Source: Psychrobacter sp. M13
GTDB taxonomy: Bacteria; Pseudomonadota; Gammaproteobacteria; Pseudomonadales; Moraxellaceae
DNA length: 64,000 nucleotides
Direction: 5' to 3'
Assembly: GCF_030718935.1 (NCBI RefSeq)
Contig: NZ_CP132194.1
Span: 1,488,001-1,552,000 of the forward strand
Position 1 is the first letter of the stretch, and every line of letters starts with the position of its first letter. Position numbers and translations under genes: made by a program. Below, in pieces: positions 1 through 64,000 of the stretch. Below the pieces are notes generated by a model. That model worked only from the letters and a program-made list of their open reading frames with translations, was not told the origin of the DNA and did not search any database.

Positions 1-285
1 CAAGATTTTATCGCGCAAACTTGTAAAGTAAATGAGAGTCAAATGCGCTGGCTCAATAAGCAGTTTGACGCGCTGGGACTGGCGTTTGTAAAGTCGCATG
101 CCAATTTTATAATGGTTGAAATAGAAGACGCGGTAGCTATCCATCAAGCACTGCTTGAGCAAGGAGTCATCGTGCGTCCGCTAATAGGCTATGGCTTGCC
201 TAATTGGTTACGTATTACGGTCGGCTTAGCAGAAGACAATACGCGCCTGATCGATACCCTACGCTCTATATTGGTTAATGATTAA
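1..285 (+). CDS. hisC: Histidinol-phosphate aminotransferase, C-terminal part
   Basis: The reading frame is open from the first base and encodes the last 94 residues of a PLP-dependent aminotransferase; the 5' end lies outside the window. The tail carries GVIVRP followed by GYGLP and LRITVG, which is the typical C-terminal substrate-binding segment of HisC. HisC converts imidazole acetol phosphate and glutamate to histidinol phosphate in histidine synthesis. In bacteria with a HisC-TyrA-AroA arrangement the enzyme often also transaminates aromatic 2-oxo acids, which fits its position here. The stop codon overlaps the next start by one base (TAATG), so the two genes are probably translationally coupled. 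Confidence 0.85.
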   Translation, partial: QDFIAQTCKVNESQMRWLNKQFDALGLAFVKSHANFIMVEIEDAVAIHQALLEQGVIVRPLIGYGLPNWLRITVGLAEDNTRLIDTLRSILVND

Positions 286-2672
286 TGGATAAGCAAAGCT
301 TTAATACGCCCGTTACTTATAATACTAGTAATCCTAGTTTTAAAAGCCATTTGAAAACTGAGCCGCTGTTTCAACAAGTCTGTGTTATCGGCTTAGGACT
401 GATTGGCGCAAGCATGGCGCAAGCTATTAGAGACAATCAGCTAAGTCTGAGAATAGTCGCAGTTGATAGACACCAGCCAAGCATTGAAGCTGCTATAGAG
501 CAAGGATTGTTAGACGCAGGCAGTAGCGAATTAAGTGCAGTCGTTGCTGGTAGTGATCTCATAATCATCGCAACACCGGTGCAAGCCGTGCCAGTGATAT
601 TTGACGCTATCAAGTCAGCAATGGATAGCGGACAATTAGCTGCTGACTGTATTATTAGTGATGTCTGTAGCACTAAAGTCAATGTCATTGAAGCGGCTCA
701 GCAGGTGTTTGCAGATTTGCCTGTAGGCCTTCCCATAGGCTTAGTGCCAGCACATCCGATTGCTGGCGCAGAGGATTCAGGGTATCATGCTCGGCGCAGT
801 ACTTTATTCATCAATCACAGCGTCATTATTTGTGAGTTGCCAACGACCACGCTCACTGCTATCGCTAAGCTGCGTCAGCTATGGGAGGCGATAGGGGCGA
901 CGGTAATATCGATGAATGCTGAGCATCACGATTCGATACTCGCGCATACCAGTCATTTGCCGCACCTATTAGCGTTTAATTTAGTGGATCAACTGGCAAG
1001 CCACGATGATAATTTAGATATGTTTCGCTATGCTGCTGGTGGGTTTCGTGACTTTACCCGTATTGCCGCTAGTGATCCGAAGATGTGGCATGATATATTC
1101 TTTGCCAATCAGACCTCGATAGTTAGTGCTCTTGATGAGTACAGTGATTACCTGACCAATATACGTCAGCTTATAATTGATAAAGATTCAACCGCCCTGA
1201 TGGGGCTTTTGGGCCGCGCGCAAGCCGCACGGCGACATTTTGGCCATATGTTAGCCAGCACTCCTTATACGGATATCTCTGCTATGTCAGCTTCTTATAT
1301 TATCTCGCCCAAAAATAATAACAGCAACACAGTCTCTGGTGTTATCTCCATTCCTGGCGATAAATCTATTTCTCATCGCAGCATTATGCTAGGTAGCTTA
1401 GCGACAGGCGTGACTCAAGTAACGGGCTTCTTAGAAGGTGAAGATGCCTTGGCAACACTGCAAGCCTTTCGCGATATGGGGGTCACTATTGAAGGCCCTG
1501 ATAAAGGTAAGCTAACCATTCATGGTGTCGGCATGAATGGCTTGAAGCCTAGCAAAACGCCTATCTATATGGGTAACTCAGGCACTAGTATGCGTCTGCT
1601 AGCAGGTATATTAGCGGCACAAAATTTTGATAGTGTATTAACAGGTGACACCAGCTTAAATAAGCGCCCAATGGAGCGTATTGCCGCGCCACTGCGTCAA
1701 ATGGGTGCGGTGATTCAAAGCACAGGTACTAAAGGTACCTCACCACTTAGTATCACGGGTCGTGATAAAGTCGGTCAATCCTTACAAGGTATAGATTATG
1801 AGATGCCAGTGGCCTCGGCTCAAATCAAATCTTGTCTATTGCTAGCAGGGTTATGGGCGCAAGGGACGACTACCGTCACTCAGCCTGAGATCAGTCGCGA
1901 TCATACTGAGCGTATGCTCAGCGCGTTTGGCTACCCTGTGCATGTCGATGGCAATCGCATCAGCGTTGAGGGCGGCGGTCAGCTGACGGGCGGAGATATC
2001 GCTGTCCCTGCTGATATCTCATCGGCTGCGTTTTTTATGGTAGCGGCAGCTATTAGTCAAGACAGCGAGCTGACTTTAACGCAAGTTGGTATCAATCCTA
2101 CGCGTACGGGTGTCATCGATATTCTTAAGCTGATGCAAGCAGACATTACCCTTAGTAATAAGACTTATGTTGGCGAAGAGCCCGTTGCTGATATTACTAT
2201 TCGCTCATCAAACCTAGTCGGTATCAAGATTCCAGAATCGCTAGTGCCGTTAGCGATTGACGAGTTTCCAGTGCTGTTTATTGCGGCTAGCTGTGCAAAA
2301 GGTCGTACGGTGCTGACAGGTGCCAAAGAGCTGCGGGTCAAAGAGTCTGACCGTATAGCAGTTATGGCAGAAGGCTTGCAAACTTTAGGTGTAGAGTGCA
2401 CCGTTACCGAAGATGGTATGATCATTGAAGGTAGGGGTAGCGCAGGCAGTAAAGAGATCAACAATAGCCAGCCTGTATTTGGTGGTGGTCACATCACCTC
2501 GCATCATGATCATCGTATCGCTATGAGCTTTACCGTGGCCAGTCTGCGCGCATCAGAACAAATCATCATCGAAGGTGTTGAAACGGTTAATACCAGTTTT
2601 CCTGGATTTGCGGAACTAGCCAATCAAATCGGTATGGCGATAGAAGTGGATAGTGGTGTCAAGCCAGAATAA
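285..2672 (+). CDS. Bifunctional prephenate dehydrogenase / EPSP synthase (TyrA-AroA fusion)
   Basis: The 795-residue protein joins two aromatic amino acid enzymes. Residues 30-330 are a TyrA-type dehydrogenase with a Rossmann motif GLGLIG at 36-41; it oxidises prephenate or arogenate with NAD(P). From about residue 348 a complete AroA follows, beginning NTVSGVISIPGDKSISHRS. It carries the GNSGTSMR active-site loop and the later KESDR motif, and transfers enolpyruvate from PEP to shikimate-3-phosphate. The fusion is known in Acinetobacter and relatives and supports a Moraxellaceae origin. The gene overlaps hisC by one base and is followed by a strong terminator at 2737-2778. Whether the TyrA half prefers prephenate or arogenate cannot be told here. 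Confidence 0.95.
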   Translation: MDKQSFNTPVTYNTSNPSFKSHLKTEPLFQQVCVIGLGLIGASMAQAIRDNQLSLRIVAVDRHQPSIEAAIEQGLLDAGSSELSAVVAGSDLIIIATPVQAVPVIFDAIKSAMDSGQLAADCIISDVCSTKVNVIEAAQQVFADLPVGLPIGLVPAHPIAGAEDSGYHARRSTLFINHSVIICELPTTTLTAIAKLRQLWEAIGATVISMNAEHHDSILAHTSHLPHLLAFNLVDQLASHDDNLDMFRYAAGGFRDFTRIAASDPKMWHDIFFANQTSIVSALDEYSDYLTNIRQLIIDKDSTALMGLLGRAQAARRHFGHMLASTPYTDISAMSASYIISPKNNNSNTVSGVISIPGDKSISHRSIMLGSLATGVTQVTGFLEGEDALATLQAFRDMGVTIEGPDKGKLTIHGVGMNGLKPSKTPIYMGNSGTSMRLLAGILAAQNFDSVLTGDTSLNKRPMERIAAPLRQMGAVIQSTGTKGTSPLSITGRDKVGQSLQGIDYEMPVASAQIKSCLLLAGLWAQGTTTVTQPEISRDHTERMLSAFGYPVHVDGNRISVEGGGQLTGGDIAVPADISSAAFFMVAAAISQDSELTLTQVGINPTRTGVIDILKLMQADITLSNKTYVGEEPVADITIRSSNLVGIKIPESLVPLAIDEFPVLFIAASCAKGRTVLTGAKELRVKESDRIAVMAEGLQTLGVECTVTEDGMIIEGRGSAGSKEINNSQPVFGGGHITSHHDHRIAMSFTVASLRASEQIIIEGVETVNTSFPGFAELANQIGMAIEVDSGVKPE

Positions 2673-2736
2673 AGTTATTAATGTCGAGTTGTTAGACCGC
2701 TAGTTTTTAGGTAAGCTAGCCTATTATCAAGTTTTA

Positions 2737-2778
2737 GCAATGCGTCAGAATATATAAATTCTGACGCATTGCTTTTTT
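2737..2778 (+). terminator. Rho-independent terminator after tyrA-aroA
   Basis: A perfect 14-bp stem (2737-2750 pairing with 2759-2772) with an 8-base AT loop is followed directly by six T residues. It ends the hisC/tyrA-aroA transcript before rarD. Confidence 0.9.
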
Positions 2779-2823
2779 ATTTTAAGCGCAAGAGCGCTCT
2801 TTGCTCAAAAAAGTTGTTGTCCT

Positions 2824-3774
2824 ATGACTACCCAAAACGTTGTCAAAAAACCAGTCGTCCCTATCAAGACCACTCAGCGCGGTATCTTTACCGCGCTTAT
2901 TGCTTTTTCTATTTGGGGTGCATTTCCTTTATATTTTAAACAACTATCGACTTATAACGCGACTGAAATTATTGGTCATCGTATTGTTTGGACGTTTTTA
3001 TGTTTATTAGTAGTGCTTGTGGTGACCAAGCGCTGGCAATGGATTAGCACCTTAAAACAAAATCCAAAATGGATCGCGCTCACTTTTTTATCAGGGCTGA
3101 TTATCGCGGTTAACTGGCTCACTTATGTATGGGCGGTCAATAGCGATCAGATACTAGAGGCCAGTTTGGGCTATTTTATTGGCCCACTTGTCGGCGTCGC
3201 GCTATCAATGATCTTGTTTAAAGAGCGTATGCGCACACTGCAATGGGTGGCAATTGGCTTTGCATTACTATCCGTAGTGATTCAGGTGGTAATGCTCGGT
3301 AGTTTGCCATGGGTGTCTTTAATTCTGGCCTTTAGTTTTAGCACTTACGGCACTATTCAACGGCAAACGCCATTGACCGCAGTTGACGCGATGTTTGTCG
3401 AGACGACGATGCTATTACCGATATGCTTGTGGTGGTTCTGGCAAGCAGATGTAGCAAGCTCCCAGCTTAGCTTTTGGGTCAGCTCCAATATTTGGCTATT
3501 AATGCTGGCAGGTCCGATTACTTTGATACCGCTACTGCTGTTTAATAAGTCTACTAAGCTAGTGGCTTATAGTATTCTTAGCTTTATGAATTATCTAACG
3601 CCGACCTTTATTTTCTTTTTGGCGGTATTCTATTACAAAGAGCCGTTCGACCTGCACCGATTAATGGTGTTTGGTCTGATATGGTTCGGTCTGTTATTAT
3701 TCAGCATTGATCTATGGCGTCATCGCCCAAGTAAAATGTTAAAGACAGCAAAGCTAGATAAAACGACTAAATAG
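2824..3774 (+). CDS. rarD: RarD-type EamA permease
   Basis: The 316-residue integral membrane protein has about ten hydrophobic helices arranged as two EamA-type halves. The N-terminal segment GIFTALIAFSIWGAFPLYFK and the internal GHRIVW motif are characteristic of RarD, the chloramphenicol-sensitivity-type branch of the drug/metabolite transporter superfamily. The N-terminal 20 residues are polar and cytoplasmic. The physiological substrate of RarD is not established. The gene lies alone between the tyrA-aroA terminator and folB. No strong ribosome-binding site precedes the chosen ATG, but the homology begins shortly after it. Confidence 0.85.
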   Translation: MTTQNVVKKPVVPIKTTQRGIFTALIAFSIWGAFPLYFKQLSTYNATEIIGHRIVWTFLCLLVVLVVTKRWQWISTLKQNPKWIALTFLSGLIIAVNWLTYVWAVNSDQILEASLGYFIGPLVGVALSMILFKERMRTLQWVAIGFALLSVVIQVVMLGSLPWVSLILAFSFSTYGTIQRQTPLTAVDAMFVETTMLLPICLWWFWQADVASSQLSFWVSSNIWLLMLAGPITLIPLLLFNKSTKLVAYSILSFMNYLTPTFIFFLAVFYYKEPFDLHRLMVFGLIWFGLLLFSIDLWRHRPSKMLKTAKLDKTTK

Positions 3775-3803
3775 TAATACTAAAAACAAATAGGGATTAG
3801 AAC

Positions 3804-4193
3804 ATGTTTAATACTGAAGCTGACGTAGTGTTTGTCAAAGGTCTAAAAGTTGAAGCAGTAATAGGGGTCTTTGCTTGGGAGCGCGCGATTACTCAGCCAA
3901 TCTTAATAGATATTGCTCTAGAAACTGATATTGCTAAAGCCGCGCAATCAGACGACGTGGCAGATGCGTTAAGTTATAAAGACGTCTGTGATGACGTTTC
4001 TGCTTGGTGTAAAGACATCAAAGCTAAACTGCTTGAGCATTTAGCTGCTGAGCTTATCGATAGATTATTTGCTAATTATAGCTGTCAGAAAATCACGTTA
4101 AGCGTCGCCAAACCAACGGCTATAGTCGATGCGGACGCGGTCGGTGTGCAAATCACTCGCTATGCAAAAGCTGTTGATAAATCTAATGACTGA
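3804..4193 (+). CDS. folB: Dihydroneopterin aldolase
   Basis: At 129 residues this has the normal length for FolB, which cleaves 7,8-dihydroneopterin to 6-hydroxymethyl-dihydropterin and glycolaldehyde in folate synthesis. The pattern VKGLKVEAVIGVFAWER near the N-terminus contains the conserved Glu of the family, and the lysine of AKPTA near residue 105 corresponds to the catalytic lysine. A GGGA ribosome-binding site lies 8 bases upstream of the ATG. The gene overlaps the next one (folK-like) by eight bases, which is the next step of the same pathway. Confidence 0.9.
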   Translation: MFNTEADVVFVKGLKVEAVIGVFAWERAITQPILIDIALETDIAKAAQSDDVADALSYKDVCDDVSAWCKDIKAKLLEHLAAELIDRLFANYSCQKITLSVAKPTAIVDADAVGVQITRYAKAVDKSND

Positions 4194-4698
4194 TCAAAAT
4201 TTAATGCTAAAAAATATAGATCAGTTAGAAATGCAGACCTTTGAGCAGTTGCAAGCGCAAACAGTGAGTGCAGCAGTGATATCGCTGGGGAGCAATCATC
4301 AAGCCGAGCAGCATTTAGCTACTGTGCACGAAAGCCTTGCCAAATTGGGTGAGATAAAATTATCGAAGGCCTATCAAAATCCTGATGTTACTGCTACACC
4401 AACTCAACTAAAACCTGATTATATCAATCAATGCGCTTATTTAGCTTTACTTTCTTCGATGACGTTGCAGCAATTACGACAGCTATTTAAGCAGTTTGAA
4501 AATGACTGTAATAGACAGCGACAAGTTAAAAACACCGTTATAAAACAAGTGGCTGTAAAAAAAGTGACGATGGATATTGATACTTTATTAGTAAGGCTAG
4601 AAGGTAGTAGCGGTTGGATAGTAATGGCAGAGCGTTATCCGTTTAAGGCGCATGAGATGGATGGGGTGGGAGAGTTGGCGGCTGAGGTTTTAAGATGA
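4186..4698 (+). CDS. folK: Divergent hydroxymethyldihydropterin pyrophosphokinase (FolK-like)
   Basis: The 170-residue protein begins with ATG at 4186 inside the end of folB. Longer starts would only extend into folB and add unrelated residues. Near residue 32 it has AVISLGSN, the N-terminal HPPK motif, and near residue 125 VTMDIDTLL, which matches the D-x-D metal-binding core. However, the usual GPR before that core and the C-terminal HPR..FVL..L block are not recognisable. FolK transfers pyrophosphate from ATP to hydroxymethyl-dihydropterin. Position directly after folB strongly supports the assignment. Activity is less certain than identity because several conserved arginines appear to be missing. 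Confidence 0.65.
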   Translation: MTDQNLMLKNIDQLEMQTFEQLQAQTVSAAVISLGSNHQAEQHLATVHESLAKLGEIKLSKAYQNPDVTATPTQLKPDYINQCAYLALLSSMTLQQLRQLFKQFENDCNRQRQVKNTVIKQVAVKKVTMDIDTLLVRLEGSSGWIVMAERYPFKAHEMDGVGELAAEVLR

Positions 4699-4761
4699 TT
4701 AGAGCGAAAGATAAATGATAAGATCAGGTTGATTGATACAAAGCGTTTTTAAGGAAATTAT

Positions 4762-5013
4762 ATGAATAAGCTTATTGGGGTTGAGCTATTAAAACTGAAA
4801 AAACAAATACTTAATAAGTATCAACCCATATTAATTTCAGAACAAGCAATGGGATTTTTACTCAGTTATTCCAATGAAATACCTTATGAACTTCATAGTG
4901 ATTTACACAGTTTAATAGCTATAGATATGGGAGAAGAGTTTGTTTTACAAGAAGATGAGTGTATTAAGATTATCGAAAAATTGCTTATTCAATTGAATAT
5001 AGATCATAGTTAA
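4762..5013 (+). CDS. Small hypothetical protein, 83 residues
   Basis: I do not recognise this protein. It is preceded by a good ribosome-binding site (AAGGAAAT, 6-9 bases before the ATG), which is the main reason to believe it is translated. It is leucine- and isoleucine-rich, acidic in its second half, has no cysteine and no signal peptide or membrane helix, and is predicted to be mostly helical and cytoplasmic. Base composition is more AT-rich than its neighbours, which may indicate a later arrival. A perfect hairpin lies just downstream. Small immunity-type or antitoxin-type proteins look like this, but nothing in the sequence shows such a role. Confidence 0.6.
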   Translation: MNKLIGVELLKLKKQILNKYQPILISEQAMGFLLSYSNEIPYELHSDLHSLIAIDMGEEFVLQEDECIKIIEKLLIQLNIDHS

Positions 5014-5023
5014 AATTTAGAAT

Positions 5024-5042
5024 GCTGGGTTAAAAACCCAGC
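5024..5042. repeat. Perfect 8-bp hairpin downstream of the small ORF
   Basis: GCTGGGTT and AACCCAGC pair perfectly around a three-A loop. There is no T tract on the plus strand, so it is a poor intrinsic terminator. It is followed by CCTACG, the same motif that ends the next inverted repeat at 5116-5142, so both may belong to one class of intergenic palindromic repeats. Confidence 0.45.
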
Positions 5043-5115
5043 CTACGCGTTAAATTTTAAACTATAATAATTACGTCTAATAGATTTAAGAATTGAATTT
5101 TTAAAGTAGGTATTT

Positions 5116-5142
5116 GGTGGGTCACGTTTGAGCTGAACCACC
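5116..5142. repeat. Imperfect intergenic inverted repeat (REP-like)
   Basis: GGTGGGT at 5116-5122 faces AACCACC at 5136-5142, again followed by CTACG. Short GTAGGGTGG-type palindromes of this form are common intergenic repeats in many proteobacteria. Family membership would need a genome-wide copy count. Confidence 0.35.
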
Positions 5143-5186
5143 CTACGACCCATACAGTATATAAGCTTGCGTCTAAGTATTTTTAT

Positions 5187-5633
5187 CTAAGCCCTTTGCT
5201 TACTCGCCATAACTTGATAAGGCAAAGTAAATATCTTGTCAAAAACTAAGGTAAACAAGAAAGTATAGATTAAGAAGAACAGCAGTAAGGCTGACTCCAT
5301 GATAAAGGCTTCATACAATCCTACATCATACCAAATCATATACAGAGGTAAGCAGATTAAGAATATCCCGCCCTCAAATATTAGCGCATGAATAACGCGA
5401 ACAACAATAGTACGCTCTGGATTACCACGTCGTTGCTCCCATCCTTCAAATAGAGAATTAAAAACAAAGTTCCAAATCACTGCTGCAGCCGAAACCATCA
5501 CAGCAACAGGCAGTGACTGGACAGCATCGCCGCCGCTCAGCGCCATTAAGATAAGCGTCGAGGAAATAATCGCTACTATCTCAAATATGACGACATAAAC
5601 GATTCTACGTTTGATAGGACTTAAAATAATCAA
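5187..5633 (-). CDS. PACE-family (AceI-like) multidrug/biocide efflux protein
   Basis: The 148-residue protein consists of four hydrophobic helices forming two bacterial transmembrane pair domains, the architecture of proteobacterial antimicrobial compound efflux (PACE) transporters such as AceI, which exports chlorhexidine and diamines. Visible family features are the acidic FE in helix 1 (residue 17-18), NFVFN with a following W in helix 2 and its loop, FEGG in helix 3 and VFDKIF at the end of helix 4. The best start is a TTG at 5633, nine bases after the cysE stop, because starting at the first in-frame ATG would remove helix 1. It is downstream of cysE and probably shares its transcript. 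The substrate is not known. Confidence 0.85.
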   Translation of the reverse strand: MIILSPIKRRIVYVVIFEIVAIISSTLILMALSGGDAVQSLPVAVMVSAAAVIWNFVFNSLFEGWEQRRGNPERTIVVRVIHALIFEGGIFLICLPLYMIWYDVGLYEAFIMESALLLFFLIYTFLFTLVFDKIFTLPYQVMASKQRA

Positions 5634-5641
5634 AATAGTTT

Positions 5642-6505
5642 CTACTTCTCTTCAGTGTCGGCAGCATCCATATCGCTGTCACCAATGACATCTAAATCTT
5701 TTAGACATAATTTATCATAGTCTTTTTTACAAAAGTCAGGATCGAGCTTGCACATGGCATCTTGCAGCTGATCAAGACGGTTTTCTGACTGCTGGATATG
5801 CTCAAGCATCTTAGCAAAGGCCTCTGCCACTGGATCTTGTGAAGATTGCTCGATACCATAGGCCTGGAAAGTAGAAGCTCGTGTTGAGCTGGTTTTTTTA
5901 GTCGCTTTTATCTCTTTTGCCGTTTTAACGATTGGGTTGCCTTTTTCGTCATGATGATCCGATATCATACGAGCCGCATCGCCGATCATAGTCGCGCCAG
6001 CAGGGACAGGCTTCACCACTACCGCGTTAGAGCCAATTTTTGCGCCTTTGCCAACGGTAAACGGGCCCAAAACTTTGGCACCAGCACCAACGATAACACC
6101 ATCTTCTAGAGTCGGATGACGCTTGCCGTTATTCCATGAGACTCCGCCCAAAGTAACACCATGATACAGAGTAACATCATCACCAATTTCAGCCGTCTCA
6201 CCGATAACGACACCGACACCATGATCGATAAAAAAGCGCTTACCTATCTTGGCGGCAGGATGAATCTCAATACTAGTTAGCGCTCGTGAACCATAAGAGA
6301 TGATACGAGCAGAGAGCTTATGATCATGTTGCCACAAGTAATGTGCTCCCCGATGCAGGACAAGCGCATGAATACCAGGGTAGGTGAGTATCACCTCCAA
6401 GCTATTACGCGCAGCAGGATCACGAGTAAAGACCGCTTCGATATCTTCTTTGAGATCTTTTTTTATGCGAGAAAGTGATTTATATAAAGAGGCTGTCGAT
6501 GGCAT
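5642..6505 (-). CDS. cysE: Serine O-acetyltransferase (EpsC type) with long C-terminal tail
   Basis: The enzyme acetylates serine to O-acetylserine, the carbon acceptor for sulfide in cysteine synthesis. The N-terminal helical part (residues 1-75) carries the motif [13 protein letters not shown]. The left-handed hexapeptide helix from about 80 to 180 contains IDHG at 93-96 and YHGVTLGG at 114-121, which hold the catalytic Asp-His pair and the CoA loop. The protein is 287 residues, longer than short EpsC forms. The additional tail (about 200-287) is charged and ends in a segment with three cysteines ([15 protein letters not shown]), so the normal terminal Ile that docks into CysK is not at the end. 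Function of the tail is unknown. Confidence 0.9.
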
Positions 6506-6608
6506 AGCACGTCCTATCGTATTTTGATTATAGTCTATTAAGTTATAGCAGTTTTGGTCTCTAAAATATAGCTATGAGTTATAAATAAAAGCAGTTGAGA
6601 GATTAAAC

Positions 6609-6646
6609 TCAGGGCCTGATGAATATTCAACAGACCCTGATTTTTT
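6609..6646. repeat. Inverted repeat resembling facing transposon ends
   Basis: TCAGGGCCTG and the reverse of CAGACCCTGA form a 9-of-10 inverted repeat with 12 bases between, followed on the plus strand by six T residues. No plus-strand gene lies upstream, so a terminator role is not obvious. The arm AACAGACCCT recurs near 29849 and 33205, and a close variant ends the element at 29465-29700. Confidence 0.4.
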
Positions 6647-6722
6647 GCTTAAAGGCACGTTTTTAGGTGTAATTGTACGGTACTTCTATATGGCCACCTA
6701 AATTGCGCCTTCACTATACAGC

Positions 6723-7166
6723 TTAGCTATCGCTGACCGTATATTTTAGTAGCTCAACCACTTGCTCTGGCGTTTGTGCCCATGCCATTGCTGCCGCGTC
6801 TACCTCTTTTAACGGATGGATAATATCTTCTGCGTGTAAAGTGATATAAGGCTTACCTAATGCAGCGCAAGCGCCTGCGTCAAATGCGGCATTCCACTGC
6901 TTGTATTTATCACCAAAACGAATAATCGCAATATCACATTTTTGAATCAGGTTTTTGGTACGAATTGAGTTGACCTTTGAAGACTGATGATCACGCCAAA
7001 ATTGATTGTCATTTTCGCCTAATAGGTCACCAGCTGCATCGCTAGCTCCATGTTCAGTCACCGCTGAGCTAAAAGTAATAGGCAGATTGTGCTCTTTAGC
7101 GCCTTGCATAATTTTTTGACGCCAATCAGTATGTATCTCTCCAGATAAATAGACATTCCAGTTCAT
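6723..7166 (-). CDS. YtoQ family protein
   Basis: The 147-residue soluble protein matches the YtoQ family along its whole length. It opens with WNVYLSGEIHTDWR and contains SSAVTEHGASDAAGD, a DNQFWRDH segment, CDIAIIRFGDKYKQWNAAFDAG and an AALGKPYITLH stretch. The fold resembles nucleoside 2-deoxyribosyltransferase-like proteins, but no reaction has been established for YtoQ that I know of. A good ribosome-binding site (AAGGAATG) precedes the ATG. The gene is monocistronic, with 217 bases to cysE downstream. Confidence 0.85.
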   Translation of the reverse strand: MNWNVYLSGEIHTDWRQKIMQGAKEHNLPITFSSAVTEHGASDAAGDLLGENDNQFWRDHQSSKVNSIRTKNLIQKCDIAIIRFGDKYKQWNAAFDAGACAALGKPYITLHAEDIIHPLKEVDAAAMAWAQTPEQVVELLKYTVSDS

Positions 7167-7457
7167 AAATCATTCCTTTTCATTATTTAAGAATAAGTAT
7201 TCAAGATCAATATTTAAAATGAGTATCAAATTCGCTTTGTAGGATAGCTATTGCTGGTGTTACATCATTTAAGATATAAAATAAGATAGGTTGCGTGCGC
7301 TAGTATATAGCCACAGCTAATGATATAAAAAGCTTAGGTTGTTCGCATAAGGTGTATTGTTAAGGTGTGGCTTGTCTCAAAAATGCAACCTACAAAGTAG
7401 TTCAGCTGGTTTAACGCGGAGATGCTAAAGGCAAGTATCCAGCAAGTTCGTACAGTT

Positions 7458-8336
7458 CTAGTCTTTTAGTAGTTTAGCGACTAAAGCACTTAATAGTTGA
7501 TACTCTTTTTGATCAAGTTGTAGTCGTGATCCTAACCGTGACAGGCGCGATGGTAAGGACCGCAAGTGTTCACTATCTGCTAAATTACGAGCAACCATTA
7601 GTTCTGTGATACGCTTTATAAGGTGCTGCAGTTGTTGCTGATTAATGGCAGGCTCATCCCACTGTTGACGTCTAAAGGTAGACAACATCGGTAGCTCCAA
7701 GCTATCTTCTATCTCATCTGCGGTCATAGTAACTGCATTTTTAGCCGAATTATTAGCAACATGACTCTGTACATAAGTAAAAATAAAACTGGCAATGACT
7801 TGCAGCGCTGAGGCGACATTGAGTACAGGATAATCAGGATTGGCATCTATTTGAATATGATAATCTGCCAAAGAGAGCTCCTCATTAGTCAGCCCGCGAT
7901 CTTCACGACCAAAGAGAATAGCAATATTAGGCATATTGCCAAGCTCGATTGCGCTTTGACTATCTATAAAGTCCATCATAATCTCTGCCGCTTGCATTGG
8001 ATTGACGACAGGACGCGGTAGATGACGGCTGCGGGAACTGGCGGCAAACACCAGCTGACAGTCACTAATCGCTGTCTCTAAATGATCTACAATTTTAGCG
8101 TTTGCCAAAATATCTTGACCACCTGCAGCATGCGCGATACTAGTATCATCAATAGGGTGTTTTGGATTAACAACACTCAATCGTGTCAAACCCATAGTAT
8201 GCATAGCGCGCGCTGCTGAGCCAATATTGGCAGGCAGAGTAGTGTTGACCATAATTACTTGCAAGCAAGATAGATAGTCAACCGTTTTAGATACTGGAGC
8301 ATTTTTATCTGATATAGACGTATTATTAAGAAACAT
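7458..8336 (-). CDS. trmJ: tRNA (cytidine/uridine-2'-O)-methyltransferase TrmJ
   Basis: This 292-residue SPOUT-class enzyme methylates the ribose of position 32 in tRNAs using S-adenosylmethionine. The three knot motifs are visible: VNTTLPANIGSAARAM near residue 32, ILFGREDRGLTNEE near residue 142 and LNVASALQVIASF near residue 176. The N-terminal 25 residues precede the domain and are polar. The C-terminal region is helical, as in TrmJ. Its start codon overlaps the stop of the upstream hpt gene by one base, so the two are probably translated together. Confidence 0.9.
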   Translation of the reverse strand: MFLNNTSISDKNAPVSKTVDYLSCLQVIMVNTTLPANIGSAARAMHTMGLTRLSVVNPKHPIDDTSIAHAAGGQDILANAKIVDHLETAISDCQLVFAASSRSRHLPRPVVNPMQAAEIMMDFIDSQSAIELGNMPNIAILFGREDRGLTNEELSLADYHIQIDANPDYPVLNVASALQVIASFIFTYVQSHVANNSAKNAVTMTADEIEDSLELPMLSTFRRQQWDEPAINQQQLQHLIKRITELMVARNLADSEHLRSLPSRLSRLGSRLQLDQKEYQLLSALVAKLLKD

Positions 8337-8761
8337 TATAATCCTAATCGCGAACTAATTTCACGTTCAACCTTTTGCAACGCTACTGATATCTGATCGA
8401 TAAGAGCGGTCTGATCCGCAATATTATGATCACGACAAGCGTCTTGCAGTCTACCAGAGAGTATCTCTAACTGCTTAGCACCTAGGGTAGCACTAGCACC
8501 TTTTAGCGCATGAGCTGCTTCATAGCCCTCAGTATTGTTATTACTAGCTTGTGCTTCGCGCATAAGCTTAATACGCTCAAAACTATCTACAAAAAAACTT
8601 TGTACCAAACCTGCAAAGTCATCTTCGAGCAATGTGCACATATCTTCAAACTGCTCTTCGTCAATAACTATCTGATCAGGCGCAGGCTTGTGCGTGACCT
8701 TGATTTTATAGTTATTTTTTTGCATATAATTTGGGTTGCGATTTACTTTGAATTCAATCAT
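8336..8761 (-). CDS. Histidine phosphotransfer (HPt) domain protein
   Basis: The 141-residue protein is a single HPt domain, a helical bundle that carries a phosphoryl group between hybrid kinases and response regulators. The phosphorylated histidine is H84 in AHALKGASATLGA, a classical HPt signature. The ATG at 8761 is preferred over an upstream TTG because GAGGA lies just before it. Residues 1-30 are basic and variable. No kinase or receiver gene is nearby; the partner is likely encoded elsewhere, as for orphan HPt proteins acting with a hybrid kinase. The gene overlaps trmJ by one base. Confidence 0.85.
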   Translation of the reverse strand: MIEFKVNRNPNYMQKNNYKIKVTHKPAPDQIVIDEEQFEDMCTLLEDDFAGLVQSFFVDSFERIKLMREAQASNNNTEGYEAAHALKGASATLGAKQLEILSGRLQDACRDHNIADQTALIDQISVALQKVEREISSRLGL

Positions 8762-8881
8762 TGTCCTCAATCCTAAGGTATAACATTAAAACTAAGTATT
8801 ACTAAAGACCTAAACATTACTAAAGGCTAAGTGCTTATATATTTAATTTTAACTTTGTTCTCAATATTATACCTTATAAAG

Positions 8882-11800
8882 TCAGCTATAGTGAAAGTGC
8901 AAATTATCGTCGCTGATCATGCTCTTAAGCGCTTGCAAATTATCATCGTTGGGATAAACCCGCCAGTGCTCAGATAGGGCTACATTGGCGATACCGTAGT
9001 CGGCATAAATACTTAAGCCAAGCGCCGTACAATTATCATTAATATCATCATTACCAAAAGCGGAATCTGCATCGTTCTGTGCAGTATGCTGCGGCTGTGC
9101 CATTAAATCATTGCCTGCCTCATCATATACTTGAGCTTCCATGCCAGCGTTATAAGCACTGCCATCATCATCTTGTTCATAGTTATGAGATAGGCGCGGC
9201 GCTGGAATAATACTCGCTTGAGCTGACTTTAATAGAGGTTGCAAGCGCATTAATAATTTAGTGTCCTCGCCATGTACTTTTATACTGATTTTTTTAAGCC
9301 AGCGCAGACGTGCATCAATCATGGTCATAGCATTATCAAGACGGGCAAACAGACGACCGTCACGCTCACGGATACTGCCCTTGATAATGACTACCTCATC
9401 GACTTTTAACTGCTCTTTTACGCGGTTAAAGCGCTCAGCATAACAGCTAACCTCCAACCTTGAGGTGCCATCATCTAGTATAATAACATTTCGATTACCG
9501 AAGTTTGCCATGTCGATGATCAGCCCTGCAAAATAACAGCTGCCATTATATCCTGTATCTGTGAGTTTATTTAAGCGAATCCCTGAGGTATAGCGTTTTA
9601 GCTCTTCTAAATACTCATTGATAGGATGTCCTGTCAGATACAAGCCTAGAGTATTCTTCTCAGCCTTTAACCGGTGCTTATCACCCCAGATCAGGTCGCT
9701 GGTCATGACCAATGGCGGTGCTGCAACCACGCCATCCATCTCACCGAACAAGTCCATCATACCGAGCTCTTTGTTTTGTCGATCTTGCTCAGCGGCTTGC
9801 ACGGCGCTGGGCAGCTGACTCATCAGCGCACCGCGAATCTCGTAAGCGGCGTCCGCTGGTAGATCCGGTCGCAGGGTCGCGGCAAAATCATCAAAACAAC
9901 CCGCGCTAACCAAAGCCTCAAGGGTGCGCTTATTGACCCTTTTGATATCGACACGGCGACAGAAATCATATAGATCTTTAAATAAGCCATCTGTGCGACG
10001 CGCCTCAACGATAGATTCAACCGCGCCTTCACCCACACCTTTGATGGCACCTAAGCCATAAATAATATTAGTCGGCGTATCAGCGACAAAATGCCATTCA
10101 CTGCGATTGACCGAAGGATTGACCACCGTCAAGTCAAAGTTTTCACGGCAATCATTAATAAAGAACACTACGTTATCAGTATTGTTCATATCAGATGTGA
10201 GTACTGCTGCCATAAACTCCGCAGGGTAGTATTGCTTTAGATAAGCCGTTTGATAAGCCAATACGCCATAAGCGGCAGAATGCGAGCGGTTAAAACCGTA
10301 ACCGGCGAACTTCTCCATCAAGTCAAACACCCCACCTGAGGTGACCTCATCAATACCTTGGGCAGTTGCCCCTGTGATGAAGATATCACGCTGTTTTGCC
10401 ATCTCCTCAGGCTTTTTCTTACCCATTGCTCGCCTGAGCATATCAGCGCCACCTAGACTATAACCTGCCATGACTTGCGATATCTGCATGACTTGCTCTT
10501 GATAGACAATAACGCCGTTGGTATTCTCTAAAATAGGCTCAAGGTTTGGGTGATCGTAGATGACCTCCTCACGCCCATGCTTACGGTCAATATACATCTC
10601 AACCATACCCGCATCTAAGGGGCCGGGACGATAGAGCGCGCACATAGCGATAACGTCTTCAATGTTAGTCGGCTGCAATTTGGCAAGGTACTTTTTCATA
10701 CCCATGCTCTCTAACTGAAAAACAGCCGTGGTCTTAGCATCTTGCAGTAGCTTATAAGCCTTTTTGTCATCTAATGGCAAATCTTCTAACACCAGCTCCT
10801 CTACACCCTCGATAGCTCGGCGCTTATTGATATTTTTAACGGCGGCATCAATGACTGTCAAGTTACGTAAGCCTAAAAAGTCAAACTTGACAAGACCTAC
10901 GGCCTCGACATCGTCTTTGTCAAACTGACTCACCCGTGAACCATCATCGTCACAGTATATCGCGCTAAAGTCAGTAATTCGATTTGGTGCAATCAATACA
11001 CCACCTGCGTGTTTACCCACGTTACGACACACGCCCTCAAGCTTGATTGCCATCTCCCAAATCTCAATAGCATCTTCGTAATCCATATTGTCAGGATTGG
11101 AGATGAGATCTTTGAGCTGTGGCTCTTGCTCTAGGGCTTGGCTTAAAGTGATACCTGGGGTCTTAGGTATGAGCTTAGACATTTTGCTGGCGAGAAAGTA
11201 AGATTTACTTTGCGCGCGCGCCACATCTCGTACCACAGCTTTAGCCGCCATAGTACCAAAAGTGATAATCTGCGAGACTGCTTCACGGCCATAAGTTTGT
11301 GCGACATAATCAATGACTCGATCACGACCTTCGATACAGAAGTCAATATCGAAATCGGGCATGGATACCCGCTCAGGGTTTAAGAAGCGCTCAAAAAGTA
11401 AGTCGTAATGAATAGGGTCAAGGTCGGTAATGTTCAGTGCATATGCCACTAAAGAGCCTGCACCTGAACCGCGTCCAGGACCGACAGGTACGCCATTGGC
11501 TTTTGCCCAGCGGATAAAGTCCATAACGATTAAGAAGTAACCTGGAAACCCCATTGATAGGATGATTTCAAGCTCATACTCTAGGCGTTCGTCATACTTC
11601 TGGCGAAAATCATTCCAATGTTCACTACGTTCTTCAACAGGAAAGAGCCTATCCAAGCGATTATTTAGACCACGTATAGACTCTGCGCGAAAGAAAGATT
11701 CAATGGTCTCACCCTCGGGTACAGGAAAATCAGGCAGTACATTAATGCCAAGTATCAAAGTCACATTACAACGAGTCGCTAAGGCTAGAGTATTATTGAT

Positions 11801-12553
11801 AACCTGCGGAATATCAGCAAATAACTGCTCCATCTGCTCCTGCGTCTTTAGGTACTGCTGATCGGAATAGTTTTGCGGACGATTGGCATCAGCGAGTACA
11901 TACGAGCCTGCAATACAGACGCGTGCTTCATGCGCATCAAAGTCATCTTGCTGCAAAAATCGCACATCATTATGGGCAATAATTGGAATATTATGTTTTG
12001 CGCCTGCATGAATAGCTGCCTGTATAAAAGCGTCTTCGCCAGTGCGATTGGTACGCTTTATAGCAAAGTATAAGCGATCAGCAAACGCCGCTTGCCATTC
12101 TAATAACAGCTCATCAGCGCGCTCTGGCATTGAGCCGACTAACGCTTGTCCGACATCTGACTTTTCAGTAAACAGTACGATCACGCCTGCGGCATGCTCA
12201 AGAATATGGCTGCGCTTGATAACAGGCACGCCATGATTGGCATCGTCAGCACGCCCTTCGGTAAAGCCAAGCGAGACAATACGAGTGATATTTTGATAAC
12301 CCTCATTATCCATCGCTAATAATACAAGGCGCGAGTCTTCATTTTCCATGATGACTTCGCTACCGATGATCGGCTTAATGCCAGCACCTAGACAGGCACG
12401 ATAGAACTTCACCGTAGCATAAAGATTTGAGAGGTCAGTCAACGCTAAGGCCCGCTGATTGTCCGCCGCTGCCGCTTTTATTAGTGGCTTGATACGTACA
12501 ATTGAGTCAGTGATTGAATACTCACTGTGAATGCCAAGGTGTACAAATGCCAT
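8882..12553 (-). CDS. dnaE: DNA polymerase III alpha subunit
   Basis: The 1223-residue protein is the replicative polymerase of the family C, DnaE1 type. It opens with the PHP domain (FVHLGIHSEYS at residues 3-13). The polymerase active site includes GPGRGSGAGSLVAYAL (around 355) and PDFDIDFC (around 398), whose aspartates bind the metal ions. Further conserved blocks are GVCRNVGKHAGGV and FNRSHSAAYGVLAYQTAY. The C-terminal third has the helix-hairpin-helix and an OB fold (NRNVIILDDGTSRLEV), then a variable acidic stretch around 1130-1160 and a final short domain. It synthesises both strands at the fork together with epsilon, theta and the tau complex (dnaX is at 42059). Confidence 0.97.
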   Translation of the reverse strand: MAFVHLGIHSEYSITDSIVRIKPLIKAAAADNQRALALTDLSNLYATVKFYRACLGAGIKPIIGSEVIMENEDSRLVLLAMDNEGYQNITRIVSLGFTEGRADDANHGVPVIKRSHILEHAAGVIVLFTEKSDVGQALVGSMPERADELLLEWQAAFADRLYFAIKRTNRTGEDAFIQAAIHAGAKHNIPIIAHNDVRFLQQDDFDAHEARVCIAGSYVLADANRPQNYSDQQYLKTQEQMEQLFADIPQVINNTLALATRCNVTLILGINVLPDFPVPEGETIESFFRAESIRGLNNRLDRLFPVEERSEHWNDFRQKYDERLEYELEIILSMGFPGYFLIVMDFIRWAKANGVPVGPGRGSGAGSLVAYALNITDLDPIHYDLLFERFLNPERVSMPDFDIDFCIEGRDRVIDYVAQTYGREAVSQIITFGTMAAKAVVRDVARAQSKSYFLASKMSKLIPKTPGITLSQALEQEPQLKDLISNPDNMDYEDAIEIWEMAIKLEGVCRNVGKHAGGVLIAPNRITDFSAIYCDDDGSRVSQFDKDDVEAVGLVKFDFLGLRNLTVIDAAVKNINKRRAIEGVEELVLEDLPLDDKKAYKLLQDAKTTAVFQLESMGMKKYLAKLQPTNIEDVIAMCALYRPGPLDAGMVEMYIDRKHGREEVIYDHPNLEPILENTNGVIVYQEQVMQISQVMAGYSLGGADMLRRAMGKKKPEEMAKQRDIFITGATAQGIDEVTSGGVFDLMEKFAGYGFNRSHSAAYGVLAYQTAYLKQYYPAEFMAAVLTSDMNNTDNVVFFINDCRENFDLTVVNPSVNRSEWHFVADTPTNIIYGLGAIKGVGEGAVESIVEARRTDGLFKDLYDFCRRVDIKRVNKRTLEALVSAGCFDDFAATLRPDLPADAAYEIRGALMSQLPSAVQAAEQDRQNKELGMMDLFGEMDGVVAAPPLVMTSDLIWGDKHRLKAEKNTLGLYLTGHPINEYLEELKRYTSGIRLNKLTDTGYNGSCYFAGLIIDMANFGNRNVIILDDGTSRLEVSCYAERFNRVKEQLKVDEVVIIKGSIRERDGRLFARLDNAMTMIDARLRWLKKISIKVHGEDTKLLMRLQPLLKSAQASIIPAPRLSHNYEQDDDGSAYNAGMEAQVYDEAGNDLMAQPQHTAQNDADSAFGNDDINDNCTALGLSIYADYGIANVALSEHWRVYPNDDNLQALKSMISDDNLHFHYS

Positions 12554-13036
12554 AAAGAACTCTTAGTTATAGGTTTAAAAGCTATTTCGAACATAACTGC
12601 AATTAGAGATTTATTCAGGTAAAATAATTATAAATAACAACGTTTTACAGTGATTTTAAAACTAATATTTCTAAAAAAATAGAGATTTAATTTTGTATTT
12701 CTCGATATCAATCTGGCTAACAATAGTAGCATTATTTGACGCGAACAGCTATAAAATCAGCTTCAAAAATAATCATAATGAAGTTTGAGGGATGATTAGC
12801 GGTATTGACAGAATTGTATTCAACTGGCTCTAAACAACAAGCTTGATCTAAACATATTGGAATATGAAAGCAAGTGCTGTCATATTCCAATATTGCTGTT
12901 CAGATAAGTAGGAAAACCTTGCTATAAAGATAGCAGAATATTGAATATTTGAATGAGTGAAAGTGTTTGATATTAGCTTCAAAAACTCTTTAGATCGTAA
13001 CAATAGAAAAGGTTTTTTTAGGAATATTAGTAGACA
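12554..13036. other. AT-rich intergenic region with a long palindrome
   Basis: No credible gene is seen in these 483 bases between the dnaE start and the broken oxidase gene. They must contain the dnaE promoter at the left end on the minus strand. The one clear structure is the palindrome at 12854-12893, listed separately. Confidence 0.6.
12854..12893. repeat. 14-bp perfect inverted repeat (hairpin)
   Basis: ATATTGGAATATGA (12854-12867) is exactly repeated in reverse complement at 12880-12893. Inside the 12-base loop AGCA and TGCT can pair as well, giving nearly 18 bp of stem with one mismatch. Neither strand has a T tract after it, so it is not a standard terminator. A protein-binding operator or a remnant of a mobile element is possible. 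Confidence 0.6.
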
Positions 13037-14294
13037 TCATTGACGAGCTTTACCGAAGCGGCTCAGTTTATAAGCTGTTGGATCAATAGTATCCGGCTCA
13101 TTAAAATAATATTCGGTAATTATACGCGCACTCACGACTGATTGCGTTAAGCCTAAATGATGATGACCAAAGTTTAAAAATACTCGTCCGATATTATCAA
13201 TGACGGGTAAAAAGTCTACAGTCGTTGGTCGAAAGCCCATCCATGGCACGCTATCATCGGTATTTAACAGCTCTTTTAGCATAGGATTGGCATGCTGCAA
13301 TAGCTTGTGCGCTCGCTGCATATTGGGAGGCGCGTCAAGTCCTGCATATTCTACTGTACCCGCTAAGCGTAAACCGCCTTCCATCGGCGTCATAATAAAA
13401 TGTCGATCCAAGCTTGATACTGATGTATTTAAGCGCTTACTTTCATGCGGGAGCATCAAGTGATAGCCGCGTTCGGTATCTAAAGGTACTTTTACCCCTG
13501 TCAGCTGCTTAGCTAGCGACTTTGAGTATGCTCCTGCCGACAGTACTACTTTATTAGCTATCATATCGCCTTGGTTCGTTTTTAAGTGAATGCTGTCTTC
13601 ACCTAAAATAGCTTCGAGAACTTTGCACTGCTCAATTATATGACCGCCAAGCTGCCGAAAAGTGGCGGCAAGGCTATCATGAATAGCTTGCAGGTTAGTA
13701 AAATGCCCCGTTTTTGAGAAATATAGCGCATCAAGATTATCATTCTTTAAAGCGGGTTCATGCTCAGCGATCTCATCTTTGGTTAGCAGATGATTGGTCA
13801 CGCCAACATCGTTAAGGCGTTTGCCATAATCGGTTAAAGTCGCGAGTTTTGTAGGATGTTCGATCGTCAATAATGAGCCGCTGGTATGCACCCATTGACT
13901 CAGCTCAAACTGAGTAGCGAAGTTTTGCCATGCCGCCAAGCTATTTTGGTTAAGGTTCAATGTTGATTTATGAATACGCTCAAACGGTTCAGAACGCATA
14001 TTTAACAAAAGCTGCACCGCCCATGGCATAAGCCGTGGAAGATAGCGCCAGTCCACCGTAGCGGTCCAGTAGGATTGAGCAGCATCGCTGGATATGGCGG
14101 AGCATACTGGCATCAGCCACAGGAAACACTTGCTCAGTAGCCAAGTGCCCTGCGTTACCTGATGAGGTGCCCTTACATATCTCATCAGCTTCGAGCAAAG
14201 CTACTTTTACTCCGCGGGCCTGTAGCGTCACCGCCGTCGTTAGACCAATAATGCCGCCACCAATAATATGTATGTCAAAGTCTTGAGTATTCAT
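13037..14294 (-). pseudogene. Broken DadA-like FAD amino acid oxidase (paralogue of 18758-20005)
   Basis: The sequence encodes a second copy of the FAD-dependent D-amino acid or D-hydroxyproline dehydrogenase found at 18758-20005, but it is frame-disrupted. The first part (from ATG 14294) reads IHIIGGGIIGL, the FAD-binding motif, through ADASMLRHI. The intact paralogue then has ATT CCA where this copy has lost one T (near 14091-14093). About 37 bases later a second base is missing before GAC TGG CGC (near 14054). The rest, from DWRYLPRLMPWA to the C-terminus, is open for nearly 340 codons and aligns closely with the paralogue. The two losses leave no full-length product. It lies beyond the terminator that closes the hydroxyproline operon. 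Sequencing error is an alternative, but two nearby deletions make it less likely. Confidence 0.85.
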
Positions 14295-14462
14295 AAGCGC
14301 TCTCAATGGGCTAGTAGGAATGACGGTAGTAAGTTTCGTTAGTATGTTCCAATAGACCTTAAAAGCTAACGTATCGTTTGTTACTTGCTATAAAGATATC
14401 GATAGTGTTTTTTAACAAAAGTAGCAGTATGTTATACAGAAATCCTAAAATAGTAACCATGC

Positions 14463-14498
14463 TAGCTTTCTGATTCAAAAGCTTGAGTCAGAAAGCTA
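14463..14498. repeat. 11-bp perfect inverted repeat
   Basis: TAGCTTTCTGA (14463-14473) and TCAGAAAGCTA (14488-14498) are perfect reverse complements with a 14-base spacer. It lies upstream of the broken oxidase gene in the 335-base gap before the transporter gene and may be an old regulatory site or a remnant terminator. Confidence 0.5.
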
Positions 14499-14554
14499 AT
14501 ATCTTAGCTCACATAAAACATATACGAATCTGCAGCTCAATGATGTGTTTTAAA

Positions 14555-14593
14555 ATTAAAAAACTCTCGCTGTTACTGTAACATCGAGAGTTT
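14555..14593 (-). terminator. Terminator of the hydroxyproline operon
   Basis: AAACTCTCG (14561-14569) pairs with CGAGAGTTT (14585-14593). Read on the minus strand the stem is followed by a run of six T residues. It lies 36 bases beyond the stop of the AGCS transporter gene and separates the operon from the broken oxidase copy. Confidence 0.85.
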
Positions 14594-14629
14594 ACATTCA
14601 TAAGGTATTAGCAGTAATGTCATTAATGT

Positions 14630-16078
14630 TTAGCGTTTATCATGTTTATCGCTATATGCTATCCAGAAGTCTGCATTTTCAACACCCGCTTTTCTAGGGT
14701 CAAAGACAGGGTTGAGTCCCAGCTTCATTTGCTCGTCGTAGTCTTTTAATACTTTAAGAGCTGTTTTACTCAATAAAACGATAGCAATAAAGTTAAGGTA
14801 ACACATACTGCCGAAGCCGATATCGCCTAGCGCCCACATCATACCTACTGACTGTATACTACCGCTAAAGCAAACGATTAGAAATACAATTTTTAGTAAT
14901 GGTTTTAAAATAGGATAGCGCATCTTGCTGTCTAGATATACCATCGTTGTTTCAGCAATATAGTAATAAGCAATCAAGCAGGTAAAGGCAAATAAGAAGA
15001 TGGCAATAGCCACGAAGCCACTACCATATTGGCTAAATACGGTTGAGACTGCGGCTTGAGTAAATGCGGTTCCAGCTGCGACACCTGGCATATTCTCGAC
15101 CAGTACCAAGCCTTCTGCGGGAATGACATTGTACATGCCTGTCGATAAAATCATCAATGCGGTAGCAGTACAAACGAGTACGGTATCAATATAGATAGAG
15201 AAACTTTGCACTAAACCTTGCTTGGCGGGGTGTGAGACTTCTGCTGCTGCTGAACTGAAAGTTGCTTCGCCTGCGCCTGCAACGTTTGAGAATACGGCAC
15301 GGCGTACGCCCCAAGAGATTGCTAGACCAACAATACCACCGAAGACAGCATCCATGCCAAACGCACTTTTAAAAATAAGAGCGAACATAGCTGGTATATT
15401 GGATGCATTAAATAATAATACGATGACCATCATCAATACGTAGCCGACCGCCATAATAGGCACGACTTTGCCAGCGAAGTTTGCAATACGTTTTATGCCA
15501 CCGAATATGATAAATGCTAACAACGCAACGATAATGAAACCAGTTGCAACAGGTGGGATATTAAAAGCGGTATTAAAAGAATCAGCAATGGTATTGGCCT
15601 GTACGCCTGGTACCAAAACACCATATGATAGGCAGGTAACAGCCGCAACGACAATGGCAAAAGGCTTCATTTTAAGCCCCCGCTCAATATAAAAAGGTGT
15701 ACCGCCACGATATTGATCATCAACGGTATGCTTATATACCTGTGCAAGTGTTGACTCGATAAAGGCGCTGGCACCACCAAGCAGACCCATAACGATCATC
15801 CAAAATACTGCACCAGGTCCACCAGCTGCGATTGCAGTGGCAACCCCGGCAATGTTACCGACACCGATTCGGCCTGATAAGGCCATACTAAAGGCTTGAA
15901 AGGAGCTAATACCTTGGGTTGAGGTTTGTTTGTCAAATAATAGTTTAACCATCTCTTTGAGATAGCGGAACTGTACACCGCGAGTCATCACGGTAAAATA
16001 AATACCGACACCGAGTGCCAAATAAACTAATGCGTCGCTCCATATATAACCGACGATAGTATTAATAATCGCTTCCAT
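14630..16078 (-). CDS. Sodium:amino acid (alanine/glycine) symporter, AGCS family
   Basis: The 482-residue membrane protein has about eleven helices and the AGCS signature SMALSGRIGVGNIAGVATAI, followed by AAGGPGAVFW. These belong to sodium-coupled alanine or glycine symporters. As the last gene before the operon terminator it probably imports a substrate of the neighbouring enzymes; hydroxyproline or a related imino/amino acid is the natural guess from context, but family members normally carry alanine, glycine or serine. A good ribosome-binding site (AAGGAAG) lies upstream. It follows the aldehyde dehydrogenase gene after 106 bases on the same strand. Confidence 0.85.
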   Translation of the reverse strand: MEAIINTIVGYIWSDALVYLALGVGIYFTVMTRGVQFRYLKEMVKLLFDKQTSTQGISSFQAFSMALSGRIGVGNIAGVATAIAAGGPGAVFWMIVMGLLGGASAFIESTLAQVYKHTVDDQYRGGTPFYIERGLKMKPFAIVVAAVTCLSYGVLVPGVQANTIADSFNTAFNIPPVATGFIIVALLAFIIFGGIKRIANFAGKVVPIMAVGYVLMMVIVLLFNASNIPAMFALIFKSAFGMDAVFGGIVGLAISWGVRRAVFSNVAGAGEATFSSAAAEVSHPAKQGLVQSFSIYIDTVLVCTATALMILSTGMYNVIPAEGLVLVENMPGVAAGTAFTQAAVSTVFSQYGSGFVAIAIFLFAFTCLIAYYYIAETTMVYLDSKMRYPILKPLLKIVFLIVCFSGSIQSVGMMWALGDIGFGSMCYLNFIAIVLLSKTALKVLKDYDEQMKLGLNPVFDPRKAGVENADFWIAYSDKHDKR

Positions 16079-16184
16079 GGCCCTACTTCCTTGTAAGTGT
16101 TTGACTAAAGTTTTAGATTATTTTAATAATACGAAATGCTGTCATATCACTACATCAGGTGACATGACAGGCAAGCTATATTGA

Positions 16185-17684
16185 CTAGTTGACCAACCAA
16201 ACGGTTTTGGTTTGTGTATATTGTGATAAGGCTTCTAGCCCATTATCACGACCGCCAAATCCAGATTGCTTGTAGCCACCGAACGGGGTGGTGATATCAC
16301 CCTCTGAAAAACCATTGATCGAAACGGTTCCAGCTTTAATGGCTGAAGCAACTCGGTAAGCACGCTTAATGTTTTGAGTATAAAAAGATGCCGCTAGACC
16401 AAAATTGGTTTCGTTCGCTAATTTTACGGCTTCATCTTCGGACTCAAAGCTAGTAACGGCTAATAATGGGCCAAAGACTTCTTCTTTAAATAAGGTCATG
16501 TCAGCGCTGACGTTATCAAAAATAGTAGGCTCAACATACCAGCCACTGCCTAAATCTTCGCGAATAGAGCCGCCTGCAACAAGGGTTGCACCTTCGTCTT
16601 TAGCCGTCTGTAAGTAATGGCAAACTTTATCGAAATGAGCCTTTTCAATCATCGGGCCAATCGCAGTATCGACATCATAAGGTGAGCCGACTTTCCATTC
16701 TTTTAGACCATCTTTTAATTTATCAAGAAGGCTTTCTTTTTGGCTGCTGTGGACTAATAAACGTGAACCACAGCTACAGTTCTCGCTCATGTTCCAAAAG
16801 GCGGCCGATAAGATATCGTTAATAGCGGCATCATCAAGTACAGCATCATCAAAGACGATTTGCGGACTTTTGCCACCGCACTCTAAGACAATCTCTTTTA
16901 AGTTGCTTTGTGCAGAATATTGTAGGAATAGACGTCCGACCTCTGTTGAGCCAGTGAATGACACCATATCAACATCCCTATGTTGACCGAGCGCTGCACC
17001 GACATTTTCACCAAGACCACAAACCATCTGCAAGGCAGATTTTGGCACACCTGCTTCATAGGCAAGTTCCGTTAAACGGTAGGCAGATAAAGAGGTCAGT
17101 TCAGCGGGTTTGACGATGACCGAGTTACCCATGATGAGAGCAGGAGCGACCTTCCATGCATACATTTGTGCTGGGAAGTTCCAAGGCAATACTGCACCAA
17201 CGACACCGATTGGCTCTTGGACGATGAGCCCTAAAGCTGCGCTACCTGTCGGAGCGACTTTGCCAAATACTTTGTCAGCCGCTTCGGCATACCACTCAAA
17301 AGTCTCGATAGTCGCTGGCATGTCAGTGTTTAAGCATTCAGTAATCGGTTTGCCCGCATCAACGCAATCTAATGCTGCTAGCTCTTCAAAGTGTTCATGC
17401 ATGAGTGCACACCAGCGCTGCATAATAGCCTTACGTTCAGCAGGGGCTAGACGACGCCATTCACCATTCTCAAAACTATCGCGTGCGATTTGTACGGCAA
17501 TATCGACATCATCGCTAGTACCAGAGGCAATTTGACCGATGATGCTATTATCAATTGGGGTAATATTGTCTAAGGTGGCAGTTGATAAATTCTTATGATC
17601 AATCAGATGGCCTGCCCATAGCTTTTGCTGTTTGGCTTGTTCGAACACTTGCTCTTTAGAGATTTGTTTTTTTGAGAACGTCAT
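16185..17684 (-). CDS. Aldehyde dehydrogenase, probable 2-oxoglutarate semialdehyde dehydrogenase
   Basis: The 499-residue NAD(P)-dependent enzyme has all catalytic residues of the ALDH superfamily: Asn169 in LPWNFP, Glu268 in VLECGGKSP and the nucleophile Cys303 in the segment NMSENCSCGSR. The coenzyme loop SFTGSTEVG is at 242-250. Overall it looks closest to the PuuC branch (gamma-glutamylaminobutyraldehyde-type) rather than to classical KGSADH enzymes. Its place in a hydroxyproline cluster, directly after the DapA-type deaminase gene that would make 2-oxoglutarate semialdehyde, argues that it oxidises that semialdehyde to 2-oxoglutarate. A strong ribosome-binding site (AAGGAGTG) precedes the ATG. 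Confidence 0.85.
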   Translation of the reverse strand: MTFSKKQISKEQVFEQAKQQKLWAGHLIDHKNLSTATLDNITPIDNSIIGQIASGTSDDVDIAVQIARDSFENGEWRRLAPAERKAIMQRWCALMHEHFEELAALDCVDAGKPITECLNTDMPATIETFEWYAEAADKVFGKVAPTGSAALGLIVQEPIGVVGAVLPWNFPAQMYAWKVAPALIMGNSVIVKPAELTSLSAYRLTELAYEAGVPKSALQMVCGLGENVGAALGQHRDVDMVSFTGSTEVGRLFLQYSAQSNLKEIVLECGGKSPQIVFDDAVLDDAAINDILSAAFWNMSENCSCGSRLLVHSSQKESLLDKLKDGLKEWKVGSPYDVDTAIGPMIEKAHFDKVCHYLQTAKDEGATLVAGGSIREDLGSGWYVEPTIFDNVSADMTLFKEEVFGPLLAVTSFESEDEAVKLANETNFGLAASFYTQNIKRAYRVASAIKAGTVSINGFSEGDITTPFGGYKQSGFGGRDNGLEALSQYTQTKTVWLVN

Positions 17685-17783
17685 TTTTACACTCCTTGTT
17701 GACTACATTTGATACCGTAGATCGCAATACGGCATCAAATGTAGCGTTAGCTATTCTTGATATTGTTTTTATGAAGCTGAGGA

Positions 17784-18665
17784 CTATTCAGAAAGCAGCG
17801 CTAAAAACTCTGCTTTTTCATCTTCTGGCATGTTAGTTAATGGCACCCGTACTGAGCCCACATCAACGCTACCTTTTAAGCAGCCTGCTTTAGCTTTTTG
17901 GTTATAATTACCTGATTCCATAGAATGAATAGCAGGATAAATCTCACTCATAATTTGCTTAGCTTTGTCCCAATCACCTTGTTGAGTTGCATTGAAAAGC
18001 GCTACTTGTTCTTCTGGAAACACATTTGCTGCGCCAGCTATCCAGCTCTTGGCGCCCCAAAAGAAGAAATCAACCGGCTGATCATCACAGCCGCACACCA
18101 CTTCAAAGTTTTCAAAATTAGCCTGCAACATACGTAGGGCATGACTAAAGTCACCGCTACTTTCTTTTACACCAACGATGTTAGGGTGTTTGGCTAAATG
18201 GGCAACGGTATCAAACTCAATAGCAACGCCGACACGATCAGGGAAGTTATACATGATGATTGGCAGCTCGCTGGCGTCCGCGACTTTTTCAAAGTGAGCG
18301 ATGATGCCATCTTGCTCAGGCAAGCTATAAGGCGTAGCAGAGAGCATAAGGCCGTCATAACCTAAGGCTTTGGCTTGTGCAGCAAGTTCAATAGAGTGGT
18401 TAGTCGATAAGCTATTGATACCTGCAATCAGAGTGACTTTATTTTCAGCACCTTTTTCTTTGGCAGCCTCGGCGATAGTAGTCAACACCAGCTCGCGCTC
18501 TGCTGCCGAAAAGGTATAGTATTCCCCTGTGGTACCGCAAGCGACGATACCGGCTACGCCCTTGTCGATAAAAGCTTCGACCAGTGTCGTTAATTTTTGC
18601 GCATCAACGTCGCCGTTATTGTCGAAAGGGGTAACGATTGGGACTAAAATTCCATTTATATTCAT
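17784..18665 (-). CDS. DapA-family lyase, probable pyrroline-4-hydroxy-2-carboxylate deaminase
   Basis: This 293-residue TIM-barrel protein belongs to the dihydrodipicolinate synthase / N-acetylneuraminate lyase family. It has GTTGEYYT at 44-51, the tyrosine of MYNFPDRVG (Y139) and the Schiff-base lysine K167 in GVKESSGD. True DapA is possible by family, but the location between a D-hydroxyproline oxidase gene and a semialdehyde dehydrogenase gene points to the deaminase. That enzyme converts delta-1-pyrroline-4-hydroxy-2-carboxylate to 2-oxoglutarate semialdehyde and ammonia. A ribosome-binding site AAGGATAG precedes the ATG. It is the third gene of the operon. Confidence 0.85.
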   Translation of the reverse strand: MNINGILVPIVTPFDNNGDVDAQKLTTLVEAFIDKGVAGIVACGTTGEYYTFSAAERELVLTTIAEAAKEKGAENKVTLIAGINSLSTNHSIELAAQAKALGYDGLMLSATPYSLPEQDGIIAHFEKVADASELPIIMYNFPDRVGVAIEFDTVAHLAKHPNIVGVKESSGDFSHALRMLQANFENFEVVCGCDDQPVDFFFWGAKSWIAGAANVFPEEQVALFNATQQGDWDKAKQIMSEIYPAIHSMESGNYNQKAKAGCLKGSVDVGSVRVPLTNMPEDEKAEFLALLSE

Positions 18666-18757
18666 GAGACTATCCTTATTGGTGTTGATCTGATGGGTAA
18701 TGATTCAATAATGAATCGGTTGGTTTTTGCTTGGTTCATAACCGTTTGGTAAGCAGC

Positions 18758-20005
18758 TTATTTAAAGCGAGCAAGTTGATACGGTTTTGGATCGATAGTA
18801 TGTTCTTCATCAAAATAGTATTCGGCAATCATTTGCGCACTAACGACAGCTTGCGTTAAGCCTAAATGCTGATGACCAAAGCTCAAAAGTACGCGCTCGA
18901 TTTTGTCGATAACCGGTAAGGAGTCTGCAGTCGATGGCCGAAACCCCATCCAAGGCTTGCTGTCAGTAGCATTTAATGGGCTGTTAAGCATTGGCTGCGC
19001 TAGGCTTAATAGCACCTGAGCACGTTCCATGTTGGCAGGTGCCTCAAGTCCTGCGTATTCCACCGTGCCAGCCAAACGCAAGCCTTCTTGCATTGGCGTC
19101 ATGATAAATCGTCTATCCATACTTGACACTGGTATCTGTAAACGTGCGCTTTCATGCGGTAGCATTAAATGATAACCACGCTCGGTATCTAAAGGCACAT
19201 TTATGCCCGTGAGCTGCTTGGCAAGCATTTTAGAGTGCGCACCTGCTGATAGCATGACCTTGGAGGCGATCATAGCGCCTTGACTGGTCTTCAAGTGGAT
19301 ACCGTCCACGCTGTGTGTCGCATCAAGAACTCGGCAGTGCTCAACGATATGTCCACCCAGCTGTCTAAAGGTGACGGTCAACTGGTTGATGACAGCTGTT
19401 AAGTTGGTAATATGTCCGGTATCAGGGAAAAATAATGCATTAAGCTGATTGTCTTGTAAGGCGGGCTCACGTTCTAATAAGGCTTCTTTGGTCAACCATT
19501 CATTAGTTACGCCAATATCATTAAGACGTTTGCCATGGGCGATTAAAGGATTGACGCTGTTAGGGTTTTCAATGGTCAATAGTGAGCCTTGCCCCTTTAC
19601 CCAATCCTTAAGTTGCCACTGATTTGCAAAATCTTGCCATGCTTGTAGGCTGTTTTGGTTTAAGCTCGACAAGGCTTGATGAATACGCTCAAATGGCTCT
19701 GCACGCATATTCAGTAATAGCTGCATTGCCCATGGCATCAAGCGTGGGAGGTAACGCCAGTCTAGTCGCAGCGGTCCTGCTGGATTGAATAACATAGCTG
19801 GAATATGGCGTAGCATGCTAGCATCAGCAATCGGGAATACTTGCTCCGTTGCAATGTGCCCAGCATTACCACAGGACGCGCCTTGTCCTATCTCATTTGC
19901 TTCAAGCAATGTTACCTTCACACCTCGTGCTTGCAACTTTACCGCAGTAGTTAGGCCAATAATGCCACCACCAATAATATGTAAGTCGAAGTCTAGGGTA
20001 GTCAT
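18758..20005 (-). CDS. FAD-dependent D-amino acid (D-hydroxyproline) dehydrogenase, DadA-like
   Basis: The 415-residue flavoprotein starts with MTTLDFDLHIIGGGIIGL, containing the dinucleotide-binding GxGxxG. It keeps the DAO-family blocks SCGNAGHIA, DWRYLPRLMPWA and a C-terminal GHQHLGLTQA segment that closes the FAD site. Context suggests that it oxidises cis-4-hydroxy-D-proline to delta-1-pyrroline-4-hydroxy-2-carboxylate, passing electrons to the respiratory chain. Plain D-alanine dehydrogenase activity cannot be excluded. ATG 20005 is preferred to an upstream TTG because of its distance to GAGAAT. A related but broken copy lies at 13037-14294. Confidence 0.88.
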   Translation of the reverse strand: MTTLDFDLHIIGGGIIGLTTAVKLQARGVKVTLLEANEIGQGASCGNAGHIATEQVFPIADASMLRHIPAMLFNPAGPLRLDWRYLPRLMPWAMQLLLNMRAEPFERIHQALSSLNQNSLQAWQDFANQWQLKDWVKGQGSLLTIENPNSVNPLIAHGKRLNDIGVTNEWLTKEALLEREPALQDNQLNALFFPDTGHITNLTAVINQLTVTFRQLGGHIVEHCRVLDATHSVDGIHLKTSQGAMIASKVMLSAGAHSKMLAKQLTGINVPLDTERGYHLMLPHESARLQIPVSSMDRRFIMTPMQEGLRLAGTVEYAGLEAPANMERAQVLLSLAQPMLNSPLNATDSKPWMGFRPSTADSLPVIDKIERVLLSFGHQHLGLTQAVVSAQMIAEYYFDEEHTIDPKPYQLARFK

Positions 20006-20072
20006 AAATATTCTCAATATTACTTAAATGGTGCTACGCGCTTATAGTTTCTGGCTTATTGAAGTCAATTTA

Positions 20073-21059
20073 TTAAGGTTGTATACCCCATTTATAAGGG
20101 TCGTCTTTTTGTACGATAAGTGTCGTCTCAGCACAAACATAAGCATGACCACAAATCGTTGGTAAAATAGTATTGTCAGGGTAAGTCATACCAGATGCGT
20201 TTTTGAGGTTTGCCACATACTGGTAGCTACCAGTAAATACGCTCCCAATGACACCTTGTTGCTGCCATAACTGCTCGGGAGCAAGTTTGTTGTCAGCAGC
20301 TAGACAGGCAAGTTTGGCGCTAGTACCAGTACCACAAGGGGAGCGGTCATAAGCAGCGCCTGGGCACAAGACAAAGTTTCTACTGTCGACTTGCGTATCT
20401 TCGCTATCTGCGAACAACTCAATGTGGTCAATCTCGCTACCGTTTTCGCCCGTGATGTTGGCAGCGATCAATGCTTGCTTAATTTGCATAGTTATTTGAG
20501 TGAGTTGTTTGACATTGCAGGCTTTAATATCTTGCCCATGCTCACTGACTAAAAAGAACCAATTGCCACCCCATGCGATATCACCTTGGATGAGTCCCAG
20601 CTCAGGAACGTCTACTGTTACTTGTTTTTTATAACGATAAGAGGGGACGTTTTGAACGCTACAGCTGCTATCTTCATGGAGCGTGGCTTGGACTAAACCC
20701 ACAGGAGTCTCAAGCCAATGCACGCCAGCAGTTATTTTTTTTTGATATGCTAAGGAGACGATAACGCCAATAGTGCCATGGCCGCACATACCCAAATATC
20801 CAGAGTTATTGAAGAAAATAACACTAGCTACCGCTTTAGGATTTATTGCAGGGAACAGCAGGGCGCCAACAAGCACATCATTACCGCGTGGCTCTAGAAT
20901 GATACTTTGACGCAAATGATCAAAGTTTTGTTTGAAGTATTGCAGCTTGTCTTGAATAGTGCTGCCGATGAGATCAGGGAAACCATCATAAACCATACGC
21001 GTAGGCTCACCGCCAGTATGTGAGTCAATGATTTTGAAATTAAATAGTGTAGAGACCAT
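20073..21059 (-). CDS. 4-hydroxyproline 2-epimerase (proline racemase family)
   Basis: The 328-residue protein belongs to the proline racemase family, which inverts C2 of proline or hydroxyproline without a cofactor using two cysteines. Both are present: C92 in [10 protein letters not shown] and C242 in [11 protein letters not shown]. Having both argues for an epimerase and against the dehydratase branch, where one is a threonine. The opening [11 protein letters not shown] is the usual N-terminal motif. As first gene of an operon that continues with an oxidase, a deaminase and an aldehyde dehydrogenase, it would start catabolism by turning trans-4-hydroxy-L-proline into cis-4-hydroxy-D-proline. 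A ribosome-binding site (AGGAC) lies upstream. Confidence 0.92.
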
Positions 21060-21403
21060 GACCGACGTCCTAATTCATCCGTGAAAAAATTGCATTCCAT
21101 TATTGTTCCTTAGACCTGATCGTCACTTTTTTATAGGGAATAACAAGTGACTTATGATTGAGGTCTATCAATAGAATGGACTTTTTTAAATGTATCGTCT
21201 TGCTGTTTTTTGATGAAAAAATGCGTACTTCTGCATAGTGGGTCGGTGTACACTAGAAGAGGTTTTGACTGAAATTAAATGAACAATTGTTTATTAAAAG
21301 TGGTGTAGCGATAGCTGGTCTTATATGATGGCTATATAGCAGTAGTATCATTCGTTAATAAAAAACTGTTTTACTAATGCCATTGATACGACAAGGAGTA
21401 GGT
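21060..21403. promoter_or_regulatory. Divergent promoter region of hydroxyproline operon and regulator, with nested inverted repeats
   Basis: These 344 bases separate the epimerase gene (minus) from the AraC-type regulator (plus) and must hold both promoters. Three nested arms share a centre near 21138. TCCATT at 21096-21101 faces AATGGA at 21175-21180, TAGACCT at 21111-21117 faces AGGTCTA at 21161-21167, and GTCACTT at 21122-21128 faces AAGTGAC at 21145-21151. Such an array is a good candidate for the regulator's binding site or for a structured leader. No clear sigma70 boxes stand out. Confidence 0.6.
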
Positions 21404-22219
21404 ATGAGTAGTCATTCTGTAGAAAGTTCAGCGCTTACCAGGCTTCCAGTGTCATTGTCACAGAGCATGGCAGATTACAATCCAGACAGTAGCGAGGTAT
21501 TCACTGGTAGTGTTTCGCTTTTGCTGCCTTTGTTCGATACGCTTTCCAACGTAGTTTTTTTTGTAAAGGACGAGCAGGCACGGTATCAACTTGCGAATAA
21601 GACCTTGTTGAAACGCTGTAAATTGCATAAGCATGAGGAAATTATTGGTTTTACCTCAGAACAGATGTTCTCTCACCAACAAAGTAAAGATTATATTTTG
21701 CAAGATAAAAAGGTGTTACAAGAAGGCAAGGTGATAGTTGATAACTTAGAGCTCCATAGCTATGCATCAGGAAAACTCGGTTGGTGTATCACCAATAAAC
21801 TGCCTATTTATGATAAGAAGCAACAGATTATCGCAATGGTAGGCATATCAGTTGATATTGATGAAGATAACGAGCGCATTTTACGCAAGCATGCGCGTTT
21901 GGCTGCGGTGGCCCAGTTTGTGCGTAATCACCTTGATCAGAAAATACATATCTCGCAGTTGGCGGAGTTAGCCAATCTCAGCTTATCGCAATTAGAGCGG
22001 ACGTTCAAAGCAGTACTGAACATGTCACCATTACAGTTTGTCCAAAAGATCCGCTTAGAGTACGCGATTAAATTGTTAGCGATGCCTGAGATGTCAGTGA
22101 CTCAAATATCATTAAACTGTGGCTATAGTGATCATAGTGCTTTCAGCCGCCAGTTCAAACAGTTTACAGGAATGTCGCCTACGCAGTTTCGTCAAGTACA
22201 TCTATCGATAATACGCTGA
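21404..22219 (+). CDS. AraC-family regulator with PAS domain
   Basis: The 271-residue protein has an N-terminal PAS-type sensor (about residues 40-155, with NVVFFVKDEQARYQLANK and GWCITNKLPIYD). A C-terminal AraC double helix-turn-helix follows (about 175-268, with ISQLAELANLSLSQLERTFK and the second helix NCGYSDHSAFSRQFK). It most likely senses hydroxyproline or an intermediate and controls the divergently transcribed operon; that is inference from position. The ATG at 21404 is chosen over one at 21377 because AAGGAG lies five bases before it. Confidence 0.85.
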   Translation: MSSHSVESSALTRLPVSLSQSMADYNPDSSEVFTGSVSLLLPLFDTLSNVVFFVKDEQARYQLANKTLLKRCKLHKHEEIIGFTSEQMFSHQQSKDYILQDKKVLQEGKVIVDNLELHSYASGKLGWCITNKLPIYDKKQQIIAMVGISVDIDEDNERILRKHARLAAVAQFVRNHLDQKIHISQLAELANLSLSQLERTFKAVLNMSPLQFVQKIRLEYAIKLLAMPEMSVTQISLNCGYSDHSAFSRQFKQFTGMSPTQFRQVHLSIIR

Positions 22220-22271
22220 ATATTGATTAGGACGTCCAGATAGTGACATACTCAAGGTTAATACTACCCAT

Positions 22272-22307
22272 AAAAAAGCCCTCGATACTGTTACATAAAC
22301 GAGGGCT
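22272..22307 (-). terminator. Terminator of ggt
   Basis: AGCCCTCG (22277-22284) pairs with CGAGGGCT (22300-22307). On the minus strand the stem is followed by six T residues, so it terminates the gamma-glutamyltransferase transcript. On the plus strand there is no T run, so it is weak for the AraC gene. Confidence 0.8.
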
Positions 22308-22413
22308 AATATAATCGTAATTAGTACTACTGCGTGTCTAGTAATTCAGTCAACAGCATAAGTGCCTATTCTTAGCAATATTTAGTCCTCTACATTCAAG
22401 TTAGGGACATTTA

Positions 22414-24330
22414 CTAATACCCAACCACAGCCGCATCGACGATACGTGGGTCAGATGAGCCGTAGACACCGTTTGGCGTTATCATAATCGACTGAGTCGA
22501 GCCCATGGCAGCTTTTGGACTGATCGTATGGCCCATTGATTCAAGCTTTTTGACGGTGTCGATATTTAACGCTTTTTCGATGCGAATCTCATCTGGCAAC
22601 CATTGGTCGTGAATGCGAGGTGCATGAGTGGCCTCAGCGATATTCATATCATGGTCGATGACGTTTGATAGGATTTGGGTGACGGTGGTGATGATACGAC
22701 TACCACCTGGGCTACCTGTGACGATATAAGGCTTGCTGTCTTTGAACACTAAAGTAGGGCTCATAGAAGACAAGGGGCGCTTATCGCCTTCGACCGCATT
22801 GGCTTCACCGCCAAGTAACCCATAACCATTAGGCACGCCCGGCTTAGCAGAGAAATCATCCATTTCATTATTCAATAAAATTCCTGTTCCTTCAGCGACT
22901 AATCCAGTGCCATAAGAGAAGTTCAACGTATAAGTATTGGCTATCGCATTGCCATCTTTATCCACGATAGAGAAATGCGTGGTTTGGTCACTTTCATAAG
23001 GCAGAGGGTTGTTGGCTTTAATCGTCGCGGCTGGCGTGGCTTTATTTGGATCAATTAAGGTGCGCAGTTTGTCTGCATAAGCTTGAGAGGTGAGACCGCT
23101 GGCAGGTACGTCGACAAAGTCTGAGTCACCTAAGTACTCCGCTCGATCTGCATAAGCCAATTGCATCGCCTCAGCCATTAAGTGGATGGTCTGGGCGCTG
23201 TTTTGTCCATAGTCTTTGAGCGGATAGCCTTCTAAAATATTCAAAATCTGGATGATATGAATACCACCAGAAGAAGGCGGTGGCATCGAGACAATCTCGT
23301 AGCCACGATAATTGCCTTTGACTGGCTCGCGGGCGATTGCTTTATAATCGCTCAAATCCTGCAAGCTCATCAGGCCGCCTGCTTCGTTGACTGCTTTGAC
23401 CAATTTTTGAGCGGTTTCTCCCTTGTAGAATCCATCGGCGCCTTGCGCGGCTATCAGCTTTAGCGAGCGGGCAAGCTCTGGCTGCTTTAAGCGCTCTCCG
23501 GGTTGATAGGCGCTGCCATCGGCTTTAAAAAACACCTTCTTAGTGCTGGGCCATTTTTGTAAACGGTCACTTAAGGCTTCTAATGATTCAGACAGTCCTG
23601 CAGTCACTTCAATGCCATCTTCTGCTAACGCAATCGCTGGTGCCATGACTTTTCCGCGGCTCATCGTGCCGTGATCATCTAACGCTTTGAGCAGTCCTGC
23701 GACAGTGCCGGGCACGCCAACGGCTAAGCCATGATAGCGAGATAAGTCACTGACGGCGTTGCCTTCCTCATCGAGATACATATCACGAGTGGCGCTACTG
23801 GGCGCTTTTTCACGGTAATCGAGTGCCACGGTTTTGTCTTGCTTGGCATCATAAATCATCATAAAACCACCACCGCCGATATTACCAGCACGGGGCAGAG
23901 TGACAGCTAAGGCAAAGCCAACTGCGACGCCTGCATCGACCGCATTACCGCCCTCTTTCAAAATCTTTAAGCCAATATCTGAAGCGAGCGCTTCTTGCGT
24001 GGCAACCATGCCATTCTTTGCCCAAACGGGATGATGAATCGCATCCGCAGAGTAGATGGCTTGATCCGTTTTAGCCGTTGTGTTGGGTATTTTCTTTAGA
24101 CTATCAGGCGCTGCAACAGTAATGCGCTGAGTTTCAGAAAGTATCGTTGGTGCGTCAGTCATGATCGCTAGATTTATGGCGCTAGTATTTATCGAAGTGG
24201 TATTGATAGTGTCTTGAGTAGGTTGAGCGGCATGAGCAGGTAGGTGAACTAAAACCGCACTACTAATAATAACAATAGCGGCTTTAATAGTCGTTCGGTT
24301 TTGCTTAATTTTTAGGGTTGATTTATGCAT
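22414..24330 (-). CDS. ggt: Gamma-glutamyltransferase (periplasmic)
   Basis: The 638-residue precursor of an N-terminal nucleophile hydrolase that cleaves the gamma-glutamyl bond of glutathione and related peptides. A signal peptide is evident (hydrophobic core AAIVIISSAVLVHLPAHA, cut after AHA). The large-subunit part contains GGNAVDAGVAVGFAL and GGGGFMM-type glycine-rich segments. Self-cleavage occurs before the threonine in QTTHFSIVD near residue 450, releasing the small subunit with NNEMDDFS and GSPGGSRI motifs that form the active site. Residues 35-80 are a longer linker than in E. coli. The gene is monocistronic and has AAGGA upstream of the ATG. Confidence 0.93.
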   Translation of the reverse strand: MHKSTLKIKQNRTTIKAAIVIISSAVLVHLPAHAAQPTQDTINTTSINTSAINLAIMTDAPTILSETQRITVAAPDSLKKIPNTTAKTDQAIYSADAIHHPVWAKNGMVATQEALASDIGLKILKEGGNAVDAGVAVGFALAVTLPRAGNIGGGGFMMIYDAKQDKTVALDYREKAPSSATRDMYLDEEGNAVSDLSRYHGLAVGVPGTVAGLLKALDDHGTMSRGKVMAPAIALAEDGIEVTAGLSESLEALSDRLQKWPSTKKVFFKADGSAYQPGERLKQPELARSLKLIAAQGADGFYKGETAQKLVKAVNEAGGLMSLQDLSDYKAIAREPVKGNYRGYEIVSMPPPSSGGIHIIQILNILEGYPLKDYGQNSAQTIHLMAEAMQLAYADRAEYLGDSDFVDVPASGLTSQAYADKLRTLIDPNKATPAATIKANNPLPYESDQTTHFSIVDKDGNAIANTYTLNFSYGTGLVAEGTGILLNNEMDDFSAKPGVPNGYGLLGGEANAVEGDKRPLSSMSPTLVFKDSKPYIVTGSPGGSRIITTVTQILSNVIDHDMNIAEATHAPRIHDQWLPDEIRIEKALNIDTVKKLESMGHTISPKAAMGSTQSIMITPNGVYGSSDPRIVDAAVVGY

Positions 24331-24710
24331 CGCAAAATCCTTTTACGGATGAGAAGAGAGTGACTAATTTACTATTAATACTTGGTATCATTCGTTTAAT
24401 GACAGGTTCAGAGTAGCAGTATAAAAGCGTAACGGCTAGAAATTAAATAAGGTTAAGCCTTTGTTGTGAATGATCTGATATAAAATGCATAGTATATCTT
24501 TCAGCAGTGGCTACTTATTATCTCTTCATGATTTACGATCGTCTTTAGCGTGGCTTAAGGATGTGCTGCTTTTACTGTTAAAGAATTTTTATCAATACGA
24601 GATGAATATACCTTACTTTTTAATTACTAAAATGTAATCTTATGTGTTATAAATAAAAGTGTTATTAGCATAACTAAAATATCTATTATTCGATAAACAT
24701 AAGGGTTTTT
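24331..24710. other. Divergent intergenic region between ggt and the lipoprotein gene
   Basis: The 380-base AT-rich spacer must contain the promoters of ggt (minus) and the first GYD lipoprotein (plus). I see no gene, strong palindrome or convincing promoter boxes in it. Confidence 0.5.
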
Positions 24711-26723
24711 ATGTCATTGCCTATTCAGCACTCTTTGGTTAAAAAACAAGCATCCCACCTTGAACCTATTAAAAACAATAAGCATAAAACCCTTTCACTA
24801 GCAGTCTGTGCCGTGATGCTTGGTAGCACTGTGTTAGTAGGCTGTCAATCCAATCCTACACCAATCAAAAACAGTGGCAAAGCTATGATTGATTTCAGTG
24901 TCGCCGATAGCCGTCAAAATCAAGCCCAAGCGCAGAGCTTTAATACGGCACTTAATGCTAATGATGAGCGTTATGAGCAGCTATTTGATCAAAGCCAATT
25001 TCCTAGTACAGAAACCCAAGCCAAAACTCGATTAATAAAAGCCATACGCCAGCATTTAGCGACAGAGCAAGTTGCCGTAGCGCAAGCGCGTTATTATTCA
25101 ACGCCTTTTATTAAGTCCGATAGCATTGACGCAGGATCTACTAGTCTACTCAAGACAGTTATTGAACTCTATGCTTATAATGCTGAAAATCAAAGCTATA
25201 GCGATTATGATGATGCAGAAGACGATAGTTATTATGAAGAAAGCGTCTACGAAGAGGATGAGTTAGAAAGTGATAGCCGAGTGGACGCAGCAGACGAGGT
25301 GGTCGTTGTAGAGCCCGACGCTGATGACTATGACGCCGCGCTTGAATATGATGCTGAGGGTTATGATGAGTATGGTTATGACTACGATGGCTACGATAGA
25401 GATGGCTATGACTATGATGGTTATGATTATTATGGCTATGATATAAACGGCTACGATTATGAAGGCTATGATGAATACGGTTATGATCAAGATGGTGACT
25501 ATGGCTATAGCTCGGACGACGATTATGAAGATAGCGGCATAAAGGATAAGCTTGATAAATTAAACCCAAAAGGGTTATTAAAGAGCTATGAGGCGATGCA
25601 AATTCAAAAGCAGCAAGCGAGCACTAACAAAGATAGTGTCACTGCAAATGAGCCTTTGACAGGTATGCTTGGCAGCATGTTGGGTATGCTGGATCGTACC
25701 CCTGAGCAAGTTCAAGCGATGAATGCTTATCAATACAAAAACTTAACCTTCAATAGTGTGAGTCACTATAAGCCTGAGCAAAAACAACTGCAGAGTGTCT
25801 ATAGCTACGACTACCTAACGCCAACGCTTAGCTCATCGATACAAATACCGCTAGCACTGGATTTTAAAGACAGCCGTATCACTCTTGATCCCTCGGCATT
25901 GATGCCGCTAGCGGCTTTGCTCAATCCTGAACATACGCCGCTACCCAACGAGATGACAGCACATACGGTAGATTTTGGTCTGCCTGAGAGTATAACCTCG
26001 CAGCTGCCTTTTGAGGTGATATATGATGCGCTCATCAGTGCGGTACAAGAGGGTATGGCGGAGCTGCCTGAGGACAACTTCAGTGCTATAGATATCAAAG
26101 GTGATGCCTTTGCAAAAGAGGTAGGGGCCACGCGCGCAGTAAAGGTCTATTTTGGCAGTAAGCAAAGCGGTGAGTTGCTCGGTAAAGTCCTTAAACACTT
26201 CAGCCAGTCACTAGATAGCTATGTACAGGCCAATCCTGATAAGTATCCTGATGATGCTGTGCTCAGCCGTGCTATTGCCAAAATCCAGCTCTATAATAAA
26301 GGCTACCAAAGCGCCGATATAGGGTCGCTGATGCAGCTGATAGAGGCGATCGGCCCTCTGTCATTTAACCAAGTCAATTACTATTATCTGGACAGCTCAG
26401 ATCGCCTGCTCGCCAAGCAACAACGCCTCAATATAGGTGGCGATCTGTTCGGTCAACAGACGGCTATGCTCAATCAAGTACGCTACGATAAAGCCCAGTT
26501 TAATCAGCATACACTAACACCATTATTAACGCAGTCTTTTGGTGTGAATGCTGCGCCTGCAATAGATGGCAATGCTTGGCTTGACGATCAGCGTTTTCAA
26601 AAAGAGAGACTCTCGCAAGCGCGTTATGCTCGCTATAGTTATGACGATAGTGACTATGACTCTTATAATGATGTCACTGAAGACGTTGCTGATGCTTATG
26701 AAAGTGACACTGATAACGATTAA
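24711..26723 (+). CDS. Large acidic lipoprotein with nine GYDxx pentapeptide repeats
   Basis: I do not recognise a named family. The 670-residue protein has a long basic n-region, a hydrophobic stretch and a lipobox LVGC with Cys45, so it should be a lipoprotein. Residues 160-216 are acidic. Residues 217-261 are nine consecutive GYDxx units (such as GYDEY, GYDYD, GYDRD), followed by an acidic DDD segment. From about 300 to 640 there is a mixed alpha/beta domain without membrane segments. The C-terminus is again Asp/Tyr-rich (YDDSDYDSYND). A second lipoprotein with the same plan follows 58 bases later, sharing the segment DE-V/I-VVVE, so the pair is likely paralogous. Function is unknown; an exposed or metal-binding Asp/Tyr tract is only a guess. 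Confidence 0.8.
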   Translation: MSLPIQHSLVKKQASHLEPIKNNKHKTLSLAVCAVMLGSTVLVGCQSNPTPIKNSGKAMIDFSVADSRQNQAQAQSFNTALNANDERYEQLFDQSQFPSTETQAKTRLIKAIRQHLATEQVAVAQARYYSTPFIKSDSIDAGSTSLLKTVIELYAYNAENQSYSDYDDAEDDSYYEESVYEEDELESDSRVDAADEVVVVEPDADDYDAALEYDAEGYDEYGYDYDGYDRDGYDYDGYDYYGYDINGYDYEGYDEYGYDQDGDYGYSSDDDYEDSGIKDKLDKLNPKGLLKSYEAMQIQKQQASTNKDSVTANEPLTGMLGSMLGMLDRTPEQVQAMNAYQYKNLTFNSVSHYKPEQKQLQSVYSYDYLTPTLSSSIQIPLALDFKDSRITLDPSALMPLAALLNPEHTPLPNEMTAHTVDFGLPESITSQLPFEVIYDALISAVQEGMAELPEDNFSAIDIKGDAFAKEVGATRAVKVYFGSKQSGELLGKVLKHFSQSLDSYVQANPDKYPDDAVLSRAIAKIQLYNKGYQSADIGSLMQLIEAIGPLSFNQVNYYYLDSSDRLLAKQQRLNIGGDLFGQQTAMLNQVRYDKAQFNQHTLTPLLTQSFGVNAAPAIDGNAWLDDQRFQKERLSQARYARYSYDDSDYDSYNDVTEDVADAYESDTDND

Positions 26724-26781
26724 AGATGATAAGAGTCATTCAAAAGTCAATATATCAGAGTAACGCATTTAAGGATAAATA

Positions 26782-28680
26782 ATGAAAACCATATTTCAAG
26801 CTAAAATAAATAAATTGCCGTTAAAAAGTAATGTTACCACCTTGTTATCGAGCGCCTTTGTCTTTAGCGGTTTGTTACTCGTAGGCTGTCAGACTACACC
26901 TGTCAATGTCTCCAGCGCTGCTAACAACACGTCTACAGCAGCTAAAACGATTTTGGCTCAAGCACTTCAAAAGCAGCGCCGCCAGTCTTTTAGCTACCAT
27001 AGTGATATGCAGATCAGTAATGAGCAGCAGTTTAGCAATATTGACAGCACGCAGCTGGTCGCTACCGATGATGTCGATAGTTATTGCGTGGATACTCATG
27101 ATCAAGCGTATGCAGACTTGATAACGCAGGCCGAGGCGCTAGACGCAGAGGTAACAGATACGGCCTTTGAAACCCAGCGCGGCGCTATAAAACAAAGCTA
27201 TCTAGACTGTAATCAGGCTTATGAGGCATGGAGCGCTCAGCAAGGTTATGACGATTATGATTATGATAATGGATATTACGAAGAGTCTGACCCATACGAT
27301 TACGATGAATCAGCCTATAGCGAAGATGATGAAATTGTTGTTGTAGAGTCTGAGGAAGTAGGGCAGGAGGGCGCAACTATTGTTGAAACCAGCCATATTA
27401 AATCCAACGCTACTGATAATAGTAAGAGCGAAAATAATAATAAAGAAGCTATATCCCCTTATTATCAGCAACTATTTGATAGCTTTGATGACAAAACCAG
27501 CGTATTAGATATCAAAAAAGCAAAATTGCTAGACGCCTATCTACTAAAGCCTTTATCTATTAATGCCCAAGGAGTTTATCAGCCGCTGGCAGGTCGATTC
27601 ACTATGCTCGGTAGCGCTCAATATCAGTCTCGCAATAATACGAGCAGTATTAATCAGCCTGTTTATGTCGATCTAAAGTCAGGTAATATTTACCTTTGGG
27701 CAGATAATTTTGCGATGTTTAATTCAGAATTATTAGACAATAAGCTTGGTGTTAAGTGGCAAAATAAATGGCTGCGCTTAGCGATTGACGATGGCACTTT
27801 ACCGAAAGGTTTTGGTAGTGCGGTCATAAAAACACACTTTGAGGCGATAGACTATATCTATGAGCAAGCAGATGTCAGCCAGTTTGATTTTATTGCGCCT
27901 AATAGCTTACTTACCTTAACTCCTAAGCTACCCGAGCAGCAGCTTGCGCCTATGATGCAAAGCCCACAAATTATTCGTCGATTACAAACTAGTACTAGCT
28001 CTGAGCAAATGCAAATGGACTACCTGCGTTATTTTTATGAGAAAATAAGCGTACAGTATCCTGAGCTTATAGACAATGACATCGATGTAGAAACCCCAAG
28101 CGCGATTTTTGCAACAGGCTCGCTTAGTAGTAATAACATTGTCAAAAAAGGACTAGCAATGATTAATAAAATAATCACTGCCGATGAGGATGTAGCCGAT
28201 ATCGACAATATGGATGTCGTTGCTAGTACAGACGGTTTAGAAAAATTGGACAGTTCTGATCTATCAGCTAACAAAATTGAGTCGATAGCACAGCAATTAT
28301 ATGGCTTTGATAACAGAGGCCAACTACAGTGGTATCATGAACGTGGTGAGACCTCGTTTGACACTAGTGCTAATGATACCGCTAAGTCGCAAAAGACCAT
28401 TGATGTACTACAGCAATATCTGCCACTACAACGTCAAGACATTATCTTTCCTAACTTACCAAGCGATGTGCAAATACCTAATGCCAGTAATAGTGTAGAT
28501 ATAAGAGCCTATAGTAAAGAGCTGGCTGAGTATTATCGCGCGGGTAATGGCACATTTATGGGTAAAATGTTATTCAATATGTTATCTGTATTCAAAATGC
28601 AAACAGAGGCGTTAGCTACTGAAGAGGCCTATGAGTTAGAAGAAGAGGCTATGGATATTGTCGTTGAGGAAGCGGAATAG
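26782..28680 (+). CDS. Acidic lipoprotein, paralogue of the preceding GYDxx protein
   Basis: The 632-residue protein has a signal sequence with lipobox LVGC (Cys36), then a Gln/Ser-rich segment. An Asp/Tyr/Glu-rich tract follows (about 154-195, QGYDDYDYDNGYYEESDPYD) and ends in DEIVVVE, matching DEVVVVE in the neighbour. Here the tract is not a regular pentapeptide array. Residues 230-580 form a domain of similar size to that of the neighbour, and the C-terminus is again acidic. The two genes lie 58 bases apart on the same strand and share a terminator, so they probably form an operon. No known domain is recognised. Confidence 0.78.
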   Translation: MKTIFQAKINKLPLKSNVTTLLSSAFVFSGLLLVGCQTTPVNVSSAANNTSTAAKTILAQALQKQRRQSFSYHSDMQISNEQQFSNIDSTQLVATDDVDSYCVDTHDQAYADLITQAEALDAEVTDTAFETQRGAIKQSYLDCNQAYEAWSAQQGYDDYDYDNGYYEESDPYDYDESAYSEDDEIVVVESEEVGQEGATIVETSHIKSNATDNSKSENNNKEAISPYYQQLFDSFDDKTSVLDIKKAKLLDAYLLKPLSINAQGVYQPLAGRFTMLGSAQYQSRNNTSSINQPVYVDLKSGNIYLWADNFAMFNSELLDNKLGVKWQNKWLRLAIDDGTLPKGFGSAVIKTHFEAIDYIYEQADVSQFDFIAPNSLLTLTPKLPEQQLAPMMQSPQIIRRLQTSTSSEQMQMDYLRYFYEKISVQYPELIDNDIDVETPSAIFATGSLSSNNIVKKGLAMINKIITADEDVADIDNMDVVASTDGLEKLDSSDLSANKIESIAQQLYGFDNRGQLQWYHERGETSFDTSANDTAKSQKTIDVLQQYLPLQRQDIIFPNLPSDVQIPNASNSVDIRAYSKELAEYYRAGNGTFMGKMLFNMLSVFKMQTEALATEEAYELEEEAMDIVVEEAE

Positions 28681-28701
28681 CATAGATTTGTTTACTAGGA
28701 A

Positions 28702-28729
28702 GGCTACCCTTATAAGAGTAGCCCTTTTA
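28702..28729 (+). terminator. Terminator of the lipoprotein pair
   Basis: GGCTAC (28702-28707) pairs with GTAGCC (28718-28723), with the inner CTTA/TAAG also able to pair. Four T residues follow. It lies 21 bases past the stop of the second lipoprotein. Confidence 0.7.
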
Positions 28730-28745
28730 AATATGCTCTATAAAA

Positions 28746-29399
28746 CTATTTTAGAGCGATCGTATAGCTTAGCGGTTTATCTTGTAAGTTATACGTCTTA
28801 ATAGCCTGTAGCTTAAAGGCGTTGCGATCATAAAAGTTTTCATCTTGCGCAGCTCTAAGCTCTAGCATATCCATCATAGAATAATAATCATCTAAGGTAC
28901 TCCCAAAAAGCTTTTTGGCGATATAATCTATATAGGCTTTATTGTAGCCCTGTATTTCAAACTTGGTATAATAACTATCCTCAGCGCGATTGATCAGCAG
29001 CTCGTCGGTAATCTCTATCCGTGATGGGCAATTAAAGCAGCCTGGAATAAACTGTACATTTTCTATATCAACTTGGCTAAGTAAATTCCTAGTCTCAGTG
29101 TTTTTACTATTATAAGTGACATTTGATTGGGTGCTATACTGACAGTTCTCAGTGTTCATTATAGTAATGAAATTTATTTTACCGCTTTTAGTGACTCCTA
29201 CATCCAGCTTACAAGCGTCTGAATCGCTATTGCTATAGCCATTCCAGTCTTGTTTACTTAGCCCCAGCTTGTACTGCTTATTTAAAGTATTGACATCCTT
29301 ACCTAAGGAGCTTGGCGCAATAAAACTGTTATAGTTAGCGGCATAAGTAGGTAAGCAAACCACAGTGCCAACAATTATTATCAATAAGCTATTTTTCAT
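28746..29399 (-). CDS. Secreted hypothetical protein, 217 residues
   Basis: A signal peptide is clear (KNSLLIIIVGTVVCLPTYA, cleavage after TYA). The mature part is polar with four cysteines in two regions (CKLD, CQYS and FNCPSR, plus one before), so disulfides in the periplasm are plausible. There is no lipobox and no further membrane helix. I do not recognise a family. It is convergent with the GYDxx lipoprotein pair, 65 bases away, and stands alone. Confidence 0.65.
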   Translation of the reverse strand: MKNSLLIIIVGTVVCLPTYAANYNSFIAPSSLGKDVNTLNKQYKLGLSKQDWNGYSNSDSDACKLDVGVTKSGKINFITIMNTENCQYSTQSNVTYNSKNTETRNLLSQVDIENVQFIPGCFNCPSRIEITDELLINRAEDSYYTKFEIQGYNKAYIDYIAKKLFGSTLDDYYSMMDMLELRAAQDENFYDRNAFKLQAIKTYNLQDKPLSYTIALK

Positions 29400-29872
29400 A
29401 GTAATACCTAGTTTTAAGATTCTAAACTCAAGCTAATTCAACATCAAATTATTTCGTTGTTATAGTTAGGGCATGTCTCTAATCTGAACGTCCGAGACTA
29501 AATGGACTAAAAAAGGCTAAATATTGGCAGAGCAGTGTCAAATAGCTCATCAATATATCGATATTAATAGCGCTATTATTCTAGCCCTGCTGCAATTTTG
29601 CTCATTTTTATCACCATTTTTAAATTGAGCCACGCCCTAGTAGCTAAACTATTAATGATAAAAACGAGCTAACGTTTATGAATGTCCAACAGGCCCTAAC
29701 AATTATAAATCTATTTCAGCTGTTTATAGCTTGATTTATGTATCAGTGCTTATTATGAGCAGATTAAAGATTTGTCTAATTAACCCTTTTTATAGTATCA
29801 GGTAATAGACTTAGTACTTTCAATCGACTCTCTTAGCAACTACTGTCAACAGACCCTAATTAAGGAGAAGTT
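29400..29872. other. Intergenic region holding a MITE-like element
   Basis: The 473-base gap contains no credible gene. Its middle part is the inverted-repeat-bounded element at 29465-29700. Near its right end, 29849-29858 holds AACAGACCCT, which resembles one end of that element. Confidence 0.55.
29465..29700. mobile_element. MITE-like element, 236 bp, with 12-bp terminal inverted repeats
   Basis: GTTAGGGCATGT at the left end and ACAGGCCCTAAC at the right end are inverted repeats with one mismatch in 12. The interior is AT-rich and non-coding, with no transposase. TA flanks the GGGC/GCCC core on both sides, as expected for a TA target duplication, although the TTA/TAA context can also be read as part of the repeat. 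Size, ends and lack of coding fit a miniature inverted-repeat element mobilised in trans. Confidence 0.5.
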
Positions 29873-30733
29873 ATGACTACTCAATTGAATATTTTAGCAT
29901 GTGTTGATGGATCAGCGGTGACGGAGTCGGTTTGCGATTATGCCATTTGGTATGCCAATAAATTAAATCTACCAGTAGCCCTGCTCAACGCTATCGATGT
30001 TCCAGCATCAACAAGGCGTAGTTTAGCAGGCTCGATAGGGATGAACAGCCGCCAAAATCTATTAGAGCAATTGACTAAGATAGACGAGCAAAGATCACAA
30101 ATAGCTAATGATTATAGTAAAGCGCTAGTTGAAGACACCAAAAGTTATATTAATGGGAAGTCTGACGTTGAGGTTAATGTTTTTCGCCGCCGTGGCAAGC
30201 TGTTATCCGTAATTGAGTTCTATAAAGATAGTAGTCGCGCCATCGTCATGGGACGACGCGGAGAAGATCATAAAAATGATCATATTAATATCGGTAGTCA
30301 AATTGAAACCATCGCTCGCTCATCAAGTGTCCCTATCTTAATTTGTTCTGAAGACTTTAAGACGCCAAGCTCATATATGATAGCTTTTGATGCCAGTGAT
30401 ACTGCTGTCAAAGCAGTTGGCTTAATCACCAAAAGCCCGGTATTAAAAAGCTTGAAAGGTCATATTGTCATGATAGGCAATCATGATGACTCTTCAAGAC
30501 AGAGCTTAGTCGCCGCCTCAGAGCAGCTAAAATCGGCAGGATATTTGGTCGATACCCATCACTTACCTGAGTCTAATGCGGTTGATGGACTGCTCGCGTT
30601 TCAAGTGAAAAACGATGTTGATATTATCGTCATCGGTGCTTATGGTCGCTCTAAATTTCAGCAGTTATTCTTAGGCAGTACGACGACCAAAGTGATCGCT
30701 AAGACGACCTCTCCTGTTATTTTGGTACGTTAG
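29873..30733 (+). CDS. Tandem-domain universal stress protein
   Basis: The 286-residue cytoplasmic protein has two UspA-type domains (about 1-150 and 160-286). The second carries the nucleotide-binding pattern G-x2-G-x9-G(S/T) in GAYGRSKFQQLFLGSTTTK. The first has MGRRGEDHKNDHINIGSQIE, a degenerate version. Such tandem Usp proteins bind ATP or other adenine nucleotides and help survival under starvation or oxidative stress, but their exact role varies. An AAGGAGAAG ribosome-binding site lies upstream. The next gene, a methyltransferase, follows after 69 bases and has a similar leader sequence. Confidence 0.88.
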   Translation: MTTQLNILACVDGSAVTESVCDYAIWYANKLNLPVALLNAIDVPASTRRSLAGSIGMNSRQNLLEQLTKIDEQRSQIANDYSKALVEDTKSYINGKSDVEVNVFRRRGKLLSVIEFYKDSSRAIVMGRRGEDHKNDHINIGSQIETIARSSSVPILICSEDFKTPSSYMIAFDASDTAVKAVGLITKSPVLKSLKGHIVMIGNHDDSSRQSLVAASEQLKSAGYLVDTHHLPESNAVDGLLAFQVKNDVDIIVIGAYGRSKFQQLFLGSTTTKVIAKTTSPVILVR

Positions 30734-30802
30734 ATCATTCTTATCATTATCGTAGCGTACTCATAATTTGTCATCGGACGTATGAATACAAGGAGAAGTA
30801 AA

Positions 30803-31402
30803 ATGTGGGATGAGCGTTATAGCGAGGCAGGGTTTGCTTTTGGGACTGAGCCTAATGATTTTTTGAGAGATGAGTTTGGCCGTATACCAGCAGGCGGACG
30901 CGTACTGTGTCTGGCTGAAGGTGAGGGTAGGAATGCTGTATTCTTGGCTCAAAACGGCTATCAAGTTACGGGTATGGACTCCTCTAAGGTAGGCTTAGAT
31001 AAAGCACAACAACTGGCTAATGATAAAGGTGTCACTATCACGACTCAAGTAGTAGATCTTGCTGATTACGAGTTTGGTGAGCAGCAGTGGGACGGTATTG
31101 TCGTTATGTGGGTACATCTGCCAACGCCGCTTCGTCAGCATATCCATGCTCAGATTGCAGCAGCGTTAAAGCCTGCTGGCGTGCTTATTTTAGAGGCTTA
31201 TACCCAGCAGCAGCTCGAGATGGATGCGGTTGGTGGGCCACCAGCGACTCAAAAGGATCGATTTGGCTCATTAGCCACTTTGCAGTACGAGCTTGCAGAA
31301 CTCAAAGAAGTCGTTGGGGTAGAGACACAGCGTATGGTTTCAGAAGGGACACGTCACCAAGGAATTAGCGCTGTAGTGCAGTTTATAGCGTACAAAGAAT
31401 AG
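30803..31402 (+). CDS. Class I SAM-dependent methyltransferase (TehB-like)
   Basis: The 199-residue protein has the Rossmann methyltransferase fold: motif I is VLCLAEGEGRNAVFLA, followed by the acidic residue of VTGMDSSK that binds the ribose. The N-terminal MWDERYSEAGFAFGTEPNDFL is typical of small TehB/thiopurine-type methyltransferases. The substrate is not known. ATG 30803 is chosen over 30782 because an AGGAG sequence lies seven bases before it, inside the longer reading. It is followed by a strong terminator. Confidence 0.82.
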   Translation: MWDERYSEAGFAFGTEPNDFLRDEFGRIPAGGRVLCLAEGEGRNAVFLAQNGYQVTGMDSSKVGLDKAQQLANDKGVTITTQVVDLADYEFGEQQWDGIVVMWVHLPTPLRQHIHAQIAAALKPAGVLILEAYTQQQLEMDAVGGPPATQKDRFGSLATLQYELAELKEVVGVETQRMVSEGTRHQGISAVVQFIAYKE

Positions 31403-31417
31403 CTGATTTGAGAAATT

Positions 31418-31470
31418 GTAAAAGGGTAGATTATAGAGCTAGCTCTTGGCTCTATAATCTACCCTTTTTT
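31418..31470. terminator. Strong bidirectional terminator
   Basis: A long stem (AAAGGGTAGATTATAGAGC at 31421-31439 pairing with the reverse complement ending at 31468) with a short loop has T runs on both strands. It serves the methyltransferase gene (plus) and the DUF302 lipoprotein gene (minus), which converge on it. Confidence 0.92.
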
Positions 31471-31523
31471 AAAGAAAAATTTCAAAGCGGCTTAACTATG
31501 TTTGCGTTAACCATATGAGCATT

Positions 31524-32021
31524 TTACTTTGCGGTTGCAGCAGCTGCTAGATTATTAAGCAGCATAGATATGTTGCTGATAACTTTGTCGCAGCCTTTAA
31601 TATTGTGACGCGCTTTTAGGTAGCTGGGATCATTATAAGTGAGCGCAACTAGACCTCCGGCATCTTCGCTAATGAGTACTTTTTGTGGTAAATCAATCGC
31701 GACGCTTGGGGCGCAATTCATCAAAGGCGTTCCTGCTTTAGGATTACCAAAGATGATAACTTCAGTAGGTTTCAAGGTTAAATCTGCATTCATAGCGTTT
31801 TGTTGATGGTCAATTCTAGTGAATAGGGTTAAGCCTTTATCTTTAGCAATAGACTCAAATCGATCAGCCGTCTGCTTGACTGAGTGATTGCTTTGCATAC
31901 TGATCAAACCATTGTTTTGCATAGTGCTTTGTTGGTGACTGTTGGCATTAGAGTTAGATTGCAAACTAGCGCAAGAGGATAAGGCTAGGACGCAGGCGAT
32001 AGCGGGTATAAGTTTTAGCAT
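31524..32021 (-). CDS. DUF302-domain lipoprotein
   Basis: The 165-residue protein starts with a lipoprotein signal (lipobox SSC, Cys17) and a Ser/Asn/Gln-rich linker to about residue 45. The rest is a DUF302 domain: DKGLTLFTRIDHQQNA, then IFGNPKAGTPLMN and ALTYNDPSYLKARH. DUF302 proteins are small alpha/beta proteins of uncertain role, sometimes linked to heavy-metal or stress genes. Here it probably sits in the periplasm on a membrane. A ribosome-binding site (AGGAAA) precedes the ATG. It shares a terminator with the convergent methyltransferase gene. Confidence 0.85.
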   Translation of the reverse strand: MLKLIPAIACVLALSSCASLQSNSNANSHQQSTMQNNGLISMQSNHSVKQTADRFESIAKDKGLTLFTRIDHQQNAMNADLTLKPTEVIIFGNPKAGTPLMNCAPSVAIDLPQKVLISEDAGGLVALTYNDPSYLKARHNIKGCDKVISNISMLLNNLAAAATAK

Positions 32022-32167
32022 AGTATTTCCTATTAGTTGGTTTTGAACATCAAGAATAATGCGTTAAATATAGCATCAACCTCTTCGTCATACATACCTA
32101 TTTATTGAATTCTTCTGTATGCAGAATACGATGTTTTAATGCTAATTCTATTAAAAAAATACTCCTC

Positions 32168-33088
32168 TTAAGAAGCTAACTTTGCCGCCTTTTTATTCAA
32201 AATAAACACCAACACCGCGCCTAAAATAATGCTACTTGCGACTATAAAACGCATCGTTAACTGTTCAGATAAAAACAGTACACCAGCAGCAGCGGCAAGC
32301 ACAGGAACACAAAACTGGACAACCGCTGCTTGGGTACTTTTTAATAGCGGCATCGCTGTATACCAGATACTGTAACCAAGACCTGAGGTAATCGCGCCTG
32401 AGATAAAGGCTAACACGATGCCTTCAGACTGAATATCACTTAGATAGCCAATTGCCATCAAACCTATAATAGGAATAGCAGCTAGGCTTCTTATAAAGTT
32501 AAATCCAGTAGCTCGTAGCGGTGAAATACAGGATTGTCCACGGATGCTATACACGCCCCATGCGACCCCGCTAATCGCCATAATCGCAGCACCAGATAGT
32601 GAGGGCACAGCAGCTGAGGGCAGCATTAGATAAATAAAACCAGCCACAGCTACCATAAAAGCGATCCATTGCAGCGCGCTTAGTTGCTCCTTTTTATAGA
32701 TACCCCAGCCAATCATCGTCAGTTGTACCGCTGCAAATAAGATAAGCGCACCAGTACCTGTATCTAGCTCTACATAAGCCAACGAAAAGCATAGCGCATA
32801 AACTACTAGGCTTATACTACTTAGCCAGCTGCCTTTATCGTTTAAAATAGCGTTATTATTAATGCTGATATCGGTATCAATGCTAGTATCGGCCATACTC
32901 TGGCGGGTGAGACGGCGTGCATGTACTACCATAATAATACTAAGGCAAATAGCGCCACCTAACAGCCGAATGATCGTAAAGCTCCAAGCATCGATGTAAC
33001 CTTCTGCTAAGGCCATTCTACAAAAAAGTGAGTTTGCAGCAAAGGCAATCAAGGCGATAATCGTATAGAGCGCAGCTTTCAAAAGCAT
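32168..33088 (-). CDS. DMT/EamA-family permease
   Basis: The 306-residue protein has ten hydrophobic helices in two EamA repeats, typical of the drug/metabolite transporter superfamily. The first repeat is interrupted by a polar loop of about 30 residues (DTSIDTDISINNNA). Helices 3-5 include the usual TGTGALILFAAVQLTMIGWG and the second half TSGLGYSIWYTAMPLLKSTQAA. Substrate unknown; members export amino acids or metabolites. The AGGA sequence directly abuts the ATG, so the exact start is uncertain, but no other start would retain the first helix. Confidence 0.85.
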   Translation of the reverse strand: MLLKAALYTIIALIAFAANSLFCRMALAEGYIDAWSFTIIRLLGGAICLSIIMVVHARRLTRQSMADTSIDTDISINNNAILNDKGSWLSSISLVVYALCFSLAYVELDTGTGALILFAAVQLTMIGWGIYKKEQLSALQWIAFMVAVAGFIYLMLPSAAVPSLSGAAIMAISGVAWGVYSIRGQSCISPLRATGFNFIRSLAAIPIIGLMAIGYLSDIQSEGIVLAFISGAITSGLGYSIWYTAMPLLKSTQAAVVQFCVPVLAAAAGVLFLSEQLTMRFIVASSIILGAVLVFILNKKAAKLAS

Positions 33089-33256
33089 TCCTAAAATTAG
33101 AAATATTAAACAAAATAATTGTTTTATATTTTATGATAAATGACTTGGCGCACTTTACTACAAAAGGACAATCTATTGTTAAAATAAATTGCCCATTAAT
33201 CATCAACAGACCCTAGTTTCAGTACCAGAATTAAGTAATGAGATGCAGTATTTATA

Positions 33257-34834
33257 TCAAGCCACTTTATACCAGTCAATCTTACGGGTCATCACCATTA
33301 CGCAGGCGAGTAGTACAAAGCAGAATACGGCACCAAGTAATAAATTCATATCCTTTGTGGTCAAGATGCCATAAAACGCGCCATATAATCCAGCTAATAT
33401 GGTGGTAAAAATAGCCGCTCGTTTTAACCCATTAAGTACATAATAAGTGTACCAGCCAATCAGTCCGACACAGGCACTGGCAGCAATAGCATAAGCTTGC
33501 CAAAAAGCAATCTGCTCAGCAAGAGGAAGCAACAGCACATAGAATACTAACAGCGCACAACCGACCAGCAAATATTGAATCGGGTGGATACGACTGGATT
33601 TTACGATTTCAAACAAAAAGAAAGTGGCAAATGATACCAGTATTAATAGCAATGCATATTTCATAGTGCGTTCAGTTTGTAGGTAGACGTCATTAGGCTC
33701 AGCAAAGCTCACGCCAAAGCTATTTAGCTGTACATTAGTGCTGACAGTGCCGTTTGCTTCTTCAACCGCCATAGCTGCTGCTTGGTCAGCATAGTCATAA
33801 CTATTGGTGTCAAAAGTAGCTTTACTTATGACCGTGCACTGATTGTTAGGAGTCGCTAGGCATTGGGTCAGGTATTGGGTGTTAGCGACAGTCAAATACT
33901 GATTTTGCCAATTTGCCTCAAAACCATCCGCACTAAAGTCTTTGGTATTCGGCAGGGCTTTACCGATAAAGTTTGGCGCATGCCAGTTACTACGCATAGC
34001 CATTTCAAAGTTCTGTCCAGTCGGCACCGTGTTCAAGCTACTAATACCTGCTAGAGGCAGATCAATAGCAATCTTGATAGGCTGTCTGTTTTTGTTTTCC
34101 TCGATAGCTAAGGCATTAGAGTTTACGCTACTGTTGACCTGTAAAGATTGAGTGCTTAACTGAGCTAACACTTGCTGAGGCAAAGCGACTTCGACATAAG
34201 TCAAACCACGAACCATTGGTGTCTCTGGATAAGTGGCTTTAATAGCTTGTTCATTAATGGTCACTGTCGGCAAAGTCGCCACACCACGTAAGTCTGATAC
34301 GGGAATAATTAATCTTGCTCTATCCCAGTGAGTGATTGTTTGCTCGGGAGTGACCCTGCTTGCATTATTAGTTAGCGCTGGTGTAGTTACTACTGCTAAG
34401 TCTTGATTTGACGTGTTTAGAGACAGCCCATTTTCCTGATCTGGTAATAAATAATTTTGATCAAATTTTATATCGCCATTGTAGCTAGTTGCGTGATAAA
34501 TACCGCGCTGATAAGTATCTGTACTCACTTCTAAATCTTGCTTGGACTGAGTTTGCGCGGCAAAAATAGTTTCAACTTTGTTATAGGGTGCTGCACATTC
34601 TGAGGCTTTTTCGGTGGCAACAATGGCACACTTTGGGGTTACAGTAGTAGGGATTGCAATAAATGGGGTAATAATCTCCTGCGGATTCACATGCTGCTCT
34701 GCAATTTCTCTAACGACTGAATCTGCATAGCTTTGTCGCTCATAAATAACAGAGCTAAATATGTTTAGACCTATACCGAAGATTACGCATAAGCCTGCGA
34801 TAATAAATATTTTGATAGCCAGTGTCTTTTGCAT
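33257..34834 (-). CDS. creD: CreD-like inner membrane protein
   Basis: The 525-residue protein belongs to the CreD family of inner membrane proteins. It has one N-terminal helix (IFIIAGLCVIFGIGLNIFSS), a large periplasmic domain of about 370 residues and four to five helices at the C-terminus (YALLLILVSFATFFLFE onwards). E. coli CreD is controlled by the CreBC two-component system and protects the envelope against colicin E2 and beta-lactams. No creB or creC is seen in this neighbourhood, so control may differ. A GGGAG ribosome-binding site lies upstream. The periplasmic part is less conserved than the C-terminal block. Confidence 0.85.
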   Translation of the reverse strand: MQKTLAIKIFIIAGLCVIFGIGLNIFSSVIYERQSYADSVVREIAEQHVNPQEIITPFIAIPTTVTPKCAIVATEKASECAAPYNKVETIFAAQTQSKQDLEVSTDTYQRGIYHATSYNGDIKFDQNYLLPDQENGLSLNTSNQDLAVVTTPALTNNASRVTPEQTITHWDRARLIIPVSDLRGVATLPTVTINEQAIKATYPETPMVRGLTYVEVALPQQVLAQLSTQSLQVNSSVNSNALAIEENKNRQPIKIAIDLPLAGISSLNTVPTGQNFEMAMRSNWHAPNFIGKALPNTKDFSADGFEANWQNQYLTVANTQYLTQCLATPNNQCTVISKATFDTNSYDYADQAAAMAVEEANGTVSTNVQLNSFGVSFAEPNDVYLQTERTMKYALLLILVSFATFFLFEIVKSSRIHPIQYLLVGCALLVFYVLLLPLAEQIAFWQAYAIAASACVGLIGWYTYYVLNGLKRAAIFTTILAGLYGAFYGILTTKDMNLLLGAVFCFVLLACVMVMTRKIDWYKVA

Positions 34835-35052
34835 GATAGCTCCCTATATTAGTTTTAATACCGAACTGCTGATACAGCCGATGGTTTTAAAATAATCATA
34901 GGGGAAAAATAATGAAAAATAATGTAGAGAAGATGGAGAGTTTGTGGAAATTAGCCTTTAGTTATAGGTTTTAATCTAATTATGCTTCATTAGGCCTGTT
35001 TGATTTAGAACGCCGAAGCATGATGCTTAAAAATTAGATAAAACCTACCTCA

Positions 35053-35649
35053 CTATTTATCCTTTCTAACCGCTAATACAGGCTGACTTTCATCCCAAAG
35101 ATTTAATTCTATGCCATAAGGCGTGTTAATCTTTACATCGTACTGTGGCATTAAAGCATTCAAAATTACACCGGGTCTTTTAACTTTGCCAATAGTGTTG
35201 TCACTCGTTTTCACAACTTGCATAGAGCTGTAACCCTTATATACGTTACCAGTGGTACTTACGCATATAAGGGTTTGCTCGGTATGATTAAAGCCATAGT
35301 CTGAGTGCCCACTATTATTGATGACTTGACAGCCTGTGAACTCAGTTTTTTGATTGGGTATTTGCCACCCTTTTGGATAAGAGAAAACAATAATTTTATT
35401 ATTCATCTCTTCGATAACCACCTTATCTATATTAAACAGAGTATTATCCCAAGACTCCTCGACTTTATACTCTCCCAAAAAAGTTATATAACTTCCTAAT
35501 TTTTCTTCATTTACTCGTAATTCACCAAAGGCAACAGCGGTATGTGTATTTTGCTGTTTATGCATTAAATTTGATGCTCTGATGCCTGCGTCTGATATAC
35601 AGGCAGTAAGTAATAATGGCAATGAAAGTAAAAGTAATAGTTTCTGCAT
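35053..35649 (-). CDS. Small lipoprotein, 198 residues
   Basis: A short signal with lipobox LTAC (Cys17) predicts a lipoprotein; the rest is a polar beta-rich sequence with two more cysteines (GCQVI, LICVS). No family is recognised. It starts two bases after the stop of the upstream lipoprotein gene and uses the GGGAG that overlaps that stop, so the pair is translationally coupled. Both have a similar N-terminal plan (lipobox, then an Asn-x-Met segment), and may be distantly related. A role in the cell envelope is likely but unproven. Confidence 0.65.
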   Translation of the reverse strand: MQKLLLLLSLPLLLTACISDAGIRASNLMHKQQNTHTAVAFGELRVNEEKLGSYITFLGEYKVEESWDNTLFNIDKVVIEEMNNKIIVFSYPKGWQIPNQKTEFTGCQVINNSGHSDYGFNHTEQTLICVSTTGNVYKGYSSMQVVKTSDNTIGKVKRPGVILNALMPQYDVKINTPYGIELNLWDESQPVLAVRKDK

Positions 35650-35650
35650 G

Positions 35651-36262
35651 TTATCGCTCCCAGTAGTCAGTCATTAAAGTGTTAATTTCTAAGACGTCAT
35701 CCCTGGTTAGTGCCATCGTTCTATTAGCCATCAAGCCGCGCATAGCGCTATCTCTAGCATTAGAAACTAAAACAGGCTGCTTTGAGGATTGTTCAATCTG
35801 CACATACCAATCGGGTTGCTTTTTTGGTACGGTCGAATACTCAGATTTTAGATAAGCAAGCTTTTGGTTTAGCGCTTGAAGGTTTGTCTGAGTCATTAGA
35901 GAAGAGGAAGCGGTTGAGCTAATGAATAGTGGAAAGATTTGCTGCTGGTTCTGATTTTTATAATAAGAGCCATACTTTATATCCTCTCCATAAGCTGACG
36001 TATATAGTCTAACTAGTTTCTCTCCACTGGATACCTTAGTACAGCCAACGATTTTAACTTCTTCAAAGGCAGTATGAGGCTCATATCTTCTAATATAATA
36101 AGGATCGTTTTTTTTAAAAAGATTACTGCTCTTATCAAAGCCATTTATCTCTATAACTCCCAGACCAGTACAATCCATAATATTTTGGGCGTTTAGCTTG
36201 GGATTAGTGGTACAAGCACTTAGTAAAACACTAGCTACCAAAGTTAATACCATATTTCTCAT
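35651..36262 (-). CDS. Small lipoprotein, 203 residues
   Basis: From ATG 36262 the protein begins MRNMVLTLVASVLLSAC, an ideal lipoprotein signal (Cys17). A longer reading from 36322 would add 20 residues and overlap the nadR-like gene, so it is rejected. The mature part is polar, with a KIVGCTKV segment and a C-terminal ALTRDDVLEINTLMTDY. No family is recognised. It lies 39 bases downstream of the nicotinamide riboside kinase gene and is coupled to the next lipoprotein gene. Confidence 0.65.
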   Translation of the reverse strand: MRNMVLTLVASVLLSACTTNPKLNAQNIMDCTGLGVIEINGFDKSSNLFKKNDPYYIRRYEPHTAFEEVKIVGCTKVSSGEKLVRLYTSAYGEDIKYGSYYKNQNQQQIFPLFISSTASSSLMTQTNLQALNQKLAYLKSEYSTVPKKQPDWYVQIEQSSKQPVLVSNARDSAMRGLMANRTMALTRDDVLEINTLMTDYWER

Positions 36263-36300
36263 AAAATTCTCATTTATCAAATAAAACAGTCTAAGCAAAA

Positions 36301-36888
36301 TTAAGTAAAATCTTTCAAGCATTCTACAACTTGATGAACACGCTGCTCTCTATCACCGCCAATACTTTGGAACGCCTTGTTGTAGTGATTAAGCTGTTCT
36401 TCAAAGCGTGTACTTATAGCATCTCGAGCATTGGGACTGTCCCGCAGATCATCAGCGACCCAAGGAGTATCGACCTTAGTCAGTAGAATCAAATCGTAAT
36501 GATGAGTCAGAGCAGCTTGAGTTAATTCAGTAGGGCAGTCACTATAATACCAATTGGCGTATACCATCAGCTCAAACAGACTAGTGTCGCAGAATAAGTA
36601 TTTATTTTCAGATTGTGCCGACTCTAGTGCCAGCTTGTTCTCTAGTTCGATTTGACCTTGTGCAATAGGCAGTAAGTCCTCCCAAGTACAAGTCTGCCCA
36701 TCTTTATCCCATTTCTCTTGCAAATAAATACGCATATACTCAGGCACCCATGGGCACTCAAAATGCGCTGCCAAATCGCGGCAAAGCGTCGTTTTGCCGG
36801 TACTCTCAGCACCTAATATGGCGACCTTAAAGACAGTATCAGGCGTATGCTGCATCAGACTGTATGCGGTAGCGCTGTTGCCATTCAT
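36301..36888 (-). CDS. nadR: NadR-type ribosylnicotinamide kinase (ATPase domain only)
   Basis: The 195-residue P-loop protein corresponds to the C-terminal kinase domain of NadR, which phosphorylates nicotinamide riboside to NMN. It has the Walker A motif GAESTGKTT, the downstream VPEYMRIYL segment and a CDTSLFELMVYANWYY block that forms the riboside site. It lacks the regulatory and adenylyltransferase domains of enterobacterial NadR. It overlaps the 3' end of pnuC, the riboside importer, so transport and trapping are encoded together. The start is uncertain: ATG at 36888 is taken here, ATG at 36858 is an alternative, and neither has a strong ribosome-binding site. Confidence 0.85.
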   Translation of the reverse strand: MNGNSATAYSLMQHTPDTVFKVAILGAESTGKTTLCRDLAAHFECPWVPEYMRIYLQEKWDKDGQTCTWEDLLPIAQGQIELENKLALESAQSENKYLFCDTSLFELMVYANWYYSDCPTELTQAALTHHYDLILLTKVDTPWVADDLRDSPNARDAISTRFEEQLNHYNKAFQSIGGDREQRVHQVVECLKDFT

Positions 36889-37528
36889 AATAAGCCCAGA
36901 TTGCAATTGCGGTAAACACTACATACTGTAGCGCGGTGAAGGTAAGACCTTTATAAAAGTATAGCGGCACTGATATCGCATCAGCAACTATCCATAGTAG
37001 CCAGTGTTCGATCTTGCGATTGGCCATCAGCCACATAGCCATTAAGAACAGCGCGGTTGTCAGCATGTCGGTGTAATCCACCCAAGTAAATAAATGCATA
37101 CCGAGCACTACGCCATCAAAGCTAAAGTTATTCGTGATGACGGGACGAAGATAGTATATCAGCGCTACAAAAGCGACAGTGGCACTCGCTAGCAGCGCTA
37201 AAGTTGGAATATCACGGGCTTGAATATGCTCGATACTGATATCGTTTTGAGCATCATTGGCTTTGTTTTTTGACCAGTTAAACCAGCCATAAATACCCAT
37301 CGCTGTATAATAAGCATTAATAAAAAGATCACCAAATAGCTGCCACTGCCAAAGTAAGTAGACAAATATGGCAGTGCTAATAATGCCAATAGGGAACACT
37401 AGCACATTGAGCTTGCTGGCAAGTAATACGCTTGCTATGCCAAAGATTACAGCAATTAGTTCTAGACCAATAAAAAGCGTAGGATAATCAGCATACTGAC
37501 CAAACAGCCCGTTAAGAATCTCTATCAT
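36839..37528 (-). CDS. pnuC: Nicotinamide riboside transporter PnuC
   Basis: The 229-residue membrane protein has seven helices and PnuC features: GIASVLLASKLNVLVFPIG near the N-terminus, YGWFNWSKN in the middle and KIEHWLLWIVADAISVPLYF in the later helices, whose Trp and Asn residues line the riboside path. PnuC carries nicotinamide riboside by facilitated diffusion, driven by phosphorylation inside the cell. The kinase for that step is encoded by the overlapping nadR-like gene. A GGAAT lies upstream of the ATG. Confidence 0.92.
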   Translation of the reverse strand: MIEILNGLFGQYADYPTLFIGLELIAVIFGIASVLLASKLNVLVFPIGIISTAIFVYLLWQWQLFGDLFINAYYTAMGIYGWFNWSKNKANDAQNDISIEHIQARDIPTLALLASATVAFVALIYYLRPVITNNFSFDGVVLGMHLFTWVDYTDMLTTALFLMAMWLMANRKIEHWLLWIVADAISVPLYFYKGLTFTALQYVVFTAIAIWAYYEWQQRYRIQSDAAYA

Positions 37529-37810
37529 TATTATTCCAAATTTATTAGGGCGTGTTAAACATTCGACCTAGTTATCAAAAACGTTTAAATAGCACTGATT
37601 ATAACGCAACTTTTTGCAGACAAAATGATGCTTTGCTTCAATATCTATCTAAATTGGTTATTTGTAACAAACTATTAGAATAATAAACTTATTCAGGCAT
37701 AATAAAGACGTTGATTCTCATTTACCGCTACTTACTGAATGTACTCTCACCTTTTGAGCTAATTTGTAAACACTATAAGCATTATCAGTAATAAATAAGG
37801 AAGCCTAATT
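37529..37810. other. Divergent intergenic region
   Basis: The 282-base spacer between pnuC and the FabH-like gene carries both promoters. At 37547-37570 is GGGCGTGTTAAACATTCG, which resembles the 5' end of the MITE-like family (GGGCATGT) and may be a solitary element end. Confidence 0.4.
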
Positions 37811-38956
37811 ATGACCACTTGTATCACTGGCACTGGCCTGTTCATCCCTCCCTATAGTATCAGCAACGAAGAGCTGGTCGAATCCTTTAATCACTATGTT
37901 GAAAATTACAACCAAGAGCACGCCGAGGAGATAGCGAACGAGACTATACCCGCCTTGCAGCCATCCTCTGCTGAGTTTATCGAAAAGGTATCAGGCATTA
38001 AGTCACGCTATGTGATGGAAAAAGACGGTATCTTAAATACTGACATTATGGCACCTGTGATACCTTATCGTCATCTTGGTGAAGAGCTGTCAGTCATGGC
38101 AGAAATGGGCGCAGCAGCGCTCAAAGACGCGCTAGCGGACGCAGGGTTAGAGGCCAATGATTTGGACGGTATCATCCTTGCTTGCTCAAACTTTCAGCGC
38201 ACATATCCTGCTATCGCTATCGAGATTCAAAATGAAATCGGCATGATTGGCGGCTTTGCTTATGATATGAATGTGGCTTGTAGTGCGGCGACTTTTGGTC
38301 TGTCACAAGCGCACGGCTCTATCGTATCAGGCTTAGCCCGCCGCGTTGCAGTCGTTAACGTTGAAATTACCTCAGCGCATCTGAACTGGCGTAATCGTGA
38401 CAGTCACTTTATCTTTGGCGATGTGGCAACGGCATGTATCGTAGAGAATTTAGAGACGCCAAAAGGCTATGAGATCGTGAATGCGAAGCTATTTACTCAG
38501 TTTTCAACCAATATCAAAAACGAATATGGCTTTATGGATCGCTCAGAGTTCTTGGCAGCCCAGACGCAGATGTATCCTGATATACGCGAACCTGTAACCG
38601 ATAAACTATTTTTACAAAATGGTCGCAAAGTATTTAAAGAGGTCTGCCCAAAAGTATCACAAGTGATCTTAGAGCATTTGCAAGATAATGAAATACCAAC
38701 TTCTGATATCAAAATGATGTGGCTACATCAGGCCAATGCCAATATGCTAGATCTTATCTTGCGCACCGTAATGGGTAAAGAAGCTGATAAATCAATTGTG
38801 CCAAGCGTGATCGCTGAATTTGCTAATACCAGCTCAGCCAGTCCGATGATTGTTTTTCATCGCTACAAAGACGAGCTACAATCAGGTGATTTGGGCGTCA
38901 TCTGCTCCTTTGGTGCGGGTTATTCCATTGGCTCAGTACTGGTTAAAAAGGTTTAG
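37811..38956 (+). CDS. 3-oxoacyl-ACP synthase III family protein (FabH-like)
   Basis: The 381-residue thiolase-fold enzyme has the KAS III catalytic triad: Cys157 in [11 protein letters not shown], His in [12 protein letters not shown] (near 311) and Asn in [10 protein letters not shown] (near 341). KAS III enzymes condense an acyl-CoA with malonyl-ACP to begin fatty acid synthesis. It is longer than E. coli FabH (317 residues), mainly because of an insertion near residues 28-58 ([10 protein letters not shown]). This resembles the longer FabH-like forms of Acinetobacter and Pseudomonas relatives. A good AAGGAAG site lies upstream. Substrate preference is unknown. Confidence 0.88.
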
Positions 38957-39000
38957 ATAGCGCTTTTACTATATATTATTCATGGTTGAAAATAGTATTA

Positions 39001-39033
39001 AAAAATAGCTGAGAGCAATCTTAGCTATTTTTT
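39001..39033 (+). terminator. Terminator after the FabH-like gene
   Basis: AAAATAGCTGAG and CTTAGCTATTTT pair (11 of 12) around a short loop, followed by a T run. It ends the FabH-like transcript before the prfA promoter. Confidence 0.75.
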
Positions 39034-39135
39034 ACTTTAGATTTGCTCTCAACACTGATATTTATACTCATTTTTAATCTAAACGTTATATAAACCGCAA
39101 GTTTACGTAGTGATTCTAATGTTGTGGCAAAAATT

Positions 39136-39144
39136 TGCTATAAT
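39136..39144 (+). promoter_or_regulatory. Extended -10 promoter of prfA
   Basis: TGCTATAAT is a perfect extended -10 element 36 bases upstream of the prfA start. No good -35 lies 17 bases upstream, which is acceptable for an extended -10 promoter. Confidence 0.6.
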
Positions 39145-39179
39145 CGCTCTCTTATTATAATTATTTAAAAAGTTACGTT

Positions 39180-40268
39180 ATGAAAGAATCCTTACGCCTA
39201 CGTTTAGACCAGATGGTAGACCGCTATGAAGAGGTTACTGCACTGCTATCTGATCCTGAAATCATTAGCGATAATAATAAATTCCGTGAGCTGTCTGTCG
39301 AACATAGCGACTTAATGGATATCACCACGCTATGGCTCAATTATGGTAGCGCAGAAAAAGATCAAGCGGATGCTGAGGCTATGCTTGAGGACGCATCTGA
39401 TCCTGATATGAAAGAGATGATGCAAGATGAGATCGATAGCGCGCGCGATACTATTGTAGAGATGGAAGAAGCGCTCAACGTCATGATGCTACCAAAAGAT
39501 CCTAACGATAAAGTTCCAGCATTCTTAGAGATACGAGCGGGCACAGGCGGCGATGAAGCGGCGATATTCTCAGGCGATCTGTTTCGCATGTATCAAAAAT
39601 ATGCCCAAACCCAAGGCTGGACGCTTGAGGTGTTATCAGCCAATGAAGGCGATCATGGCGGCTACAAAGAGATCATCAGCCGCGTCTCTGGTAATAGCGT
39701 ATACGGTCGGCTAAAGTTTGAGTCAGGTGCGCATCGAGTGCAACGGGTTCCTGAGACTGAGAGCCAAGGCCGCGTGCATACCTCAGCCTGTACTGTCGCG
39801 GTTATGCCAGTCGTTGAGATCGATGATACGGTCGATCTTAATCCTGCTGATATTAAGATGGATACCTATCGCTCAAGTGGCGCAGGTGGTCAGCACGTCA
39901 ACACCACGGACTCAGCGGTGCGCCTAACGCATATCCCAACAGGGGTAGTAGCAGAGTGTCAGCAAGAGCGTAGTCAACATAAAAACCGCGCCAAAGCCAT
40001 GCAAATGCTGATATCACGTATTCAGCAAGCTAAGGTGCAAGCGCAGGTTGATACGGCAGATGAAATCCGTCGTGATCTAGTCGGTAGTGGCGACCGTAGT
40101 GAACGTATTCGTACTTATAACTTCCCACAAGGACGCATGACTGATCATCGCATCAATTTGACGCTTTATAAGCTGGACTCAATCATGGAAGGTGATTTAG
40201 ACGAGTTGCTTGACGCTTTGATGCGTGAGCACCAAGCCGATCTGATGGCGAGTATCGGTGGTGAATAA
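39180..40268 (+). CDS. prfA: Peptide chain release factor 1
   Basis: The 362-residue protein has the usual RF1 length. The GGQ motif that triggers peptide release is in [17 protein letters not shown] (about residue 237). The stop-codon recognition loop follows the RF1 pattern [15 protein letters not shown], with PAT-type residues replaced in the usual region. RF1 reads UAA and UAG. The gene is preceded by an extended -10 promoter and followed by lysS after 85 bases. The prmC-type methyltransferase that often follows prfA is not adjacent here. Confidence 0.96.
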
Positions 40269-40353
40269 GCGTAACGGTTATTATCTATTCAACAAACCCT
40301 ATAATAACTAATGCACTTTTTATTTAAATTTATTAAACAATTTTGAGAGATTT

Positions 40354-41892
40354 ATGTCAAAGCAGAATACAAATAATCAAGAAGAACAAACACCAACCTT
40401 AGAAGAAGCTAATGAGCTTATTGCTCAGCTGCAAGCCAAGTTAGACGAGATTACCGCGTCTGGCAAGCAACCTTACCCTAATCAATTTAAACGTACTGAC
40501 TATGCGGCAGACTTGCAAACTGCTTTTGAAGGTATAGACAAGCAAGAGATCGAAGAAAAAGCGGCTAACGGTGACAAGATTCAGGTCAATGTTGCAGGTC
40601 GAGTGATGCTGAACCGTGGCTCATTTATCGTCATTCAAGACATGAGTGGTCGTATTCAACTCTATGTCGCTCGTAAAGAGTTAGATCCAGAAACGCTGGC
40701 TAGTATTAAATCGCTAGATTTGGGCGATATCGTCGGTGTATCAGGCTACATCGGTCGCTCAGGTAAAGGCGATCTGTATGTCCATATTGAAGACTTTACG
40801 CTATTGACTAAATCGCTACGTCCAATGCCGAATAAGTTCCATGGTCTAGCGGATGTTGAAGCACGTTATCGCAACCGTCATCTTGACTTGATGACTAATG
40901 AGACCACACGCGATACCTTTATGATCCGTAGCCAAGTGATTAGTGGTATCCGTCAATTTATGCTGGACGAGCGCTTTATGGAAGTCGAGACGCCGATGAT
41001 GCATCCGATACCAGGTGGTGCAGTCGCGCGTCCCTTTGAGACTCATCATAATGCGCTAGATATGCCACTTTATTTACGTATTGCGCCTGAATTATATCTA
41101 AAACGTTTAGTAATTGGTGGCTTTGAAAAAGTATTTGAGATCAATCGCAGCTTTCGTAATGAAGGGGTGTCAACGCGCCATAACCCTGAATTTACCATGA
41201 TTGAATTTTATCAAGCCTATGCAGACTACCATGATTTGATGGATTTGACTGAGCGTATGTTTGCAAAATTAGCCAATGATATTTTGGGTAGCACTGAGAT
41301 TACTTATCAAGAAGAGGCGATTAGCCTAAAAGCACCATTTGCTCGTTTATCAATGTCAGATGCTATTGCGCAGTATGCTGAAGGCTTTGATATGGCGCAA
41401 ATTAATAATCGTGATTATCTAGCTGATTATGTTGCCAATACTTTACACCAGCCTGTTAATGATGTGTTCGGGGTTGGCAAGCTTATGACTATAGTGTTTG
41501 AAGAAACCGCTGAGCATCAATTGCGTCAGCCTACTTTTATCACTGAATACCCTGCTGAAACCTCGCCACTGGCGCGTCGTAGCGATGATAATCCTGAGAT
41601 TACCGATCGTTTTGAGTTGTTTATTGGCGGGCGTGAATTAGCTAATGGCTTCAGTGAATTAAATGATCCTGCCGATCAAGCTGAGCGCTTCCGTGGTCAA
41701 GTGGCAGAAAAGGACGCTGGCGATGATGAAGCGATGCATTTTGATGAGGATTATATCGAAGCCTTATCTTATGGCCTTGCACCAACGGCAGGCGAGGGTA
41801 TCGGTATCGATCGCTTAGTCATGCTATTTACGGATTCGGCTAGCATCCGCGATGTGATCTTGTTCCCACATATGCGCCGTAAAGCGGATTAG
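40354..41892 (+). CDS. lysS: Lysyl-tRNA synthetase (class II)
   Basis: The 512-residue enzyme attaches lysine to tRNA-Lys. An N-terminal OB-fold anticodon-binding domain (about 80-180, with [20 protein letters not shown]) is followed by the class II catalytic core. Motif 1 lies near [14 protein letters not shown], motif 2 near [19 protein letters not shown] and motif 3 in [13 protein letters not shown]. The first 35 residues are acidic and variable. It follows prfA on the same strand, but its own ribosome-binding site is weak (GAGAG). Confidence 0.97.
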
Positions 41893-41957
41893 TCATCTGT
41901 TTGATAGCTTTTACTTAGTACTGTTTAAAAGCTAATAAAATCTAAACGCTAAACCCA

Positions 41958-41993
41958 ACAAGTCAGACGTCAGTGCTGGCTTTTTGCTATAAT
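41958..41993 (+). promoter_or_regulatory. dnaX promoter with extended -10, preceded by a weak hairpin
   Basis: TGCTATAAT (41985-41993) repeats the extended -10 seen before prfA, 66 bases ahead of dnaX. Just before it, AGTCAG and CTGGCT form a weak stem followed by five T residues; it could be a poor terminator for lysS. Confidence 0.5.
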
Positions 41994-42058
41994 AAGAGCG
42001 CTTAAAATAGTACGCAAATTGCCTGATTTAAATATAATAATTAGTAAAATGGATAGAT

Positions 42059-44368
42059 ATGACCCAGCAATATCAAGTCTTAGCTCGTAAATATCGGCCC
42101 AAGAACTTTCATGAATTGATTGGGCAGACCCATGTCTCACAAGCGCTGATTAATGCCATTGATTATAATCGGCTGCATCACGCTTACTTGTTTACGGGTA
42201 CACGCGGTGTGGGTAAAACGACTATCGCGCGTATTCTAGCTAAATGCTTGAACTGTGACTTGGGCGTGACTAGTACGCCATGCGGGGTTTGTGATAATTG
42301 CGTGGCGATAGATCAAGGACGTTTTATTGATCTGATTGAGATTGATGCTGCCTCACGTACCAAGGTTGAGGACACGCGAGAGCTACTCGATAATGTGCCT
42401 TATGCACCAAGTCAAGGTCGCTATAAAGTCTACCTAATTGATGAAGTGCATATGCTGTCAACGCATAGCTTTAACGCGCTGCTCAAAACGTTAGAAGAGC
42501 CGCCTGAGCATGTGAAGTTTTTATTAGCGACCACTGATCCACAAAAGCTACCGATTACTATTATCTCGCGCTGTTTGCAGTTTGTATTGCGTCCACTAGC
42601 GCAGACGTTACTGAGCGAACATCTCGCTAATATCTTGACCTTAGAAAAGGTTGACTATACGCAGCCAGCACTATGGCAATTAGCAAGTGCAGCTAAAGGC
42701 TCAGTGCGCGATGCGTTATCTTTGACCGATCAAGCCATTGCCTTTGGTCAGGGTTCGCTTGATGATGCAACCGTCAATGCGATGCTCGGCTTGATAGATG
42801 CCGCTGATTTGGTGCGCCTAATTACCGATATCTATAATCATGATAAGTCGTTGGTCGCGGCACATATCGAGCAGATGCGTGCGCAAATGGTCGACGCGTC
42901 CAGTATGTTTGATGGTTTAGCTGAGCTATTACATCAGCTGGCATTGACGCAATTGCTACCAGAGGTGGCATTAAACGTCAATGAAGCGCAAGCTGAGACT
43001 ATCACGACTTTAGCCCAGCATATCAGCCCTGATGTGTTGCAACTCTATTATGAGATTGTGGTGCAAGCGCGTGAAGGTATAAAGCTGGCAAGTACGCCTA
43101 TGCAAGCACTTGAGATGTGTATTTTGCGTCTGTTGGCTTTTAGACCTTTGCCTGTCGATGAGATAATCGCTCCAGTATTTAACGATAGTTCAAACTTGAA
43201 GACTATAGATCAGGTCAGTTCAGCATCTAAAATGCTAGCTTATGATATTGATTATCAAGCAAATGATCCTATTATCGAAAAAGACAATAGTATTGACTCA
43301 AATGAGGCTGGTTTAAATGGAACTGATTTAATCGATGCTAACTCTGATGTAATTGATGATGATTTAGGTACTGAAGCTCATAGTGATAGCTATAATAACT
43401 ATGATTTAAAAGCTAGTACCGAAGTAAATCAAAGCACTACGTTAGAAAATAGTACTGAGTTAGAAGATATTACTGATAATCAAGACGAGGCAATCGCTGT
43501 TACTATTGATAGTGAGCCTGCTTTAAATGCCGATCTTAATAAAGAAATAGAGGCTAATTCGGTTAGTGATTCTGATGTAAATGCTGTTAATGTTACTAAT
43601 GATAATGTCATTAACGAAAATGATGAAAGTAATGACTCAAGTAGCGCTATCGAAAATACTAAATCAATCGGTGCTAGCCTAAGTTTCATGCCAGCCGTTA
43701 AAGATGAGGCTAACTCTGATTTAATCACTGAGCCTGAAGTTGAGGAAACAAGTCTCTCTTATTCAGATGTCCATTCTGACCCTACTGTTAATTCCAAAAT
43801 GGATATTGCAGTTATAAGTAGTGACTCTGTTGTTAACGATATATCAGCTACTAAAGCTAAAGTAGAAGATGATCTTCAAAAGGTAGCTGCACATGACGAA
43901 AGTGATGTTGATAATGAGATTGCCACAGTCGATCCGCGTACTTTGCTACGTTGTCCTGAGCAAGTATTAACAGGCGAATGGACGCCAGAGAAATGGGACT
44001 ATTGGCTACAAACGGCTCGTGAAGAGAACAGCCTAGCAGAAGATGAGCGCGCTCTAGCTCGCCAAGGCATGATGACAGGACTTTGTAACGGTGAATCGAC
44101 CTTTATCACTAACGTAGACAGTAAGCATCTGCAAGCAACTTTTGAGCAGCTATCCGCAAAGCTGCAACAGCAATTCACCCAAGCTGAAATAAGTCTGCAA
44201 ATAGATAAAAAAGTTAGCGAAAATAAAGATAAAACCCCTGAGAGTCGTCAAAAAATGCGCTTAGAGCAAGCGACTTTGGTCGCACAGACATTATTATTAG
44301 AGTCACCAGTGATGCAGTACTTGTCGCATCGTAATGAGGGCAAAATGGGGAAGGTTAAGCTGACTTAA
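42059..44368 (+). CDS. dnaX: DNA polymerase III gamma/tau subunit
   Basis: The clamp-loader ATPase of 769 residues. The AAA+ core has Walker A GTRGVGKTT, the zinc module CDLGVTSTPCGVCDNC, the DEVHML Walker B and sensor residues up to about 370. The tau-specific C-terminal domain from about 620 on starts DPRTLLRCPEQVLTGEWTPEKWDYWL and binds DnaE (encoded at 8882). Between about 385 and 620 is an unusually long, low-complexity linker rich in Asp, Asn, Ser, Glu and Val. A slippery AAAAAAG lies only near the end (about 44208), so no clear site for a gamma-forming frameshift is seen at the usual place. Confidence 0.95.
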   Translation: MTQQYQVLARKYRPKNFHELIGQTHVSQALINAIDYNRLHHAYLFTGTRGVGKTTIARILAKCLNCDLGVTSTPCGVCDNCVAIDQGRFIDLIEIDAASRTKVEDTRELLDNVPYAPSQGRYKVYLIDEVHMLSTHSFNALLKTLEEPPEHVKFLLATTDPQKLPITIISRCLQFVLRPLAQTLLSEHLANILTLEKVDYTQPALWQLASAAKGSVRDALSLTDQAIAFGQGSLDDATVNAMLGLIDAADLVRLITDIYNHDKSLVAAHIEQMRAQMVDASSMFDGLAELLHQLALTQLLPEVALNVNEAQAETITTLAQHISPDVLQLYYEIVVQAREGIKLASTPMQALEMCILRLLAFRPLPVDEIIAPVFNDSSNLKTIDQVSSASKMLAYDIDYQANDPIIEKDNSIDSNEAGLNGTDLIDANSDVIDDDLGTEAHSDSYNNYDLKASTEVNQSTTLENSTELEDITDNQDEAIAVTIDSEPALNADLNKEIEANSVSDSDVNAVNVTNDNVINENDESNDSSSAIENTKSIGASLSFMPAVKDEANSDLITEPEVEETSLSYSDVHSDPTVNSKMDIAVISSDSVVNDISATKAKVEDDLQKVAAHDESDVDNEIATVDPRTLLRCPEQVLTGEWTPEKWDYWLQTAREENSLAEDERALARQGMMTGLCNGESTFITNVDSKHLQATFEQLSAKLQQQFTQAEISLQIDKKVSENKDKTPESRQKMRLEQATLVAQTLLLESPVMQYLSHRNEGKMGKVKLT

Positions 44369-44601
44369 ATAGTCAATGATATTATTCAAAATAGCTTTAT
44401 TGATTATCTAACTTACTATAATTCTAGCGTTAAAAAGCGAAATTTTTTAGTCAAACGCTAGTCTGCTGATTTTTATAAACTTTTGATTATTCAAACTTAT
44501 TAATTGTACGTTATAGATATATTTAAGACAGATATATAGAATAAAATTCAGATATAATGGTTAAGTTATATTAAAAATTAAAAGTCAGGTTGGATGGAAA
44601 T

Positions 44602-45501
44602 ATGATAGATAATTTACGCGGTATGGCCGTGTTCGCAAGCGTAGTCGGACACGGCTCTTTTAGTGGCTCAGCTCGTGAGCTTGGTATTACGACCAGTGCC
44701 GTCAGCCAGCAAATTCGCTCATTAGAAAACGAGCTCGGAGTGGTATTACTACACCGATCAACTCGTAAGCTGAGCTTAACAGAGGCGGGCGAGAGTTTTT
44801 ATGAAGCGGCCAAGGATGTCGTCAGTGCTGCTGAACAAGGGCGAATAAAAGTCAATCAGCTACGTGATGAGCTGGCAGGTAGCTTGCGTATCGCTACGAC
44901 GCCTGAGCTTGGCGTCAATCATATTTTGCCAGCTTTATCAACTTGGATGGCCGCTCACGACGATCTCAGCATCACCTATTTGGCGGATAATCATTATATT
45001 GACATGATTGATGAGCGTATTGATATTGCGGTTCGTATGAGTCCTAGCATTAATGATTCCACCTTGAGCAGTCATCCGCTAACTACCGTACGTCAGCTAT
45101 TGGTTGCCTCCCCGCAGTATTTGCGTCATCACGATAAGATTGAGAGTACAAAGGATCTTAATGAGCATCAGCTGATCTGTATTGATATCATGAAAGATAC
45201 CAATCAAGTTGATTTAACGCAGGCTGAAACAGGTAAAAAATCTCGAATAAAAATGAATTCGCGTATCCACACCAATAACGTCTTTATGGCCACGACTTTA
45301 GCCAAAGAAGGTCATGGCTTAGTGCGAATGATGGAGATGGATATCAAAAAAGAGCTCGACAGTGGCGAGCTGGTTGAGGTTTTGACAGGTTATAAGTTAC
45401 CAAGCTTTGTACTTTATGCGGTTACGCTCAATCGCGAACAGCAGCCTGCCAAGATTACCCGTTGCTTAGAAGTACTAAAAAAATACTTCCATGCCAGTTA
45501 A
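44602..45501 (+). CDS. LysR-family transcriptional regulator
   Basis: The 299-residue protein has the N-terminal winged helix-turn-helix (LRGMAVFASVVGHGSFSGSARELGIT, then SAVSQQIRSLE) and a C-terminal substrate-binding domain. It looks like the CrgA/DhcR group, with ELAGSLRIATTPELGV starting the effector domain. The target is not evident from the neighbourhood, since the adjacent genes are dnaX and the convergent argD. ATG 44602 is preferred to a TTG 12 bases upstream because GGA sits before it. A bidirectional terminator follows. Confidence 0.88.
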   Translation: MIDNLRGMAVFASVVGHGSFSGSARELGITTSAVSQQIRSLENELGVVLLHRSTRKLSLTEAGESFYEAAKDVVSAAEQGRIKVNQLRDELAGSLRIATTPELGVNHILPALSTWMAAHDDLSITYLADNHYIDMIDERIDIAVRMSPSINDSTLSSHPLTTVRQLLVASPQYLRHHDKIESTKDLNEHQLICIDIMKDTNQVDLTQAETGKKSRIKMNSRIHTNNVFMATTLAKEGHGLVRMMEMDIKKELDSGELVEVLTGYKLPSFVLYAVTLNREQQPAKITRCLEVLKKYFHAS

Positions 45502-45527
45502 TATTTAGATAGCAAAGAGTTTAAATA

Positions 45528-45567
45528 TAAAAAGCCTGTAGATACAGTATTGTCTACAGGCTTTTTT
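45528..45567. terminator. Bidirectional terminator between LysR regulator and argD
   Basis: AAAAGCCTGTAGA pairs with TCTACAGGCTTTT around a short loop; six T residues follow on the plus strand and five on the minus strand. It ends both convergent transcripts. Confidence 0.88.
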
Positions 45568-45616
45568 GCACCAATAATAAATTAAATAAAACCTAGCTTA
45601 TAACTTAGCTTACAAT

Positions 45617-46798
45617 TTATAGTAAGGGGCGTAATAGCCTAAGCAGACGATCAACCACTTGTTCGCTTTCGTTACGATTAATATTTAGTGGTGGCAATAG
45701 GCGTATGACATGGCCACCAGTGACGTTCATAATCAATTGCTGCTCATCACGAGCTAGATCTACCAGTTGACTACAGTCCATGGTTTCAGGCAGCACGATA
45801 CCGATCATAGTGCCAGCACCGCGACTACTCACACCCTGTTGTTTTAATTCATCGGTAAGGCTATCACGGATAAACTGACCTTCAACTACTGAATTGTCCA
45901 TAATATCGGTATTTTTTAGCACATCGTAGACGCTATGAACCACACGGCTGGCAAGAGGAGTACCACCATAAGTAGAGCCATGACTGCCTGCACCGAACAG
46001 ACCATTGGCTCGGCCTCGCACCATACATGCGCCAACAGGAAAGCCATTGCCCAAGCCTTTTGCAGTCGTTAATACATCAGGACGCGCATTACTATGCTGA
46101 TAAGCAAAGTATTTACCAGTACGACCATTACCTGTCTGCACCTCGTCTATCATAAATAGCCAGTTGTGTTTATCACAAGCGGCTTGTAGATCTTCTAAAT
46201 AGGCGAAACCATTGACTGCGGTATTAAGACCACCTTCACCTTGGATAGGCTCTACAAAGATAGCGCAAATATCACTATGATCTATAGCGGCTTGCTCAAT
46301 CGCCACCATATCACCAAAGGGTACGCGAATAAAATCGTCATCTAAAGTAAAAAATCCTTCACGAGCTTTTGGATTGGCCGTAGCTGACAGTGATAGTAAG
46401 GTGCGACCATGAAATGATTGCTCCATGACGATGACTTTTGGGCGCTTAAAGCCTCGGTTGTACGCATATAACCGTGCCATTTTGAGCGCCGCTTCATTAG
46501 CCTCAGCGCCACTATTAGCAAAGAATACACTGTCCATCTGTGCCGCCTTGCATAGGGACTCACCCGCGCGCTCTTGCCAATCGATACCGAATAGATTGCT
46601 AGTGTGAATAAGGGTTGCCGCCTGCTCCTGAATAGCCTCAGTGACTTGAGGATGACAATGTCCTAAACCACAAACCGCAATACCTGTAAGCGCATCTAAA
46701 TAAGGAGTGTCGTTCTGAGTATAGAGCCAGCTGCCAGCGCCTCGGGTAAAGCTGATCGGCTGACGGTTATAAGTGGGCATCAGATAAGTCGCTGACAT
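45617..46798 (-). CDS. argD: Acetylornithine/succinylornithine aminotransferase
   Basis: The 393-residue class III PLP aminotransferase performs the fourth step of arginine synthesis (N-acetylglutamate semialdehyde to N-acetylornithine), and often also serves lysine synthesis as DapC. Recognisable blocks are the opening DALTGIAVCGLGH, the SGAEANEAALKMARLY segment, the EPIQGEGG block, the IDEVQTGNGRTG motif with the PLP aspartate, and the Schiff-base lysine in TTAKGLGNGFPVG. A ribosome-binding site (AGGATA) lies upstream. It is downstream of yacG but separated by 82 bases, so it probably has its own promoter. Confidence 0.88.
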   Translation of the reverse strand: MSATYLMPTYNRQPISFTRGAGSWLYTQNDTPYLDALTGIAVCGLGHCHPQVTEAIQEQAATLIHTSNLFGIDWQERAGESLCKAAQMDSVFFANSGAEANEAALKMARLYAYNRGFKRPKVIVMEQSFHGRTLLSLSATANPKAREGFFTLDDDFIRVPFGDMVAIEQAAIDHSDICAIFVEPIQGEGGLNTAVNGFAYLEDLQAACDKHNWLFMIDEVQTGNGRTGKYFAYQHSNARPDVLTTAKGLGNGFPVGACMVRGRANGLFGAGSHGSTYGGTPLASRVVHSVYDVLKNTDIMDNSVVEGQFIRDSLTDELKQQGVSSRGAGTMIGIVLPETMDCSQLVDLARDEQQLIMNVTGGHVIRLLPPLNINRNESEQVVDRLLRLLRPLL

Positions 46799-46880
46799 AC
46801 AAGTATCCTATAATAGTAAAGTATTAGATAATAAAAAGAGTTTAGAGCAAGCGCTAAGTAACTAAGTAAAGATCACTAAG

Positions 46881-47075
46881 CTATAGCTCATCGGAGAATG
46901 GCGTCGACTCTGCGGGTAAAGTATACTCTTCACTTGCCCAAGCCCCTAAATCCATAAGCTTACAGCGCTCACTACAAAATGGCTTTGATTTATTATCTTG
47001 CCATGGTGTTTTAGTGCCGCAACGCGGGCAAGGGTAAGTTTTGGGTAGCGTTTCGGTTTTTGATGATGTTGTCAT
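46881..47075 (-). CDS. yacG: DNA gyrase inhibitor / zinc-ribbon protein YacG
   Basis: The 64-residue protein has the four zinc ligands of YacG: CPRCG near residue 16 and FCSERC near residue 33, followed by the acidic LGAWASEEYTLP motif. E. coli YacG binds GyrB and lowers supercoiling activity. The usual partner genes coaE and pilD-type peptidase are not beside it here. The tail (residues 50-64) is short and variable. Confidence 0.9.
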   Translation of the reverse strand: MTTSSKTETLPKTYPCPRCGTKTPWQDNKSKPFCSERCKLMDLGAWASEEYTLPAESTPFSDEL

Positions 47076-47298
47076 AAGGCTGAAGATGTACTCGTAATAG
47101 TGATAGAAAGTGTCATCAATGAAGAAGAATGGTTATAATAGCATGCGCTTATAAAAAGACAAATATAGCTGAATTTAAAACAGTAACTAAGAAGATGTAG
47201 GCTGCTAACTTATAGTCTGAACGCGGCTATCAACCATCTTAGCAAAGCCGGCGTTAAGGTAGCTTGTTTAAGACATCAACCAAATTATTAATAGTGAT

Positions 47299-48133
47299 AA
47301 ATAGCCTAAGTAAATTATTATAACTAATACTATATAAAATGAAGAGGTATAAATGCTCGATCAGCAAAAAATGTCGCATAAACAGTCAAGAGCCTTTCAG
47401 GCAGATAAGTTATCACCACCGCGCGATTTCACTATCCCTGAAGCTTTAGCGAGTACCAAAAAAATTAATCAACCTTTAGTTTTAGAGATTGGTGCAGGGA
47501 AGGGCAAACATGCTTTGCTATTTGCCAGTCAAAACCCAAACAAGCAGCTAATAGCTATTGAGCGTACTCGTAACAAGTTTGAGGCGTTTTCTAAGCTTGC
47601 CACAGAGCATAATCTGACTAACCTAACCCCAGTCCATGCCGATGCTATCGCTTGGATCGTTCATGCTATAAAGCCTAAGAGCATTGCCTGTATTTATATT
47701 CTATATCCTAATCCTGAACAGCATAACCCCAATCAGCAGTGGTTAAACATGCCCTTTTTTGAATTTTTATTATCGCGCTTGAGCGAGGGCGGGGAGGTGA
47801 TATTAGCAACTAATATCGAAAGCTATATGGGTAATGCTCAGCAGCAAGCTAAGTCTATATGGTGTCTACCCACACTATGTGAAAAAGTCCCTGCTGATAG
47901 TCAACGTACTCACTTTGAAGTCAAGTACTTAGCACGTAACGAAACCTGCTGGCAGCTAACGATGACTAAGCCTAAAGGCTATAGGACTAGATTTGATAAT
48001 TGGGTAACAGCACATAAGAAATAGCCTAAGTAACCATGATGACTAGCTCATAGAGAAGCTACAACACTCAGTAGGCAAGACAGGATTATTAAAGTTTATT
48101 ACTTGATCTAGAAACATAAAATAGCCTAAGTAA
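47299..48133. repeat. Three 15-bp direct repeats around the TrmB-like gene
   Basis: AAATAGCCTAAGTAA occurs identically at 47299-47313, 48019-48033 and 48119-48133. The first precedes the gene, the second contains its stop and the third lies 100 bases further. In this AT-rich sequence chance is possible for two copies but less so for three within 835 bases. Confidence 0.5.
47353..48024 (+). CDS. TrmB-like SAM methyltransferase, divergent
   Basis: The 223-residue protein resembles tRNA (guanine-N7)-methyltransferase: motif I is LVLEIGAGKGKHALLFA and a TrmB-like IAIERTRNKFEAF follows. The catalytic region, however, reads YPNPEQHNPNQQWLNMPFF instead of the FPDPWPK-RHH-R of true TrmB, so a different substrate or inactive state is possible. 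Class I Rossmann fold is certain; specificity is not. GAGG lies upstream of the ATG. The gene is flanked by 15-bp direct repeats (47299, 48019, 48119), the second including its stop codon. Confidence 0.75.
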   Translation: MLDQQKMSHKQSRAFQADKLSPPRDFTIPEALASTKKINQPLVLEIGAGKGKHALLFASQNPNKQLIAIERTRNKFEAFSKLATEHNLTNLTPVHADAIAWIVHAIKPKSIACIYILYPNPEQHNPNQQWLNMPFFEFLLSRLSEGGEVILATNIESYMGNAQQQAKSIWCLPTLCEKVPADSQRTHFEVKYLARNETCWQLTMTKPKGYRTRFDNWVTAHKK

Positions 48134-48149
48134 AAAAACTAATGAAATT

Positions 48150-48172
48150 AAAAACCGCCACTAAAGGGCGGT
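48150..48172 (-). terminator. Terminator of the ABC1/UbiB-family gene
   Basis: ACCGCC (48154-48159) pairs with GGCGGT (48167-48172), and the minus strand continues with TTTTTA. It lies 40 bases past the stop of the kinase-like gene. Confidence 0.75.
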
Positions 48173-48211
48173 CAAATTTTATGGCTTATTCGATCAAAGA
48201 TAAAATAGAAC

Positions 48212-49603
48212 TTACAAAAAAGGTTTTACTAATTTATCTGAATTGGTATGAGCATCTAGCACTGTTAAAAAGGTATAAGCTCCTATGAACTTACGACTGA
48301 TGAACATAAACTCTTTTGGTGGTAAATTAAACTCAAGTGATTGCATGGCGCGTTGAGCCGTCGCTGAAATACGTGAATGCAGTTTACTATTAGCCCAAAC
48401 GTAACGCTGATTCTCATCCAAGCAATTAGTAGGGATATCAGGGTTAGTAGCAGGATCACTAAAAGGCTCAGTGGCTAATAAAAATAAAGCCGCGATATCT
48501 GAGTTAACCTTTTCGCTCATGCTATAGAAGAAGTCATAGCCCGTCATAGCCTGTTTCATAGCTTCATGATCATGGTGATAGCCTGCACGAAGTAGGCCAT
48601 GTGCTATCGTTAACAGATGATTATCAAACTGACGAATTGCCCCAAAGTCTAGCAATACTAGCTTATCTTGTTGATCCTCAGTATCAGCAATACGAATGAG
48701 ATAGTTACCAAAGTTTGGATCGGTTTGCATCTCGCCCCATACAAAAATCTCTTGCATCATGATCTCAATGGCCGCTTGACCAATCGCATTACGGCGCTCA
48801 TGAGACAATACCTGCAATGATTCCGAGGTGATCGATACACCTGACTCATAGCTCATACATAACAGATATTTGCTAGAGTAGTTGCGGTTAATCTTTGGCA
48901 CGACATAACGGGCATCATCTTGCAGACGCTGATAAAAACGCTCAGTGGTCGCCGCCTCAATAGTATAGTCAACCTCGACATGCAACAAGTCGCGAATCTC
49001 TTCAAACCAAGTATCTAGCGCGCGCGTTTGCGGTACCGCATTGCTCACCTTTAAGAGACGCTTGAAAAGAGCTAGATCTGAATCAATAGCATCAGCCACA
49101 CCTGGGTATTGGATCTTTAATACCACATCTTCACCAGTAGCTATAATAGTAGCGCGATGAACTTGGGCTAGGGAGGCCGTACCGATAGGGACAGGGTTAA
49201 CCTCAAGCTCATCTAACTTGTCACCCAAAGTACGACGTAGTGTTTGCTCGATTTTTGGCCAAGCAAGGGTAGCGGTATCATCGTTGAGCGTTTGCAGAGC
49301 ACGAGTAATCTCAGGAGGCAGTACATGCTCGCCATACATCGCTAGCATCTGACCGATCTTGACTACTGAGCCCTTAAGTTTACCGAGCTCTTCGGCGACA
49401 TAATTTGCTTGAGCCTCCATAAAGACTTGGTTGCGCGCAGAGCGAGCTTTTTTATCCAAGAACATACCAGACACGCTGTTACCTGCCCAGCGTCGACCGA
49501 TGTTTAAAGAAGTTTTTGCAATCGACATACGACGCTCAAAGCCTGAGGTTTTCAGATTATCGATGGATTGCTTGTTATTAGGTCTAGTCGTATCATTTGC
49601 CAT
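48212..49603 (-). CDS. ABC1/AarF/UbiB-family atypical kinase
   Basis: The 463-residue protein belongs to the ABC1 (UbiB/AarF) atypical kinase-like family. It shows the family's KxGQ motif in KGSVVKIGQMLAM and the Ala-rich nucleotide loop in IGTASLAQVHRA. The catalytic lysine is in VVLKIQYPG and the metal aspartate in LVLLDFGAI. Such proteins are linked to ubiquinone synthesis or lipid homeostasis. True UbiB is usually in a ubiE-ubiJ-ubiB operon and has C-terminal membrane helices; neither is seen here, so this is probably a second family member of unknown role. The start has no strong ribosome-binding site. Confidence 0.83.
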   Translation of the reverse strand: MANDTTRPNNKQSIDNLKTSGFERRMSIAKTSLNIGRRWAGNSVSGMFLDKKARSARNQVFMEAQANYVAEELGKLKGSVVKIGQMLAMYGEHVLPPEITRALQTLNDDTATLAWPKIEQTLRRTLGDKLDELEVNPVPIGTASLAQVHRATIIATGEDVVLKIQYPGVADAIDSDLALFKRLLKVSNAVPQTRALDTWFEEIRDLLHVEVDYTIEAATTERFYQRLQDDARYVVPKINRNYSSKYLLCMSYESGVSITSESLQVLSHERRNAIGQAAIEIMMQEIFVWGEMQTDPNFGNYLIRIADTEDQQDKLVLLDFGAIRQFDNHLLTIAHGLLRAGYHHDHEAMKQAMTGYDFFYSMSEKVNSDIAALFLLATEPFSDPATNPDIPTNCLDENQRYVWANSKLHSRISATAQRAMQSLEFNLPPKEFMFISRKFIGAYTFLTVLDAHTNSDKLVKPFL

Positions 49604-49771
49604 AAGTATAGGTGTTTGCCAGAGTAGTTATGATTTGTGGGTTCAAGCCTCATAATACAAGTGAGTGTTGCCACCAATATACAAAATTGTATCATACTAA
49701 ACGCTATTGATTGGTAGCAGATAACGTCTGCTGAGCACACGTTAAAGTAATCATGGTAGTTCTTAATAAAT

Positions 49772-49803
49772 AAAAACGCTGTCCGATTGCTAAGACAGCA
49801 CTT
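49772..49803 (-). terminator. Terminator of purD
   Basis: GCTGTC (49778-49783) and GACAGC (49794-49799) pair, and the minus strand continues with TTTTTA. It lies 38 bases past the purD stop. Confidence 0.75.
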
Positions 49804-49841
49804 TTAAACTATAAAGGTCCGATATTATTATCAATAAATGG

Positions 49842-51203
49842 TCAGAGCATTTCGCGACTGATAGCATGATGGCCAATATCACGACGATAATGAGCACCTT
49901 CAAAGCTAATAGCACCTGTGACCATCAGCGCCGCTTGCTGCGCATTTGATATCGTGTTAGCAAGGGCAGTGACACATAACACGCGCCCGCCATCGGTAAC
50001 CACTTCTTTTTCACTATTTGTATTATTGGTATAGTCATCAGCGCTATCACTATCGTTAGACTTAGCAAAAGTTGTACCGGCATGAAATACTTTTACTGCT
50101 GTATTTATATCTGTTGTCAGTGCTGGCAATCCTGATATTACATCACCTTTTGATGAGCTCTCAGGATAGCCTTTTGAAGCAACTACGATACCAAGGGCAA
50201 CTCGATCATCCCAATCCGCTTGACTAGGCAAATTTCCCGCCAGCCCTTGAGCCACTAAATCCACCATTGAAGACTGCAACCGCATAAGAATAGGCTGGGT
50301 CTCAGGATCACCTAAACGGCAATTGAATTCAATGACCGAAGGGTTACCAGACTCATCAATCATAAGGCCTGCATATAAAAATCCAGTATAAGGATGACCC
50401 GCTGATTTCATGGCATCAACCACAGGCTGAATCACTTGCGCCATAGTTTTTTCATAAACACTGTCGGTAACGACTGGCGCTGGAGAATAAGCTCCCATAC
50501 CGCCTGTATTCGGTCCCATATCACCTTCAAAAGCACGTTTATGATCTTGGCTGGTCGCCATTGGCAAAATATTATCGCCATCAATCATACAGATAAAGCT
50601 GGCCTCTTCACCCGATAAGAACTGCTCAATGACCACTCGGCTACCAGCCTCACCGAACTTGTTGCTAGCCAGCATATCGTCTATAGCAGCATGTGCTTGT
50701 TCTATCGTTTCGGCGACGATGACACCCTTGCCAGCAGCGAGGCCATCCGCTTTTATCACAATAGGCGCGCCTTGCTCATCAATATAATTCTTAGCTAACG
50801 CAGCATCCGTAAAGCCTTCATAAGCGGCGGTTGGGATATTATTGGTCGCCATAAACTCTTTAGCAAAAGTCTTAGAACCCTCCAATTGCGCGCAATAAGC
50901 TGTTGGACCCCAAGCTTTTATTCCTGCATCACGACAAGCATCGACTATACCAGTGACTAATGGCGCTTCTGGCCCAACAATCACCATATCAATATTATTA
51001 TTTTGACAAAAATCAATAACAGCGCTATGCTCGCCAGCCGTTTCACTAGTCGTTTTTAGGACTACGTTTTTGCATTTTGGTTCAAGAGCAGTGCCTGCAT
51101 TACCAGGCGCGACATAGACTTGTTGTACCTTGCTATCTTTGGCACACTGCCATGCCAAAGCGTGTTCGCGTCCACCTGCACCTAATACCAAAATATTTAT
51201 CAT
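49842..51203 (-). CDS. purD: Phosphoribosylamine-glycine ligase (GAR synthetase)
   Basis: PurD joins phosphoribosylamine and glycine with ATP in purine synthesis. The 453-residue protein begins NILVLGAGGREHALAW, and has the ATP-grasp core (APIVIKADGLAAGKGV) and the DPETQPILMRL block with metal ligands near residue 300. Compared with the standard 425-430 residues it has an additional acidic stretch of about 20 residues near 375-400 (KSNDSDSADDYTNN), just before the DGGRVL segment, probably a surface loop. The purH gene is not adjacent. Confidence 0.95.
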   Translation of the reverse strand: MINILVLGAGGREHALAWQCAKDSKVQQVYVAPGNAGTALEPKCKNVVLKTTSETAGEHSAVIDFCQNNNIDMVIVGPEAPLVTGIVDACRDAGIKAWGPTAYCAQLEGSKTFAKEFMATNNIPTAAYEGFTDAALAKNYIDEQGAPIVIKADGLAAGKGVIVAETIEQAHAAIDDMLASNKFGEAGSRVVIEQFLSGEEASFICMIDGDNILPMATSQDHKRAFEGDMGPNTGGMGAYSPAPVVTDSVYEKTMAQVIQPVVDAMKSAGHPYTGFLYAGLMIDESGNPSVIEFNCRLGDPETQPILMRLQSSMVDLVAQGLAGNLPSQADWDDRVALGIVVASKGYPESSSKGDVISGLPALTTDINTAVKVFHAGTTFAKSNDSDSADDYTNNTNSEKEVVTDGGRVLCVTALANTISNAQQAALMVTGAISFEGAHYRRDIGHHAISREML

Positions 51204-51669
51204 ATGCCGTGCCTTTTATGTCTAAAGTCGTATTGTGAGCGAAAAAGTCGCATCGTAAGCTAAATAGTACCAAGGGTGACGAATCATCATCTGTATGCTT
51301 ATGCTCATTACTGAGCATAGATTGGTTAGAGACTTCACCATACATTGTCCAGCTGCATTCTAGCAAAAAAACACTAGCGATTACATTGATAAAATCGTGT
51401 TTTGTGCTTTAGCCATGTTTTGTGCTTTAGCTATGCTTGTGGATGCGTTACACTTTGATATAGTCGTTGTAGAACGATACTAATAAGATGTTAAATAATT
51501 ACGCTGTTCAATAATAAGGAATGTGTAAGGTCAAGGTTAAAAAAAGATCGATACGTAAAATTTACTTGTCATCACTAATAGATGCTTGATAAAGATACTG
51601 CCAATAATATGATCAAAAGTTAAAATAACAGTCAATTCAAAAATCAAACTTATTAAAAGGATTTAATCC
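51204..51669. other. Divergent intergenic region purD / glutamate dehydrogenase
   Basis: The 466-base spacer carries the promoters of both genes. An 18-bp unit is tandemly repeated at 51399-51434 with one mismatch (GTTTTGTGCTTTAGC-C/T-AT). A possible plus-strand promoter is TTGATA at 51455-51460 with TACTAA 17 bases later. No gene is supported in it. Confidence 0.5.
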
Positions 51670-54600
51670 ATGCTTAACTCTCTCAATATTACAACAGAAC
51701 GCATCGAACAAATAAGCGACATTGCCACCAGTTATGTGCAAAAGGATAAATCGCTACTCGATCACTTTGTGCGCACCTATTACCAACAGCTGCATCGTGA
51801 TACCGCTGATGCTACGAGTGATGCCGATCTTGCGGGTATGGTTCTGCATCATTTCACTTTGCTCAAAGCCTATAACGGCAAGCAGCCACAGCTCGCAATT
51901 ATCAATCCATCGGCTGAAGAGCAACACTTTCACAGCTCGCATACTATTATTCAGATGGTCGCTTATGATCGACCATTTTTGGTAGATACCTTACTTATGG
52001 GTCTTGAAGAGCATGGGGTCGACGTCCATCGAACTTACAACACCATTGTCAATGTGCAACGTGATGATGACGGTACTATCACGCACGTTGAAAATGCTGA
52101 GGAAAGTGCTACTAATCATTTATCATTGATTCATTGTGAGATCGCTTACCAAAATAATGACAAGCTCGCTGAACTACAGAAGATATTGTTCGACAAAGTA
52201 GACACCCTTGATATCGTGGTTGGCGACTGGAAACAGATGCGCGAACGTCTAGTGGATATAAAGCAAGAGATTGCAAAAAAACCACTACCTGAATCCTTTT
52301 ATCCGCATCAAGAAATTCAAGATTTTTTGGAGTGGATATTGAACGATCATTTTATTTTCTTGGGATACCGCGAGTATCGCACAGAAGGGGGTCGTTATAT
52401 TGAGGTTAATGAATCGTCAAAAAATGATGCCAAAGATAGCAGTGCTGATTTAGATTTATTCACTGTTGCTAAAAGTGGTCTTGGATTATTGCGCAGTGAT
52501 AAACAAGACGCTATATCAGAAAGCTTCAGCAAACTCCCTAAAGAGTTGAAGCGACTATTGACTGAGCCTAGAGTGCTAATGCTGTCTAAGTCAAGCCGTG
52601 TATCGCCGATACATCGCCCCGTCTATATGGACTTTTTGGGTATTCATAAGTTCGACGATAATGGCAAATTAGTAGGTGAGTACCGTTTTATTGGACTATT
52701 GACCTCGCAAGCCTACCAGTTGAGCGTACAGCACATCCCATTATTACGTGAGAAAGCCAATCAGATCATGGCTATGGCGAAGCTACCTCGTGATGGACAT
52801 GCACACTACAAGATGATGCATGTCATCAACTCATTACCACGCGATGATTTATTCCAAGGCAATGTAGAAGAGCTATTTCCTATTGTTTCAGGCATAACTC
52901 AACTACAAGATAAAAAAAGCTTACGCTTATTTAGCCGTATCGATCACTATCAGCGCTTTGTGTCTTGCTTGGTCTATATTCCACGTGACAAGTTCAACAC
53001 CGAGCTGCGTATCAAAGTACAGCACATGCTCAAAGAAGCTTATGGTGGGGCTTCGTCTGGCTTTACCACTGAGTTTGATGAGTCTGAACATGCCCGCGTT
53101 CATGTGCATGTTCGTACCACGCCAGGTCAAGTCAATGACGTCAATACTAGTGAGCTTGAGGCTGAGTTGTCAGCGCTGATGCAGTCATGGAGCGATCACT
53201 ATGAAGAGATGCTGCTGGATAATGTCGGTGAACAGCAAGCAAACGCTCTTAATCAGCGGTTTCTAGGTTATATTCCTGCCGCCTATCAAGAGCGTTTTGA
53301 TGGTCGTACTGCGGTAGAAGACATCAAGCGCTTATCTCGACTATCAGATAGTCAACCAATGATTTGGCACTTGTATCAGTCAACAGGAGATGCGGGTAAT
53401 CAGTTACATCTCAAGCTATACGGTCGCCAGCAACCTATTATCTTATCCAAAATATTACCTGTACTTGAGAACTTTGGTGTGGCGGTATTCTCAGCTCAGA
53501 CTTACGAGTTTGACTTACCCGAGCAGACTATTTGGATGCAGGAATATGAGCTCACCTTAGAGCATGTCGATAAAGTCGATATGCAAGTGGTTCGAGGTCA
53601 ATTCGAAGATAGTCTCAAGCAGATTTGGGCAGGACGCGTGGAGAGCGATGCCTTTAACGAGCTGGTGTTAATCACTAAGCTAGATACTTTCGATGTGGTC
53701 GTGCTACGAGCATTGTCACGTTATATGTTACAAGCCCGTGCCCCTTTTTCTAGTACTTATATCACCCAAGCGGTCGTCAAAAACAGTGCTATTAGTATCT
53801 CATTAGTTGAGCTTTTTCATGCACGCATGAATCCTCAGCATGATGAAGTAACGCGCTTAGCAAAAACAGTAGAGCTGCAAGAACACATTACTACGGCATT
53901 GGTCAAGGTTGATAGCCTAGATGAAGATCGTATCCTACGTTGGTATCTAGATTTGATCAACGCTATGGTGCGTACTAACTTTTATCAGCGCGATGAGAAC
54001 AATGAGCGTAAAGATAGACTTTCTTTTAAATTCTTAGCTGCAAAAATTCCAAACTTACCTAAGCCAAAGCCAATGTTTGAGATATTTGTGTACTCTCCTC
54101 GCGTTGAAGCGGTACATATGCGTGGCGGAAAAGCGGCACGTGGTGGCCTGCGCTGGTCAGATCGAATGGAGGACTTCCGTACTGAGGTGCTCGGTCTGGT
54201 GAAAGCACAAATGGTCAAAAACGCCGTCATTGTGCCAGTAGGCTCTAAAGGTGGCTTTATCGTTAAGACCAAAAGCATGGCGGATGGGCGTGATGTGTTT
54301 CAGGCAGAAGGGATCGCTTGTTATCAGACATTCTTACGCGGCATGCTCGATGTGACAGATAATATCGTTGATGGGAATATCGTCCCGCCAGCCAATACCG
54401 TCCGTCATGATGAAGATGATCCGTATTTAGTTGTCGCCGCTGATAAAGGCACAGCAAGCTTCTCTGATATCGCTAACGCTATCTCTACTGAATATAACTT
54501 TTGGCTCGATGATGCCTTTGCCTCTGGTGGCTCAGTAGGGTATGACCATAAAGCTATGGGTATTACTGCTCGTGGTGGCTGGGAGTCGGTCAAGCGTCAT

Positions 54601-56529
54601 TTCCGTATGCGTGGAATGGATATTCAAGGGCGCGATGACTTCACCGTCGTCGGCATCGGTGATATGAGTGGTGATGTATTCGGCAACGGTATGCTGCAAT
54701 CACGACATACCAAGCTGGTCGCTGCCTTTAACCACATGCATATATTCATTGATCCAAACCCGGACCCTGAAGCGTCATATATTGAGCGTGAGCGCCTGTT
54801 CAATATCCCACGCTCAAGCTGGAGTGATTATGAGCAATCTCTGATCAGTCAAGGCGGCGGTGTATTCTCCCGCACCGATAAGACCGTTGCTATCAGTAGT
54901 GAGATGAAAGCGCTGTTCGATATCAGTGCCGATAGCCTAGCGCCTAATGACTTTATTAGTGCACTATTGCGCGCGCCAGTCGATCTGTTGTGGAATGGTG
55001 GTATTGGTACTTATGTGAAGAGCAGTAATGAGACTCATGCTGATGTCGGTGACCGTGCTAATGATGCGGTGCGTGTCGACGGTCATGAGTTGCGTACTGC
55101 CATTATCGGTGAGGGCGGTAACTTAGGGTTTACTCAACAAGGGCGTATTGAATACGCACAGACAGGAGGACGTATTTATACTGATGCTATCGATAATTCA
55201 GGTGGCGTCAACTGCTCGGATCATGAAGTCAATATCAAGATTTTACTGGGTAAAGTGGTCGAGCAAGGCGACATGACTCTCAAGCAGCGTAATGAGTTGC
55301 TTGAGAGTATGACCGATACGGTTGCGCAGTTAGTATTGCGTCAAAACTATCTACAACCGCAAGCAATCGAGCTAAGTCATATCCGTGCTGCCGCAAACTT
55401 AAGTGATCATCAGCGCTTTATTCAACAGCTAGAATCTGAGCAGCGCTTAGATCGTGCCATTGAGTATTTGCCCTCGGATGATGAGATTGCTCGTCGCCAA
55501 AAAGCAGATACTGGCTTGACCAATCCTGAGCTAGCAGTGGTCATGGCTTATGGCAAAATGTGGGTCTATGATAACCTGCTATTATCTGACCTGCCTGATG
55601 CGCCATATTTCATTAACGAGCTACGTAAATACTTCCCAGAGGAGTTGGCGTCACGCTTCTTTGATGAGATGACAGAACATCGCTTGCATCGTGAGATTAT
55701 TAGTACTTACTTGACCAATAGCGTAGTCAACCGCTTAGGTATCGAAGCGCTGTTCCGTCTTTATGAAGAAACTGATCAGTCGCTTGCGACTATCATCCGT
55801 GCTTATGCCATCACCCGTGAAGTGTTTCAAGTGTCCAAAGTATGGAATCTGCTTGAGTCTCTAGACAATAAAGTTGATGCTAAAGTGTTGCTAAAGCTAG
55901 AGCTGAGTCTACGTGACTCACTCGAGCGTGGTGTGGTTTGGTTCATTAATGCCTTTGGGCAAGATCTGCAAGTTGCCGATATGATTGAGCGCTTCTCTGG
56001 TAGTGTCGAGCAATTGACCAAAGGCGGCGGCTTTATCGAGCAGCAGTTTGCTGATTATCTACAAGAAGATACCGCAGCGTTGAATACCGATGGTCTGTCA
56101 GATAGTGATGCTATGTTCTTTGCTATTCTACCTTATCGTGTCGATGCCCTTGATGCCGCATTGCTTGCTGAACAGTATGAGCGCTCTGTCGATGATATTG
56201 CCTCGTTATACTTTGAGGCGTATCAGGTCTTGCAGTTAGATTGGATGATGGAGAATATCGCCACATTGCCGCAGCAAGACTATTGGGATCGCCGCGCTCG
56301 TCATGCCTTGGTCAATGAGCTATCGCGTAGCCTACGCTTATTGATGGATGCGATACTATCACAGCCAGATGCCAAACAGGCCTTTAGCGACTGGAAGTCT
56401 CGTCATAGCGCTCATCTACAGTCAGTCACAGGTGAGATGAAAAAACTAGACAGTAATAATGATAGCATCATCAGTCTGTCGACTTTATCAGTATTGATGA
56501 GTGAGCTGAGTGGCATTGCTAGCAAATAG
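51670..56529 (+). CDS. NAD-dependent glutamate dehydrogenase, large (GDH180-type)
   Basis: The 1619-residue protein is of the large bacterial NAD-GDH class, which deaminates glutamate to 2-oxoglutarate and ammonia for carbon use. The N-terminal 650 residues form ACT-like regulatory modules, and the catalytic core follows. It includes KAARGGLRWSDRMEDFRTEVLGLVKAQ with the lysine-containing segment PVGSKGGFIVK, and later GIGDMSGDVFGNGML that binds NAD. The C-terminal 500 residues are helical and typical of this class. A strong AAGGA lies before the ATG. It is monocistronic, followed by a terminator. It could collect glutamate or oxoglutarate flux from the hydroxyproline and gamma-glutamyl pathways, but no regulatory link is visible. 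Confidence 0.94.
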   Translation: MLNSLNITTERIEQISDIATSYVQKDKSLLDHFVRTYYQQLHRDTADATSDADLAGMVLHHFTLLKAYNGKQPQLAIINPSAEEQHFHSSHTIIQMVAYDRPFLVDTLLMGLEEHGVDVHRTYNTIVNVQRDDDGTITHVENAEESATNHLSLIHCEIAYQNNDKLAELQKILFDKVDTLDIVVGDWKQMRERLVDIKQEIAKKPLPESFYPHQEIQDFLEWILNDHFIFLGYREYRTEGGRYIEVNESSKNDAKDSSADLDLFTVAKSGLGLLRSDKQDAISESFSKLPKELKRLLTEPRVLMLSKSSRVSPIHRPVYMDFLGIHKFDDNGKLVGEYRFIGLLTSQAYQLSVQHIPLLREKANQIMAMAKLPRDGHAHYKMMHVINSLPRDDLFQGNVEELFPIVSGITQLQDKKSLRLFSRIDHYQRFVSCLVYIPRDKFNTELRIKVQHMLKEAYGGASSGFTTEFDESEHARVHVHVRTTPGQVNDVNTSELEAELSALMQSWSDHYEEMLLDNVGEQQANALNQRFLGYIPAAYQERFDGRTAVEDIKRLSRLSDSQPMIWHLYQSTGDAGNQLHLKLYGRQQPIILSKILPVLENFGVAVFSAQTYEFDLPEQTIWMQEYELTLEHVDKVDMQVVRGQFEDSLKQIWAGRVESDAFNELVLITKLDTFDVVVLRALSRYMLQARAPFSSTYITQAVVKNSAISISLVELFHARMNPQHDEVTRLAKTVELQEHITTALVKVDSLDEDRILRWYLDLINAMVRTNFYQRDENNERKDRLSFKFLAAKIPNLPKPKPMFEIFVYSPRVEAVHMRGGKAARGGLRWSDRMEDFRTEVLGLVKAQMVKNAVIVPVGSKGGFIVKTKSMADGRDVFQAEGIACYQTFLRGMLDVTDNIVDGNIVPPANTVRHDEDDPYLVVAADKGTASFSDIANAISTEYNFWLDDAFASGGSVGYDHKAMGITARGGWESVKRHFRMRGMDIQGRDDFTVVGIGDMSGDVFGNGMLQSRHTKLVAAFNHMHIFIDPNPDPEASYIERERLFNIPRSSWSDYEQSLISQGGGVFSRTDKTVAISSEMKALFDISADSLAPNDFISALLRAPVDLLWNGGIGTYVKSSNETHADVGDRANDAVRVDGHELRTAIIGEGGNLGFTQQGRIEYAQTGGRIYTDAIDNSGGVNCSDHEVNIKILLGKVVEQGDMTLKQRNELLESMTDTVAQLVLRQNYLQPQAIELSHIRAAANLSDHQRFIQQLESEQRLDRAIEYLPSDDEIARRQKADTGLTNPELAVVMAYGKMWVYDNLLLSDLPDAPYFINELRKYFPEELASRFFDEMTEHRLHREIISTYLTNSVVNRLGIEALFRLYEETDQSLATIIRAYAITREVFQVSKVWNLLESLDNKVDAKVLLKLELSLRDSLERGVVWFINAFGQDLQVADMIERFSGSVEQLTKGGGFIEQQFADYLQEDTAALNTDGLSDSDAMFFAILPYRVDALDAALLAEQYERSVDDIASLYFEAYQVLQLDWMMENIATLPQQDYWDRRARHALVNELSRSLRLLMDAILSQPDAKQAFSDWKSRHSAHLQSVTGEMKKLDSNNDSIISLSTLSVLMSELSGIASK

Positions 56530-56556
56530 TTAATTGGAAATTGAAAGTCATAATAC

Positions 56557-56592
56557 AAAAAACCACTCTTAAGAATTTAAGGGTGGTTTTTT
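56557..56592. terminator. Bidirectional terminator after glutamate dehydrogenase
   Basis: AACCACTCTT pairs with AAGGGTGGTT (one G-T pair) and is bordered by A and T runs of six or more. It ends the glutamate dehydrogenase transcript and, on the other strand, the sbcD-LRR-sbcC transcript. Confidence 0.85.
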
Positions 56593-56665
56593 ACGTTGGT
56601 TGTTGGCTTTTGTAAATGCAAACACAATAACTATCAAATAAACAGTCTGTGAAATTAGTAGTGTC

Positions 56666-56809
56666 CTATACGGAGCTGGCAATAAGCATCGAGGCTATTA
56701 CGGCGAAACAAAATACCGCAATAGGTAAAATATTGCTATAGAAAAAGGCTATCAGTGCTTTTATAAAACCAGTCATCTCACCATCTTTTAACCATACTTT
56801 TATGACCAT
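56666..56809 (-). CDS. Possible small membrane protein, 47 residues
   Basis: From ATG 56809 the frame reads a charged start (MVIKVWLKDGEM), two hydrophobic stretches (FIKALIAFFYS and PIAVFCFAVIASMLIASSV) and a stop at 56666. An AGG lies about ten bases upstream. It begins 24 bases after the sbcC stop and before the shared terminator, so it could be the last gene of that operon. There is no homology that I can recognise, and chance is possible in AT-rich DNA. Confidence 0.35.
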   Translation of the reverse strand: MVIKVWLKDGEMTGFIKALIAFFYSNILPIAVFCFAVIASMLIASSV

Positions 56810-56833
56810 AGCACTAATACCTGTATTGTACTG

Positions 56834-59800
56834 TTAACTAGCAATTTTCTGGCAACCTTGACCACTAATATGACTAAAGCCACCTGAAAGTTTGGTAACC
56901 TGAATTTGCGTTAAAATGCGCTCTTTCAAAGCCGCTACGTGAGAGATAACACCAATCAATTTACCTTCTTGTTGCAAGCTGGTCAGGGTATCAAGGGCAA
57001 TATCAAGCGACTCTTCATCTAAAGTACCAAAACCTTCATCTAAAAACAATGAATCGACGCGAATATTATGACTGGCCATCTGTGACAGTCCGAGCGCTAG
57101 TGCTAGACTAATAATAAAACCTTCACCGCCTGATAAGTTCTTAGTACTGCGAATCTCGCCACCTTGATAGTTATCGATAACGTTGAGCTCCAACGCATTG
57201 TTATCATCGCGTATTAGTAGGTAGCGATCGCTCATTTTATGCAATTTTGCATTGGCATGACTGACCATAATATCGAAGGTTAAACCCTGCGCGAAGGTGC
57301 GATACTTTTTACCGCTAGCGGAACCAATCAATTCATTAAGTTGTCGCCAAACTTGCAGCTTTTCTTTTTGCACATCGATAGCCTCTCGTTTTTCTTGCTG
57401 ACTATTCTTCTTCTCACTATTGTCTTTAAGCTGTTGACTCATTGCACCTATAGTCTCAAGCAGGCGATTATTATCTACCTGAACCAGTTGCTGTTTATCA
57501 ATAAGCATTTCTCTATTATCAGCCGTCAAAGGGTTGGCTTGTTTTTCTGCTAATATTTGCTGGGTCTGCTGTAGTGCAGCGCTCGCTTGTTGTAGAGCGT
57601 TATCGATGTGCTGTTGCTGTACATTTAAAGAATTACGCTCATCTAGTGGCAGGCGTGCTGCTACAAAACTGTGCTCGGTAGCAAATTGCGAGCTTGCCAG
57701 CGCTGAGGTAAAGTCGCTTTGTTGAGCATGTAGGGTCGTAGTAGCAGATTGTATTTGCACTGCAAGCTTTTGCTGGCTGTCTTGTAATTGGGCGAGTCGT
57801 TGCGCAGTATTATCGTGCGAGCGTTGCGCAGTTGTCTGCTCATTTTTTGCCTGCTCTAACAAGTCACGTAGGCGCTCCTCCTCGACATCAGGATTTTTGT
57901 TTTCGATATTCTTCAACTTCTCATCGCGCTGTTGCTGTGATTGCTTCAGTGCAATTTCTTTATCACTGACTATCTGACTAAGCTTAAGCCGCTCATTTTT
58001 TTCATTATTCAGTTGGGCTTGTTTGGTTTCAATCTGAGCATGTAGATTACCTAGCATAGTTTTTAAGGTTTGCTGCTGATCTTTTTTCTCATGGAACACT
58101 GTCTTTAACTGCAACAAAAACCCGCGCTGCTGACGCAAAGAGTGCAGATGTTGCTCAATCCTTACGTCACTAAATATACTCTGCGTATCAATGCTGTTCT
58201 TTAAAGCCTGTAATTGCTCAGAGATATCTAATACCTCATCAATATAATTTGTATAGTTAGTAGCGGGATATTTATCTACTGATGCATGCAGGCCAGCACC
58301 AAGCGTTTGCAACTCAGAAAAATTATTACTGATCGTTTTCTCAAAACTTGCCAGCTGTTGTTGGTTGAGCTTGATGCTGGTTTCAATCTCACTAATGGCA
58401 CTGGCCTGAGTAAAGCGTTGCTGCTCCGCGTTTTCGATGGCGTTGCTAACAATAGCTTGCGACTCAGTCAGTGCCTCATATTGAGATACTATCGATTTCA
58501 GCTGCTGTTTTTTCTGAGTCAATTGCTCTCGAATAGTGCTTAAGACAGACTGGATATTATTAATAAAGTCAGCGTTATTAGCGTTAGTAATAATATTTTT
58601 TAAAGGTTCGATAATAGCGCTAATAGTATCGGTATCAGTATTTTGCTTATTATCAGACATCGATAGGTCAAGCAAAGACGCTATGATATTTCGTATCTCA
58701 GCCGTTACGGTTTTTATTTGAGTATGTATCGATGCCAATTGCTGCTGTTGCTGATCAATACGGTTTTGCTTAGTAGCACGCTCAATCTGCTGCACTGATA
58801 AATTCTGCTGCAAGGTATCAAGTTGCTGATCTAATTCTTTGATCTGCTGCTGGGTTTGAGAAGTGACGGACTGCTCATCATTGCTAGCATTGGCGCTATT
58901 TTTGCTTTGCTCCAAAATAGGATGATGCTGACCATAAGGATGCTCGGTTGCACCGCAAAGCGGGCAGGGGTGATTGTCTTGTAGCTCAACAATATAGTCC
59001 TCAAGCTTTGCGACTTTTTGTAGTAAATATAGCTGCTGTTGCTTGTCTTGCCGTTTATCTTTGGTCTCTGCTATTAGCGTCTCATTTTCCGTAATCAAAA
59101 GACGACTAGCAGCCATCTCTTTATTGATTATAGGTAACGCTGTTTCTATTTGACGGCTTTCTTGATCAAGTTCAGCAACTCGCTGCACTTTAGAGCTCAC
59201 GTGCTCGATAGTACTGTTGATCTGATCAATTTGCTCTTGTTCCACTCGCATCTGATTCAACGGCTTGTCGGCGATTAATTGTGCTCGCTGCTGCTGTAGC
59301 GTCTCTAATTGAGTGCGCGTGTCACTCATGGCTGCTTTATCAGCAGCTTGCTGCTCATTGAACTTCTCAAGCGCCGCTTGTAATTGATTGGCTTGTTGCC
59401 TAGCGCTCATTCTGTCAGTTGCTAAGCTTGTATTGTTTTGTAGTAACGCCTTTAGACGACTGCAATTATTATTAAAAGTCGCGATATCGGTATCAAGATC
59501 ATTAAGCTCATGGTGCATATTCAAAAAAGTATCAATACTTACCAGCTGCTCTTTACTGGTGGTCTGTAATACGTGATGGCTATTAATCTCTTGCGTTAGT
59601 CGCCCGATGTTAGTAGCGAGATTATCCTTACGTAGAGTGTTATCAGTTAGGCTATGGGTTTGTTGATTTATATCAGCGTCTAAGGCGCGTACTTGAGCTA
59701 ATATAGGCAAGGTAACTTGTAGCGCGTTATTAGAGTGCTCGCTAAGCTTATTAGCTGTATCTAGTTTGATAGCGGCTTGTTCGAAGTCTGCTTGTTTGGT

Positions 59801-60778
59801 CAGTATATTATCACTCAGTGCTTGCTGTTCATCGGTCAGGCTTTTAACCGTATCTCGATGATAAGTGAGTTGACTGTATTGACTATCTAACTCTAGTGCT
59901 TTATTCGCGGCTGAAAGGCGTGCTGCATCTGGAATAAAGTTTTGCTGTGACTGCTTAGCGGCTATTAGCTCATTATCATAAATCGTAAGCTTTTGCTGCA
60001 ACTCGCTCACGGCATCCAGCCAACTTATTTGCTCATACAACTGGTTAAGCGCTTGTTGCTGCTCGCTCTGCGCCGTCTGCTGGATTTTTAAGGTTTGCTT
60101 AAGCTCAGCTTCTTGCTCGCTATCTAATAACGTTAATTCATCGAGACCGAATTGTAGTTTGCTGAGTGTCTCTTCCTCAGAGCGTTTTTTCTCATGGACG
60201 TGCTCGGAGATAGTCGCATAAATATCGGTACCGGTTATCTTCTCTAAGATATCGGCACGCTCGTCAGATTTGGCTTTTAAAAACGCTGAAAAACTGCCTT
60301 GAGCCAGTAGTATCGAGCGGGTGAACTGCTGAAAGTCCATCCGTGTCAGCTCAATGATTTTATCTCGGGTGCGCGATAACTTACTCTCTAAAATTTCAGC
60401 TTCTTTTGAGGGATCACTATTTAACTTGGCAATCTCATGAGTGGCATCTTGCAAGTTGCCATCAGACTTACCATAAGCGCGGCGCTGACCCCAACGGCAG
60501 CGGTATTGTCTACCGTTTAAATCAATCACTACTTCGGCAAAACACTCGGCAGTTTGGCGGGTCATGACCTCATTACTGCTTTTGCTAATGCTAGCAATAC
60601 GCGGCGTCTCGCCATACAAGGCTAAGCAGATGGCATCCAAAATAGTGGTCTTGCCAGCGCCCGTTTGCCCAGTGATGGCAAAGATACCCTCATTAATAAA
60701 AGCGCTATCGCTAAAATCGATATGCCATTCGCCTTTTAAGGAGTTGAGGTTTTTTAGTCGTAGTTCGATTAGGCGCAT
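56834..60778 (-). CDS. sbcC: Exonuclease subunit SbcC
   Basis: SbcC is the SMC-like ATPase that with SbcD cleaves hairpins and processes double-strand break ends. The 1314-residue protein has Walker A AITGQTGAGKTT at the N-terminus and two long coiled-coil arms rich in Gln, Glu and Leu. The zinc hook is CPLCGATEHPYG near residue 608, at the tip of the arms. The C-terminal half has the ABC signature TKNLSGGEG and Walker B SLFLDEGFGTLDEES. It is longer than E. coli SbcC (1048), mainly by longer coiled coil. The gene is separated from the upstream LRR gene by 20 bases. Confidence 0.96.
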   Translation of the reverse strand: MRLIELRLKNLNSLKGEWHIDFSDSAFINEGIFAITGQTGAGKTTILDAICLALYGETPRIASISKSSNEVMTRQTAECFAEVVIDLNGRQYRCRWGQRRAYGKSDGNLQDATHEIAKLNSDPSKEAEILESKLSRTRDKIIELTRMDFQQFTRSILLAQGSFSAFLKAKSDERADILEKITGTDIYATISEHVHEKKRSEEETLSKLQFGLDELTLLDSEQEAELKQTLKIQQTAQSEQQQALNQLYEQISWLDAVSELQQKLTIYDNELIAAKQSQQNFIPDAARLSAANKALELDSQYSQLTYHRDTVKSLTDEQQALSDNILTKQADFEQAAIKLDTANKLSEHSNNALQVTLPILAQVRALDADINQQTHSLTDNTLRKDNLATNIGRLTQEINSHHVLQTTSKEQLVSIDTFLNMHHELNDLDTDIATFNNNCSRLKALLQNNTSLATDRMSARQQANQLQAALEKFNEQQAADKAAMSDTRTQLETLQQQRAQLIADKPLNQMRVEQEQIDQINSTIEHVSSKVQRVAELDQESRQIETALPIINKEMAASRLLITENETLIAETKDKRQDKQQQLYLLQKVAKLEDYIVELQDNHPCPLCGATEHPYGQHHPILEQSKNSANASNDEQSVTSQTQQQIKELDQQLDTLQQNLSVQQIERATKQNRIDQQQQQLASIHTQIKTVTAEIRNIIASLLDLSMSDNKQNTDTDTISAIIEPLKNIITNANNADFINNIQSVLSTIREQLTQKKQQLKSIVSQYEALTESQAIVSNAIENAEQQRFTQASAISEIETSIKLNQQQLASFEKTISNNFSELQTLGAGLHASVDKYPATNYTNYIDEVLDISEQLQALKNSIDTQSIFSDVRIEQHLHSLRQQRGFLLQLKTVFHEKKDQQQTLKTMLGNLHAQIETKQAQLNNEKNERLKLSQIVSDKEIALKQSQQQRDEKLKNIENKNPDVEEERLRDLLEQAKNEQTTAQRSHDNTAQRLAQLQDSQQKLAVQIQSATTTLHAQQSDFTSALASSQFATEHSFVAARLPLDERNSLNVQQQHIDNALQQASAALQQTQQILAEKQANPLTADNREMLIDKQQLVQVDNNRLLETIGAMSQQLKDNSEKKNSQQEKREAIDVQKEKLQVWRQLNELIGSASGKKYRTFAQGLTFDIMVSHANAKLHKMSDRYLLIRDDNNALELNVIDNYQGGEIRSTKNLSGGEGFIISLALALGLSQMASHNIRVDSLFLDEGFGTLDEESLDIALDTLTSLQQEGKLIGVISHVAALKERILTQIQVTKLSGGFSHISGQGCQKIAS

Positions 60779-60798
60779 GGTGGTATCTTTATGTTTGT

Positions 60799-62002
60799 TT
60801 AATAAAATGCATTGTAATTAGTAAGGTTTGGGAGTTTTTTTAATTTTTGGATATTTTCAATCTTATCTTTATCAAGGTTTATTGCTTCTAAACTTGTTAG
60901 ATTTTCAAAACTATCTGGTAGGCCTGTAATCTTATTGTTATCAATTTTTAAAATTTTTAAGTTTTTTAAATAACCTAAACTATCAGGCAGACTGGTAATT
61001 TGATTTTCGTCAACGGTAAGTATCTCTAGGCTAAGCAATTTTCCTATACATTTTGGCAGATTTTTAAGTTGATTATCTGATAAGTCAAGTAAGGTTAATT
61101 GATGTAAATTGCAAATAGTATCAGGTAACGTAGCAATTTTATTAGCAAATAAATGAAGTGACACTAGCTGAGTCATTGTTCCTATAATAGACGTTATTTC
61201 TGATAGCCCGTTATGAGAGAAAATGATATCTTCGAGTGACGTTATGGTACATAAACCCTTTGGAAACTGTTCAAATCTATTAAAACTGAGGTCAATCTCT
61301 GTCAGATTTTTCAGAGTGCTTAAATCACTAGGCAACTCAGTCATAGCATTCCAAGATAAATTGAGCTGATCAAGGAGTACAATATTTTTTATCACGTCAG
61401 GGAATTGCTTGAAAAAATTACCGCTAATATCTAGTTGAGTCAGTTGTGATAGATGACTCAGAGTATTTGGTAGTTGTTTTAGTTCATTACCTGATAATGA
61501 AATTCTTTCAAGTCTCAATAAGTTTCCAACACTGTCTGGAAAATCAATAAGTGCATTACCTCCTAGATCTAATGTTCTTAAGTGCTGAAGCTTGTCAATT
61601 TGATAATGAAATTCTTTCAAGTCTCAATAAGTTTCCAACACTGTCTGGAAAATCAATAAGTGCATTACCTCCTAGATCTAATGTTCTTAAGTGCTGAAGC
61701 TTGTCAATTTGATTTGGCAATTTATTGATTTGACATTCTTCAAGACTAAGAAAATACAGATTTTTTAGATTAAGAATACATGCTGGAAAATTTATAAGAG
61801 GGCACTTTATAATGCTTAAAGCGTTAAGGTTAGTAAGTGAGTCAAAACTTTCTGGAAACTCTGAAATATTATAATTTTTAAGCTCAAGCATTGTTAGATT
61901 ACTAAGCGCTTCTACATCTCTTGGAATGACATCCTCATCAATCTCATTTTCAATAGCCCAATCAATAATAGCTTGTAGCTTATCCTGATTTTCTAAACCC
62001 AT
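60799..62002 (-). pseudogene. Leucine-rich-repeat protein gene, frame-broken by a 109-bp tandem duplication
   Basis: The gene encodes leucine-rich repeats of about 23 residues (pattern LxxLxxLxLxxNxIxxLPxxI/L), as in the cytoplasmic LRR proteins of many bacteria. Starting from ATG 62002 (a GTG at 62008 is an alternative), the frame runs to LERISLS and then meets Asn and stop at the junction of the duplication. Beyond it, the original frame continues to 60799. Positions 61492-61604 and 61601-61713 are identical, offset by 109 bases, which is not a multiple of three. Removing one copy restores a single frame (366 codons from 62008). The gene sits between sbcD and sbcC in the same direction. Function is unknown. 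An assembly or read error is the main alternative. Confidence 0.85.
61492..61713. repeat. Perfect 109-bp direct tandem duplication
   Basis: The block at 61492-61604 recurs without mismatch at 61601-61713, giving a period of 109 and a four-base overlap (TGAT) at the junction. Because the copies are identical, it is recent or actively maintained, and the 4-base microhomology suits slippage or template switching. Confidence 0.95.
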
Positions 62003-62004
62003 AA

Positions 62005-63600
62005 TCACTCAGCCTGACTATCATCATGATAAATACTATGCAATATCTGCTGATAAGCATCCCGTAACGATTCTCTTTGAGTTTCGGCTATTTCATGAGT
62101 CGTCAAGCAGCGCTCAAATACTTCAAGCTCATTGAGATCTTGCAGCGCCTCAGAAGTTTGCTCTTGATTGAGTACTTTATTATAAGTACGGGTGTTTTTA
62201 ATCTTTAATACTTCAAACGGTAAACCTTCTACCATTGCGCTAACTTCTTCACGCAGCTCACTGACGATTTCATCACCATTATAGATAATCTCAAGCCAGA
62301 TAGATTCGTCACTATTTATATCATTGCTAGCCATAGCTAGAATAGTTGTCGCAATAGTTTGCAGATCACCTGAGACTTGCGCTAATTGTTGAAAGCAAGG
62401 AATAGCAAGCGTGGCGACTTGCATGCCAGTGTCGTTATTAGAATGAAGGGTTTCGACAGTAGTAGAGGAATTATAAAGTGTAGTGTTATTTTTTACTTCA
62501 TCAACCAATGGATCAGGGTCAGAAACTTCTTTAATACTAGCGTCAAAATCTTCAACCTCATCAAAGCCAAACAAATCATCTATCAAATCGTTGGATTTGT
62601 TGAAAACTTTTTTAACCGTTTTATCTACTTTTACGTTAGCAATTTCAATCACTTCATCAACTACATTTTCGACTAAACTTTTATCAGTAAAAGCGTTGGC
62701 AAAAGTATTTTCCACAGTTCCAAACTGGATAAGCAACACCTGCTTTTGTTGACGAGCCTCGCCAAAACCCATGGCGATAGGCGAGCCTGAATAGCGGATA
62801 TGCTCACAGCCTCCGACACGTTGCGGTACGTGCAAATGACCAAGCGCCACATAATCAAAGCATTCATCAAACATCTCAGCAGAGATTTTACCTAAATTAC
62901 CGACATACAGCTCACGTACACCATCATCTTCGGTGGTTTTACTACCAGCGGCAAATAAATGACCTGTCGCGATTATAGGGATATGGCGTTTATGAACTTT
63001 ACTTAGCTGTCGTTGATTATCTTTCGCAATTTGAGCGACGCTATCATAATGGCTGCGAATACCTGCTATAACGTTAGCGTCTTTGCTATCGGCTGACTCG
63101 CCAGCTTGACTACCTCGCACATCACGGTCACGCAGGTAGGGCACAGCAGCAATAACGCACAGCGGCTCGCCATTGTTATCATCTAACATCAGTACTTCAT
63201 CGTTTAAGTCGTCACAAGCCGTGCCGATGATATGGACATTTAAGAATTTGAGTACTTGGCTGGGCGCGTCTAAAAAGGTGGGCGAGTCATGATTACCTGC
63301 GACAATGACGATATGCTGACAGCAAAGAGTGGAAACTTTACCCAAAAATTCATAGTACAACGCCTGAGCGCGATTACTTGGGGTCATGGTATCAAATATA
63401 TCGCCTGCGACAATCAAGACATCGACTTGGCGCGCGCTAATAGTCTCTTGTAGCCAGTTTAAAAATGCTTCAAATTCTTCATAACGCAGTCGCCCATACA
63501 GCCGCCGCCCTAAATGCCAATCTGAGGTGTGTAGAATGGTTAAAGACTTGCTATCAGTGAGTGCAGATACAGTCGAATATTTGGTTGAAGGTGCAGACAT
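62005..63600 (-). CDS. sbcD: Exonuclease subunit SbcD
   Basis: SbcD is the metallophosphatase nuclease subunit of the SbcCD complex. The phosphoesterase motifs are all present: LHTSDWHLGRRLYG near residue 24, IVAGDIFDT, VAGNHDSP, ATGHLFAAG and ALGHLHVPQ. The protein has 531 residues against about 400 in E. coli. The excess is a low-complexity acidic stretch around 310-395 (Asp, Val, Lys, Thr-rich, DDLFGFDEVEDFD) between the nuclease domain and the C-terminal SbcC-binding part. About 20 residues precede the first motif. Its stop overlaps a GTG of the LRR gene (GTGA), and sbcC follows later, so the three form one operon. Confidence 0.95.
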   Translation of the reverse strand: MSAPSTKYSTVSALTDSKSLTILHTSDWHLGRRLYGRLRYEEFEAFLNWLQETISARQVDVLIVAGDIFDTMTPSNRAQALYYEFLGKVSTLCCQHIVIVAGNHDSPTFLDAPSQVLKFLNVHIIGTACDDLNDEVLMLDDNNGEPLCVIAAVPYLRDRDVRGSQAGESADSKDANVIAGIRSHYDSVAQIAKDNQRQLSKVHKRHIPIIATGHLFAAGSKTTEDDGVRELYVGNLGKISAEMFDECFDYVALGHLHVPQRVGGCEHIRYSGSPIAMGFGEARQQKQVLLIQFGTVENTFANAFTDKSLVENVVDEVIEIANVKVDKTVKKVFNKSNDLIDDLFGFDEVEDFDASIKEVSDPDPLVDEVKNNTTLYNSSTTVETLHSNNDTGMQVATLAIPCFQQLAQVSGDLQTIATTILAMASNDINSDESIWLEIIYNGDEIVSELREEVSAMVEGLPFEVLKIKNTRTYNKVLNQEQTSEALQDLNELEVFERCLTTHEIAETQRESLRDAYQQILHSIYHDDSQAE

Positions 63601-63651
63601 AGCGATATAAATTTATAATTAGTTTAAAGGCTTCAGTTTAGCATAAAGCAT

Positions 63652-63688
63652 AAAAAAACCACGCTAACATTCATTAGCGTGGATTTTT
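63652..63688 (-). terminator. Terminator of cysG
   Basis: CCACGCTAA and TTAGCGTGG pair around a short loop. T runs lie on both strands, including seven after the stem on the minus strand. It separates cysG from sbcD. Confidence 0.9.
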
Positions 63689-63709
63689 ATGGCTATCATT
63701 TATATAATG

Positions 63710-64000
63710 CTAGCTAATAACCAACTGCTCTAAACTATCGCTCTGTTGTTCAGCTAAGTTAGTAATCATTGATAGCGCATGGGCTTGCTGGCTAGATGGG
63801 TTCTCAGTCAGTTGATCTTTTGGTGTTGAAGCCGTACCACCGCGTAGCCAATTATCAGCTTTTTCATGATGACTATGCAGATTATACCAAGCTAAATCAT
63901 CATGCAGCGCAACCACATCGCCCACAATTAATAGTGCAGGGGTCGGCAGTTGGTTTTGCTCTTGCAGCTCATTGATAGTCGCAAGCGTCCCTGTTAATAC
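63710..64000 (-). CDS. cysG: Siroheme synthase / uroporphyrinogen-III methyltransferase, C-terminal end
   Basis: The frame is open to the window edge; 96 residues are visible. They include LTGTLATINELQ and PALLIVGDVVALHDDLAWYN, which match the end of the uroporphyrinogen-III C-methyltransferase domain (PALIIVGEVV-type motif). It methylates uroporphyrinogen III to precorrin-2 on the way to siroheme, the cofactor of sulfite and nitrite reductases. Whether the NAD-dependent dehydrogenase domain of CysG is fused upstream cannot be seen. The last 70 residues beyond AWYN are an Asn/Gln/Ser-rich extension. Confidence 0.85.
   Translation of the reverse strand, partial: VLTGTLATINELQEQNQLPTPALLIVGDVVALHDDLAWYNLHSHHEKADNWLRGGTASTPKDQLTENPSSQQAHALSMITNLAEQQSDSLEQLVIS

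What the first reader, a model, noticed from the sequence alone, without database searches (positions are those of the whole stretch)
61492..61713. A perfect 109-bp tandem duplication switches off an LRR gene and could be reversible
Seen: 113 bases match exactly at a 109-base offset, with TGAT shared at the junction. The extra 109 bases shift the frame and create a stop right after the first copy. Deleting one copy would give exactly 1101 bases (367 codons with stop) from 62008. Known: tandem duplications of this size collapse readily by slippage or RecA-dependent recombination. Inference: the LRR protein may be phase-variable, and its position beside the SbcCD nuclease, which acts on aberrant DNA structures, is suggestive.
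Basis: partly seen in the sequence, partly recalled or inferred. Interest (0 to 1): 0.75.

Follow-up and report, generated by a model that had tools for sequence, protein, structure and literature searches.

The report
Recent tandem duplication splits LRR gene
In this Psychrobacter strain a 109-base stretch was recently copied head-to-tail inside a leucine-rich-repeat gene lying between two DNA-repair genes, breaking a gene that is intact in another strain of the same species; such copies can collapse again, but nothing here shows that the cell uses it as a switch.

Summary
In detail: 61492-61713 is a perfect two-copy tandem duplication (period 109, exact match 113, TGAT shared), the strongest tandem repeat in the window. 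It splits a leucine-rich-repeat (LRR) gene between sbcD and sbcC into frames of 137 and 273 codons. A second genome of the same species (Psychrobacter immobilis 1184) has one copy and an open 359-codon gene at the same place. The five bases that differ between the strains inside the unit are shared by both copies, so the duplication arose after the strains split. Best reading: a recent, strain-specific, microhomology-associated duplication that knocks out or splits the gene. Reversal is plausible from published work on similar repeats but untested here. A dedicated phase switch and a role of SbcCD in the event are not supported. A side result may matter more: 5 of 101 genus genomes carry an LRR gene between sbcD and sbcC, their N-termini form one supported group, and the same gap elsewhere holds toxin-antitoxin-like and candidate defence genes.

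The parts
61492..61600 (-). copy of the 109-bp unit that is second in transcript order
   Evidence: identical to 61601-61709
61601..61709 (-). copy of the 109-bp unit that is first in transcript order
61710..61713 (-). 4-bp microhomology TGAT (ATCA on the coding strand) that extends the exact match to 113; ATCA lies at both edges of the single unit in the same-species genome
   Evidence: 4 bp or more at 3.0% of 200,000 random junctions in this gene
61595..62008 (-). 5' frame of the split LRR gene, 137 codons: N-terminal cap plus about four repeats (hand count); GTG start overlaps the sbcD stop (GTGA)
   Evidence: Pfam LRR_14 8.7e-17
60799..61620 (-). 3' frame of the split LRR gene, 273 codons from a TTG; holds a full copy of the unit and the remaining repeats
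   Evidence: Pfam LRR_14 8.6e-34
62005..63600 (-). sbcD, 531 aa, upstream neighbour
   Evidence: TIGR00619 197.9 bits, cut-off 77.65; PRK10966.1 376.3, below its cut-off of 450
56834..60778 (-). sbcC, 1314 aa, downstream neighbour, starting 20 bases after the LRR stop
   Evidence: Pfam SbcC_Walker_B above cut-off; NCBIfam SbcC models match at down to 7.2e-168 but below their cut-offs

Best explanation
A recent, strain-specific tandem duplication of 109 bp, probably made by replication template slippage or end joining at a 4-bp microhomology (ATCA), inside the LRR gene of an sbcD-LRR-sbcC gene cluster. It shifts the frame and ends translation at codon 138, leaving an N-terminal fragment and perhaps a re-started C-terminal fragment, so the continuous repeat solenoid (about 14 repeats, hand count) is lost. 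Shown: the duplication, the frame break, the one-copy open allele in the same species, and the order of events. Inferred: loss of function, and collapse back to one copy at a rate well above point mutation by the same slippage. It is an ordinary null or split allele that happens to be revertible, not a dedicated switch.
For: Exact duplication. Same-species genome G027 (P. immobilis 1184) has one copy and an open 359-codon gene between the same two genes. Five substitutions between the strains inside the unit, all shared by both G000 copies, place the duplication after the split. The two gene pieces, compared apart with G027, give dN/dS 0.31 over 349 codons, like the held part of sbcC (0.28) and above sbcD (0.19); apart from the duplication and the A-run difference at the 3' end no break is seen, so decay has hardly begun. 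Microhomology of 4 bp or more is found at 3.0% of 200,000 random junctions in the gene. E. coli deletes 101-bp tandem repeats at high frequency without RecA (PMC8378479, passages).
Against: No reads were available, so an assembly or culture origin is not excluded. Only one other genome holds the whole gene. No expression data: the 273-codon frame could be re-started from TTG 61620 with a weak Shine-Dalgarno match (-3.3 kcal/mol; the natural LRR starts score -1.9 and -2.5, so it is no weaker than those), so some function might remain. Reversion was not measured.
Confidence: 0.78

Rival explanations
1. The locus is a phase-variation switch: the LRR gene is repeatedly turned off by this duplication and on by its collapse, to the benefit of the population.
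For: The break is of a kind that can revert cleanly, and in-gene duplications that can revert are known for pneumococcal capsule (passages). One-copy and two-copy alleles both exist within the species.
Against: Two genomes, one of each state, are what a single event gives. The one-copy allele has only a 4-bp repeat from which to make the duplication again. LRR function and any selection are unknown. The interruption seen in G075 is a 2-base difference in an A/T run in a genome whose sbcC is interrupted too, so it lends no help.
Confidence: 0.08
2. Assembly or culture artefact: the real chromosome has one copy.
For: Perfect identity of the copies, and a length in the range of assembler overlaps (recalled, from no call); reads not seen.
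Against: The genome is in 2 contigs, 3,177,391 bases and the rest about 30 kb, and the locus is not at a contig end. A joined overlap with arbitrary ends would show a junction match of 4 bp or more only about 3% of the time. No other exact duplication with a period near 109 turned up in 464 kb.
Confidence: 0.09
3. The gene is still expressed as two overlapping fragments that work together, each keeping one full copy of the duplicated segment in its own frame.
For: Both frames are open through a whole unit and overlap by 26 bases. TTG 61620 could restart translation near the stop.
Against: A TTG start with a weak ribosome site; each fragment would expose an uncapped hydrophobic solenoid end (general knowledge of LRR proteins); in the same species the gene is one frame.
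Confidence: 0.05

Closest known systems
Spontaneous in-gene sequence duplications in pneumococcal capsule genes (type 3 locus; cap8E and tts), Waite et al. 2001 and 2003
   Same: Tandem duplication inside an open frame switches a gene off and can collapse to restore it.
   Different: There phase variation was reported (titles); here no reversion, phenotype or function is known. The Waite papers were seen only as titles in reference lists and through passages of two later papers, PMC4022640 and PMC4243769.
Microhomology-mediated tandem duplication (MTD), reported in the yeast gene ssp1
   Same: A segment between two short microhomologies is duplicated in tandem, makes a premature stop, and is unstable.
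   Different: A fungus (that it is fission yeast is recalled); reversion reported there. Seen as passages of a review, PMC13207564; the primary paper (Dan et al. 2021) is not held.
E. coli assay of 101-bp tandem repeats in plasmid tetA
   Same: Almost the same repeat length; deletion of one copy by template switching without RecA.
   Different: An engineered plasmid assay. Passages of PMC8378479.
Simple-repeat slipped-strand phase variation, e.g. icaC of Staphylococcus aureus
   Same: Reversible frame change in a gene, RecA-independent.
   Different: A short unit in several copies can slip in either state; here the one-copy state has no such tract at the site. Passages of PMC4117637.

Membership tests
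Reversible in-gene tandem duplication (capsule-type) | Perfect tandem duplication inside an open frame, length not a multiple of three | tested here: met
   109 bp, 100% identical, frame shifted
Reversible in-gene tandem duplication (capsule-type) | One-copy allele with an intact gene exists | tested here: met
   G027 single copy, 359-codon frame
Reversible in-gene tandem duplication (capsule-type) | Measured reversion to one copy | not testable with these tools
   no reads or cultures
Reversible in-gene tandem duplication (capsule-type) | Phenotype that changes with copy state | not testable with these tools
   function of the LRR protein unknown
Microhomology-mediated tandem duplication | Short microhomology at both ends of the unit in the one-copy allele | tested here: met
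   ATCA at both edges in G027; 3.0% of random junctions have 4 bp or more
Simple-repeat phase-variable gene | Short-unit hypermutable tract in the coding sequence in both states | tested here: inconclusive
   no other tandem-repeat row in the gene; a run of 7 or 8 A near the 3' end differs between the two strains but changes only the last residues
SbcCD substrate (hairpin or palindrome) | Inverted repeat or stable hairpin at the locus | tested here: not met
   of inverted repeats of 20 bases or more, only pairs with arms 656 bases or more apart; fold z -0.70, 43 of 200 shuffles at least as good
LRR type III effector families of NCBIfam (XopAC, XopAE and others) | Score above the curated cut-off | tested here: not met
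   3' piece: 128.7 against 450 and 114.7 against 600; all seven families listed for it and all four for the 5' piece are below cut-off, so the shared repeat is what matches

The most novel reading that the evidence does not exclude
The gap between sbcD and sbcC in Psychrobacter is a small cargo site for defence-type genes, and the LRR protein made there, translated directly after SbcD, is a partner or sensor of the SbcCD nuclease in phage defence or stress. The tandem duplication would then be a reversible off-state of that partner, and through loss of translation across 0.8 kb it may also lower SbcC.
Probability: 0.08. Interest if true: 0.65.

Novelty: new member of a known kind. Interest (0 to 1): 0.3.

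Why it matters
As a mutation it is ordinary: one more case of a probably revertible tandem duplication in a bacterial gene, useful as a caution that pseudogene calls can be reversible. What could matter more is the setting: a distinct LRR protein group that sits between sbcD and sbcC in three diverged Psychrobacter lineages, in a gap that elsewhere holds toxin-antitoxin-like and candidate defence genes.

Tried and rejected
LRR-unit gain: rejected, 109 is not a multiple of 69. SbcCD hairpin processing: no inverted repeat of 20 bases or more with nearby arms (shorter ones not sought), fold no better than shuffles. Effector or toxin: NCBIfam effector models matched far below cut-off. Solved relatives: 288 PDB sequences match the G027 protein, best 60 shown, LRR proteins of many kinds; no functional pointer. 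Defence family for the LRR proteins: no PADLOC match for those of G027, G043 and G008. LRR remnants in other gaps: tblastn of three LRR proteins against nine loci (L037-L045) gave three hits, E 0.12 to 0.43. More strains: the genome-contig scan gave the same-species genome and one unrelated genus. The protein database gave 358 hits to the G027 protein, 120 listed, the best by E-value 32% identical over 91%, and for the 137-residue piece two partial proteins, 85 and 86 residues, that end before the duplicated unit. Outside the genus: of 249 family genomes (evenly drawn), 10 match the 60-residue N-cap at 1e-5; one of them, G173, is of another genus, and the 3,954 bases fetched round it, up to the contig end, show no SbcC or SbcD match. 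Gap table: where a genome had several pieces of a match I kept one by hand (last SbcD piece in G067, G048, G078, G077, G044, G011; first SbcC piece in G048, G050); gaps are between match ends, not gene ends; G073 (two contigs) and G062 (no SbcC) dropped. Tree: 29 loci (L003-L031; one search gave loci for 30 of its 49 matching genomes, one of them G000 itself) plus the window gave 32 rows; L028, a second frame of L021 and the C-terminal fragment of L013 were left out for lack of the motif. Literature: seven searches. One search (Psychrobacter, leucine-rich repeat, sbcD; any two) held 15 papers, 10 listed, none on this locus by title. Passages of PMC3411829, PMC13410964 and PMC4292784 were seen and not used.

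Full report
Observation. The window holds, on the minus strand, sbcD (63600-62005), an LRR gene (62008-60799) and sbcC (60778-56834). Inside the LRR gene the 109-bp unit 61492-61600 is repeated exactly at 61601-61709, and the match continues for four bases to 61713. The tandem repeat scores 444; the next in the window scores 123. In 464 kb of this genome (window plus 20 stretches) the exact scan found three loci: this one, one of period 24 (L048) and one of period 63 (L063). The 5' frame ends at TGA 61597-61595 after 137 codons; the 3' frame is open from TTG 61620 for 273 codons.

Comparison with the same species. Of 105 genus genomes searched with the 273-residue piece, 49 (G000 included) have an LRR match at 0.001; apart from G000 only G027 is close (92%, E 9.4e-152; the next by E-value is 40% identical, 7.4e-41). 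G027 is marked as the same species; a contig of the same length, P. immobilis 1184 CAJGZL010000001.1, was found by the genome-contig scan. There the gene is one 359-codon frame between sbcD and sbcC, with one copy of the unit. Inside the unit five bases differ between the strains, and both G000 copies carry the G000 base at all five: the duplication came after the strains separated, unless later conversion made the copies alike. ATCA lies at both edges of the single unit, which gives the 4-bp junction; 4 bp or more is found at 3.0% of 200,000 random junctions in this gene. Near the 3' end G000 has 7 A and G027 has 8, which changes the C-terminus; which is older is not known.

State of the gene. 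Taken as two separate pieces against G027, 349 codons give dN/dS 0.31 (5' piece 0.32, 98 codons; 3' piece 0.31, 251 codons, last residues left out); sbcD gives 0.19 and the held part of sbcC 0.28. dS is lower in the LRR gene (0.094) than in sbcD (0.204) and sbcC (0.168). Apart from the duplication and the A-run difference no break is seen in the pieces. So the gene was under constraint and the break is young. By hand count the fragments are the N-cap with about four 23-residue repeats, and about eleven repeats in the 3' frame. The TTG has a weak ribosome-binding match (-3.3 kcal/mol), but the natural starts are no better (-1.9 and -2.5 for the LRR gene, -0.9 for sbcC), so a restart cannot be dismissed. 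A promoter scan of 60700-63800 found 7 sites against 10.1 in shuffles. Polarity on sbcC is therefore possible but only inferred.

Reversibility. [quoted passage not shown] coli without RecA (PMC8378479, passages). For pneumococcus, one paper contrasts an irreversible point mutation with capsule loss by in-gene duplication (PMC4243769, passages), and another gives an expected reversion of at most about 1e-5 for insertions of nine bases or less (PMC4022640, passages); the Waite papers themselves were seen only as references. A fungal review describes the same kind of event from microhomology (PMC13207564, passages). A two-copy 109-bp allele should thus collapse at an elevated rate. That is expectation, not a result. 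The reverse step, making the duplication anew from a 4-bp repeat, should be rare, so the locus lacks the two-way slippage of a switch such as icaC (PMC4117637, passages).

SbcCD. One search (20 bases or more) listed only inverted repeats with arms 656 bases or more apart, and the duplicated strand folds at z -0.70, 43 of 200 shuffles doing at least as well. Nothing here ties the nuclease to the event.

Where the gene sits. Of 105 genus genomes, 103 gave SbcD and 102 the SbcC N-terminus at 1e-20; 101 have both on one contig and strand, median gap between matches 91 bases; 10 of 101 gaps exceed 250 bases. Five of the 10 hold an LRR gene: G000, G027, G043, G008, G075; G000 and G027 are one species, and the G008 and G075 copies are near-identical, so these are three lineages. 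In all five the LRR start overlaps the sbcD stop. Their N-caps form one group among 32 rows (support 100/97, 200 of 200 bootstrap trees; long branches within the group were warned of), although full proteins of the three lineages are only 33-35% identical. An N-cap of this general form is common in Psychrobacter LRR proteins. G008 and G075 are 99-100% alike from sbcC through the LRR gene into sbcD, then drop to 76.5% and 69.3%, which looks like recent transfer of the cassette, though G075 is an 85%-complete assembly. The other five gaps: a Gp49-like and HTH_37 pair in G074 (a like pair in G038 was read from the translations only); a Fic protein and an AbiJ_NTD4 protein that matches candidate defence family PDC-S32 at 6.8e-104 in G031; and frames without a Pfam match in G055, G077, G038 and G031 (eight frames of these five gaps were scanned, shorter ones were not). 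The LRR proteins of G027, G043 and G008 match no PADLOC family.

Verdict. It is a recent, probably revertible null or split allele in one strain. Phase variation is possible but unshown, and the SbcCD link to the event is not supported. The sbcD-sbcC gap as a cargo site with its own LRR group is the better lead.

Noticed in passing
gap between sbcD and sbcC in Psychrobacter genomes; window 60779-62004; L034-L041: 10 of 101 genomes have a gap over 250 bases (median 91); contents are LRR genes (5), a Gp49/HTH pair (G074, and a like one in G038), Fic plus an AbiJ-like candidate defence gene (G031), and unknown frames: a small cargo site.
   Followed up: partly
L035 (G008) and L036 (G075): The LRR cassette with flanking sbcC and the sbcD 3' part is 99-100% identical between two genomes of the genus, then identity in sbcD falls to 76.5% and 69.3%: likely recent recombination.
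   Followed up: partly
window 60835-60841: A run of 7 A (coding strand) in this strain is 8 A in P. immobilis 1184 and changes the last residues of the LRR protein.
   Followed up: no
L036 (G075): The LRR gene is interrupted by a 2-base difference in an A/T run relative to G008, and sbcC in that genome also has stops; perhaps sequencing errors.
   Followed up: partly
P0121, P0122: Two partial proteins, 91% and 80% identical over 62% of the 137-residue piece (the first from a Psychrobacter MAG), suggest that further lineages carry this LRR gene; both end before the duplicated unit.
   Followed up: partly
window 25362-25487: Imperfect tandem array with periods 15, 30 and 45.
   Followed up: no
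window 62599-62874: A stretch inside sbcD, before its C-terminal domain, varies more than the rest between the two strains (87.2% identity); in some genus genomes the SbcD match comes in pieces.
   Followed up: no
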